From Bacteroidaceae bacterium (GTDB taxonomy: Bacteria; Bacteroidota; Bacteroidia; Bacteroidales; Bacteroidaceae), in NCBI GenBank assembly GCA_024401305.1, contig JAKSLI010000027.1, forward strand, positions 1 to 40,556: a stretch of 40,556 nucleotides of DNA, given 5' to 3'. Every line of letters starts with the position of its first letter. Position 1 is the first letter of the stretch. Made by a program: the position numbers and the translations under genes. Positions 1 to 40,556 of this stretch are shown here, piece by piece. The notes below the pieces were generated by a model that was not told the DNA's origin, did no database searches, and saw only the letters and a list, made by a program, of their open reading frames with translations.

Positions 1-143
1 TAATGACTAATGACTAATGACTAATGACTAATGACAGCCTCTCGGATTTGAGATATAGGACGGGAAGTCATTACTCAACAGTCATTACTCAACAGTCATT
101 ACTCATTACTCAACAGCCTTTAGCCTCGCAGCTCGCTGCGAAC
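1..143. repeat. Tandem-repeat stem element at the 3' end of nhaC (copy 1)
   Basis: The left side is a run of the 7-mer TAATGAC (1-35). A core follows (about 36-68), then inverted heptamers (TCATTACTCAACAG type, about 69-114) and a cap hairpin CCTCGCAGCTCGCTGCGAAC at 124-143. Positions 26-91 are identical to 1487-1552 on the other side of nhaC. The element overlaps the nhaC reading frame: its last residues and TGA stop are encoded by the cap and the first heptamer. The left end may continue beyond the window. Confidence 0.8.
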
Positions 144-1417
144 TGCGAACTAACTGCTGTATATCTCTTCGGAAACTGCAGAGCGATGGAGATAACCAGC
201 ACCACTGCCAGCACATAGATGTAATACAGACCCGGAAGTATCTCGAGCGGACTGAGTTTCACGAGTGCTGCTGCCATAAGCATCTGTGCGCCATAAGGCA
301 AGACGCCCTGGATTATGCACGAAGAGGTGTCCATTACGGATGCTGCGCGACGCGGATCGATGTGCAGTGTCTGCGATATCTGTCGGATAATGTCGGATGT
401 CGTGATGAGTGTCACAGTGTTGTTCGCCGTACAGAGATTCACAAGCCAGATGAAGAGCATGAACGAGAACTCGGCACTGCGCTTTGTTGACACTCGTCTT
501 ATCATCTTCTCCACGATATAGTCGATGCCGCCAAGATGCTTTATCACGCCCATTATTCCGCTGGCAAGGAGCACCACGATGATGAGTTCGCCCATGCCGA
601 GAATGCCTTCGCCAGCCGATTTGCACCAATCGAGGAAGCCAAGCGAACCGGTAGCTATTGCCACGATGAACGATGCTACAATGCCAAGCGAGAGCACTAC
701 CATCACATTAAGTCCACAGATGGCGGTCACTATCACAAGCAGGTAAGGCAAGATGGTGAGGACATGGATCTCCGGGATATTCTCCGCCGAACTGTAGTCC
801 ATTCCTATCACGAAATAAAGCACTGCGCAAACGATGGCTGCCGGCAATGCGATGTAGATGTTTGCCTTGAATTTATCGTTCAGTTTGCAGCCTTGCGAGG
901 TGGTGGCGACGATAGTTGTGTCAGAGATAAACGACAGATTATCACCGAAATACGCACCGCCAACGATTATAGCCGTCATCATTCCGACAGGCATTCCGAT
1001 GGATTCGCCCAGACCTGCTGCTATAGGCACCAGCGTAACGATTGTGCCAACGCTTGTTCCGACGCTCATGCTCACCAGACAAGCCGCTATGAACATGCTC
1101 ACCGGCACCGCCTGACTCGGAAGAATATGCAGCAGAGCGCCCACGAGGGAGTCTATCGCTCCCATGGATTTCGCTGTTTGCGCAAATGCACCGGCAAGGA
1201 CGAATATCCAGATCATCAGCATCGTCGTGGTATGCATAGCGCCTTTCGAGAAGATTTCCACCCTCTCCTCGAGCTTCTTTCCCTTTATCAGAGCCACGGA
1301 ATAAGCCGCAGCGACAACAAACGCCAGCGTGATAGGCATTGCGTAGAAGTCGCCAGCAAGCAATGATGTGGCGAGATAAACGAGAAGGAATATAAGTATT
1401 GGTGTTAATGCAAGCAT
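110..1417 (-). CDS. nhaC: NhaC-family Na+/H+ antiporter
   Basis: A 435-residue polytopic membrane protein that probably exchanges cytoplasmic Na+ for external H+ in pH and sodium homeostasis. About eleven hydrophobic segments are visible. The stretch VGGAYFGDNLSFISDTTIVA (about residues 152-171) is the conserved core typical of NhaC transporters, and SVGTSVGTIVTLVP (about 117-130) is also family-like. The ATG start is about 190 bases downstream of a good promoter on the minus strand. The last twelve or so residues (SQFAASCEAKGC) do not look like family sequence: they are read from an intergenic repeat element that also supplies the stop codon. The family call is firm; the exact ion specificity is inferred. 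Confidence 0.9.
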   Translation of the reverse strand: MLALTPILIFLLVYLATSLLAGDFYAMPITLAFVVAAAYSVALIKGKKLEERVEIFSKGAMHTTTMLMIWIFVLAGAFAQTAKSMGAIDSLVGALLHILPSQAVPVSMFIAACLVSMSVGTSVGTIVTLVPIAAGLGESIGMPVGMMTAIIVGGAYFGDNLSFISDTTIVATTSQGCKLNDKFKANIYIALPAAIVCAVLYFVIGMDYSSAENIPEIHVLTILPYLLVIVTAICGLNVMVVLSLGIVASFIVAIATGSLGFLDWCKSAGEGILGMGELIIVVLLASGIMGVIKHLGGIDYIVEKMIRRVSTKRSAEFSFMLFIWLVNLCTANNTVTLITTSDIIRQISQTLHIDPRRAASVMDTSSCIIQGVLPYGAQMLMAAALVKLSPLEILPGLYYIYVLAVVLVISIALQFPKRYTAVSSQFAASCEAKGC

Positions 1418-1434
1418 AATGAGTAATGGTTTTT

Positions 1435-1564
1435 GTTCGCTCTGCGAGCGAGGGTAATGGCTGTTGAGTAATGAGTAATGAGTAAAGACTAATGACAGCC
1501 TCTCGGATTTGAGATATAGGACGGGAAGTCATTACTCAACAGTCATTACTCATTACTCAACAGC
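1435..1564. repeat. Tandem-repeat stem element in the nhaC leader (copy 2)
   Basis: On the plus strand the element starts with the cap hairpin GTTCGCTCTGCGAGCGAGG (1435-1453). A 22-bp arm (1460-1481, GCTGTTGAGTAATG...) is perfectly inverted at 1543-1564. The core between the arms includes the 66 bp (1487-1552) identical to 26-91. The nhaC transcript should run through it, so it would form a long hairpin in the 5' leader. Confidence 0.8.
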
Positions 1565-1609
1565 AACTTGAGCACTTGCGAAAGTTGAATGAACCAAGTT
1601 TACGCAGTG

Positions 1610-1640
1610 CAAAGGTAACCATTTCTTTTCAATCACCAAA
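1610..1640 (-). promoter_or_regulatory. Promoter of nhaC
   Basis: On the minus strand TTTG (1640-1637) is followed after 19 bp by TACCTTTG (1617-1610), a full match to the Bacteroidetes -33/-7 pattern. The predicted start of transcription lies near 1603, about 185 bases before the nhaC start codon. Confidence 0.75.
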
Positions 1641-2003
1641 ACATTTGGGCATTTTTCTATCACGCCTCAAAATAAGACACAAAGAATCATTGATACTATT
1701 TTGTCATTCCTAGGGGTGTTTTTCGTAACTCTATGGGTTACGGATAAAAACTCTGCGGGAAACGATCAAAAACTCTATGACTTTTTACCCAAAACTCATA
1801 GAGATATTGTGCAAAACTCATATAGTTTTTTCGCGCCTTCCTAACACACACATTATCAATGACTTACAAAAATCCCCTCCAGCCCATGAAAAGACGGGAG
1901 GAGAGTGATACTATTTTGTCAAAATCACCGGCTATTTTGTGTCAGAAACTATTGTTTGTCCGATGACATTCCCCGCCACGGTTTCAATTTTCTTGCCTAA
2001 TTA
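1641..2003. repeat. Gene-free AT-rich stretch with a 16-bp direct repeat
   Basis: No convincing gene is present. TGATACTATTTTGTCA occurs at 1691-1706 and again at 1906-1921. Between them AAAACTC occurs four times (about 1749-1826) in slightly different contexts. The stretch lies between divergent promoters. It could be a decayed mobile fragment or regulatory DNA; nothing identifies it further. Confidence 0.5.
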
Positions 2004-2035
2004 TTTGGTAGTTCGTAAATTAATTATTACTTTTG
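2004..2035 (+). promoter_or_regulatory. Family A promoter, copy 1
   Basis: TTTG at 2004-2007, a 20-bp spacer, then TACTTTTG at 2028-2035. The surrounding 55 bp (from TTTTCTTGCC to TTTTGCA) recurs almost unchanged before three other units downstream. It drives the ATPase gene at 2079. Confidence 0.8.
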
Positions 2036-2078
2036 CACTATGTAAAAATACTCAATCCACTGCGTAAAATGTAAAACT

Positions 2079-3266
2079 ATGTACAAACGTGCTGAATATC
2101 AAACAATTAAAGACCGTATAAATGAACCACGAAAGTTCATCCAGGTCGTGATGGGACCTCGTCAGGTAGGTAAATCAACCGTTGTAAAGCAAGTTTTGAA
2201 GGATATCGATTTACCTTATTTGATTTACTCTGCCGACAATGTGCCAGCAACCAACACCACATGGGTCGCCGATTGTTGGGCTGCAGCAAGGAGTTTGCTT
2301 ACTAGCAAAAGCTATTCCTGCATGATTCTTGTGATAGATGAGATTCAAAAGATCAGGAACTGGAGCGAAGCTGTAAAGAAAGAATGGGATGACGACACTT
2401 TTCATGACCGAAACATAAAGGTTTTGCTTCTTGGTAGCAGTCGCGTCCTTCTTGAGCGTGGACTTTCAGAGTCTTTGGCAGGAAGGTTTGAGGAAATACG
2501 CATGAGTCATTGGCGTTATGATGAGATGCGTGATTGCTTTGGATGGTCTCTTGACCAATACGTTTATTTTGGAGGATACCCGGGAGCAGCAACTCTCATC
2601 AATGATGAAGACAGATACGAACAATACATACAGTCGGCAATCATTGATGCTACCATAAACAAAGACATCCTGATGGATACCCCAATCAGCAAACCTGCTC
2701 TCTTACGTCAGACTTTCGAGTTGGCTACAGCATATTCGGGCGAAATCCTTTCATACAACAAGATGCTTGGGCAGCTTCTTGATGCTGGCAACACGTCCAC
2801 ATTGGCGGGGTATCTTAATCTTCTTCATGAAAGTGGGCTTGTATGCGCACTGCAAAAATACAGCGTTGACCTGGCTCGTCGCAAAGGAAGCATACCAAAG
2901 TTCCAGGTGCATAACAATGCGTTGCGTACAGTCTTTACTCCTTTGACATTCGAACAGGCAATCCTCGACAGAAAGTCGTGGGGACGCATATTTGAATCTG
3001 CAATAGGTGCATTTCTCGTAGGTCAGGCTTTTGTCCATCGCTTTGAAGTATTCTATTGGAGAGACCGTAATGACGAGGTGGACTTTGTCCTAAAAAAGAA
3101 GAATGCCGTCATTGCCATAGAAGTGAAAAGCAACAATGAAAGCAACACAACAGGACTGAAAAGGTTCAGAAATCTGTTTAATCCACAGAAAGCAATCATA
3201 GTTGGCAACAGCGGCATCCCCGCTGAGGACTTTCTTACAATGGATGTGAGCAGATTATTTGAATGA
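2079..3266 (+). CDS. AAA ATPase with C-terminal DUF4143 nuclease-like domain
   Basis: A 395-residue protein of the large ATPase/DUF4143 family common in Bacteroidetes and archaea. The Walker A motif GPRQVGKST is at residues 26-34 and Walker B LVIDEIQ is around 84-90, with LLLGSS as a probable sensor. The C-terminal part holds EVDFVLKKK...AIEVKS, a pattern resembling a PD-(D/E)xK nuclease core; whether it is active is not known. The cellular role of this family is unresolved. It is monocistronic, ends in its own terminator, and shares its promoter with the two toxin-antitoxin pairs next to it, which hints at a common regulatory context. The ATG start lies about 44 bases after the -7 box. Confidence 0.85.
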   Translation: MYKRAEYQTIKDRINEPRKFIQVVMGPRQVGKSTVVKQVLKDIDLPYLIYSADNVPATNTTWVADCWAAARSLLTSKSYSCMILVIDEIQKIRNWSEAVKKEWDDDTFHDRNIKVLLLGSSRVLLERGLSESLAGRFEEIRMSHWRYDEMRDCFGWSLDQYVYFGGYPGAATLINDEDRYEQYIQSAIIDATINKDILMDTPISKPALLRQTFELATAYSGEILSYNKMLGQLLDAGNTSTLAGYLNLLHESGLVCALQKYSVDLARRKGSIPKFQVHNNALRTVFTPLTFEQAILDRKSWGRIFESAIGAFLVGQAFVHRFEVFYWRDRNDEVDFVLKKKNAVIAIEVKSNNESNTTGLKRFRNLFNPQKAIIVGNSGIPAEDFLTMDVSRLFE

Positions 3267-3333
3267 GATTACATAATGTGTATAGAACGAGCTAAAATCC
3301 CCGAAGAGAACTTTATCTTCTAAACCATATCAA

Positions 3334-3357
3334 GCGGCAGCCCTCTGCCGCTTTTTT
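3334..3357 (+). terminator. Intrinsic terminator after the ATPase gene
   Basis: A GCGGCAG/CTGCCGC stem (3334-3340 with 3345-3351) with a four-base loop, followed by six T residues. The same stem sequence returns at 4944-4963. Confidence 0.85.
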
Positions 3358-3369
3358 ATTTCCACGTCC

Positions 3370-3390
3370 GAAAACATCTGGCGTGTTTTC
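3370..3390. promoter_or_regulatory. Inverted repeat upstream of MNT gene 1
   Basis: GAAAACA-7 bp-TGTTTTC, a perfect 7-bp inverted repeat 18 bp upstream of the -33 box. An identical copy is at 4200-4220 before the second MNT gene. It is absent upstream of the other two family A promoters. A repressor operator is plausible. Confidence 0.5.
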
Positions 3391-3408
3391 AATTTTCTTA
3401 CCGAATTG

Positions 3409-3440
3409 TTTGGTAGTTTGGAAATTAATCATTACTTTTG
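3409..3440 (+). promoter_or_regulatory. Family A promoter, copy 2
   Basis: TTTG at 3409-3412, a 20-bp spacer and TACTTTTG at 3433-3440. It begins transcription a few bases before the MNT start codon at 3464, which rules out the longer upstream reading frame as the real start. Confidence 0.85.
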
Positions 3441-3463
3441 CAGATGTTAAAGTATATATAGCA

Positions 3464-3766
3464 ATGCTAAGGAATAGTAACATAACACAGATTCTCTGCG
3501 AATTCTTCAAGGACAAACCTGTAGATAAGGTTTGGATTTTCGGTAGTTTTTCTCGTGGGGAAGAGCGTGACGACAGTGACATTGATATCATTGTCGCAAT
3601 AACTCCTAATGCCAAGTTCTCTCTCATAGACCATTCAAGATGGATTTATCAACTTGAAGACCTGTTGTCCAGACGTGTAGATTTGGTAAAAGATGGTACT
3701 CTTCTACCATTTGCAGAAGAAAGTGCAAATCATGATAAAATATTAATTTATGAGAGAGCCGCTTAA
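3464..3766 (+). CDS. mntA: MntA-type nucleotidyltransferase antitoxin, pair 1
   Basis: A 100-residue minimal nucleotidyltransferase. GSFSRGEERDDSDID (residues 27-41) fits the GSx10DxD signature of MntA antitoxins, with G27, S28, D39 and D41 as the NTP and metal binding positions. In characterised HepT/MntA systems the MNT protein AMPylates a tyrosine in the HEPN toxin and so silences its RNase activity. The start at 3464 is chosen because the promoter's -7 box ends at 3440; the frame is open upstream but would not be transcribed. The stop overlaps the HEPN start by 17 bases, so the two are translationally coupled. Confidence 0.9.
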   Translation: MLRNSNITQILCEFFKDKPVDKVWIFGSFSRGEERDDSDIDIIVAITPNAKFSLIDHSRWIYQLEDLLSRRVDLVKDGTLLPFAEESANHDKILIYERAA

Positions 3767-4109
3767 AGATACGATTAGATTACAGCACATTCTTGAAGCT
3801 ATCAGTAATATAGAAAATGCTTCCAAAGATTTGACAATGCTAGATTTGACAAGTAATGTCATACTTCGCCATGGTCTTACATGGAATATTATGGTCATTG
3901 GTGAAGCGGCAAATAAACTTACGAAAGAATTCTGTGCGACACATCCAGAAACAGACTGGAGGGCTATAACCGGAATGAGAAACGTATTGGTTCACGACTA
4001 TTACCAGATTAACGAATCAGAACTCTTTTCTGTGATAATTGATGACATACCGCCTCTCAAAAGTCAAATAGAATTGTACTTAAAAGAAACGATAGGGCAA
4101 GAGAAATAA
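3750..4109 (+). CDS. hepT: HepT-type HEPN ribonuclease toxin (DUF86), pair 1
   Basis: A 119-residue all-alpha protein. RNVLVHDY contains the RX4HXY motif (R77, H82, Y84): Arg and His form the RNase site and the Tyr is the residue AMPylated by MntA in studied systems. GEAANKL (51-57) is also typical of DUF86. It overlaps the MNT gene and is followed by a terminator, making a self-contained bicistronic unit. The target RNA cannot be told from sequence. Confidence 0.9.
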   Translation: MREPLKDTIRLQHILEAISNIENASKDLTMLDLTSNVILRHGLTWNIMVIGEAANKLTKEFCATHPETDWRAITGMRNVLVHDYYQINESELFSVIIDDIPPLKSQIELYLKETIGQEK

Positions 4110-4144
4110 AATGAACTAATTCAGCTCTTTAACTACAATAAATA

Positions 4145-4187
4145 GCGCAAACTTCAAATTCTCCTATTATGAAGTTTGCGCTTTTTT
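4145..4187 (+). terminator. Intrinsic terminator after HepT/MntA pair 1
   Basis: A 12-bp stem GCGCAAACTTCA/TGAAGTTTGCGC (4145-4156 with 4170-4181) followed by six T residues. Confidence 0.9.
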
Positions 4188-4199
4188 ATTTCCATGTCC

Positions 4200-4220
4200 G
4201 AAAACATCTGGCGTGTTTTC
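4200..4220. promoter_or_regulatory. Inverted repeat upstream of MNT gene 2
   Basis: GAAAACA-7 bp-TGTTTTC, identical to 3370-3390 including the spacer, and at the same distance from the -33 box. Confidence 0.5.
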
Positions 4221-4238
4221 GTTTTTCTTGCCGAATTG

Positions 4239-4270
4239 TTTGGCAGATTGGAATTTATTTTTTACTTTTG
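4239..4270 (+). promoter_or_regulatory. Family A promoter, copy 3
   Basis: TTTG at 4239-4242, a 20-bp spacer and TACTTTTG at 4263-4270. The sequence from 4181 to 4272 aligns with 3351-3443, so terminator tail, inverted repeat and promoter were duplicated as one block. Confidence 0.85.
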
Positions 4271-4297
4271 CAGCGTCATATCAAAAACATTTCTTCT

Positions 4298-4591
4298 ATG
4301 AACGAGCAAGTGACAAATACTATATGCAACTACTTCAAGTCAAAGCCTGTGCAGAAAGCATGGGTGTTTGGCTCGTTTGCACGTGGTGAGGAACGTCCTG
4401 ATAGTGATATTGACATTCTTATACAGTTTACGCCAGATGCAAAAATGGGCTTTGCATTCTTCGGAATGATTTGTGATTTGGAGGAAAAGTTAGCTCGCAA
4501 CGTGGATCTTGTTGTAGAAGGAAGCTTGCTCCCTTTTGCAAGAGAATCTGCCAACAAAGATAAGGTTTTAGTCTATGAGAGAGCCAATTAG
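4298..4591 (+). CDS. mntA: MntA-type nucleotidyltransferase antitoxin, pair 2
   Basis: A 97-residue paralogue of the antitoxin of pair 1. GSFARGEERPDSDID (residues 25-39) keeps GSx10DxD with G25, S26, D37 and D39. The ends are the most conserved parts (GSLLPFARESANKDKVLVYERA against GTLLPFAEESANHDKILIYERA, each quoted only as a comparison of short blocks around residues 75-96). The start follows the -7 box by 28 bases. It overlaps its HEPN partner by 17 bases, exactly as in pair 1. Confidence 0.9.
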   Translation: MNEQVTNTICNYFKSKPVQKAWVFGSFARGEERPDSDIDILIQFTPDAKMGFAFFGMICDLEEKLARNVDLVVEGSLLPFARESANKDKVLVYERAN

Positions 4592-4922
4592 AGATAAAGG
4601 AAGATTAGAGCACATACTTGAGGCTATCGCCAAGATTCAAGAATACACCAAGGGGGTTCTGACAAAGGAAGAACTGGAGAATGACCCTATGCGAAAACAT
4701 GCCACAATCTATAATGTCCAGATTATAGGTGAAGCAATATATAAACTATCACCTGAGTTTAAGGCAAATCATCCAAATACTCCTTGGCGTATGATAGAGA
4801 AATCTCGTCACATTCTTGTCCATGATTATTACCAAGTAGAAATGTCTATTCTGTGGAGCATTATCACAGAGGATATATCTCCCTTGAAGACACAAGTACT
4901 TGAATATATAAAAGAACTATAA
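4575..4922 (+). CDS. hepT: HepT-type HEPN ribonuclease toxin (DUF86), pair 2
   Basis: A 115-residue paralogue of the pair 1 toxin. RHILVHDY (R78, H83, Y85) gives RX4HXY, and IGEAIYKL matches the second family motif. The middle (about residues 25-45) and C-terminal halves differ clearly from pair 1, so the two pairs could be insulated from each other. It is followed by its own terminator. Confidence 0.9.
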   Translation: MREPIRDKGRLEHILEAIAKIQEYTKGVLTKEELENDPMRKHATIYNVQIIGEAIYKLSPEFKANHPNTPWRMIEKSRHILVHDYYQVEMSILWSIITEDISPLKTQVLEYIKEL

Positions 4923-4943
4923 CGTCATTTTATAAACAAAAAA

Positions 4944-4969
4944 GCGGCAGAGGTCTCTGCCGCTTTTTT
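4944..4969 (+). terminator. Intrinsic terminator after HepT/MntA pair 2
   Basis: GCGGCAGAG-GT-CTCTGCCGC stem (4944-4963) and six T residues. Its stem resembles that of the terminator at 3334. Confidence 0.9.
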
Positions 4970-4993
4970 ATTTTCAATTTTCTTGCCGAATTA

Positions 4994-5025
4994 TTTGGTA
5001 GTTTGGAAATTAATCATTACTTTTG
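4994..5025 (+). promoter_or_regulatory. Family A promoter, copy 4
   Basis: TTTG at 4994-4997, a 20-bp spacer and TACTTTTG at 5018-5025. The 35 bp from TTTGG to TTTTGCAG are the same as copy 2. No large reading frame follows; the transcript would be the RNA described next. Confidence 0.8.
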
Positions 5026-5031
5026 CAGCGT

Positions 5032-5428
5032 CCTTTGCCATGTTTGGGATGTTAACGGCAATGCCGAGGCACCTCAGGTGGGAGGGCGTTCCTGAACTCT
5101 TTCGGGAGTTTATGGGAACAAGACATAATGACAAAAGAGCGTAACTACGCTTGGGCTTGACTATTTGAAAACTTCGCAAACTTTCAATGATATCGTCAAG
5201 AACCATGCAATGGTGACGTCCTTTCGGATTGATTATATCCGAACGATTCTTTGGCTGTTGACTAATCACCTTTGACTATATTATATCCATAGGTCAAAGT
5301 CTTAGTCATGGTCAGAGATGTATTTCGTATAATCATATCAGGTGGGGCTTCGGCATTGCTCGTTCGGCGATATCGGGTAATGCGAAGACCTTCAAATAGT
5401 GGAACGGGCAGACGGGTTCCACTTTTTT
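5032..5428 (+). ncRNA. Candidate structured non-coding RNA or long leader
   Basis: The stretch is bounded by a family A promoter and a strong intrinsic terminator. It holds only one notable short frame, 34 codons at 5040-5144 (MFGMLTAMPRH...). Several local hairpins are visible: a 12-bp one at 5088-5119 (GTTCC TGAACTC paired with GAGTTTA TG GGAAC), GCGT/ACGC at 5139-5150, ACCAT/ATGGT at 5202-5214, and a closing helix ATATC/GATAT at 5335-5373. It lacks the hallmarks of tmRNA, RNase P RNA and SRP RNA. It may be a free RNA, or a leader whose terminator attenuates the BspA-like gene 48 bases further on, since that gene has no clear promoter of its own. The boundaries are inferred from promoter and terminator. 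Confidence 0.55.
5399..5428 (+). terminator. Intrinsic terminator closing the candidate RNA
   Basis: GTGGAAC (5399-5405) pairs with GTTCCAC (5416-5422); six T residues follow. It lies 48 bases before the BspA-like start codon, so it could also act as an attenuator. Confidence 0.85.
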
Positions 5429-5475
5429 GTTTTTATGATGGTTACGATTGTTTAATTTCATAAAAACTATAAAAT

Positions 5476-6867
5476 ATGAAAAGATTATTAACTTTATTGG
5501 CGTTTGTGGCCATGTCTATTACCACCTTTGCATACGATGCGTATGTTGGTGGTCTTTATTACAATCTAAAATCCACCACAAAAGAAGCTACGGTTACCTA
5601 CAAGATATCAGGCACAGGTAGTTATTCTGGCTCAATTATTGTCCCTGAGAAGGTTACTTATAATGGCGTAGAATACAACGTGACAACCATTGGAGGCGAT
5701 GCTTTTTCTCGTTGTTCTGGTCTCACGTCTGTGACTATTCCTAACAGCGTGACGAGCATAGAAATGTATGCTTTCTATTATACTCCAAGTCTTGAATCCG
5801 TGATTCTTGGAAACAGCGTGACGAGCATTGGATCATCTGCTTTCTCTGGTTGCTCCAGTCTCACATCCGTAACCATCCCGAACAGCGTGACGAGCATTGG
5901 AAGTTATGCTTTCAATGATTGCACCAGCCTTACCTCCGTAACCATTCCGAACAGCGTGACGAGCATTGGAAGTTCTGCTTTCAGGGGTTGCTCAAATGTA
6001 AAGGAACTTATTTATGCTGATGGATGTACAACGGCATTAAATACGGGTCTTACCAAGATTGAAAAAATTGTTATTCCTAACAGCGTGACGAGCATTGCAG
6101 ATTACGCTTTCTCACAATGTTATGACATAAAAGATGTGATTGTGGGGTGGAAAACGCCGTTAGAAATAAGTAGTAATGTGTTCAGCTACATCAATGCAAC
6201 GCTCCATGTACCTGCGGGCACAAAAGAAGCATACGTGAATGCAGATGTTTGGAAAAAATTCAAGATAGTAGATGATGCAAAATTTATAATAACCATCACC
6301 CTCGGCGCTAGCGACTATTCTACTTATTGCGCCACCGCTGACCTCGACTTCTCTGAAGTTGAAGGCTTGAAGGCGTATATTGCTTCTGGCTTCATCCCAA
6401 CAACAGGTGAGTTGACAATCACCCGAATGGATAATATTCCTGCTCGTGAAGGATTCCTCTTGAAGGGTACTGCCGGCGAGAGTTATGAAGTGCCAGTGGC
6501 AAGCAACACAAATGTCGTGGCTAACCTGATGAAGGGCACTACTTCTGCTTTGACTCTCAGCCCTACTGATGGCGATTGTACTAACTATGTTCTCACAAAG
6601 AACAGTGCGGGCGAGATGGGCTTCTACCGCTTCTCAGGTCCTGTATCCGTACCTGCAAACAAGGCGTGGTTGCAGATTCCTACAAGTGCTGTTAAGAATG
6701 TGAAGGGATTCCGTATCGTGGAAGAGGATGGCGAAGTGACAGGCATCACAAATGTAGAGAAGAACGCTGCCGACAGCAACGCTCTCTATGACCTTCAGGG
6801 CCGCCGAATTAGCAACGCTTCAGCACGCGGAATCTATATCCAGAATGGTAAAAAGATAATGAAGTAA
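5476..6867 (+). CDS. BspA-like secreted leucine-rich repeat protein
   Basis: A 463-residue protein with a signal peptide (residues 1-19, MKRLLTLLAFVAMSITTFA). It carries about six LRR_5-type repeats of about 23 residues between 55 and 225, with the core SLTSVTIPNSVTSIGSSAF. A beta-rich domain (about 270-420) and a C-terminal tail (LYDLQGRRI...GIYIQNGKKIMK) follow; that tail is shared by many Prevotella secreted proteins and resembles type IX secretion sorting domains. Family members act in adhesion to host matrix or other bacteria. The repeats are almost identical at the DNA level (AACAGCGTGACGAGCATTG recurs six times), so repeat number can change by recombination. The role here is inferred from family only. 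Confidence 0.85.
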   Translation: MKRLLTLLAFVAMSITTFAYDAYVGGLYYNLKSTTKEATVTYKISGTGSYSGSIIVPEKVTYNGVEYNVTTIGGDAFSRCSGLTSVTIPNSVTSIEMYAFYYTPSLESVILGNSVTSIGSSAFSGCSSLTSVTIPNSVTSIGSYAFNDCTSLTSVTIPNSVTSIGSSAFRGCSNVKELIYADGCTTALNTGLTKIEKIVIPNSVTSIADYAFSQCYDIKDVIVGWKTPLEISSNVFSYINATLHVPAGTKEAYVNADVWKKFKIVDDAKFIITITLGASDYSTYCATADLDFSEVEGLKAYIASGFIPTTGELTITRMDNIPAREGFLLKGTAGESYEVPVASNTNVVANLMKGTTSALTLSPTDGDCTNYVLTKNSAGEMGFYRFSGPVSVPANKAWLQIPTSAVKNVKGFRIVEEDGEVTGITNVEKNAADSNALYDLQGRRISNASARGIYIQNGKKIMK

Positions 6868-6870
6868 CAG

Positions 6871-6905
6871 ACCCGCCCCGTCCCTCCCTGTGAGGGAGGG
6901 GGCAT
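6871..6905. repeat. C/G-rich hairpin related to the inverted-repeat element
   Basis: GACCCGCCCCGTCCCTCCC followed by TGTGAGGGAGGGGG forms a strong hairpin (CCCTCC/GGAGGG) just after the BspA-like stop. The sequence resembles one end of the elements at 31725-31825 and 40332-40470. It has no T tract, so termination is uncertain. Confidence 0.5.
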
Positions 6906-6920
6906 AAACCAAGAACAACT

Positions 6921-7070
6921 ATGAAAAAAGAATATAAAAGTCCAACAGCAAAAGTGTTGGAAACCCAGATGGAAAATATCCTTGCAGGAAGTCTTCTGAG
7001 CGACAAAGAAACTCAGACGATAAAAATCGAAAACGAATTTCTTGACGGAAACGATATTGAAGTGTATTAA
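6921..7070 (+). CDS. Small peptide gene (49 residues), downstream of the BspA-like gene
   Basis: ATG at 6921 opens a 49-codon frame. The peptide starts MKKEYKSPTAKVLETQMEN, continues with ILAGSLLSD and ends acidic (LDGNDIEVY). I recall this layout, with a lysine start, P-x-x-x-V and E-N-x-L-A-G/A-S, from short Bacteroidales hypothetical proteins near surface-protein genes, but I cannot name a family. The ILAGS stretch is reminiscent of leader cleavage sites, so a secreted or processed peptide is possible but unproven. It lies 53 bases after the BspA-like stop and is probably co-transcribed. Confidence 0.55.
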   Translation: MKKEYKSPTAKVLETQMENILAGSLLSDKETQTIKIENEFLDGNDIEVY

Positions 7071-7489
7071 CTTGAGTACAGGAGACTGATCGCGGTACCA
7101 GTTGTGAGGGTAAACGGAACTTTTCTATAAAACAAGCGTGTAAACGATTGATTTAGAGTTTTTATCTTTAACGCGAATAACCGGGAAATTTACGAGCATT
7201 TACGTTCGTCGAAAGCATAAATGTTTTGGGACTGATATACTCTGTTGTCCATCATTCCCTTGTATCTTGTTTCTTGAAATTTTGCAATAAAAAATTCGTA
7301 CAACTTTCCATCTTTCCGCAGAGACTGTGTAAGTTGTTGTGATACAGCGGTTTGCATTTGCGGATACTTGGCAGAACTATCCGCAAACTATCCGCAAACT
7401 ATCCGCAATTTTCCGCTTACGGGTGTATCTTCTTGCTGAATAGAGCGGACAGGATACAGGTTATGTGTCATAGATTGGCATATCGCTCA
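7071..7489. other. Intergenic stretch with a short tandem repeat
   Basis: No gene is supported. At 7375-7416 the unit AACTATCCGCA repeats three times and then decays to AATTTTCCGC. A reading frame in phase with the next gene runs back to 7352 across this repeat, but its composition is unlike coding sequence. No full promoter match was found. Confidence 0.4.
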
Positions 7490-8029
7490 ATGCTTACGAC
7501 AGAAGAAATGGAAAAATGGGCGAAGGACGAAGGCGTGAGACGGAAGTTGGAAGAGCATGCCAGAGTGAACAAGCTAGGTAGATATGACCGCGATTGGTGG
7601 CGTGTGAACTACGATTGCAAAACGCCTGTGCCATACACAATGACTCAAGCTTTCCTTCAGCAAAAAGAAAGGCTGCTGAAGGAATGCGAAGAGAAAGAAG
7701 CCGTACTTGTCTCGCCTGCCATAAGTGCCGGAGAGAAGGAAATTTTTTACGAGGCTTTGGACAGGGGCTATCCTTGCATAAAGCTTCAAAGGACTGGCAT
7801 CCCGAAGGGCGGACATCCAGTTAATAAGGACAGAGAATACTGCGGCAAGGGGCTTCTGCTGGTTTTGGGAGCATGGGAGATTATACCCCATCAGATAACT
7901 GATGGGAATAGTCCTGATACGACTGATGAAAATAGTCTGTATAGCGACTTCCACAATCTGAACGGAATGGCAGCAGGCATCTGTGGGAAACTGGGTGCAC
8001 TTTCAATTACAAAGGATTCATTAAACTAA
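7490..8029 (+). CDS. Hypothetical protein, possible Rossmann/SLOG-like domain
   Basis: 179 residues from ATG 7490 (MLTTEEMEKW); ATG 7463 in the same frame would add nine residues. The N-terminal third is charged and helical. The middle, VLVSPAISAGEKEIFYEALD followed by RGYPCIKLQ, has the alternating strand-helix rhythm of a nucleotide-binding Rossmann-like fold, and GKGLLLVLGAWE follows. This resembles a domain I recall in Bacteroidales hypothetical proteins, some linked to small transposases, but I cannot name it firmly. A weak hairpin at 8134-8160 may terminate it. Its position just before the capsule promoter is probably incidental. Confidence 0.6.
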   Translation: MLTTEEMEKWAKDEGVRRKLEEHARVNKLGRYDRDWWRVNYDCKTPVPYTMTQAFLQQKERLLKECEEKEAVLVSPAISAGEKEIFYEALDRGYPCIKLQRTGIPKGGHPVNKDREYCGKGLLLVLGAWEIIPHQITDGNSPDTTDENSLYSDFHNLNGMAAGICGKLGALSITKDSLN

Positions 8030-8158
8030 CTTTGACTTCGTCTAAATTTTTACGCTCCAGTAGATGCTCAGGCGCAAGCGGAATCCTAACGCTCGGAACC
8101 GAAGGTCGGCGGTCCGAAGGAGAAAGCCAAATAAAAATGAAAGTTTTCGGACTTTCAT

Positions 8159-8189
8159 TTTGTATTTCGCTCGCTTATTCGTAATTTTG
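8159..8189 (+). promoter_or_regulatory. Upstream family B promoter of the capsule operon
   Basis: TTTG at 8159-8162, a 19-bp spacer and TAATTTTG at 8182-8189. The spacer contains TTTCGCTCGCTTATTCG, nearly the same as in the next promoter. A -7-like TAACTTTG with the same following bases (ACTTCGTCTAA) also occurs at 8027-8034, so there may be three tandem copies, the first degenerate. Confidence 0.6.
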
Positions 8190-8230
8190 ACTTCGTCTAA
8201 GGTACTCACGCTCGGAAAAATCCAAATAAA

Positions 8231-8262
8231 TTTGGTTTTTCGCTCGCTTAATCGTACCTTTG
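8231..8262 (+). promoter_or_regulatory. Proximal family B promoter of the capsule operon
   Basis: TTTG at 8231-8234, a 20-bp spacer and TACCTTTG at 8255-8262, 15 bases before the upxY start codon. A palindrome CCAAATAAATTTGG overlaps the -33 box. The whole segment 8202-8268 is nearly identical to 31279-31346 before the uridine-kinase-like gene. Confidence 0.85.
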
Positions 8263-8276
8263 CACGCGTATTTTGT

Positions 8277-8858
8277 ATGGAAACTTCATCCAAAATCGAA
8301 AAAGTACAAGATAACTGCGCGGCTGCCAATGTGACAGACGGCGGCGAAGCTGTGGAGAAATGTTGGTATGCTGCGTGCGTGAGAATGAACTGCGAGAGGA
8401 GGGTTTCTTCGCAGATTGAAGCCCTCGGCATTGAGACTTACGTGCCTCAGCAGACGCAGGTAAGGCAATGGAGCGACAGGAAAAAGAAGGTGAAGGTGGT
8501 GGTGATACCGCTCATCGTGTTCGTTCGTTGCACGGACGGCGAGGCAAAACAAGTGGAAATGCTCGGCAGCGTAAACCGATTGATGCGTGCTCCCGGCAAG
8601 AAAACGCCAGCTGCCATACCCGACAAACAGATCGATACGCTGAGAATGCTGCTGGATCAGGACAAGGTGCCTGTGGAATTCAGCGTGCAGAAGATCAGGA
8701 AGGGCGATAGGGTAAAGGTGGTGCGCGGTTTCCTCGAAGGCGTGGAAGGCGTGGTGGTGCAAGTGGAAAACTCTGAAAGCCTTGCTATCGAGATTGGCAT
8801 GATAGGCTATGCTATGGTGAAAATAGACAAGGTGGATGTGAGGGTTATTGAGTATTGA
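8277..8858 (+). CDS. UpxY-family NusG-like transcription antiterminator
   Basis: A 193-residue NusG paralogue. An NGN domain (about residues 28-110, opening KCWYAACVRMNCERRV) is followed by a KOW-type end (about 139-190, IRKGDRVKVVRGFLEGVEG). In Bacteroides, UpxY proteins load onto RNA polymerase in the leader of their own capsule operon and prevent early termination. Being the first gene of this operon fits that role. No UpxZ-like inhibitor gene follows. The start at 8277 is set by the promoter at 8231-8262; the frame is open further upstream but lies outside the transcript. The stop codon falls in the second unit of a heptamer array. Confidence 0.9.
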   Translation: METSSKIEKVQDNCAAANVTDGGEAVEKCWYAACVRMNCERRVSSQIEALGIETYVPQQTQVRQWSDRKKKVKVVVIPLIVFVRCTDGEAKQVEMLGSVNRLMRAPGKKTPAAIPDKQIDTLRMLLDQDKVPVEFSVQKIRKGDRVKVVRGFLEGVEGVVVQVENSESLAIEIGMIGYAMVKIDKVDVRVIEY

Positions 8859-8895
8859 GTAATGAGTATTGAGTAATGAGTATTGAGTAATGAGT
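8847..8895. repeat. Seven-unit heptamer array joining upxY and the next gene
   Basis: Seven units of ATTGAGT or AATGAGT in tandem. The upxY stop (8856-8858) lies in unit two and the start codon of the next gene (8890) in unit seven. Changing the unit number would alter the spacing between the two genes without changing either reading frame. Confidence 0.85.
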
Positions 8896-10290
8896 AATAA
8901 CAGCATAACATCAAACAAGCTAATACGCAACGTAATCATAGCAGTGGACTTCTTGCTGCTGTGGATTATGCTCTCGCTGTACATTAGATACGGTATGTAC
9001 GCTGTGGACATTCCTTACATGTTCATGACTATGGGTACTGCGGCAATGGTGTTTGCGGAGTTTATGGTGCCGCCTACCGTGCACAGCCATTATCTGAGCT
9101 TGGACAAGGTGATGCAGCGAACGCTCTCGTTCCTCTTTACCTTTGCCATAACATTCTACCTATTCAACTCAATCCATAGATGGATAGCAGAGGAGGTAAC
9201 GGCGGGAAAGAGCGTCGGCATGGCTGCTGTCTGGGTTTCGGCGGTCATCGTTCTGGCGCGTTTCATTGAGTTCTTTGCCATAAGATTGGGGCGTGCAAAG
9301 GGACGAAACTCGCGTTCACTGGCTTTTGTCGGTGATGCCGAGGGCATAGAAAACATTCTGGAAGAGATAGACTGCAATGCGGTGCAAGGCTTGCGACTCG
9401 TGGGCTATTATGCTGATAGCGAAACCGATGAGCTCTCTCTGCGAATGGACTACCGCGGCAACTACGAGCAGTTGAAGGAAGACATCGCAAGCGGACAACG
9501 CCTTGCTGACGATATTTACTGCACATTGCCATCTGCTGACGCAGAACTGATAACCCGACTGATGGCATATAGCATGGAGCAAGTTACCAGATTCTATTAT
9601 TTGCCATCCTTCATGCGTGAGTTCGGAAGTATGCTTCAGCCACAGACGGTGGGCAATCAGGTGGTGTTTACCAATTTCTCCGAACCGCTTATGAGTCCAA
9701 GCAACCGACTGATAAAGCGCAGCTTCGATGTCGTGGTAAGCGTAATCATACTCGTTTGCCTGTTGCCTTTCCTTCCGATAATAGCATTGATCATCAAGAT
9801 GCAGAGCCCTGGTCCGGTGTTCTTCAAGCAGAAGCGCACGGGTGCCGATGGCAAGGACTTCCTGATGTATAAGTTCCGTTCGATGCATGTGAACAGGGAT
9901 TCCGACAAACTTCAGGCGACGAAGGACGATCCCCGAAAGTTTGCTTTCGGCAACTTCATGCGCAAGACGAACATCGACGAGCTCCCGCAGTTCTTCAATG
10001 TGCTCAGAGGCGACATGTCGATAGTTGGTCCTCGCCCACACATGCTTGCCCACACTGAGGAGTACCGCAACAAGATAGGCGAATACATGCTTCGCCATTA
10101 TGTGCGTCCCGGCATAACCGGTTGGGCACAAACCACAGGCTACCGAGGCGAGACTGCTGAACTCTGGCAGATGGAAGGTCGTGTGAAGCGCGACATCTGG
10201 TATATCCAGAACTGGACTTTCTGGCTCGACCTCCGCATCATCCTCAAAACTCTCTGGAACATGATTCATGGAGAGAGTGAGGCGTATTGA
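8890..10290 (+). CDS. Undecaprenyl-phosphate sugar phosphotransferase (initiating enzyme)
   Basis: A 466-residue WbaP/WcaJ-type polyprenyl glycosylphosphotransferase. It starts capsule-unit synthesis by moving a sugar phosphate from a nucleotide sugar to undecaprenyl phosphate at the inner membrane. Four to five N-terminal membrane segments (about residues 10-135) and a Rossmann-like CoA-binding-type middle (about 142-260) precede the catalytic domain (about 275-466). That domain shows KRSFDVVVS, SPGPVFFKQKRTG, YKFRSM, DELPQ (363-367), SIVGPRP (377-383) and RPGITGWAQ. The sugar cannot be read from sequence. The start codon lies in a heptamer array. Confidence 0.9.
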   Translation: MSNNSITSNKLIRNVIIAVDFLLLWIMLSLYIRYGMYAVDIPYMFMTMGTAAMVFAEFMVPPTVHSHYLSLDKVMQRTLSFLFTFAITFYLFNSIHRWIAEEVTAGKSVGMAAVWVSAVIVLARFIEFFAIRLGRAKGRNSRSLAFVGDAEGIENILEEIDCNAVQGLRLVGYYADSETDELSLRMDYRGNYEQLKEDIASGQRLADDIYCTLPSADAELITRLMAYSMEQVTRFYYLPSFMREFGSMLQPQTVGNQVVFTNFSEPLMSPSNRLIKRSFDVVVSVIILVCLLPFLPIIALIIKMQSPGPVFFKQKRTGADGKDFLMYKFRSMHVNRDSDKLQATKDDPRKFAFGNFMRKTNIDELPQFFNVLRGDMSIVGPRPHMLAHTEEYRNKIGEYMLRHYVRPGITGWAQTTGYRGETAELWQMEGRVKRDIWYIQNWTFWLDLRIILKTLWNMIHGESEAY

Positions 10291-10410
10291 TGTTGTTTGA
10301 GGTGGTTTGAGATGGTTTGATGTTGTTTGAGGTGGTTTGAGGTGGTTTGAGGTTGTTTGAGGTTGTTTGAGATGGTTTGATGTTGTTTGAGATGGTTTGA
10401 TGTTGTTTGA
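10291..10410. repeat. Twelve-unit decamer array before the flippase gene
   Basis: Twelve exact 10-base units of the form NNTNGTTTGA (for example GGTGGTTTGA, GATGGTTTGA, TGTTGTTTGA). The array begins directly after the stop of the upstream gene and its last unit contains the flippase start codon (10400). Related units recur at 18431-18540. Confidence 0.9.
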
Positions 10411-11740
10411 GGACATTATACATAAAAGTTTTTCTGGTAGCGACCGCTCAATAAAGGCAAAGAAGAACATCTTGGGAATGTTGATACTAAAGGGTGGAAA
10501 CATTCTTATAGGCCTGCTACTTGTTCCTCTAACTTTGAACTTCGTTGATAAGGAATGCTATGGTATTTGGCTAACATTGAGTTCAATGGTAGCGTGGATA
10601 TCTTTCTTTGATATTGGACTGAGTAATGGTTTGCGCAATCGACTGACAGAAGCCATGGCGATGGGTGACAAGGTTCTTTGCAAGAAATATGTAAGCACGA
10701 CCTACGCCATACTTGCACTCATCTTCATTCCGTTGATGGTGCTTTTGCTCGTAGTACTTCCTTTGGTTGACTGGGCGGAATTCCTGAATGTGAACAATAA
10801 ACATGCGGATGGTCTATTGACTGCCTTTGCAATTATCGTTGTTTATTTTTGCCTGAATTTCATATTAAGCACAATCAATACTGTTATTCTTGCAGAACAG
10901 CGTCCTGCGGATGCCTCGCTTCAGCAATTCTGTCAGCAGCTATTGTTATTAATAGTGATATACCTATTGACCATTTTCACAGAAGGAAACTTGATAAACT
11001 TGTGTTTAGGTCTCTGTTTTGCTCCTTTAGTAATTGTTGCTGTTTTCAACCTCACGCTGTTTGCTGGTCGCTATAGATATATGCGGCCATCAATAAGTGG
11101 TGTTGATTTCAAATGTGCCCCAAACCTCCTAAAACTAGGGGTTCAGTTTTTCATCATTCAAATCGCAGCAATTATTCAGTATCAGGCTATCAACTTCATT
11201 ATCCTTAAATATTATGGTGCTGCAGATGTGACGAGCTATAACATAGCATACAAATATTTTGGGGTGCTATATATGGTTTGGGGAATACTCACAACGCCCC
11301 TTTGGTCTGCTACGACAGACGCTTTGGCTCGCAAGGATTATCAGTGGGTACGCAATGCGCAGATGAAGTATCTTAAATATCTTTTGCTCTTTGTCGTAGG
11401 CGGATGTGGTATGCTTGCAATAAGTGGATGGATTTACGATCTTTGGGTGGGGTCTGATATAGCCATAGGCTTTAGCCTGTCGCTTTGGGTGCTGTTGTAT
11501 AATATCGTGATGATGTTCGGCGCAATATTTGTTATGGTAATCAACGGATCCGGAGAGTTGAAGATACAGACAATAGCATCAATGATAAGTCCTGTCTTGT
11601 TCATAGGACTCTGTGCGTTGTTCATACATCTGGATTGGGGAATTCATTCAATATTGATAGCTGCAATTATAGCAAACTTCAATGGATTGATTCTTGCTCC
11701 GATGCAGTGTTACGGTATGCTAAGAAAAGTTCGGGAATGA
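10400..11740 (+). CDS. Wzx-type polysaccharide flippase
   Basis: A 446-residue polytopic membrane protein with about twelve hydrophobic segments, of the polysaccharide transporter (MATE-like) superfamily. It should flip the lipid-linked repeat unit to the periplasmic face. Family-like features are the N-terminal GMLILKGGNILIGLLLVPL, the YGIWLTLSSMV block and the FFDIGLSNGLRNRL stretch at about residues 75-90. The ATG at 10400 lies in a decamer array; an in-frame TTG at 10397 is possible. It overlaps the next gene by four bases (ATGA). Confidence 0.85.
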   Translation: MLFEDIIHKSFSGSDRSIKAKKNILGMLILKGGNILIGLLLVPLTLNFVDKECYGIWLTLSSMVAWISFFDIGLSNGLRNRLTEAMAMGDKVLCKKYVSTTYAILALIFIPLMVLLLVVLPLVDWAEFLNVNNKHADGLLTAFAIIVVYFCLNFILSTINTVILAEQRPADASLQQFCQQLLLLIVIYLLTIFTEGNLINLCLGLCFAPLVIVAVFNLTLFAGRYRYMRPSISGVDFKCAPNLLKLGVQFFIIQIAAIIQYQAINFIILKYYGAADVTSYNIAYKYFGVLYMVWGILTTPLWSATTDALARKDYQWVRNAQMKYLKYLLLFVVGGCGMLAISGWIYDLWVGSDIAIGFSLSLWVLLYNIVMMFGAIFVMVINGSGELKIQTIASMISPVLFIGLCALFIHLDWGIHSILIAAIIANFNGLILAPMQCYGMLRKVRE

Positions 11741-12993
11741 AATTGCCAAAGTACTATAGGTTTCTATTCATTGTTTTAGGCGTAATGAGCATTGCGCCTT
11801 GGGCAATCATTCCTATGAGCAGTACAACTATAAGCTGGTTGGCAAGTGCCATTATAATCATATTCAACATCCGATACTACAGAAATGATAGGAAGAAAGA
11901 GAACTTTAGACCCTTTGACCAATGCTTATTAATAGTTTATTTTACATGGCTATTCATAAATGTGGTGCGTGGTGCTCTCTATTATACAGAAAATAACTAT
12001 TGGATATGGAAGCAGTTGGTAGAAGGTACTCTGACTTTAATGTTGCCTTGCTGGATGTATGTCCTGACGGATGCTCGTAATTCGCATTTGCTTTTAAGGA
12101 AATGGATGAAGTGGGGATTGCTGCTATTCATACCTTTGAGTGTCATCGTGACGAGGGATTCTTGGCATTTTTATCTTGGACCAATACTGTTCCTGGGGTG
12201 TTTCTTGTTTAATCTGCCCAAGAAATGGATGCTTGTCATAGGCGGACTGATGGCAGCAATGTGCGTCATAGACTTGGGAGCTAGAACACAGGTACTGATG
12301 TCTGCTGTGGTTTTTGTCGTCGCTTTGGCGTATAGACTGAAACGAATAATTCCGATATGGCTGATGAAACTGGGCCACATTAGTTTTTATCTGATAGGAA
12401 TTACTCTGCTATACCTTGGATTAAGCGGCGAATTCAATATCTTTGAGGAAGTTTTTGAAGGAAATAAAGGCAAGTATTACTCGGAAGAGAAGGTGGTTGA
12501 TGACAGGATTGTAAAGGAAGACCTGGCAGACGATACGCGCACGTTTATCTACAAGGAAGTAATACGGTCGGCAGTGCTTCACGACTATGTTGTTTTTGGC
12601 AGAACGCCAGCCCGAGGAAACGATTCAAGGCAGTTTGGCGATGACTTTGCAATCGACCTGAAGACGGGTCTTTATGAACGCCATAGCAACGAACTTCTGC
12701 ATACAAACGTATTTACCTGGTTAGGCTTGGTAGGCTTGGTTCTGTATAGCATGTTCTATATCAGGGCTTCTTTCCTGGCTGTATATCGTTCACGAAGTTT
12801 CGCACTGAAACTTCTCGGTTGTTTCGTTGCGTTCCATTGGTTGTATGGTTGGGTTGAGGATTTCAATAGATTCGACATAAACAACTTTACCATTTGGCTT
12901 TACATTTCCATCTGCATGTCGGAACAGTTCAGGAAAATGAGTGATAAGGAGTTCCTTGTGTGGCTGAAATCCACTCTCGGGAAAAAGCAATAA
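11737..12993 (+). CDS. Wzy-type O-antigen/capsule polymerase
   Basis: A 418-residue membrane protein with about eleven hydrophobic segments and a large polar loop in the second half (about residues 240-330, containing RTFIYKEVI, GRTPARGND and HSNELLHTN). This layout, and the position right after the flippase, fit a Wzy polymerase that joins repeat units in the periplasm; Wzy sequences are too variable for a motif-based proof. The ATG at 11737 overlaps the flippase stop by four bases. The open frame further upstream lies inside the flippase gene. Confidence 0.75.
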   Translation: MKLPKYYRFLFIVLGVMSIAPWAIIPMSSTTISWLASAIIIIFNIRYYRNDRKKENFRPFDQCLLIVYFTWLFINVVRGALYYTENNYWIWKQLVEGTLTLMLPCWMYVLTDARNSHLLLRKWMKWGLLLFIPLSVIVTRDSWHFYLGPILFLGCFLFNLPKKWMLVIGGLMAAMCVIDLGARTQVLMSAVVFVVALAYRLKRIIPIWLMKLGHISFYLIGITLLYLGLSGEFNIFEEVFEGNKGKYYSEEKVVDDRIVKEDLADDTRTFIYKEVIRSAVLHDYVVFGRTPARGNDSRQFGDDFAIDLKTGLYERHSNELLHTNVFTWLGLVGLVLYSMFYIRASFLAVYRSRSFALKLLGCFVAFHWLYGWVEDFNRFDINNFTIWLYISICMSEQFRKMSDKEFLVWLKSTLGKKQ

Positions 12994-13008
12994 TCCAAAA
13001 GCAAGGCT

Positions 13009-14286
13009 ATGAAAGTATTATGGTTGACTAACACGCCTGGACTGTTTTACCAGAACAAGGGATCCAATGGAACCTATAATGGTGGCGGTTGGGAAGCGTC
13101 CTTGCAGCAGCTGTTTGCGGGTAGGACGGACGTAAGTCTTGCTGTTGCTTTTGAATCTGAGGTGGAAAAGGAAAAGAAAGTTGAGCAAGACGGATTCATC
13201 TACTATCCGATATATTCCAAACCAAAATCAGCATTCAATAAGTTAAAGCTTTACCATGGCGGATACAAACATGTGGATTCGGGCTTGCATATACCTAGAA
13301 TAAAGGAAATCATTGAGGACTTCACCCCAGATATTATCCATATCCATGGTTTGGAAAACACTTTGGCGAACATTCTCCTGCACGACATAGCAAATGTTCC
13401 GATAGTTGTTTCTCTGCAAGGTCTGCTCTTGCCTTATTCGGAAGCGTTCTTTCCAGAAGGGGTTGATGAGCATTCGTTCCGCTTCCCACTGAGTTTGTCG
13501 GAACACATCTTCCGCAATGGCTATAGGTATGCTTATAAATCCATTCGTGTTCGGGCGGAGCATGAGATGCTTCTTTGGACGAAAGTCAAGAACGTGTTTG
13601 GCAGAACTTGTTGGGACAAGAGCATGTGTGAGCGTTATTCCTCCGGAGTTTCGTACCATTATGGCGGCGAGGTTTTGCGAGATGCCTTTTATGCCAATGC
13701 AGGTAGTCATGAAGCGAAAGAGGACATAAGGCAGATAAGGATATGCTCCACAATAAGCAATACCGTTTACAAAGGGCTGGATGTTATTCTGAAAACGGCG
13801 AAGAATCTGCAGGAGAAAGGCGTTGATTATGAGTGGAACGTAATAGGAATAGATGCTTCCTGCCGTTTGATAAAGTATTTCTCTAGGCAGTTTCATATTG
13901 ATGCGAAATCTCTCAACATAAAATTTTGCGGCGTAAAGAATGCGGGAGAAATAGTGGATGTGGTGCGGTTGTCGGATGTTTTCATTCATCCTTCGCACAT
14001 TGACAACAGCCCTAATTCCGTTTGTGAGGCGCAGATGATAGGCTGTCCTGTCATAGCAAACAATGTAGGCGGTTTACCATCGCTGATAGATGACGGCAAG
14101 ACAGGTCTGCTTGTTCCTGCAAATTCAATTGAAGAACTCGTTTCATGCATCTGTGAATTGAAGCAAAACGCAGCATTAAGAAGGGCGATAAGTGCAAATT
14201 CTGTTGCTGTAGCATTAAAAAGACACGACAGAAACATAATTATTGAGCATCTGATACGTTCTTATAATAAGATTCAACTTTCCTGA
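13009..14286 (+). CDS. Glycosyltransferase family 4
   Basis: A 425-residue GT-B fold enzyme. The N-terminal domain starts with MKVLWLTNTPG and has a glycine-rich GGGWEASLQ acceptor loop and PDIIHIHG at about residues 110-117. In the C-terminal domain SNTVYKGLDVIL and HPSHIDNSPNSVCEAQMIGC (about 327-346) give the E-x7-E-like donor site, followed by PVIANNVGGLPSLIDDGKTG. It adds a sugar to the lipid-linked unit in the cytoplasm; donor and acceptor are unknown. Confidence 0.9.
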   Translation: MKVLWLTNTPGLFYQNKGSNGTYNGGGWEASLQQLFAGRTDVSLAVAFESEVEKEKKVEQDGFIYYPIYSKPKSAFNKLKLYHGGYKHVDSGLHIPRIKEIIEDFTPDIIHIHGLENTLANILLHDIANVPIVVSLQGLLLPYSEAFFPEGVDEHSFRFPLSLSEHIFRNGYRYAYKSIRVRAEHEMLLWTKVKNVFGRTCWDKSMCERYSSGVSYHYGGEVLRDAFYANAGSHEAKEDIRQIRICSTISNTVYKGLDVILKTAKNLQEKGVDYEWNVIGIDASCRLIKYFSRQFHIDAKSLNIKFCGVKNAGEIVDVVRLSDVFIHPSHIDNSPNSVCEAQMIGCPVIANNVGGLPSLIDDGKTGLLVPANSIEELVSCICELKQNAALRRAISANSVAVALKRHDRNIIIEHLIRSYNKIQLS

Positions 14287-14307
14287 TAGGATTCAACTTT
14301 CGCAAAG

Positions 14308-14931
14308 ATGAGCATAGCTGTATTCTTGTATAAATCCCTGCGTAAGATGTGGAATGGCATAGCTTCCGTCTTCACCACCTTGGCAACAATAGTGAAGTTC
14401 AAGGGCAATGGTGTAAGATACGGCACTTTCCATACTGTAGGCATTCCGTATGTCATGGTTTCGAGAGGAGCACAAGGCATAACGATAGGCGACGGTTTCG
14501 CAATGAACAATGGGATAAAGGGAAACCCTATAGGCTGCAACGAGAGATGCACACTGTTCGTTTCGCCTAATGCTGAGATTAGGATAGGCGATAATGTGGG
14601 CATTTCCCAAACAGCGTTAGTTGCATTGGATAGCAGCATAACCATTGGGAAAAATGTGAAGATAGGTGGCGGCACGCAACTATTGACGAGCGATTTCCAT
14701 CCGCTTGATCCGGCAAAGAGGCGTTTGGCGGAAGAGTCCGCATACCGTCAGTCGGCGCCGATAGTTGTTGAAGACGATGTGTTTATTGGCACTCGTTGCA
14801 TCATTCTGAAAGGAGTTACCATCGGAGCTCGCAGCATAATAGGGGCTGGCAGTGTCGTTACGAAATCAATCCCTGCAGATGAGATATGGGGAGGTAATCC
14901 CGCTCGTTTCATTAAAAGCGCGAAACAATGA
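14308..14931 (+). CDS. Hexapeptide-repeat O-acyltransferase
   Basis: A 207-residue protein with left-handed beta-helix repeats of the [LIV]-G-x4 type (ITIGDG, IRIGDN, ITIGKNVKIGGG, VTIGARSIIGAGSVV). It ends GGNPARFIKS, typical of maltose/galactoside-type O-acetyltransferases. The TSDFHPLD stretch (about 131-138) carries the likely catalytic histidine. It probably acetylates a capsule sugar. It overlaps the next gene by four bases (ATGA). Two copies of GATTCAACTTTC lie just upstream (14271-14301). Confidence 0.88.
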   Translation: MSIAVFLYKSLRKMWNGIASVFTTLATIVKFKGNGVRYGTFHTVGIPYVMVSRGAQGITIGDGFAMNNGIKGNPIGCNERCTLFVSPNAEIRIGDNVGISQTALVALDSSITIGKNVKIGGGTQLLTSDFHPLDPAKRRLAEESAYRQSAPIVVEDDVFIGTRCIILKGVTIGARSIIGAGSVVTKSIPADEIWGGNPARFIKSAKQ

Positions 14932-15806
14932 AAACGATAGCCGTACTTCTTACTGTTCACAACCGAAAGGACAAGACATTGAGTTGCTTGGAGAATGTGT
15001 TCGGGCAATCAATGCCGGAAGGTTTCTGTACTGATGTATGGCTTGTTGATGACGGTTGCACGGACGGAACAGCAGAGGCTATCGGTGAAAGATTCCCACA
15101 GGTACATGTACTGAAAGGCGATGGCAATCTTTACTGGAACAGAGGCATGATACTGGCATGGCAATCTGCTGCGGAAAGTAAGGTGTACGACTACTATCTG
15201 TGGCTCAATGACGACTCGAACATCTATGGCTATTGTCTGAAAACACTTCTGGAAACATCTGCAGTATATGCAGACAAGGCTATTGTTGTAGGTTCAACAT
15301 ACGATACTGTTTCAAGGTCAACATTGACATACGGCGGCAGAAATGCGGCAGAAGAGCTTGTTGTTCCGAAAGGAGAAGCTGAGGAGGTTGAGATGTTCAA
15401 CGGCAACATCGTACTCGTTCCCGCTTATGTATATCAGCATATCGGCACTCTCGACAACTATTTCACGCATAGCAAGGGAGACTTTGATTACGGTCTGCGT
15501 GCAAAGAAGGCTGGCATAAAGATGATCCTGGCAGGCAAGGTACTGGGAGAATGCGACAAGCATGCCAGCTTGGACGATTGGTGTAATCCTTCCGTTCCAT
15601 TCTCCAAGCGCTGGAAGTTGCTGCATAAGCCAACAGGCATGCCGCCGAAAGAAACATTCCATCTGGAATCTCGCCACTACGGAATGTTCATCGCTTCCGT
15701 ACATTTCATCACGATCTACATGAGATGCCTTTTCCCTGTTCTTTGGAAATTCAAGAACTTTCATGTAGTATCGCTTAACAATATCAATAATTCAACAACT
15801 AAATAA
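14928..15806 (+). CDS. Glycosyltransferase family 2
   Basis: A 292-residue GT-A enzyme. It begins IAVLLTVHNRKDKTLSCLEN; VWLVDDGCTDGT (about residues 37-48), GDGNLYWNRGM (about 64-74) and LWLNDDSNIYG (about 92-102, with the metal-binding N-D-D) mark the nucleotide-sugar site. The NLYWNRGM block is seen in rhamnosyltransferase-like members. The sugar remains unknown. Confidence 0.9.
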   Translation: MKTIAVLLTVHNRKDKTLSCLENVFGQSMPEGFCTDVWLVDDGCTDGTAEAIGERFPQVHVLKGDGNLYWNRGMILAWQSAAESKVYDYYLWLNDDSNIYGYCLKTLLETSAVYADKAIVVGSTYDTVSRSTLTYGGRNAAEELVVPKGEAEEVEMFNGNIVLVPAYVYQHIGTLDNYFTHSKGDFDYGLRAKKAGIKMILAGKVLGECDKHASLDDWCNPSVPFSKRWKLLHKPTGMPPKETFHLESRHYGMFIASVHFITIYMRCLFPVLWKFKNFHVVSLNNINNSTTK

Positions 15807-15826
15807 CTTAATAATTCAATAACTTG

Positions 15827-16711
15827 ATGGCTCAGGAAAAACCAAGAATTATCGAACTGAACAAGATTGGCGATCGTCGCGGAAACCTATCTATCGTAGA
15901 GGAATTCAAGCAGATACCATTTGAGATAAAGCGTACATTCTGGATATACGACGTTCCGGGAGGTGCTCAGCGTGGTGGTCATGCTTACAGGGAGTGCGAG
16001 GAATTTATCGTAGCTCTCTCAGGAAGTTTCACTTGTGTTGTCGATGCTGGCGACGGTCCGAAGGAATATCACCTGAATCGTTCTTACTACGGACTGTATG
16101 TTCCGAAAGGCTGTTGGCGCGTGATGCAAGACTTCTCTACAAATTCCGTGGCACTTGTCCTGGCTTCCACTGACTATAACGAGGACGATTACATCTGGGA
16201 TTATGAGGAGTTCCGCCAATGGAAGAAGCAGAACATCGATACTGTTCCGGAAGAAAAGCACACTACCACATTCATCAGCAATGCGATGAAGAAAGCTTCA
16301 GTGTTCGATTGCTCTCTCTATGAACTGACAAAGAACGAATATCCGGAAGGCAACCTCACATATATATATAATAATGTGCATGTGCCTTTCAAGGTGAAGC
16401 GTGTGTTCTATAGTTACGACATCCCTGGTGGTGAATCGCGTGGTGCCCATGCTCATAAGAATTGCCACCAGCTTCTCATTGCTGCCAGTGGTGCCTACGA
16501 AGTGGTTCTTGACGACGGAACGAACAAACGCACGGTTACACTCAACCGTCCGTTCTGGGGACTTCATGTGCCACCAGGCGTTTGGGCAGCAGAACAAGGT
16601 TTCTCTTCTGGCGCAATATGTCTCGTACTCGCCAGCGAAGGATATGACGAGGAAGATTATATCCGTGAGTATGAGGACTATACGGAATTCGTTAATCAGC
16701 AAAAGAAGTGA
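15827..16711 (+). CDS. Tandem-cupin sugar 3,4-ketoisomerase (FdtA/QdtA/WxcM-like)
   Basis: 294 residues made of two homologous cupin domains (about 7-130 and 158-290). Each resembles the single-domain dTDP-4-keto-6-deoxyglucose 3,4-ketoisomerases. Shared blocks are YDVPGGAQRGGHAY / YDIPGGESRGAHAH, LNRSYYGLYVP / LNRPFWGLHVP and ALVLAS / CLVLAS. The second domain keeps the HAH pair (208-210) used in catalysis by FdtA-type enzymes; in the first it is HAY (52-54). The first domain may therefore be regulatory, structural or altered in activity. Family members make 3-amino-3,6-dideoxy sugars; no aminotransferase gene for that path is in this window. The ATG at 15827 is preferred over TTG 15824. Confidence 0.82.
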   Translation: MAQEKPRIIELNKIGDRRGNLSIVEEFKQIPFEIKRTFWIYDVPGGAQRGGHAYRECEEFIVALSGSFTCVVDAGDGPKEYHLNRSYYGLYVPKGCWRVMQDFSTNSVALVLASTDYNEDDYIWDYEEFRQWKKQNIDTVPEEKHTTTFISNAMKKASVFDCSLYELTKNEYPEGNLTYIYNNVHVPFKVKRVFYSYDIPGGESRGAHAHKNCHQLLIAASGAYEVVLDDGTNKRTVTLNRPFWGLHVPPGVWAAEQGFSSGAICLVLASEGYDEEDYIREYEDYTEFVNQQKK

Positions 16712-17682
16712 TCAATTTCTGCACATTATTCGATTCTTTCTACCTTGCGAAGGGACTTGCACTCTATCGCTCGCTGCAAAGTGTGTCAAGCAATTTCCAT
16801 CTTTTCGTAATGGCTTTCGACGAAAAGTCGTTCCGATTCCTAAAGCAGATTGAGTGTGAGAATCTCACGGTGCAATGGCTAAATAACTTCGAGACGCCAG
16901 AACTCCTTGCCGTAAAGGCTGAAAGAACGAGAGGTGAATATTGCTGGACATGCGGTCCGTCTGTGATACACTACTTCATGACGACCTACAATCTGCCATC
17001 ATTGACATACATTGATGCCGACATGATGTTCTATTCCGATCCGCAGATTCTGTTTGATGAGATAGGCGATGCCGACATCGCCGTGTCTCCGCATTTCATT
17101 GAACATGAGGCGGCGGGGAAGTTCTGTGTGCAGTTCAACTATTTCAAGAATAGTGCGGAAGGTATGCGTGCTCTTGTTTGGTGGAAAGACTGTTGCATAG
17201 AGTGGTGCTATAATAAGTATGAAGATGGGAAATATGGCGACCAAGGCTATGTAGAGCAGTTTCCGAGCCTTTTCAGCAATGTGCATATAATGGAACATCG
17301 CGGCACGGGAGTGGCTTCATGGAACATGAATAGTTACAGATTCCACACCGAAGACAATTCAATAATATATAAAGGTGTTACCTTTCCGATAGTCTTTTTC
17401 CACTATCATGGAACATCCTTGGAGGTGCATGATGATGTGCTGGTGATGTCAACAAAGGAGTTTGATGTGAAGCATGGCGAACAGTATGCAATGTATGGGA
17501 AATACTTGGCATTGCTTACTGATATTTATCGCAATGACTTGCATATTCCAGTTTCTGGCTATCGTATTGCGGAGCGAAGCTTTGTCAAGAAGATTAACTT
17601 CATGCTGAGGGCTACTTTGCGAAACAATGCTTTGGTGCGATGGCTATATTATGATGTCCTTAACCTAAGAAATTCAGGGTAG
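16708..17682 (+). CDS. GT-A type glycosyltransferase
   Basis: 324 residues, starting at a GTG that overlaps the previous stop by four bases (GTGA). The opening FCTLFDSFYLAKGLALYRSL resembles the first strand and helix of GT8-like enzymes. YIDADMMFYSDP (about 101-112) carries the DxD metal site (D103, D105), and YGDQGYVEQFP fits a donor-site motif. FFHYHG near residue 233 could be the late metal-binding histidine. It probably adds one of the sugars of the capsule unit. Confidence 0.8.
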   Translation: MINFCTLFDSFYLAKGLALYRSLQSVSSNFHLFVMAFDEKSFRFLKQIECENLTVQWLNNFETPELLAVKAERTRGEYCWTCGPSVIHYFMTTYNLPSLTYIDADMMFYSDPQILFDEIGDADIAVSPHFIEHEAAGKFCVQFNYFKNSAEGMRALVWWKDCCIEWCYNKYEDGKYGDQGYVEQFPSLFSNVHIMEHRGTGVASWNMNSYRFHTEDNSIIYKGVTFPIVFFHYHGTSLEVHDDVLVMSTKEFDVKHGEQYAMYGKYLALLTDIYRNDLHIPVSGYRIAERSFVKKINFMLRATLRNNALVRWLYYDVLNLRNSG

Positions 17683-18450
17683 ATGCCATTCAGTCTAAAC
17701 GATAAGGCGTTGGTGTGCAGCATGCATGAACTTGCGGAAATACCGCAAGGCAGGGTGCTTATAAACACTATCAACCAGCATTCGTATAATGTGGCGCAGA
17801 AAGATGAACTTTTTGCTGAGGCGCTGCGTAATGGCGACTATCTCATTCCCGATGGCATGAGCATCGTCAAGGCTGCCAAGTGGCTGAAAGTCAGCACGCA
17901 ACCGAGGGAGAGAATTGCGGGACGCGACTTGTTCCTCTTAGAGATGGAGAGGCTGAATGCGGCAAACAATGGCGGCAAACAGCATGAAGCCTATCGCCCG
18001 AAGGTGTTCTTCATGGGCAGTTCGGAGCAAGTATTGGCAAAGATAAAGGAGCGTGCCGCAAAAGAATATCCGAACATTGATGTAATGACTTACAGTCCGC
18101 CATACAAGCAAGAGTTCATTGATGAAGATGATCGCGCAATGATTAATGCCATCAATGCCGCAAATCCCGACCTACTTTGGATTGGAATGACCGCCCCGAA
18201 GCAGGAAAAGTGGGCGTATCAGCATTGGGAAGAGCTCAATATCCACTGCCATTGTGGAACGATAGGTGCCGTGTTTGACTTCTATGCAGGACAGAAAACA
18301 GAGGCTCCTCTTTGGTGGCAGAAGCATGGACTTGAATGGCTTTACCGCTTGAAGTCGGAACCACGCAGGATGTTCCGTCGTTATGTCATAGGCATTCCAA
18401 AGTTTTTCTATTATATTGTTAAAGAGTTTCAATGGTTTGAGATGGTTTGA
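17683..18450 (+). CDS. WecG/TagA/CpsF-family glycosyltransferase (GT26)
   Basis: A 255-residue protein. LINTINQHSYNVA, YLIPDGMSIV (about 53-62), RIAGRDLFL and WIGMTAPKQEKWA (about 166-178), then GTIGAVFDFYAG, are the conserved GT26 blocks. Members such as WecG and TagA transfer N-acetylmannosamine-type sugars to the lipid-linked acceptor. It begins immediately after the upstream stop. Its last residues (FEMV) and stop are encoded by the first units of a decamer array. Confidence 0.9.
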   Translation: MPFSLNDKALVCSMHELAEIPQGRVLINTINQHSYNVAQKDELFAEALRNGDYLIPDGMSIVKAAKWLKVSTQPRERIAGRDLFLLEMERLNAANNGGKQHEAYRPKVFFMGSSEQVLAKIKERAAKEYPNIDVMTYSPPYKQEFIDEDDRAMINAINAANPDLLWIGMTAPKQEKWAYQHWEELNIHCHCGTIGAVFDFYAGQKTEAPLWWQKHGLEWLYRLKSEPRRMFRRYVIGIPKFFYYIVKEFQWFEMV

Positions 18451-18667
18451 GGTAGTTTGAGGTGGTTTGAGGTGGTTTGAGATGGTTTGAGGTGGTTTGA
18501 GGTAGTTTGAGATGGTTTGAGATTGTTTGAGGTGGTTTCATTCAAACAAAACCAAACAAAATCAAACAAAATCAAACGAAATCAAACAAAACCAAACAAA
18601 ATCAAACAAAATCAAACAAAATCAAACAAAATCAAACAAAATCAAACGAAATCAAACAAAATCAAAC
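18431..18667. repeat. Two-armed decamer repeat element after the WecG-type gene
   Basis: Eleven units of the type NNTNGTTTGA (18431-18540) are followed by about twelve decamers of the type AATCAAACAA (to 18667), whose reverse complement is TTGTTTGATT. The GTTTGA part can pair between arms, whereas the variable four bases cannot. The 3' end of the upstream gene lies inside the first arm. Confidence 0.88.
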
Positions 18668-18677
18668 TCCTAACTTA

Positions 18678-19793
18678 ATGTTCAATCTTTACCTACTTCT
18701 TCAAATATCGCTCGGTATAAGCAGTGCAGATTCATTCCCACTGCTCGGCGAGACTGCGTGGCAAGACATAAAGGATGCTGCGGAGAAGCATGCTATTATC
18801 GGCGTTGTGTGGGGTGGAATAGAGAAACTTCCGCTTGAGAAGCAACCGCCTCGGCACATGAAACTCACATGGATGGCTGATGCTGAGATCATCAAGAAGC
18901 GCAACATGAAGATGGACAAGGCGTGCGTAAAGATTGTGCGCATCCTTGAGAAGATGGGCCTGCCGTCAGTCATTCTGAAAGGTCAGGCTATAGCGAAACT
19001 CTATCCAAACCCTTACTATCGCACATCCGGAGACATCGATGCACTCATTCTTCCGCAGTATCTCATTGCAGAATATGGCGACATCGACCATTCCGTGAAG
19101 CCTGTTCGCAAGAAAATCCAAGCTTTGGGCAAAGGCGTTATCGACAAGAAGATAGTGTATCATCACACCACATGGCGCTTCTCCGATGTGGAAATAGAGG
19201 TCCATCACCGCTCAATGCAGTTGAACAGTTTTGCGCAAAACAAGGCTTATCAGCAGTGGGCTAAGGGCATAAAGACCATACCTTGTGGCGAATACAACAC
19301 CGCGGATATTGAATACAATCTCGTGTTCATGCTTGCCCATATCTATCACCACCTTCTTTTTGAGGGCGTCGGATTGAGGCAAGTGTGCGACTACGCTGTG
19401 CTTCTCCAAGCTGTTGCGAAGGAATATCCAGGGAAAGAAGAACGACAAAAGTTATTCAACCGTGTGAACGAGCAGATAGCAGCATGCAAGATGACTCGCT
19501 TCCTCACCGGATTAATGTGGATAATGCAGACTGTTTTCGCATTGCCAAGCGAGATGCTGATGGCAAAACCGGACGAAACAATAGGGCGCTTCATAATGAA
19601 AGAGATAGAGCAGGCGGGCAATTTCGGTCAGCATGACGAGCGCATTCGCCACGAACGCCTGTCGTCAGTAGTAGGAAAGTTCATCGAGCGCACCAAGCAT
19701 CGCATGCGCTTCCTGCAACTTTTCCCCGAAGAAATACTCTGGGACATCCCTTTCCGCCTGTGGCATTACATTTGGAGAGTGCGTTACACATAG
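18678..19793 (+). CDS. NTP_transf_5-like nucleotidyltransferase-fold protein
   Basis: A 371-residue protein. VILKGQAIAKLYPNPYYR (about 98-115) followed by SGDIDALI (D119, D121) is the pattern of the uncharacterised nucleotidyltransferase family (NTP_transf_5) often found at the ends of Bacteroidales capsule loci. The rest is mainly helical. The substrate is not known; a role in capsule assembly or its control is inferred from position. It is the last gene before the operon terminator. Confidence 0.75.
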   Translation: MFNLYLLLQISLGISSADSFPLLGETAWQDIKDAAEKHAIIGVVWGGIEKLPLEKQPPRHMKLTWMADAEIIKKRNMKMDKACVKIVRILEKMGLPSVILKGQAIAKLYPNPYYRTSGDIDALILPQYLIAEYGDIDHSVKPVRKKIQALGKGVIDKKIVYHHTTWRFSDVEIEVHHRSMQLNSFAQNKAYQQWAKGIKTIPCGEYNTADIEYNLVFMLAHIYHHLLFEGVGLRQVCDYAVLLQAVAKEYPGKEERQKLFNRVNEQIAACKMTRFLTGLMWIMQTVFALPSEMLMAKPDETIGRFIMKEIEQAGNFGQHDERIRHERLSSVVGKFIERTKHRMRFLQLFPEEILWDIPFRLWHYIWRVRYT

Positions 19794-19795
19794 CA

Positions 19796-19829
19796 AAAAT
19801 GCCCGCGCTGAATTCAGCGCGGGCATTTT
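19796..19829. terminator. Bidirectional terminator at the end of the capsule operon
   Basis: A perfect 34-bp palindrome centred on GAATTC, with AAAATGCCCGCGCTG as the left arm. The A and T ends serve both strands, between the convergent capsule operon and yidC. Confidence 0.92.
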
Positions 19830-19830
19830 G

Positions 19831-19947
19831 AATATTGAATATTGAGTATTGAGTAATGAGTATTGAGTATTGAGTAATGAGTAATGAAGTCCGTTCGGGA
19901 CGCTGTCATCAGTCAACAGTCATTACTCATCAATCATTAGTCATTAC
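19831..19947. repeat. Tandem-repeat stem element at the 3' end of yidC
   Basis: A left arm of ATTGAGT/AATGAGT heptamers (about 19833-19887), a core hairpin GTCC-GTTCG-GGAC (about 19889-19901), and a right arm of inverted heptamers (TCATTACTCATCAATCATTA type) reaching the yidC stop codon. Confidence 0.75.
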
Positions 19948-21840
19948 TCATTTTTTCCAACCGTTCTCCTTCTGCTTCTGAAGCTCTTCTGCCTGCTTCT
20001 GAAGTTCGGCGAGGCGCTTTGCCATGCCGCTCATCTTCTGAGGGTTTGCCTTGCGCTCTGCCTTGCGTGCCTCGAGGTAAGCAAGGAGTTTCTCGTCGTT
20101 GGTAGTCTTGCGGAGTGTCCACATGATAGCCGCAGAGAAGAAGAGTGAGATGAAGTAGTAGAAGTTAAGACCTGAAGAGTAGTCGTTGAACATGAAGAAG
20201 AACATCAATGGCATGAGCATCATCATCCACTGCATCATCTTCATCTGCTCTGCCTGCTGACCAACCATCTGATCCTTCTGCTGACGCATTGTCATCCATG
20301 AGTAGAGGAGGTTGCCCACACAGAAGAGGATACATGTCAGCGAGAGGTGGTCGCCGATGAGCCAAAGGTTAGTACCCCACTCAATGATCGGGTCGTAAGT
20401 AGAGAGGTCGCTAATCCAAAGGAAACTCTCGCGACGAAGCTGGATGGCATTTGGCACGAAGTTGAACATGGCAACCCAGATAGGCATCTGGATGAGCATT
20501 GGCAGACAGCCCGAAAGTGGACTCACGCCGTACTCCTGATACATCTGCATCATTGCCTGCTGCTTCATCATTGCATCCTCAGGCTTGTCGTATTTCTTTG
20601 TAGCCTCATCGAGTTTTGGCTTGAGCACACGCATCTTTGCTGACGACATGTAGCTCTTCTTCACCATTGGGAACGTGATGACCTTAAGGAGCATTGTGAT
20701 AAGGAGAATCACGATACCCATTGGGATGCCAAGCTTTGTGAGCCAGTCAAACACATAGACAGTGAACCAACGGTTGATGAGTCGAACGAGTGGCCATCCG
20801 AGATAGATGAGCTTGTGGAGTTCAAGGTCCTTGTCTGCTGCGAAGGCGCTCTTGTCGTTGATGTCCTTGAGAAGGAGGAAGTCGTTAGGACCGTAGTAGA
20901 ACTCCATCTCCGTAGGCTGCACACCTGTTGGGTCGAAGGTTGTCTTGACGCTTGATTCGAGGTTCTTGAGATAGCCGCTACCCTTCTCGTCACAAAGGGA
21001 AGTGAACTTGCCGTCGGTGCCGAAGTCGGTCTTTGTGATCATAACGGCAGAGAAGAACTGGTTCTTGTAGGCAATCCAGTCTATCGGCTCGTCCTCATCG
21101 TCCTGTGCCTCGTCAGTCTTGTTGGCAGTCTCGTTGAGATAGTCGGTGCCGCCATCAGCATAGTGGTAAGTGAGGGTAGAGTAACGGTTCTCGAACATGA
21201 AACCCTTCTCCTGCTGGCGTACATGGTCCTTCCAGTTGATGGAGAGACGCTTGTAGTCAGGTGCAAACATACCGCTCATGTTCTCTGCCTTGAGAGAGAA
21301 GCCGAGGAGATAGTTGTCGCTGAGCTTATAGTCAAAGACAATCTTGCCTCCGCCGTTGACAGCAGCAGTGAGGGTTACTGTGGAGTCAGACTTGTTTGAT
21401 GCAGCGAAGACAAGGTCGGCAGTGTTGATGTTGACCGACTTTGCAGCAAGCAGGTAAGAAAGCTGCTGGTCATTCTCGTTGAAAAGCACCACGCCGTCCT
21501 TCTCCTCCATGTTCTTGTAGCCCTTTACGACAGCCTTCTGAACAGTACCGCCCTTAGTAGAAAGCGTGAGTTCAAGGTTCTCGTTCTTGAGCACAATGTT
21601 TTCAGCCTTGGCAGTTGCAGCAGCCGAATCCTGAAGAAGTGAAGACGCCTTAGCCTCGTTCTCAGCCTTTGCAGTCTGTGCAGCCTCAGCCTTTTTCTTT
21701 GCTTCCTCGATCTTAACGGCAGCGATTGAATCCTGCGCACGCTGTGCAGCAATCTGCTCCTCAGTAGGTTTTGTGTACCAACTGAAACCGATGAGCACCA
21801 ATGCTATCAGTATAAAACCGGTGATTGTATTCTTATCCAT
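19948..21840 (-). CDS. yidC: Membrane protein insertase YidC
   Basis: A 630-residue protein. One N-terminal membrane segment (about residues 6-21) is followed by a basic and alanine-rich linker, a large periplasmic beta domain (about 75-345) and the conserved YidC/Oxa1 core with about five membrane segments (about 350-590). The core contains GIPMGIVILLITMLLKVITF, KSYMSSAKM, QEYGVSPLSGCLPMLIQMPI and FYYFISLFFSA. It inserts and folds inner-membrane proteins alone or with SecYEG. The C-terminal tail is lysine-rich, as expected for ribosome contact. It is usually next to CTP synthase in Bacteroidetes; here a phosphatase gene lies upstream instead. Confidence 0.95.
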   Translation of the reverse strand: MDKNTITGFILIALVLIGFSWYTKPTEEQIAAQRAQDSIAAVKIEEAKKKAEAAQTAKAENEAKASSLLQDSAAATAKAENIVLKNENLELTLSTKGGTVQKAVVKGYKNMEEKDGVVLFNENDQQLSYLLAAKSVNINTADLVFAASNKSDSTVTLTAAVNGGGKIVFDYKLSDNYLLGFSLKAENMSGMFAPDYKRLSINWKDHVRQQEKGFMFENRYSTLTYHYADGGTDYLNETANKTDEAQDDEDEPIDWIAYKNQFFSAVMITKTDFGTDGKFTSLCDEKGSGYLKNLESSVKTTFDPTGVQPTEMEFYYGPNDFLLLKDINDKSAFAADKDLELHKLIYLGWPLVRLINRWFTVYVFDWLTKLGIPMGIVILLITMLLKVITFPMVKKSYMSSAKMRVLKPKLDEATKKYDKPEDAMMKQQAMMQMYQEYGVSPLSGCLPMLIQMPIWVAMFNFVPNAIQLRRESFLWISDLSTYDPIIEWGTNLWLIGDHLSLTCILFCVGNLLYSWMTMRQQKDQMVGQQAEQMKMMQWMMMLMPLMFFFMFNDYSSGLNFYYFISLFFSAAIMWTLRKTTNDEKLLAYLEARKAERKANPQKMSGMAKRLAELQKQAEELQKQKENGWKK

Positions 21841-21867
21841 TATTTATCTATATTATATTATTTATTC

Positions 21868-22034
21868 AAGTTTCGCAAGCTCAACTTGAGGCTACAGAGT
21901 ACAGGCTACAGAGTACAGGCTTTTGGGCTGCGCACTGTTTTCTGGTGCAAAATTTACAAGCCGCATGGCAGCCTGTAGTTTGTACTCTGTAGTTTGTAGC
22001 CTCAACATGAGCAAGTTAGAAACTTGCGAAAGTT
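21868..22034. repeat. Long imperfect inverted repeat between the phosphatase gene and yidC
   Basis: Arms of about 70 bp each (about 21868-21932 and 21966-22034) are built from GGCTACAGAGTACA-type units and ends of the form TTCGCAAG...CTTGAGG. The centre (about 21933-21965) carries, on the minus strand, AAATTTTGCACC, a weak -7-like match that could serve yidC. The element follows the phosphatase stop directly. Confidence 0.75.
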
Positions 22035-22037
22035 GAA

Positions 22038-22616
22038 TTATTTACCCACGAAATGCCCTTCGTCAGCAAGATCCAGCAGTTCTATATCGTCCTTGCTATC
22101 GCCGAATACGGAGAGGTAGTATTCCTTCTTGTCAGGATAAAGCTCCTGCAAGCGGCGCACCTTCTCCATTCCCACGCAGTTTGGCGACTTGAAGCGTCCT
22201 GACAGTTGTCCCTGATAGACATCGAGGACAGTACCGATGATCTCCACCTGCGGATATTCGTTGAGATAAGCCTTCACCCATTGCTCAGCGCTTGATGTCA
22301 CGACAACCACCTTTTCGTCTTTCGCCAAAGCATCGTCTATGCGCTGCATCATCTCCGGACGCAGGATGTGCTTGTTCTTCTTTGCAGAATAATCACAGAG
22401 GGAAGCAAACTTCTCCTCCGACCATCTGTGGAAGAACCTGCCGAAGAGCTGCTCCTTCATGGCACTCTTGCTCTTCAGTCCGAGTCCGGTAAGCACGAGC
22501 GAGAACGACTCTTTCAGGAGATTAACGGCAAAGTTCTGCCAACCGCCTGCGTCAAGAAGAAGCAGGAGGAAGCTGTTGCGAGTGGTCAATGTGCCGTCAA
22601 AGTCGAAGCAAATCAT
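22038..22616 (-). CDS. HAD-superfamily phosphatase (HAD-IB, SerB-like)
   Basis: 192 residues. The nucleophile motif FDFDGTLT (residues 3-10), VVVVTSSAEQW as motif II (about 98-108) and FGDSKDDIELL as motif IV (about 171-181) define a HAD hydrolase. The helical cap and overall size fit subfamily IB, which includes phosphoserine phosphatase-like enzymes. The substrate is unknown. It lies between trigger factor and yidC, separated from both by repeat elements, so operon membership is doubtful. Confidence 0.85.
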   Translation of the reverse strand: MICFDFDGTLTTRNSFLLLLLDAGGWQNFAVNLLKESFSLVLTGLGLKSKSAMKEQLFGRFFHRWSEEKFASLCDYSAKKNKHILRPEMMQRIDDALAKDEKVVVVTSSAEQWVKAYLNEYPQVEIIGTVLDVYQGQLSGRFKSPNCVGMEKVRRLQELYPDKKEYYLSVFGDSKDDIELLDLADEGHFVGK

Positions 22617-22623
22617 TTCTTCT

Positions 22624-22812
22624 GTTCGCAGCTAGCTGCGAGGCTAAAAGGTAAAGGGTAAAAGCTAAAAGGTAAAGGGTAAAAGCTAAAAGGTAAAGGG
22701 TAAAAGCTAAAAGGTAAGAGGTAAGAGGTAAAAGGTAAAGGCTAAAGGCTTCCATCCGGACGGTGCCTTTAGCCTTTAGCTTTTAGCCTTTAGCCTCGCG
22801 CAAAGCGCGAAC
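22624..22812. repeat. Tandem-repeat stem element at the 3' end of tig
   Basis: Cap hairpin GTTCGCAGCTAGCTGCGAGG (22624-22643, plus). Then about three units of a 21-mer built from GGCTAAAA and GGTAAAGGG, a core around TCCATCCGGACGG (22751-22763), inverted GCCTTTAGCC units, and a second cap CCTCGCGCAAAGCGCGAAC (22794-22812, read on minus). The second cap is ten bases from the tig stop codon. Confidence 0.85.
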
Positions 22813-22821
22813 CTAAATATA

Positions 22822-24186
22822 TTATGCCTGTTCAGGAGCAACGATCTTGCGGAACTCTTCCCAAGAAACGTTCTTCTCCTCGAGAGTTACAACTTCCTTA
22901 GCCTTGGCAACGAGTTTGTTCTCTACAGCAAACTCGATAACGTTGTTGAGCTGCTCTTCCTTCTTGAGCATCTCCTGTGCGCCCTGCTCGTAGAACTCCT
23001 CTGGGAGGTTGCTGTAACCATACTGAGCATACTGCATACGGCACATTTCCTTAGCTGTAGCGTTTACGTCTTCCTGCTCAAGCTTGATGTCGAGCTTCTG
23101 AGCGAGAACGCTCTTGATGCGGCTCCAAGTGAGTTCCTTGATAGATGGAGCGAAGTTCTCTTCGATGAACTTAGCGTCCTTATCCTTGTTGCGAGCAGCC
23201 ATGAAGCGCTTGAGGATAGCCTCTGGGTAAGTGAGCTCACCAACCTTCTCCTCAAGATGCTTGCGGAGGTCAACGTGGAGCTGCTGGTCTGCTGTGAATG
23301 CGAACTGCTGTGCGAGAGATTCCTTTACCTCAGCGCGGTAGTCCTCTTCAGTCTTGATATCCTTGCCTGGGCATGCCTGTGCGAAGAAGTCCTCGTCGAG
23401 GTCTGCGTCCTGATGACGAGAGATCTCTGTGATCTGGAATGAGAAATCAGCCTCTACCTTCTCAGCCTCTTCCTTAGTGATCTTGAGGAGCGAAGCGAGG
23501 GCAGCAGTGCGATCCTGGTAAGTGTTCTTTGGGTTGAAAGTGATGATGTCACCAAGCTTGCAGCCATCGAACTTCTTAGCCTCGTCCTGGTTAGCGAAGT
23601 ATGTAGGCATGAGCACAGCCTCAGCGATTGTCATACCGCCTTCGAGAGTGTTGCCTTCAGCATCAAGCTCACGGAGGTCACCGCGAAGCATGTCGTTAGC
23701 CTGGTAGTCTTCTACCTGAACCTGCTTGCCGAACTGACCGCGCTGAACGTTGATGCGCTCCTCTACCTCAGCATCTGTTGGTGCGATAACGTAGTGAGTG
23801 AGCTTGTCAGCAGCTGTGAGCTCTACGTCGAACTCAGGAGCAACGGCGATGTCGAATACGAAAGTGTATGGACCGTCCTTAGAGAGGTCAACCTGCTCAG
23901 CCTCCTCGTTTGGAAGTGGTTCGCCGAGAGCGTTGATCTTGTTCTCGTTGATGTAGTTGTTGAGAGCCTCGCTCATGAGCTTGTAAGTCTCTTCCATCTT
24001 AACAGGAGCAGCATACTGGCGCTTGATCATGCCCATAGGAGCCTGACCTGGACGGAAACCAGGGATGTTAGCACGCTTGCGATAGTCTTTGAGCACCTTC
24101 TCTACACGAGGTGTGATGTCAGCTTCTTCGATTACAAGTGTCAACTTACCGTTGATCTTGTCAGGATTTTCAAATGTAATATTCAT
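22822..24186 (-). CDS. tig: Trigger factor (ribosome-associated chaperone)
   Basis: A 454-residue protein. The N-terminal ribosome-binding domain carries the signature GFRPGQAPMGMIKRQY (about residues 43-58). The middle (about 150-250) corresponds to the FKBP-type domain but is divergent, as is common in Bacteroidetes. The helical C-terminal arms follow. It binds nascent chains at the ribosome exit. A promoter lies 67 bases upstream and the gene is probably monocistronic. Confidence 0.95.
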   Translation of the reverse strand: MNITFENPDKINGKLTLVIEEADITPRVEKVLKDYRKRANIPGFRPGQAPMGMIKRQYAAPVKMEETYKLMSEALNNYINENKINALGEPLPNEEAEQVDLSKDGPYTFVFDIAVAPEFDVELTAADKLTHYVIAPTDAEVEERINVQRGQFGKQVQVEDYQANDMLRGDLRELDAEGNTLEGGMTIAEAVLMPTYFANQDEAKKFDGCKLGDIITFNPKNTYQDRTAALASLLKITKEEAEKVEADFSFQITEISRHQDADLDEDFFAQACPGKDIKTEEDYRAEVKESLAQQFAFTADQQLHVDLRKHLEEKVGELTYPEAILKRFMAARNKDKDAKFIEENFAPSIKELTWSRIKSVLAQKLDIKLEQEDVNATAKEMCRMQYAQYGYSNLPEEFYEQGAQEMLKKEEQLNNVIEFAVENKLVAKAKEVVTLEEKNVSWEEFRKIVAPEQA

Positions 24187-24252
24187 TGTATTTTCTTTTT
24201 ATGTTTATACAGAAATTGAGTTTATTGGTACATTATGCACACAATTAGGGCG

Positions 24253-24284
24253 CAAAATTACGCAATTATTTAATAATTAACAAC
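24253..24284 (-). promoter_or_regulatory. Promoter of tig
   Basis: On the minus strand GTTG (24284-24281), a 20-bp spacer and TAATTTTG (24260-24253). The -33 box has one mismatch to TTTG. The intergenic stretch from here to 24525 shows no gene. Confidence 0.65.
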
Positions 24285-24525
24285 TTTTGTGCCAAAATTC
24301 TACTCTCGCTTTTATCCTTTGTCATTATTTTGCACGCCATCAACGCAACATCATGGCACATTTACCCAGAAATCTGCCATTATGAATTCGCCCAAATATA
24401 TTTCTTTTTTCCTGGAACAAAAAGGAAGAAAAGGGCTTTTTCGATTGCCGTCATTTACAGGAAAAGACCGTATGATAAAAAACATACATGGATTAACATT
24501 TGGGCATTTCTTTTTACATTTAGTC

Positions 24526-24596
24526 GCAAAAACTTGCCGATAGCGGAAAATAATTGTACTTTTGCGTCGGAAAAAAGCAAAAAAAACTTGCCGATA
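24526..24596 (+). promoter_or_regulatory. fic promoter with paired direct repeats (possible operator)
   Basis: CTTG at 24533-24536, a 20-bp spacer and TACTTTTG at 24557-24564. GCAAAAACTTGCCGATA (24526-24542) covers the -33 box and recurs as GCAAAAAAAACTTGCCGATA (24577-24596) between the expected transcription start and the start codon. Such a pair bracketing a promoter suggests a repressor site, possibly for the DNA-binding domain of the Fic protein itself. Confidence 0.6.
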
Positions 24597-25481
24597 ATGA
24601 GTTTTATATCAGTTGCAGAATATGCAAGGCGTCACGACATCAGCGAACGCACAGTCAGAAATTATTGTAATCAGGGAAAACTTGACGGAGCTTTCTTGAC
24701 TGGAAAAACATGGAATATACCAGAGGATGCCGTCGTGACCAAAGGAAAACAGAAGGTAAAGGAATCCGTCCTTCTGAAGACATTGCGTGAACAAAAATCC
24801 ATGCGACTCAAAGGAAGCATCTACCATAAGACTCAAATTGATCTTACGTTCAACTCCAATCACATGGAAGGCAGCAAACTGACCCATGAACAGACCCGTC
24901 TCATATTTGAGACAAACACTATCGGGGTTGAGGACAGCAGCATTCGGGTGGATGACATCATTGAAACCGTAAGCCACTTCAGATGCATAGACAGCATCAT
25001 AGACCACGCAACAGACAAACTCACGGAAGCCTACATTAAGGAATTGCACAAAATATTGAAATCCGGTACTCAGGATTCCAACAAGGATTGGTTTCGCGTC
25101 GGCGATTACAAGATGCTGCCTAACGAAGTCGGAGGGCAGGACACATGTGCGCCAGAGAAGGTACACAAGGAAATGGCATCATTGCTAAAGGCATACAACA
25201 GCAAAAAACGAAAAGACCTGGACGACATTCTCGACTTCCATCAGCGCTTTGAGTCTATACACCCATTCCAAGACGGTAATGGAAGAGTCGGTAGGTTAAT
25301 AATGTTTAAGGAATGCCTTGCCAATGGAATCGTGCCATTCATTATCACAGAAGAGCTCCGCCGTTTCTACTATCGTGGTCTTCAGCAATGGCAACATATA
25401 CCCGAATATCTGCGAGATACTTGCCTGACAGCACAAGACAACTACAAAGACATCCTGAACTATTTTCGGATTAAATACTAA
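24597..25481 (+). CDS. Fic-domain protein with N-terminal helix-turn-helix
   Basis: 294 residues. The N-terminus (SVAEYARRHDISERTVRNYC, residues 5-24) is a MerR/excisionase-like helix-turn-helix. The catalytic motif HPFQDGNGR (222-230, H222) is complete, so AMP or another nucleotide moiety could be transferred to a target protein. SNHMEG (87-92) fits the inhibitory helix motif [S/T]xxxE[G/N], placed before the catalytic core as in class II Fic proteins that hold themselves inactive. The start at 24597 follows the promoter; a longer open frame upstream is outside the transcript. No separate antitoxin gene adjoins it. Confidence 0.9.
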   Translation: MSFISVAEYARRHDISERTVRNYCNQGKLDGAFLTGKTWNIPEDAVVTKGKQKVKESVLLKTLREQKSMRLKGSIYHKTQIDLTFNSNHMEGSKLTHEQTRLIFETNTIGVEDSSIRVDDIIETVSHFRCIDSIIDHATDKLTEAYIKELHKILKSGTQDSNKDWFRVGDYKMLPNEVGGQDTCAPEKVHKEMASLLKAYNSKKRKDLDDILDFHQRFESIHPFQDGNGRVGRLIMFKECLANGIVPFIITEELRRFYYRGLQQWQHIPEYLRDTCLTAQDNYKDILNYFRIKY

Positions 25482-25560
25482 CGACCTGGCCATGTCACCA
25501 CGAACAATCTAGTTGACTATCAGGAAGTATGAGTTAGATTAAAATATAATTCCACAGACT

Positions 25561-25824
25561 ATGAATAAAAATCAATATGTGTTCACAACGAGATTTGTTA
25601 TGTATGCTAATTCTGAGATTATAAGAGTTATACATGAAAAAGATGGTAGTTGGCAATTCCTTGGGAAAGAAGAAAACCTTAAAGAATCTGACGCAGTAGT
25701 CATATCTTTAGGTGAAATGATGGATTTTGACAAGACTCTTAATATCGTCGAATCTTTGCCAAGGGGAAAGCAAGCATTAAGAACTTGTAAACATTCCCAA
25801 TGGTATATATATGACATCAATTAG
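25561..25824 (+). CDS. Small hypothetical protein (87 residues)
   Basis: A compact alpha/beta protein: RVIHEKDGSWQFLG at about residues 22-35, then VVISLGEMMDFDKTLNIVESL and a C-terminal CKHSQWYIYDI. The layout, with a GSWQF block, a D-D/E-rich helix and a late W-Y end, is similar to small immunity-like proteins I have seen in toxin loci, but I cannot assign a family. No toxin gene is adjacent. It starts 79 bases after the Fic gene and may be read from the same transcript. Confidence 0.55.
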   Translation: MNKNQYVFTTRFVMYANSEIIRVIHEKDGSWQFLGKEENLKESDAVVISLGEMMDFDKTLNIVESLPRGKQALRTCKHSQWYIYDIN

Positions 25825-25866
25825 GGTGACAGATTTCAGCTAGCAATCCCAATAATCGCGGAAATG

Positions 25867-25962
25867 TTTGGCGATAAAGTACTAAATCATTAACTTTTAT
25901 AAAGAACAACTAACAAAACGGTTAGTAACCATTTGGTTAGTAATTATTTTTTATTACCTTTG
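25867..25962 (+). promoter_or_regulatory. Tandem promoters before the second ATPase gene
   Basis: The proximal promoter is TTTG 25932-25935, 19 bp, TACCTTTG 25955-25962. The palindrome GGTTAGTAACC (25920-25930) and the repeat GGTTAGTAA touch its -33 box and could bind a regulator. A distal one, TTTG 25867-25870, 20 bp, TAACTTTT 25891-25898, has one mismatch; the segment around its -33 box (25850-25871) closely matches 28945-28966 before the AbiE-type pair. Confidence 0.6.
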
Positions 25963-26036
25963 CACCGAAAAATATGAACATTTTGAGCCCCTTTATAAGG
26001 AGCGGCTATAAAGCTGGGATTAAATAAACGACATTT

Positions 26037-27179
26037 ATGGTATTTGAAGACAACAGACCTTTTGTGTTTGGAGTAAAGGTGGAAGGCGACAACTTCACTG
26101 ATAGAACAGAGGACACGAAAACTTTGCTCGCAAACTTCAACTATGGTGTGAATACGGTGCTTATATCTCCTCGACGAATGGGCAAAACCTCGTTGGTTGA
26201 TAAGGTGTGTGGACTGGTTGATACAGACAAGATAAAGGTTGCACGCATTGATGCTTTTGGCCTGAGATGTGAAACGGATTTTGTAAACGCTTTTGCAACA
26301 GCCGTTGTAAAGGCTACGTCATCACGTTGGGAGGAGTGGATGGAGAATGCCAAGATATTCCTTAGCCGCTTTGTTCCAAAAATCAGTTTTGGTCAAGATC
26401 CATTGAACGATTTTTCTGTTTCGTTGGAATATAACCCGTCAAACAACACGACAGAGGACGTTCTGCAGTTGCCCGAACTCATTGCGAAGAGTAAAGGTGT
26501 CAGGATTGTAGTGTGTATAGACGAATTCCAGCAGATTGGTGAATTTGCCGATTCACTGACTTTTCAGAAAAAGCTGCGTAGTGTATGGCAGCACCACAGT
26601 CACGTAACATATTGCATGTATGGCAGCAAGAAGCACATGATGGAGCGTATCTTCCTGAATAAAAGCTATCCGTTCTATCGGTTTGGCGATATAATGTATC
26701 TGCAGAAGATTAGCGAGAAGGACTGGGTGAAGTATATCATGGAGAGATTTTCTGTTACGGGAAAATCCATATCGGAGGAATTGGCGCAAAGTATCTGCAG
26801 GTTGACAGAGTGCTATTCGTCATACGTACAGCAGTTGGCTTGGTTCGTATGGCTTAGATGTGACGGAGAGGCGACGGAGAGCGACCTTATTTTCGGCAAG
26901 AACCGACTTCTTGATTCACAAGAGGCTCTTTTTATCCAGCAGACAGAAAGCCTTTCAGATTACCAGATGAACTACCTCCACGCCATAGCAGACGGAATCC
27001 ATACAGGTTTCTCGCTAAAAAGCACCTTGTCAAAGTACCGTCTTGGCACATCTGCCAACATAGTGAAACTGAAAAAAGCACTACTTGAGAAAGACTTGAT
27101 TGAAGTGACAGCTCCCAAAATTGTTGATATGGCAGACCCGATACTTAAACTATGGTTGAAAGAAAGGGTCTGGAAGTAA
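26037..27179 (+). CDS. AAA+ ATPase of the archaeal-type ATPase family
   Basis: 380 residues. Walker A SPRRMGKTS (residues 44-52), Walker B VVCIDEFQQI (D162, E163) and a sensor-like TYCMYGSKKH are present. The C-terminal third (about 290-380) looks like a winged helix, with SKYRLGTSANIVKLKKALLE as its recognition part. Such STAND-related ATPases are abundant in Bacteroidetes and often sit in accessory or defence-associated DNA, but their task is not known. It is a different subfamily from the DUF4143 protein at 2079. Confidence 0.8.
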   Translation: MVFEDNRPFVFGVKVEGDNFTDRTEDTKTLLANFNYGVNTVLISPRRMGKTSLVDKVCGLVDTDKIKVARIDAFGLRCETDFVNAFATAVVKATSSRWEEWMENAKIFLSRFVPKISFGQDPLNDFSVSLEYNPSNNTTEDVLQLPELIAKSKGVRIVVCIDEFQQIGEFADSLTFQKKLRSVWQHHSHVTYCMYGSKKHMMERIFLNKSYPFYRFGDIMYLQKISEKDWVKYIMERFSVTGKSISEELAQSICRLTECYSSYVQQLAWFVWLRCDGEATESDLIFGKNRLLDSQEALFIQQTESLSDYQMNYLHAIADGIHTGFSLKSTLSKYRLGTSANIVKLKKALLEKDLIEVTAPKIVDMADPILKLWLKERVWK

Positions 27180-27244
27180 AACTATTCTAATAAGTCTTGG
27201 GGCGCTTCTGCGTCACCTCTAAAGACGAATAATTACTACAAGGT

Positions 27245-28249
27245 ATGAGAAATTTCTTTATTGTTATATTTTGCATCATCTGTTCTACCACATTTGCAAA
27301 GGTAGTAGCTGAGGGCGAATGTGGAAGGCATGCTACTTGGTCGGTGAATGATGAAGGAACCTTACAGATAGAAGGTAAAGGACCATTGCATCATTATTAT
27401 TGGGGAGTCAAGCCTTGGGATAGATATTATGAGGATATTAAAAGGATAGTAGTGAACGAAGGTATAACAAAGGTTCACTCTCGTGCCTTTGACGGCTTAC
27501 CGAACTTGGAGAGTCTAAGTCTGCCAAGCACATTAAAACACATTTCAGGTGAATGTTCAGCTTCTACAGCAGAAAAGTTCATGAATATCCATGTTCATAA
27601 TGACAATCCATACTATTGCTCTGTAGATGGTGTCTTGTATAATAAGCAACGAACCACCTTAGTAATGTTCCCACCTGGCAGGGAAGGACAGTATAGGGTA
27701 CTTGATGGAGTAACGGTTATTGGCAGGTATGCTTTCTGCCATTCTTTACTGGATTCAGTAATTCTACCTCAAAGTCTAAATAGGATAGAATGGTGTTCTT
27801 TTGCTAATAGTAGATTTACCCGCATCGATCTTCCCGAACAACTTAAATTTATAGATTCACATACTTTCTTTGATGCAAATGCTGCGAATATACATTTACC
27901 ATCAAAGGTGAAAAACATTAAATATTGCGCATTTGCTAACTGCAAGAATCTGGAAGAGATTGTTATTGATGCCGAGTCAAACAAAATACCTAAAGAAGCA
28001 TTCCTCTATTGTTCTTCCTTGAAATCAGTGAAAGTAACAGGAAGAACAAAAAAGATTTGTAAGAGTGCTTTTTATGGATGTGTGAATCTGGAATCTGTAG
28101 ATTTGGGTGGTAACATGAGAAAAATATCAAAAGGAGCATTTGATAATTGCAAGAAACTAAAGTCTGTTACAATCATGTCCGAAAAGACGCGCAAACCACT
28201 TTCAAATGCTATTCAGAGAAGTGATGTCGTGATTTTGCCTACTTTGTAA
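27245..28249 (+). CDS. BspA-like leucine-rich repeat protein
   Basis: 334 residues with a signal peptide (1-18, MRNFFIVIFCIICSTTFA). The N-terminal block (GECGRHATWSVNDEGTLQIEG) is typical of BspA-like proteins. About eight LRR_5 units follow (NLESLSLPSTLKHIS, RIDLPEQLKFIDSHTF, NLEEIVIDAESNKIP, NLESVDLGGNMRKISKGAF). Unlike the protein at 5476 it has no C-terminal sorting-type tail, so it may be released or retained differently. The repeats are diverged at the DNA level, suggesting it is older than the protein at 5476. Confidence 0.8.
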   Translation: MRNFFIVIFCIICSTTFAKVVAEGECGRHATWSVNDEGTLQIEGKGPLHHYYWGVKPWDRYYEDIKRIVVNEGITKVHSRAFDGLPNLESLSLPSTLKHISGECSASTAEKFMNIHVHNDNPYYCSVDGVLYNKQRTTLVMFPPGREGQYRVLDGVTVIGRYAFCHSLLDSVILPQSLNRIEWCSFANSRFTRIDLPEQLKFIDSHTFFDANAANIHLPSKVKNIKYCAFANCKNLEEIVIDAESNKIPKEAFLYCSSLKSVKVTGRTKKICKSAFYGCVNLESVDLGGNMRKISKGAFDNCKKLKSVTIMSEKTRKPLSNAIQRSDVVILPTL

Positions 28250-28304
28250 ATTCCCACAATACTATAGAAGGGGACAGGGGACAGGCCAGGGTCACCCCAT
28301 ACAA

Positions 28305-28345
28305 ATAAAGTTATTAGGAATAAAAATTAGACGTTTCAAAGAAAA
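28305..28345 (+). repeat. Degenerate copy of the 5' end of the gene at 30059
   Basis: ATAAAGTTATTAGGAATAAA and the following 20 bases align with 30059-30099, where the same bases open a gene with ATG. Here the position of the start codon reads ATA. The frame (KLLGIKIRRFKE...) continues in phase into the gene at 28365. Confidence 0.7.
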
Positions 28346-28364
28346 CAATAAAAATTTAGGGAAA

Positions 28365-28823
28365 ATGGATTCAAAACATCTCAAGACTAAAGCTATATAC
28401 TATTGGATTAGACAATTCTACGAACAAACGTCTTATGATAGAGATAGTCGCCATTTAGATGAGTTCTCTAAGCATGATAGCAGGAGTTTATCTCGTCGAT
28501 ATTGGATAAACTATGCATTAGAGCTATACTCCCTTGCCAATAGTTATATTGAAAAGAAGAAATATAATATAAATGTTCAGTTATGCATATACATCAACAT
28601 TGGAATGGAGAACATTGACAATATTCAAGAATGGAATAATGCATACATAAAAAAAGAGTGGACACCGCCCGAACTTTATTTATATAAGAACCCCATCGCT
28701 GAAAATTTCGTGGATCAGCCTAAACGCTCAGAGAATTTATCAAGGGTATTCCATCGAGATGTTTATTATAGTGAACTTGATAAAGAAGTCTATGGGCAAG
28801 GTTTATTCTGTTTATATATGTAA
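28365..28823 (+). CDS. Hypothetical protein (152 residues)
   Basis: It starts MDSKHLKTKAIYYWIRQFYE. The composition is rich in Y, N and K with predicted helices and no membrane segment or signal peptide. The frame is open for 20 codons upstream to an ATA that matches the start of the neighbouring gene at 30059, so the original protein may have begun there and the ATG at 28365 may be a secondary start. No family was recognised. It lies among small orphan genes in the accessory stretch. Confidence 0.5.
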   Translation: MDSKHLKTKAIYYWIRQFYEQTSYDRDSRHLDEFSKHDSRSLSRRYWINYALELYSLANSYIEKKKYNINVQLCIYINIGMENIDNIQEWNNAYIKKEWTPPELYLYKNPIAENFVDQPKRSENLSRVFHRDVYYSELDKEVYGQGLFCLYM

Positions 28824-28961
28824 AGATGAAGTAAACCTCCGCAATAATATCTTCCACATTTAACACACATTCCACATGAGATATCAAAGAACAGAAAGCT
28901 CGTGGGGAAGGTGTAGAAAATGTGAAAATTTCTGATGATGAATAAAATAATCACAGAAATG

Positions 28962-28993
28962 TTTGGCTGAAAATGTTTTTTTATATAATTTTG
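28962..28993 (+). promoter_or_regulatory. Promoter of the AbiE-type pair
   Basis: TTTG 28962-28965, a 20-bp spacer and TAATTTTG 28986-28993, 35 bases before the first gene of the pair. Confidence 0.8.
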
Positions 28994-29027
28994 CAATCGG
29001 AAAGTCGTACACAAGACTCTATATTTT

Positions 29028-29333
29028 ATGTCAAAGAACGAATGCATAACCCGTTTGTCTCCCCATTTGTTTTGGGATGTTGATGTCAATTCCATTGAAT
29101 TTGACAAACACAAGGCATATATAGTCCAGAGGGTTATGGAGTATGGCTTGATGGAAGATTGGAATAAACTAAAAGAGACAATCGGCATTACTGAGATTGT
29201 TGAAACATGTAAGCGATTAAGAACACTTGATCCGAAAGCACTTGCCTTCATTTCTCTAATATCTAAAACTCCACTCGAAGAATTCAGATGCTACACTACG
29301 AAACAATTGAACCAGACACCTTGGGACTTCTAA
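29028..29333 (+). CDS. Antitoxin-like partner protein (DUF6922-like)
   Basis: 101 residues. RLSPHLFWDVDVNSIEFDKH and the following VQRVMEYGLMEDWNKLKETIG resemble a small family regularly encoded just before AbiEii-type nucleotidyltransferases in Bacteroidetes. The helical second half (LDPKALAFISLISKTPLEEFRCY) suits a protein-interaction role. It overlaps the next gene by 46 bases, which supports translational coupling as a toxin-antitoxin unit. Antitoxin function is inferred from this arrangement. Confidence 0.7.
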   Translation: MSKNECITRLSPHLFWDVDVNSIEFDKHKAYIVQRVMEYGLMEDWNKLKETIGITEIVETCKRLRTLDPKALAFISLISKTPLEEFRCYTTKQLNQTPWDF

Positions 29334-29911
29334 AGAAGCTTCAGGCACTTTCCATCCTCCGTAATACCCGACTTGTAGGAGGAACATCCTTGGCACTGCA
29401 ATTGGGACATAGAAAGTCAGTCGATTTGGATTTGTTTGGCAACGTAGAGTGTGAACCTGAGGAATTGCTGGAGAATCTTCGTACATGTGGCAAAGTGATA
29501 CAACTCAAAGCTTCTGCAAACATTAACATTTTCTTGATAGATGGAGTGAAAGTTGACATCGTCAATTACAAATACCCATGGTTGGAGGATGCTATTGTAG
29601 AAGATGACATCGTTTTGGCTCGCATTCAAGACATTGCTGCCATGAAAGTAAATGCCATTATAGGTAGAGGTACCCGTAAGGATTTTGTGGACCTTGCACA
29701 TATCATGAAAAATTTCACTCTGCCTCAGGTACTTCATTTTTACTTTGAAAAATACCCTGAAGCATCAATGTTCCTGGCAGCAAAGAGCATTGCGTATTTC
29801 GGAGATGCAGATGCAGAACCAATGCCGTATATGTTCACAAAAGAGACATGGGAAGAAATCAAGGCTATAATCTCTGCTCAATTTGATGAATATGCAGATA
29901 AATTGTCATAG
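29288..29911 (+). CDS. AbiEii/AbiGii-type nucleotidyltransferase toxin
   Basis: 207 residues. VGGTSLALQLGHRKSVDLDLF (about 30-50) contains the family motif GGTxL...GHRxSxDLDL, with D46 and D48 as metal ligands. IAAMKVNAIIGRGTRKDFVDL (about 124-144) is the second signature, with the invariant lysine of motif III. Related AbiEii proteins are GTP- or CTP-transferring toxins used in phage abortive infection. A short carboxy tail makes it smaller than classical AbiEii. Confidence 0.85.
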   Translation: MLHYETIEPDTLGLLKKLQALSILRNTRLVGGTSLALQLGHRKSVDLDLFGNVECEPEELLENLRTCGKVIQLKASANINIFLIDGVKVDIVNYKYPWLEDAIVEDDIVLARIQDIAAMKVNAIIGRGTRKDFVDLAHIMKNFTLPQVLHFYFEKYPEASMFLAAKSIAYFGDADAEPMPYMFTKETWEEIKAIISAQFDEYADKLS

Positions 29912-29914
29912 AGG

Positions 29915-30028
29915 GTGACTTATAGAAATTCTGAGATATTTCTTGCTCTTCAAGGAGGATACGTTTTCTCCTATATGAGAAAGAATGATAAATATGTATA
30001 TTATAGACATAAAGAATGGGGGATATAA
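29915..30028 (+). CDS. Possible tiny gene or gene remnant
   Basis: A GTG-initiated frame of 37 codons (VTYRNSEIFLALQGGYVFSY then MRKNDKYVYYRHKEWGI) lies directly after the toxin stop. Its composition is similar to the flanking small genes, but it has no recognised family and could be the tail of a decayed gene. Confidence 0.2.
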   Translation: MTYRNSEIFLALQGGYVFSYMRKNDKYVYYRHKEWGI

Positions 30029-30058
30029 GTCTGTGTCAGCCCATAATAATACAAGACA

Positions 30059-30559
30059 ATGAAGTTATTAGAAATAAAAATTAGGCGTTTTAAGGAACTT
30101 ATAACAGGAATCCTTTTAAAGCAGGGAACACATTGGTATCTGGCAAAACAGAATGTAGTGGATTATGTGTTAGATGGTTTCATCTGTATAAACAGACATT
30201 TTATCATGTATGAAAACGAGATACACAAGGATACAATCTTATATAAGATATTGTCCTTAAAAAACGGGACAAAAAAAGATCCAGATATTTATAATGATTC
30301 TATTTTGAATGGTTATGACTCGTTTTTTTCTTTTTTGCAGACCAATCAAATATTGGTGGCAATATGTCTGCATAATGAAGATGCAGTATTTGTTGGGAAA
30401 ATAAAGGATGTTTCGGACATGTCATTCTTATTATCATCATATGATACTGATCTTAATGAAAGTGGTACCATGAAGATACCTTTTAATAAGGTGAGATATA
30501 TACAAATGCATACGGACTACCTGAATTCCATAAACTTGTTTTTGGATAATAACGACTAA
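30059..30559 (+). CDS. Hypothetical protein, possible Sm-like/immunity-type fold
   Basis: 166 residues starting MKLLEIKIRRFKELITGILL. The second half (VGKIKDVSDMSFLLSSYD then MKIPFNKVRYIQMHTDYLN) has the strand pattern of a small beta-barrel, with a closing IPFxxIRYIxxxTDYxxS-like block that I recall from Bacteroidetes hypothetical proteins. No signal peptide or membrane segment. Its first 40 bases are duplicated before the gene at 28365. Function unknown. Confidence 0.6.
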   Translation: MKLLEIKIRRFKELITGILLKQGTHWYLAKQNVVDYVLDGFICINRHFIMYENEIHKDTILYKILSLKNGTKKDPDIYNDSILNGYDSFFSFLQTNQILVAICLHNEDAVFVGKIKDVSDMSFLLSSYDTDLNESGTMKIPFNKVRYIQMHTDYLNSINLFLDNND

Positions 30560-30611
30560 CTCAAAAACAGAGTCAACTTAATTCATCAATAATCATTTAC
30601 GCTTTTCCTTT

Positions 30612-30660
30612 CATAGGAAGGAAAGTTGTCATCCACGGTGGGAAAGTTTTCCTTCCTATG
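30612..30660. repeat. Inverted repeat in the gap before hpf
   Basis: CATAGGAAGGAAA (30612-30624) is perfectly inverted at 30648-30660. GGAAAGTTTTCC, itself palindromic, occurs at 30641-30652 and 30664-30675. Function unknown; no T tract follows. Confidence 0.6.
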
Positions 30661-30717
30661 CAAGGAAAGTTTTCCCGGCCTTGAAAACATGTCGGGAAAA
30701 GTTGGGTCTATGTAGGG

Positions 30718-30754
30718 TAAGCCCCACAGGAGCGAGATGTTCCTGTGGGGCTTA
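30718..30754. terminator. Strong hairpin between convergent units
   Basis: A 14-bp stem TAAGCCCCACAGGA/TCCTGTGGGGCTTA with a nine-base loop lies between the last plus-strand orphan gene and minus-strand hpf. There is no T run, so it may block transcription or stabilise 3' ends rather than be a classical terminator. Confidence 0.55.
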
Positions 30755-30772
30755 TACGTTGTCATGGATTGC

Positions 30773-30822
30773 AGCCTTTAGCCTTTACCTTTTAGCCTTT
30801 AGCCTCGTCCGAAAGGACGAAC
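30773..30822 (-). repeat. Cap hairpin and single arm at the 3' end of hpf
   Basis: Read on the minus strand, the hpf stop TAG runs into GTTCGTCCTTTCGGACGAGG (30822-30803) and then GCTAAAGGCTAAAAGG units. The same layout follows tig and lies within the 3' end of nhaC. Confidence 0.75.
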
Positions 30823-31110
30823 CTAAGCATTCTTAATCTTTTCTATCTGAACCTTCAGTGAGTCGATGACCTGAAGGATGGCATCCTCGAAAGTGTCTGC
30901 AACCTTCTCGGCATAGATGCGCTTGCCTTGGTAAGGAAGTGTGATGCTTGCCTCCTTGTTCATGGCTGTCTGTGGCTTTACAATCTTGAGTTGGATGTCA
31001 ACATCAGCGTCATCGCCTACGGTCTTTGCCAACTTTTCAACCTTCTTGTTGATGAACTCTTCGAGCTTCTGTGTAGCGTCGAAATGGATTGATTTGATGT
31101 TAATGTTCAT
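30823..31110 (-). CDS. hpf: Ribosome hibernation-promoting factor (short HPF/RaiA type)
   Basis: A 95-residue protein of the short HPF type (SIHFDATQKLEEFINKKVEK, then ITLPYQGKRIYAEKVADTFEDAI). Such proteins bind the 30S decoding centre and store inactive ribosomes in stationary phase. A near-perfect Shine-Dalgarno AAGGAGGT lies four to five bases before the ATG, unusual for this phylum. The stop codon TAG is the first part of the cap hairpin that follows. Confidence 0.9.
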   Translation of the reverse strand: MNINIKSIHFDATQKLEEFINKKVEKLAKTVGDDADVDIQLKIVKPQTAMNKEASITLPYQGKRIYAEKVADTFEDAILQVIDSLKVQIEKIKNA

Positions 31111-31114
31111 GGTA

Positions 31115-31122
31115 ACCTCCTT
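31115..31122 (-). promoter_or_regulatory. Strong Shine-Dalgarno of hpf
   Basis: AAGGAGGT on the minus strand ends four bases before the start codon. Most other genes here have A/T-rich, SD-free start regions. Confidence 0.8.
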
Positions 31123-31278
31123 TTGTTTAAAGGTTTGTGTGTATGTTTATCATGCTCTTTTGCCCCTAGTAATGCTCCAATAATAACTTATTGCAAACAT
31201 TTTTGGGTCCTGAGGACAAAATATCATATTTTTGTAACAATTTTTTAGATGAAAAATTATAACTTTAACTGTTGTTTT

Positions 31279-31341
31279 AGGTACTCACGTTCGGAAAATC
31301 TCAAATAAATTTGGAATTTCGCTCACTTAATCGTACCTTTG
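31279..31341 (+). promoter_or_regulatory. Family B promoter of the uridine-kinase-like gene
   Basis: TTTG 31310-31313, a 20-bp spacer and TACCTTTG 31334-31341. The palindrome CAAATAAATTTG overlaps the -33 box. Nearly the whole segment matches 8202-8262 before upxY. Confidence 0.8.
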
Positions 31342-31399
31342 CAGCGGTTTCATGCTGTGCAACCTTATAACCTTACACCTTCAAAACCTAATTTATATC

Positions 31400-33130
31400 A
31401 TGATTGAAATCTGCTGCAAAAATAGTAATAAAAAACTAAAAATTGCAAAAGGTACCTCACTTTTTGACATTTTTTCTGAAAACAAGAACGATTTCGGCAT
31501 AAATGCTATCTGTGCGAAGGTAAACAACCGCGTTTGCTCGTTGTCTTACAAGGTGTTTTCTCCTAAGGACATCGAGTTCCTTGACCTTACTTCGGACAGT
31601 GCTCAGCGCACTTACGCACGTACATTATTCTTCATTCTTGCGAAGGCTGTCCATGAGCTTTATCCTCATGGACGCATAAAGATATGCAATGCTGTTGCCG
31701 GCGGTTACTATTGCGAAATAGAAAGACCCCTCCCAACCTCCCCACAAGGTGAGGGGCTTAATCCCCATACGCCATCAAATCTTGCGGGATCTGCCCTCCC
31801 CCCTGTGGGGGAGTCGGAGGTGGTCGCCGTCCTGCGCATAAAGCAAAAGATGCAGGAGATCATTGACGCAAACTACACCGTCATTCGTCATAAGATTCAT
31901 ACGGAGGATGCCGTTGACAGGTTCAGGAAGCTTGGCTTGGAATCTAAGGTAAAGCTTCTCCAATATACAGGAAAGATTTACACAACTGTCTATGAGATAG
32001 ACGGTTACTACGACTATTACTACGGTTCGCTGCTGCCTTGCACATCAATGGCAAACCTTTTCGACCTCATCAGCTACCACGACGGTATGCTTCTTCGTGT
32101 GCCATCAAAGGAGAACAACGGCGAACTTGAGCCTTACACTGTCCAGACCAAGGTTGGCGAGACTTTCAGGGAGCACCATCGATGGAACAAGATTCTCGGC
32201 ATCACAACCATCGGCGACTTCAACGAGGCTGTGGAACGCGGCTTCTCTACCGACCTTATCAACATCTCGGAAGCTCTCCAGGAGAAGAAGATCGCCAAGA
32301 TTGCTGAGCAGATTGCAGAGCGAAAGGAGGTGAAGATTGTGCTTCTCGCCGGTCCTTCGTCATCTGGAAAGACATCTACTTGCAAACGCCTTAGCATTCA
32401 ACTTATTACATGTGGCAAGAAACCGCTGCAGATTTCTCTCGATGACTACTTCGTTGACCGCGAGAAAACGCCAAGACAGTCTAACGGAGACTACGACTAC
32501 GAGAGCATCTATTCACTGAACCTTGACCTCTTCAACCAGCATCTCAGCGAACTTCTCGAAGGCAAGGAGGTGCAGTTGCCACGCTACAACTTCATAAAAG
32601 GCAAGAGCGAAATGAGCGACAAGGTGCTGAAGATGGAAGAAGACAACGTGCTTGTCATCGAGGGAATCCATGCCCTCAATCCGATGCTTACCTCAAAGAT
32701 TGACAACAAGCACATCTTCCGCCTCTATGCATCTGCCCTTACATCCATATTATTGGACGAACACAACTATATCCCTACAACTGACAACCGTCTGCTTCGC
32801 CGCATTGTTCGTGACGCAAAGACTCGTGGTTGCGACGCCCGTGAGACCATCCGCCGCTGGCCATCAGTGCGCGAAGGTGAGCACAAATGGATTTTCCCAT
32901 TCCAAGAGAATGCGGACGCGGTGTTCAATTCAGCCATGCTCTTCGAGCTTGCAGTGCTCAAGAACCAGGCAGAACCGATGCTCGAGCGTGTGCCTGAGAA
33001 TTGCCCTGAATACAGCGAAGCTTACCGTTTGCTGAAGTTCCTAAAATACATTCCGAAGGTGCCTGATATGCACATCCCGCCAACATCTCTCCTCCGCGAA
33101 TTCCTTGGCGGCAGCTCGTTTGAGTATTAA
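31400..33130 (+). CDS. Uridine kinase/phosphoribulokinase-like protein with N-terminal TGS-like domain
   Basis: 576 residues. The N-terminus (about 1-65) is TGS-like, and HRHKIHTEDAV-like and YYDYYYGSLLP blocks resemble threonyl-tRNA synthetase-type editing regions. The kinase domain begins about residue 310 with the P-loop LLAGPSSSGKTS and DDYFVDREKTPR, then VLVIEGIHALN. The family is annotated as nucleoside or uridine kinase; the true substrate is unclear. Residues about 109-142 (PLPTSPQGEG...ALPPVGESEVV) are not family sequence but the translation of an inserted repeat. The start at 31400 follows the promoter; the frame continues openly upstream. Confidence 0.85.
   Translation: MIEICCKNSNKKLKIAKGTSLFDIFSENKNDFGINAICAKVNNRVCSLSYKVFSPKDIEFLDLTSDSAQRTYARTLFFILAKAVHELYPHGRIKICNAVAGGYYCEIERPLPTSPQGEGLNPHTPSNLAGSALPPVGESEVVAVLRIKQKMQEIIDANYTVIRHKIHTEDAVDRFRKLGLESKVKLLQYTGKIYTTVYEIDGYYDYYYGSLLPCTSMANLFDLISYHDGMLLRVPSKENNGELEPYTVQTKVGETFREHHRWNKILGITTIGDFNEAVERGFSTDLINISEALQEKKIAKIAEQIAERKEVKIVLLAGPSSSGKTSTCKRLSIQLITCGKKPLQISLDDYFVDREKTPRQSNGDYDYESIYSLNLDLFNQHLSELLEGKEVQLPRYNFIKGKSEMSDKVLKMEEDNVLVIEGIHALNPMLTSKIDNKHIFRLYASALTSILLDEHNYIPTTDNRLLRRIVRDAKTRGCDARETIRRWPSVREGEHKWIFPFQENADAVFNSAMLFELAVLKNQAEPMLERVPENCPEYSEAYRLLKFLKYIPKVPDMHIPPTSLLREFLGGSSFEY
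31725..31825. mobile_element. C/G-rich inverted-repeat element inserted in a coding sequence
   Basis: About 101 bp bounded by imperfect 33-bp inverted ends: GACCCCTCCCAACCTCCCC on the left and, reverse-complemented, GACCACCTCCGACTCCCCC on the right. Each end also folds on itself (CCCCTC/GAGGGG types). It adds about 34 residues to the kinase without breaking the frame. The related sequences at 6871-6905 and 40332-40470 have the same GACCCC... ends. Confidence 0.75.
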
Positions 33131-33915
33131 TTCATGTTATACGTATGCACGGAATTGCCTTGTGCTGTAGGCAGATAGTTTATTCCCCACCAACACATCT
33201 GCAGACAGCAGAAGGAGATGATGAGAACCCATGAAGCAAGGGCATGCTTGGCAGGCTGGGCGTGGCGGATATGGATGTAGCTCAGGAACAGGAGCCAAGT
33301 GGCTGCAGCCCATGTTTCCTTTGGATCCCACGACCAGTAGTGTCCCCATGCCTCCTTGGCCCATAGCGCTCCGAAAAGCATGCCGATGGTCATGAATGCA
33401 AGTCCTGTGTTCACGAGGTTGTCAATAAGCAGGAAGCGTTCGCGCGATTGTCCAGAAGGCTTCACCAACTGTGCTACCGCCACGAGTGTTGCTGCGCCGA
33501 GAATGGCGTAGCAGAACATGTATATTATCACATGCGGAGCAAACCATGGCGACTGAAGTGCCGGCATGAGCGTCTTGCTGTGTATTTCGGGTTTGAAGAT
33601 GTTTATGCAGATGAACACCAGCGCAAGCAGTGTTGAGAACGAGAGAATCCACTTGTAATGCCAGCGCAGATAAACGATTATTCCGGCAAGCGGCAGGAAA
33701 GCGCTGTACCAAAGGCGCGTCTCGCCCATGGTACGCAGCGGCGGTCGCTCAAGGCTTATCCACATTCCTGCAATGAAAGAGAAGAAAACTAGCAGGCCGC
33801 CTATAGTGAACAGTGTAGAAAGCGTACGGCGGTCGCGCCATGCGCAATAGGCTCCTGCCATCCATAGCAGTACGGACGGCAAGGCAAAATAGATGAAATG
33901 TGACCAGGTTGGCAT
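33127..33915 (-). CDS. ccsA: Cytochrome c biogenesis protein CcsA/CcmF-like
   Basis: A 262-residue membrane protein with about eight hydrophobic segments. The tryptophan-rich haem-handling motif WGHYWSWDPKETWA (about 190-203) is complete, and conserved histidines flank it. Together with ResB it delivers haem to apocytochromes outside the cytoplasm (system II). It lies 52 bases after resB on the same strand, and its stop overlaps that of the convergent kinase gene by three bases. It should serve the NrfH and NrfA cytochromes encoded next to it. Confidence 0.9.
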   Translation of the reverse strand: MPTWSHFIYFALPSVLLWMAGAYCAWRDRRTLSTLFTIGGLLVFFSFIAGMWISLERPPLRTMGETRLWYSAFLPLAGIIVYLRWHYKWILSFSTLLALVFICINIFKPEIHSKTLMPALQSPWFAPHVIIYMFCYAILGAATLVAVAQLVKPSGQSRERFLLIDNLVNTGLAFMTIGMLFGALWAKEAWGHYWSWDPKETWAAATWLLFLSYIHIRHAQPAKHALASWVLIISFCCLQMCWWGINYLPTAQGNSVHTYNMN

Positions 33916-33967
33916 GAGGGAGGGGGAATGAGGTTTTTAGGTTATGAGGTTGTAAGGTTATGAGGGG

Positions 33968-35179
33968 CTATGACTTGCGCGGTGAATAGACAAACATCCA
34001 GACGGCACCTACCAGCAGCATGTATATTCCGATGTATACCCACGGCAGCCAAGGGTCACGCACCAGTTCAAGCACCGAAACATCGCTCCAGCGGCCTTTC
34101 GTTTCGTCGTAGCTCAACTGATATATCTTCCATCCTTCCACCTCCAGGGGCTTGTTCACTTCTATCTCAACGTCCTTAAGTTGCTGCCCTTTTTCGGTAT
34201 ATACGTTGACATTTGAGGTGAAACGCTTTGGCTCGCACTCAGGCATTACCAGCGATGTTTCCTTGTCGATGCGTAGGGGGCGGTAAGGGAACATGTAGGA
34301 ACCGTTGCTCACCCATTGCGCAGGCTTTCCGTCAATGCTGACAAGTGCGGCAGTAGTAGCACCTGAATATGACCATGGAACATAGTTCACTGTATCAGTG
34401 CCAATGAACTGCGCACAGTATTGATACATCTTCTCCACGCGAATCTTATGTCCCAGCAGTTCTCCGCTCGCCACGGAATCCTCCACGACAAACGATTCCG
34501 GCTTACTCATAGGCAGCACCTTTCCTGTCTCGTTGCTTATCACCACGAGTTTTGGCGGATACTCTTCAATGGCGAAATGGTTCAGCTGTATGGCAACATC
34601 CAGTTCGACGACCTTACCTTCCATCTCGCTAGTCTCCTCCACGGCACGCCATTCAGGTTGCTCCTTCTGCACTGTCATCTTCAGCTTTTGCATATCGGCA
34701 CTACCCAGCGTAGCGCAAACTATGGCGATGAACAATCCCAGATGATTCAAGAGGAACGGAATCTCGCGCATAACTGTCTTGCCATTCCAGCCATTACGTC
34801 CAAACAATTTATGCAGATGTTGCAGGGAAGTAAGTCCCAGGATGGCGGTGAGCCAAAAGTAAATTATCACGAAAGGCCATGCAGATAGCGTATTGCGATC
34901 GCATGTTATGCCATAAACCACCGTGGCCAGTCCAGCTATTGCTATCGCAGGAATGGCTGCATGATAGGTCATTGCCCAACGCACAGCATACAGTTTGCCG
35001 CGCAATATGTATGCCGCCACAAGCACAGCGACATATATTGCAAGGAACAGCACATTGACAGGTGCCGCAAAAAGGTCCCAATTGATAGGTCCGATGCTAT
35101 ACTGCAGCATTGTTCCTACCAATCCCAGTCCGAGGCACACCGCCGTTCCTTCTTTATATTTCCAAGGTTTTGTCCACAC
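33968..35179 (-). CDS. resB: ResB-like cytochrome c biogenesis protein
   Basis: A 403-residue protein, shorter than classical ResB. Four N-terminal hydrophobic segments (about 10-165) are followed by a periplasmic domain with the ResB-type LNHFAIEEYPPKLVVISNE and LEVEGWKIYQLSYDE, and a last membrane segment (about 376-396). It works with CcsA in haem attachment. The start is GTG; no ATG is available nearby. An intrinsic terminator separates it from nrfA, so the biogenesis pair may have its own promoter, though none was clear in 35180-35260. Confidence 0.85.
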   Translation of the reverse strand: MWTKPWKYKEGTAVCLGLGLVGTMLQYSIGPINWDLFAAPVNVLFLAIYVAVLVAAYILRGKLYAVRWAMTYHAAIPAIAIAGLATVVYGITCDRNTLSAWPFVIIYFWLTAILGLTSLQHLHKLFGRNGWNGKTVMREIPFLLNHLGLFIAIVCATLGSADMQKLKMTVQKEQPEWRAVEETSEMEGKVVELDVAIQLNHFAIEEYPPKLVVISNETGKVLPMSKPESFVVEDSVASGELLGHKIRVEKMYQYCAQFIGTDTVNYVPWSYSGATTAALVSIDGKPAQWVSNGSYMFPYRPLRIDKETSLVMPECEPKRFTSNVNVYTEKGQQLKDVEIEVNKPLEVEGWKIYQLSYDETKGRWSDVSVLELVRDPWLPWVYIGIYMLLVGAVWMFVYSPRKS

Positions 35180-35254
35180 GAGGCGTTGTATTTATTTTAA
35201 TTAACGTAATATTCCTTCCAATGTTGTTGAGAAACAGAAGTTTTTCGTTTCAGC

Positions 35255-35294
35255 AAACAAAAAACCTCCTGCCAGTCTTACGACCAACAGGAGG
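35255..35294 (-). terminator. Intrinsic terminator after nrfA
   Basis: On the minus strand CCTCCTG...CAGGAGG (35294-35288 with 35271-35265) is followed by a T-rich run (TTTTTTGTTTG). It separates nrfHA from resB-ccsA. Confidence 0.85.
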
Positions 35295-35317
35295 CGTAAT
35301 TATATTGAAAAGAAAGT

Positions 35318-36826
35318 TTACAAGCTCTTCATCTTGCCCTTGCTCATGGCATCTTTCACCCACTGTGGCTGTATGTTCTTCATGAACTCAGCCTTCTTGG
35401 CTTCCTTGTCTGCCATGTCAAGTCCGATATATTTCTGTGCCTTCGCCTTTGTTGTTATGTCAGGCATTGGCACTTCGCCGTTAAAGCCATGCTTTGCAAG
35501 CACCTTTGCATTCTCCAATCGAGCTTGCTGGGCGTAGTATAGACCGTTTGAAAGGATGCGGGTTATCTCCTGAGGCGCATGGAAAGCAGCACCGTGTGAA
35601 GCCACTGCGAAATCCCAACGCCACTGGCCCTTGCGTATAGCGTTGAGCACAGCCTTCATCTCAGCCTCCGTAGCGCCCTTTTCCCATGCAAACTTAGCCT
35701 CTATGTGAGCCTTTGCAAGCTCTGCTTCGAGGAGGTTGCGTATCTCGTTGCACTTGCGCTGGCGCTCATAGACATTCTCTCGCAATGTCTCTTCCGACTC
35801 GCGGTGGCAAGTGAGGCAAGTGCGATCCATCTTTGCGAGAGGCGACTGTATCTGATGGTCAGAATACTTCACACCGCCATCTGCAGTATAAGGCATGTGG
35901 CAGTCGGCACAAGAAACGCCACGCTGACCGTGAATGCCCATGCGAGTTGTCTCATAGCCAGGGTGCTGAGCCTTGAGGATAGGAGTCTTTGAGAGCGCAT
36001 GGATATAGTCGTAATAGCCAGTCTCATCATAGTATTCCTCTATGTTCTCCACCGTCAGACCCTTATCCCATGGGAATGTAAGGTACTGGTCTTTCTCAGG
36101 AGTGCTTTCATCGTCCTTGAAATAATATTCCACATGACACTGTGCACAAACCAAGGTACGCATTTCCTGATGTGTAGCCTTTGTGACATCCTTTCCCTGA
36201 CGGGCAAAAGCCTCTATTAATGCAGGTCGAGATATGCGCAGTTCCATTGTCTTTGGATCGTGGCAATCAGAGCAGCCTATAGGGTTCACAATTTCGTTTC
36301 CCCACATAGCCCAGTTTGCCTTGTAGTATTCTCCCACGCCTTTCTCTGCCATCACTCTTGGCACGTCTGGCGACTTGCATGTCCAGCATGTTCCTGGCTG
36401 GTTAGAGCCGTCGGTTGTAGATGTAGGAGCACCTGTACGCAGGGTTCTTGTCATGTCTTCTATAGCATGCATGTGTCCACGTGGAGTGGTGTAATCCCAA
36501 GAAAAGGCATAGCCTGCCCAGAGGATCACCATGTTAGGACGCTGCTCAAGCACATCCACAGCCTCACTGCTGTTGAACTCCGATGTGAATGTTGTGTCTT
36601 TTGTCATCTCCCATGTTTGGTACTCTCGTGGGAAATCAACGGCAAACGAGTCGTTGCGAGCCACGATGGAATCAGTCATCGGACACTGACGGTTGTTGAA
36701 GATGGAAGCCACCTCAGCACGACGTTCCATGAGCGCTGAAGCAAGTAGTCCGAGCACGAACACTGCTACCATGCAAACGGCAAACAGGCACCAGCCCTGC
36801 CATTTCTTAAGTTTCTTCTCTGCCAT
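35318..36826 (-). CDS. nrfA: Cytochrome c nitrite reductase NrfA (ammonia-forming)
   Basis: A 502-residue pentahaem cytochrome reducing nitrite to ammonium with six electrons. The catalytic haem motif is CWTCK (residues 147-151), with lysine in place of histidine as in NrfA. Four CxxCH motifs follow: CSDCH 185-189, CAQCH 227-231, CADCH 306-310 and CLTCH 337-341. An N-terminal hydrophobic segment (about 11-31) acts as signal or anchor. It is the second gene of the nrfHA operon and requires the haem-attachment proteins encoded downstream. Confidence 0.97.
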   Translation of the reverse strand: MAEKKLKKWQGWCLFAVCMVAVFVLGLLASALMERRAEVASIFNNRQCPMTDSIVARNDSFAVDFPREYQTWEMTKDTTFTSEFNSSEAVDVLEQRPNMVILWAGYAFSWDYTTPRGHMHAIEDMTRTLRTGAPTSTTDGSNQPGTCWTCKSPDVPRVMAEKGVGEYYKANWAMWGNEIVNPIGCSDCHDPKTMELRISRPALIEAFARQGKDVTKATHQEMRTLVCAQCHVEYYFKDDESTPEKDQYLTFPWDKGLTVENIEEYYDETGYYDYIHALSKTPILKAQHPGYETTRMGIHGQRGVSCADCHMPYTADGGVKYSDHQIQSPLAKMDRTCLTCHRESEETLRENVYERQRKCNEIRNLLEAELAKAHIEAKFAWEKGATEAEMKAVLNAIRKGQWRWDFAVASHGAAFHAPQEITRILSNGLYYAQQARLENAKVLAKHGFNGEVPMPDITTKAKAQKYIGLDMADKEAKKAEFMKNIQPQWVKDAMSKGKMKSL

Positions 36827-36868
36827 ATATGTGAAGTTGTTTTTATTTATATTCTATTCATGAACACT

Positions 36869-37450
36869 TTAGTTGCCCATCATCTTCTGTATCCATTCAG
36901 GAACAGTCGATTTCGGCATTGGCACGATATTGCTTGGAGTCCGTGCCAGGGAGTTTGTTCCGCCGTGAGGCACCTGTCGATGGCAGTCCCAGCATTTCTT
37001 GCCTTCTCCCACCTGCGTCATCATATAGTCAACCTTGCCGGTGTTTACCATGGTGGTATTCAGTTCTGTATGACAGCGTATGCAGTTGTTCATCACCACT
37101 TGCGATCCCTCATCGCCTATCTTCGGCGACATTCTCTCCTGCTTGGCAAGAAACAGGGCTACATGCTTCATGCCGTCCATACCCTTGAAAGCATATTTGC
37201 GAGCAATGTTCTCATGTGGTACATGGCAATCGTTACAAGTAGCATTCCGCGAATGACTTGAATGCATCCACGTAGCATAGTATGGCGACATGATGTGGCA
37301 GTTCACACATGCCGACGAGTCTTCTCCCAGGTACGTATGTGCCCTTAGCAGGTAAGCGAACAATGCGCCGCCGCCCACCAGTATGCCACATACGGCTACG
37401 AGCATCACCTTATGAGCATAGGATAGACGAGAAATAAATGGTATCTTCAA
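36869..37450 (-). CDS. nrfH: Cytochrome c nitrite reductase small subunit NrfH
   Basis: A 193-residue tetrahaem cytochrome of the NapC/NirT family. One N-terminal membrane anchor (about 14-34) and four haem motifs are seen: CVNCH 48-52, CNDCH 72-76, CIRCH 123-127 and CWDCH 153-157. It oxidises menaquinol and passes electrons to NrfA. The reading frame begins with TTG; no ATG fits the expected length, so a non-ATG start is likely. The divergent regulator gene begins 125 bases upstream. Confidence 0.93.
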   Translation of the reverse strand: MKIPFISRLSYAHKVMLVAVCGILVGGGALFAYLLRAHTYLGEDSSACVNCHIMSPYYATWMHSSHSRNATCNDCHVPHENIARKYAFKGMDGMKHVALFLAKQERMSPKIGDEGSQVVMNNCIRCHTELNTTMVNTGKVDYMMTQVGEGKKCWDCHRQVPHGGTNSLARTPSNIVPMPKSTVPEWIQKMMGN

Positions 37451-37499
37451 AATTATGTTCTTTATTTTTAGGTGATAGTTCTTAAAAATGCACCTTTTT

Positions 37500-37574
37500 T
37501 TTGTTTCTTTTGCAAAATTATACTATTTTTGCAGAACAAAAGGAGTCCAGACAACATAAAAACATAGGGTCCAG
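37500..37574 (+). promoter_or_regulatory. Promoter and possible operator of the MocR-type gene
   Basis: TTTG 37500-37503, a 20-bp spacer and TATTTTTG 37524-37531. GTCCAG occurs at 37545-37550 and 37569-37574, 24 bp apart in direct orientation, the second ending at the start codon. MocR-type regulators often bind direct repeats, so autoregulation is plausible. Confidence 0.65.
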
Positions 37575-38957
37575 ATGAGCAACATAACATTCCATTTCAA
37601 TAGCATATCCATTGATAACCAGTCAGTTCCGCTATATCGCCTAGTGGAGAACATGGTGCAGAAAGAAATATCTGCCGGTACACTCAAACCCGGCGCAATG
37701 CTTCCTTCAAGCAGGGAAATGGCGGAACAGTTGGGGGTAAGTAGAAAAACGGTGGTCAAAGCCATGGAAGCACTCATCCTCAAAGGCAGACTGGTGTCGA
37801 AGAATCGTGTAGGAGTCTTTGTGCCGGAATCCACATTCGCTGATACGGATGCCCCTCACACCTCGCAGAAGATAATCGTCAACGATGGCTTCCCGGACAC
37901 AACGCTCATTCCGTTCAAGGAGTTCTCCCGCACCTACAGGCAGATATTCAACCGCATGGCACAGTGGCAGATGCTGGGCTACAACGATCCTAAAGGCTAC
38001 CCAAAGTTCCGCCAGACCATCTCGAATGTTATGGCGCAGCAGCGAGGATTGTCTGTTGAGAAGGACAACATCTGCGTTGTTCGTGGTTCCCAGATGGCAC
38101 TTTACATCGTGGCTCATGCCGTCTTCTCTCCAGGCGACAATATTGCCATGGAGGAACCAGGCTACCACAACGCCTACAAAGCCTTTCGCGAAGCAGGGCT
38201 TTCCGTACATGGCATTCCCGTGGATAAGGATGGCATAGATGTTGACAAGCTCGAGCATCTATGTCGCACCGTCAGTTTGAATGCCGTTTACGTCACCCCG
38301 CGCCATCAGTACCCTACCACGGTTACTCTTTCCATGCCACGCCGCCAGAAACTTCGTGAGCTCTCCCTCAAATACGGGTTCTTCGTCATTGAGGACGATT
38401 TCGGCGGCGACTACAACTTCTCATCTCGCCATCTGCTGCCACTGTCGGCAATGATGCCGACATCACATTATATGTATATCAGCACCTTCAGCAAGGTCTT
38501 TGCCCCTGGCACCCGCGTAGGTTTTGTGTGTGCTTCACCGGAAGTGATGCAGCGTATAGCAGAATACCGTTCGCTCATCGACATCCAGGGCGACAGTATT
38601 GCCGAACGCGCGCTCTATGACCTCTACGAGAACGGTGTCCTTGCACGTCATGTGAGGCGCTCGTGCATTATTTACAAAGAGCGAATGAAAAACGCCACTC
38701 GCATGATACGTCACATCTTGGGCAATAGCGTAGAATACAAGCAACCACATGGAGGACTCGCCATATGGATAGGCATACACACCCAACACACCGTAACGCA
38801 GCTTCAGAAACATTTCTCCGACAATGGCATCAGCATCGCCGTCCATCAACTCGCCGACGGCACAAAAGGTGTGCGCATAGGCTACGCCGCCATGAAGGAG
38901 AACGACCTCACATCCGTGCTCGAGTGCATAAAGGCGCTGCCACCCGATAATTGTTGA
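37575..38957 (+). CDS. MocR/PdxR-type regulator (GntR domain fused to aminotransferase fold)
   Basis: 460 residues. The winged helix of the GntR family (about 17-85: LYRLVENMVQKEISAG, LPSSREMAEQLGVSRKTV) is joined to a class I aminotransferase-like domain. That domain keeps the PLP-binding lysine (STFSKVFAPGTRVGF), the EDDFGGDYNF block and TPRHQYPTTVTLS. Such proteins use PLP as effector, often controlling vitamin B6 or amino-compound genes. It is divergent from nrfH, but whether it controls nrf is unknown. Confidence 0.9.
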   Translation: MSNITFHFNSISIDNQSVPLYRLVENMVQKEISAGTLKPGAMLPSSREMAEQLGVSRKTVVKAMEALILKGRLVSKNRVGVFVPESTFADTDAPHTSQKIIVNDGFPDTTLIPFKEFSRTYRQIFNRMAQWQMLGYNDPKGYPKFRQTISNVMAQQRGLSVEKDNICVVRGSQMALYIVAHAVFSPGDNIAMEEPGYHNAYKAFREAGLSVHGIPVDKDGIDVDKLEHLCRTVSLNAVYVTPRHQYPTTVTLSMPRRQKLRELSLKYGFFVIEDDFGGDYNFSSRHLLPLSAMMPTSHYMYISTFSKVFAPGTRVGFVCASPEVMQRIAEYRSLIDIQGDSIAERALYDLYENGVLARHVRRSCIIYKERMKNATRMIRHILGNSVEYKQPHGGLAIWIGIHTQHTVTQLQKHFSDNGISIAVHQLADGTKGVRIGYAAMKENDLTSVLECIKALPPDNC

Positions 38958-39000
38958 TTGTTAATTTATTAACTGATAATCCGCAAATTCGCAATCGTAA

Positions 39001-39106
39001 TTCGTAATTCATGATTATTATGTGTAATTTTGCGCCGTATAAATTGTAAATTGGACTCCGAGCTTGCTCGCCTGAGCACCTACGGAGCGCAAGAAATCTG
39101 TAGTAA
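39001..39106 (+). promoter_or_regulatory. Promoter and structured leader of the U32 gene
   Basis: TAATTTTG at 39025-39032 fits the -7 box; the -33 position reads TTCG (39001-39004), a weak match. The leader that follows can fold: CTCCG (about 39056) pairs with CGGAG (about 39083), enclosing GAGC-TT-GCTC. Confidence 0.55.
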
Positions 39107-40342
39107 ATGAGCAAAGAATACGAAATAATGGCACCTGTCGGCTCGCGAGAAAGTCTTGCGGCTGCCATTCAGGCTGGTGCCGATTCCATCTATTTTGGCA
39201 TTGAGCATCTGAACATGCGCTCGCATTCGGCATCGGTTTTCACCATCGATGACCTGCGAGACATTGCCGCCCAATGCAACGAAAAGGACATAAAGACATA
39301 CCTCACCGTGAACACAATAATCTACGGCGAGGATATTCCGCTGATGCATAAGATTGTGGACGCTGCGAAGGAAGCGCAGATTTCCGCCATCATTGCGAGC
39401 GATGTTGCCGTGATGAGCTATTGCAACAAGATCGGTCAGGAGGTACATCTCTCCACACAGCTCAACATTTCCAACATCGAGGCACTGCGTTTCTATGCGC
39501 AATTCGCTGATGTTGTGGTACTTGCACGCGAACTTAACATGGACCAGGTGGCAGAGATATACAAGCAGGCGAAGGCAGAAAACATCTGCGGACCTTCGGG
39601 TCAGCCTATCCGCATCGAGATGTTCTGCCACGGAGCTCTGTGCATGGCTATCAGCGGAAAGTGCTATCTCTCGCTCCAGAACACTGGCAAGAGTGCCAAT
39701 CGTGGTGCATGTATGCAGATTTGCCGTCGTCGCTACATCGTAACAGACGCAGAAACAGGCAACGAACTCGAGGTGGATAACAAGTACATCATGAGTCCTA
39801 AGGACCTGAAAACCATCCGTTTCATCGACCGCATGATGGAATCTGGCGTGCGAGTTTTCAAGATAGAAGGCCGCGCTCGTTCTGCGGAATATGTCTATAC
39901 CGTGGTGCAATGCTACAAGGAAGCTATCCAAAGCGTGCTCAATGGCACATTCACTAACGAGAAGAAGGACGAATGGGACAAGCGCCTTGCTACAGTCTTC
40001 AACCGCGGCTTCTGGGACGGCTACTACCAAGGACAGACTCTCGGCGAGTGGAACCAGAACTATGGTTCTGCGGCAACTGAGAAGAAAGTCTATGTAGGCA
40101 AGGGCATGAAGTACTTCAGCAACATCGGTGTGGCAGAGTTCAAGGTGGAAGCTGCCGAACTGAACAAGGGCGACAAGATACTCATCACTGGTCCAACAAC
40201 AGGCGTTATCTATCTCACTGCCGACGAAATCCGCTACGACCTCAAGCCTGTTGACAAGGCAACCAAAGGCCAGCGCATATCAATCGCCGTGCCGGAGAAG
40301 GTGCGCCCAAGCGACAAATTGTATAAATTAGTGACCCCCTAA
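39107..40342 (+). CDS. Peptidase U32 family protein (TrhP/YegQ-like)
   Basis: 411 residues. The start (EIMAPVGSRESLAAAIQAGA) and IEMFCHGALCMAISGKCYLS (about 168-187) with NRGACMQICRR (about 194-204) are the family signatures. The four to five cysteines probably hold an iron-sulphur cluster. Despite the name, close relatives (TrhP) act in 5-hydroxyuridine formation in tRNA, not proteolysis. The final residues VTP and the TAA stop are read from the end of an inverted-repeat element, so the original C-terminus may have been changed. Confidence 0.9.
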   Translation: MSKEYEIMAPVGSRESLAAAIQAGADSIYFGIEHLNMRSHSASVFTIDDLRDIAAQCNEKDIKTYLTVNTIIYGEDIPLMHKIVDAAKEAQISAIIASDVAVMSYCNKIGQEVHLSTQLNISNIEALRFYAQFADVVVLARELNMDQVAEIYKQAKAENICGPSGQPIRIEMFCHGALCMAISGKCYLSLQNTGKSANRGACMQICRRRYIVTDAETGNELEVDNKYIMSPKDLKTIRFIDRMMESGVRVFKIEGRARSAEYVYTVVQCYKEAIQSVLNGTFTNEKKDEWDKRLATVFNRGFWDGYYQGQTLGEWNQNYGSAATEKKVYVGKGMKYFSNIGVAEFKVEAAELNKGDKILITGPTTGVIYLTADEIRYDLKPVDKATKGQRISIAVPEKVRPSDKLYKLVTP

Positions 40343-40470
40343 CCCCCCAAGGGGGAACTCTTAATAGCTTTAAGCGCTGAAAAAGATTTTACCATTAATT
40401 ATTTAAGAATACAACATTGACTCACCCTCTAAGTCAATTAATAATTCCCCCTTGGGGGGATAGGGGGTCA
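40332..40470. mobile_element. C/G-rich inverted-repeat element between the U32 gene and sufE
   Basis: 139 bp with ends TGACCCCCTAACCCCCCAAG and, at the right in reverse complement, TGACCCCCTATCCCCCCAAG: one mismatch in the first 20 bases, with the similarity continuing for several more. The inside has no gene. The outermost bases belong to the same family as the element at 31725-31825. No transposase gene is present. Confidence 0.8.
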
Positions 40471-40474
40471 TATT

Positions 40475-40556
40475 ATGCAAGATACCATCAACGAAATCAT
40501 TGAAGAATTCCAGGACTTTGACGACTGGATGGACAAATATCAGCTTCTCATTGACC
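40475..40556 (+). CDS. sufE: SufE-family iron-sulphur assembly protein (5' part)
   Basis: Only the first 27 codons lie in the window: MQDTINEIIEEFQDFDDWMD then KYQLLID. This is the well-conserved start of SufE proteins (IIEEF-x2-FDDWMDKYQLLIDLG), which pass sulphur from the cysteine desulphurase SufS to SufBCD. It starts five bases after the inverted-repeat element. The call rests on this short stretch. Confidence 0.8.
   Translation, partial: MQDTINEIIEEFQDFDDWMDKYQLLID

Follow-up and report, generated by a model that had tools for sequence, protein, structure and literature searches.

Intrinsic-terminator attenuators and riboswitch leaders, such as the T-box and ribosomal protein leaders, have a promoter of their own, a structured RNA and a terminator shortly before the operon, and each class is found at many operons. 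In Bacteroides, the leaders of capsule loci are acted on by UpxY, a NusG paralogue. Toxins of the HepT type carry the motif RX4-6HXY and their MntA partners the motif GSX10DXD, with mntA adjoining hepT. For the phylum, the available text of PMC7366714 describes the sigma-ABfr promoter, with TTTG near -33 and TAnnTTTG at -7, and places this motif before 81% of the primary start sites of B. thetaiotaomicron. The available text of PMC2864571 describes structured RNAs from this phylum, among them Bacteroidales-1, Bacteroides-1, Bacteroid-trp, 6S-flavo and further Bacteroidetes motifs.

We have compared with these systems a stretch of 40,556 nucleotides from a Prevotella-like Bacteroidaceae bacterium (the window). 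Its positions 5030..5428 are, with a probability of roughly two in three, a copy of a structured Bacteroidales 5' leader RNA family that would control the gene or operon behind it. The family has the same general layout as the attenuators and riboswitch leaders; it differs from them in having no match in Rfam 15, in a hairpin past the terminator whose loop complements the terminator arm, and in the defence, stress and surface genes that stand behind it.

The promoter block and the units behind it

The preliminary description had reported a promoter repeated four times with an exact 20-bp spacer and common flanking bases, and about 90 bp common to the second and third copies including a terminator tail; all of this is borne out. 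Exact matches to the TACTTTTGC-type promoter (TTTGG..TACTTTTGC) are found in the window at 2004, 3409, 4239 and 4994, compared to a mean of 0.02 matches in the shuffled window, with 0/100 shuffles reaching four. The spacer between TTTG and TAnnTTTG is 20 bp in all four copies (19 with TTTGG as the starting point). The flank from TTTTCTTGCC is common to all four blocks and 80-97% identical among them: with copy 4 as the reference and over 56-62 bp, the identity is 97% for copy 2, 93% for copy 1 and 85% for copy 3, and copies 1 and 3 are 80% identical to each other. On the + strand, as are all features of the units below, copy 1 (1982..2037) precedes a DUF4143 ATPase. Copies 2 and 3 have 94 bp in common at 89% identity (3350..3443 and 4180..4273), extending back into the preceding terminator tail and across an inverted repeat; the repeat of copy 3 (4199-4221) is perfect, and that of copy 2 is so but for a mismatch in one end pair. 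Copy 4 (4970..5028), with its -7 element at 5018-5025, is the putative promoter of the leader RNA.

The domain search agrees with the protein families named earlier, a DUF4143 ATPase and two HepT/MntA pairs. The first unit encodes an AAA_14/DUF4143 ATPase of 395 aa (2079..3266; Pfam DUF4143, 2.5e-24; PADLOC candidate PDC-S01, 3.4e-184). The second and third units each encode an MntA-type antitoxin (3464..3766, NTP_transf_2, 1.1e-13; 4298..4591, NTP_transf_2, 3.1e-14; both start codons picked by eye) and then an overlapping HepT toxin (3750..4109, HepT-like, 3.7e-21; 4575..4922, HepT-like, 4e-24), the same arrangement as in known pairs. In the translations, the HepT motif is present in both toxins (RNVLVHDY and RHILVHDY) and GSX10DXD in both MntA proteins (GSFSRGEERDDSDID and GSFARGEERPDSDID), beside hepT. 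Nothing is unusual in these pairs except the common promoter block, and on their motifs they are ordinary toxin-antitoxin pairs, for which HepT toxicity and its relief through modification by MntA are predicted. Terminator-like hairpins close unit 1 (3332-3353) and unit 3 (4938-4969), and one for unit 2 can be read from the sequence at approximately 4145-4188. The earlier account of complete units, each with its own terminator, holds for these three. Of its fourth unit, a non-coding transcript, the RNA itself stands and the free-standing character does not, as it appears to be the leader, about 400 nt long, of the BspA-type gene at 5476.

Between the two window pairs, HepT is 49% and MntA 57% identical, compared to the 80-97% of the flanks, and two further HepT copies in the genome (C75, C4) are absent from the block matches. 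Exchange between similar flanks is plausible from these values. Units 1-3, the ATPase and the two toxin-antitoxin pairs, may have obtained the block by local sequence exchange, which is the likely reason that they carry it without the RNA.

Judged by sequence only, the window blocks satisfy the sigma-ABfr consensus, with TTTG near -33 and TAnnTTTG at -7 separated by the same 20 bp, and the core of the block is the standard sigma-ABfr promoter of Bacteroidota, so that the repeat is mostly an ordinary promoter. The window block adds an extended flank, which is found at 8 places of the genome, four in the window and 4 beyond it. The block was not found before hundreds of housekeeping genes, a distribution named in advance as the mark of a merely generic promoter: the core has 14 matches in the whole genome. 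The generic reading was rejected for the extended block; the core is generic, and its weaker matches in other genomes stand before a tRNA and an SRP-like RNA (each identified by eye) and before unrelated genes.

A further suggestion had been that the four copies belong to a single defence or stress module, in which the ATPase, the two toxin-antitoxin pairs and the RNA are made together. The same type of block does stand before all four units, and the ATPase and both MntA proteins match PADLOC candidate families. However, all four extended blocks outside the window precede an RNA, so that the block is no mark of a module of four parts; its core is the promoter ordinarily used in the phylum; and the RNA directly precedes a BspA gene in the window and at C1 and C25, with its relatives preceding many other genes. 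The shared promoter block is retained from that suggestion, and joint production as one module is very improbable. The RNAs behind the four outside blocks and behind window copy 4 fit one family, C94 only weakly.

A conserved rod-shaped RNA with a terminator

The start of the window RNA is placed from the -7 element and its end at the T-run of the terminator. It contains a short hairpin before the rod (5137..5152; GCGT..CGCT, letters invariant in 10/10 seeds), the rod itself (5160..5404), whose centre is variable, and a sequence-read terminator hairpin with T-run (5398..5428), the first three stem bases of which also pair at the rod base. The window copy scores 105.7 bits with the covariance model. 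A gene for a BspA-type leucine-rich repeat protein (5476..6867; LRR_5, 1.8e-44) lies directly behind it, as at C1 and C25, and the gap of about 50 nt from the terminator end (5428) to the start codon (5476) holds no TANNTTTG promoter motif. A leader peptide was considered and dropped: a short ORF is present in the window copy, and none alike was noticed in the divergent copies read by eye.

Thirteen copies were first aligned, of which 10 were kept as seeds, and of 106 loci, 84 remained after a 93% cut on core similarity. The family is present in 164 of the 277 genomes sampled from the genus of the window, with up to nine copies each; beyond the order, in a phylum sample of 296 genomes, only the window's own genome matched. 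Carriers include Segatella copri and Bacteroides. The family is missing from Rfam 15. At the gathering cut-off, the window and 20 related loci gave no match to the RNA, on which ground a known Rfam family was rejected, and none to the Bacteroidetes motifs of PMC2864571 as available; the only matches were two 5S rRNAs in the related loci, outside the RNA. There were 33 low-score matches, none at gathering score, and most of them fall beyond the RNA, at the terminator near 4938-4969. No description of the RNA was found in a literature search that covered passages of PMC2864571 and of PMC8040213, a study that numbers thousands of candidates in its supplement.

The rod comprises 30 pairs in 68 sequences, an alignment that had been fitted to the covariance model, with 97.4% of cells paired compared to 32-37% when slid. 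Both sides have changed in 20 of the 30 pairs, the covariation is 0.458 against 0.06-0.08, and 0/500 shuffles reached any of five measures. The 10 seeds aligned without the model support the same helices, although in half of the seeds the variable helix is one base out of register. A rival fold of two local hairpins was rejected: its 3' arms fit a pattern in 60/84 loci, yet the compensatory changes follow the rod, and it is possible only as a folding intermediate.

The TANNTTTG promoter motif is located 40-270 nt upstream of the core in 79/82 loci (9.9 in mononucleotide shuffles), and 84-97 nt before it in 52 of these 79. A terminator stem with T-run is found in 72/84 loci compared to 4.9 in shuffles; it should be mentioned that the stem criterion alone is uninformative (82/84 against 63.6). 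In a variant class, GTTTGAAC replaces the T-run. The overlap between rod and terminator is limited to three pairs. With the terminator enforced, the fold loses a median of 2.7 kcal/mol (mean 3.95) and the rod is kept in 70/77 sequences; unconstrained folds hold both in 23/77. On these grounds a strict either-or switch is at most possible.

We have also considered that RNA and promoter form a mobile or recombining repeat which spreads before accessory genes, with regulation as a by-product. The copies at C1 and C25 are 88-89% identical to the window copy, and the block is common to RNA and non-RNA units, which speaks for such a repeat. Against it, the RNAs of other genomes have different promoter sequences (by eye) and partly sort by operon type (in hand-picked groups). 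We provisionally regard the mobile repeat as quite improbable.

Spacing and loop complementarity past the terminator

Among 78 loci (6/84 were left out as too short downstream), the first gene is on the same strand within 260 nt in 66, of which 44 are at 88-117 nt (raw counts); an opposite-strand ORF comes first in 7/78 and a distant one in 5/78. A promoter motif lies between terminator and gene in 3/63 loci, compared to 3.6 expected. A hairpin after the terminator with a loop complementary to the terminator arm was found in 38 of 79 loci, over a distance window fixed after inspection of the data, compared to a mean of 1.8 and a maximum of 6 in 100 runs of dinucleotide shuffles; 5/84 loci without a usable arm had been dropped, and at least 2 of those kept have a misplaced arm. 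The reversed arm gave 5 and the complemented arm 2. The loop ends 20-28 nt before the ATG in 25/40. The strict test is failed by 41/79 loci. Only 5 of the 21 loci with an arm other than GGCTCC pass; L105 and L106 alone pass with their own arm yet not with GGCTCC, and the complementarity of L211 (GTTCCC/GGGAAC) falls outside the tested distance. No loop partner for the arm GGTTCC is present in the window copy or its close copies C1 and C25.

These observations bear on whether the RNA could instead be a stand-alone, trans-acting or protein-bound species that ends at the terminator, its downstream genes being merely neighbours. Most copies do have a promoter motif and a terminator, several copies occur per genome, no same-strand gene follows within 260 nt in 12/78 loci, and the window copy is without the loop partner. 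Nevertheless, the near-constant distance to the next gene, the absence of a promoter excess in the gap and the arm-complementary hairpin in about half of the copies, mostly ending 20-28 nt before the ATG, argue against it, and we consider the stand-alone RNA unlikely. By sequence, most copies combine the features of a cis-acting leader: a promoter, a structured RNA and a terminator, followed by a gene that has no promoter of its own.

A possible gate for defence, stress and surface genes

Comparison of the copies shows, as properties of their sequence, the promoter motif, the rod, the terminator, the near-constant spacing and the loop-to-arm complementarity; from these we infer conditional termination, loop pairing that is active in the mRNA, and one signal for many operons. 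In the proposed leader mechanism, transcription would start about 90 nt upstream of the long rod-shaped RNA and reach the intrinsic terminator a median of about 320 nt later, where many transcripts would end. Under some condition polymerase would pass the terminator and the operon would be made. For about half of the copies, the mRNA produced by read-through would carry the small hairpin, which mostly ends 20-28 nt upstream of the start codon, and its loop could pair with the 3' arm of the terminator, keeping the arm occupied and tying the leader to the translation start.

The genes behind the family members include TerY-P, TerD, BREX, Ssp, Hsp70-like, CsgG/LpoB-like and BspA genes; in the family scan of second and third genes, 2/94 were left out for length. 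The first gene of the TerD operons has no Pfam match, and the label TerB-like was dropped for it. The operons behind the RNA have no common theme that would name a signal. The RNA, strongly conserved, about 320 nt long and often in several copies per genome, is absent from Rfam 15; since it precedes defence, stress and surface operons, one leader may help to account for the way in which immunity and surface genes that are otherwise unrelated are kept silent and released jointly. A more far-reaching and rather doubtful proposal is that the leader class is the common gate of a dispersed phage-defence, stress and surface regulon across Bacteroidales (BREX, Ssp phosphorothioate, TerY-P, TerD, Hsp70-like, BspA), opened together by one infection or envelope-stress signal via terminator read-through. 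In this view the loop behind the terminator would lock the open state and set translation.

Like the capsule-locus leaders acted on by UpxY, the new RNAs are long and precede accessory surface operons of the same taxonomic order, a likeness drawn by description only; nothing ties a NusG paralogue to the new RNA. A NusG-domain protein is encoded in the window at 8064-8858.

The promoter block and the units behind it

The preliminary description placed one promoter cassette four times in the window, and its copies at 2004, 3409, 4239 and 4994 (copies 1-4) were recovered at these positions, far above chance expectation. According to PMC7366714, TTTG-20 bp-TAnnTTTG is the motif of the phylum's housekeeping promoter. 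The distinctive part of the block is the flank from TTTTCTTGCC onward, not the promoter core. Across the 3.2 Mb of the genome the 66-bp block occurs eight times: besides the four window copies there is a single match on each of contigs C1, C25, C72 and C94. A 94-bp form extending into the preceding terminator tail is common to copies 2 and 3, and C94 has 91 bp of it. Between terminator tail and promoter, three of the eight extended blocks (core plus shared flank) carry an inverted repeat, CGAAAACA-N7-TGTTTTCG, at window 4199-4221 (copy 3), window 3369-3391 (copy 2, one end pair mismatched) and about 69287-69309 of C94 (different loop).

Copy 1 drives an AAA_14/DUF4143 ATPase, and copies 2 and 3 drive MntA-HepT pairs of ordinary make. 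The ATPase (2079-3266) is a near full-length match to the PADLOC candidate defence family PDC-S01 (3.4e-184). The window blocks are 80-97% identical, versus protein identities of 49% for the HepT pair and 57% for the MntA pair, a contrast that agrees with, without proving, an exchange of promoter sequences.

The same RNA (window 5030-5428) is driven by copy 4 and by the C1 and C25 blocks, with 88-89% identity; in all three a BspA-type gene follows, its ATG 71-74 nt past the RNA core, the rod part matched by our covariance model. C72 holds a diverged copy at the contig end (82.5 bits with the model). The shared block also led to a very diverged relative at C94:69304-69700 (17.1 bits, E 0.00055 when 1 kb was searched unfiltered), in which the terminator arm GAAGCC stands, by eye, opposite a downstream loop GGCTTC. 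The RNA stands behind five of the eight extended blocks, with weak evidence for one of the five. A sixth copy in this genome, on C78, is its top model match and has a different promoter.

Anatomy and distribution of the leader RNA

The layout, counted on 84 copies after near-duplicates were taken out, begins with a TANNTTTG motif and a 5' domain that includes a GCGT..CGCT hairpin; the rod and the terminator follow, then in about half of the copies another hairpin, and finally the gene. The TANNTTTG motif is present in 79/82 (9.9 in shuffles), lying 84-97 nt upstream of the core in 52 of the 79. In the rod, which emerged from a model-free alignment of ten copies, 97.4% of cells are paired and both sides have changed in 20 of 30 pairs (68 aligned sequences). 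Terminator stem and T-run occur together in 72/84 (4.9 in shuffles), a count by stem alone being uninformative. In a variant class the T-run is replaced by GTTTGAAC or a sequence like it (loci L107, L129, L138, L141, L169, L218 and the C72 copy, L022); all of these except L169 and L022 have an opposite-strand helix-turn-helix regulator behind the RNA (by eye; L129 tested). L037 (G045:C1:2905485) apparently retains only the 5' half, followed by other sequence and an opposite-strand ATPase-like ORF (by eye).

Among 79 other genomes, five gave fragmentary BLAST matches to the window RNA. The rod's covariance model, 125 positions long after the variable centre of 7 of the 10 seeds had been removed to stay within the calibration limit, matched 164 of the 277 genomes sampled from the genus, source genome included, with at most nine matches per genome among up to ten candidates scored in each. 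It matched 47 of 295 genomes, in 29 of 177 genera, in an order-wide sample, and its own genome only in a phylum-wide sample of 296. A pattern scan gave 64 stretches in named genomes and three in viral contigs; 38 of the 67 held up when scored with the model. Confirmed carriers include Segatella copri Indica and iAQ1173, Bacteroides caecigallinarum, B. heparinolyticus, assembled genomes labelled Phocaeicola, Parabacteroides, Alistipes and Salinivirgaceae, one viral contig, and one genome labelled Lachnospiraceae, perhaps through a binning error. Attenuator leaders are known as a kind; this RNA has no family in Rfam 15 at Rfam cut-offs, and no description of it was found in the literature searched.

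Genes behind the RNA

In 66 of 78 loci the first gene is a same-strand one no more than 260 nt away (at 88-117 nt in 44); it is more distant in five, and in seven an opposite-strand ORF comes first (three helix-turn-helix-like by eye, one tested). Among the matches listed for the 25 commonest families, the 66 first genes scanned include LRR_5 (7), VWA/TerY (4), SspB, short-chain dehydrogenase, DUF6175 and DUF4007 (2 each), BrxP and UvrD-like (1 each). The second and third genes (92 of 94 scanned), likewise among the matches listed, include TerD (6), HSP70, TerY-P kinase and TerY-P phosphatase (4 each), radical SAM (3), SspC, DUF6079, BrxC (commonest model) and ketoacyl synthase (2 each) and tubulin-like (1). 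One CsgG/LpoB-like protein was identified singly. Our impression is that defence genes are enriched. Among 27 hand-picked loci, mean leader likeness is 73% within an operon type versus 64% otherwise (46 versus 305 pairs), a comparison that takes in close orthologues and three copies from this genome; the remaining BspA leaders are no closer to each other than unrelated leaders are.

A probable attenuator

The leader RNA is best read, from sequence, as a cis-acting attenuator, with a probability of roughly two in three. Promoter motifs between terminator and gene are not above chance (3/63 versus 3.6 expected). Three bases closing the rod are also the first three of the terminator stem. In folding calculations, enforcing the terminator costs a median of 2.7 and a mean of 3.95 kcal/mol, the rod being kept in 70/77; both are present in 23/77 unconstrained folds. 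With rod and terminator so nearly compatible, switching may depend on a bound factor.

A loop past the terminator complements the terminator arm (the 3' strand of its stem) in 38/79 loci, versus 1.8 in shuffles, 5 with the reversed and 2 with the complemented arm; the loop ends 20-28 nt upstream of the ATG in 25/40. In a handful of loci arm and loop vary together: L105 and L106 fail with the usual GGCTCC but pass when their own arm is used, while L097, L119 and L140 pass with either. The strict test is failed by 16 of 21 unusual arms, including those of the window, C1 and C25 (GGTTCC), L031 and L039 (5/6 letters match) and L211 (match closer than the tested range). Since this pairing is possible only after read-through, we assign it to the open state, where it would act on the terminator arm or on translation.

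A NusG-domain protein (window 8064-8858; Pfam 1.5e-14), which we take to resemble the UpxY regulators of Bacteroides capsule loci, is encoded 2.6 kb downstream of the leader RNA; nothing ties it to that RNA, and it directly precedes a sugar transferase (8890-10290).
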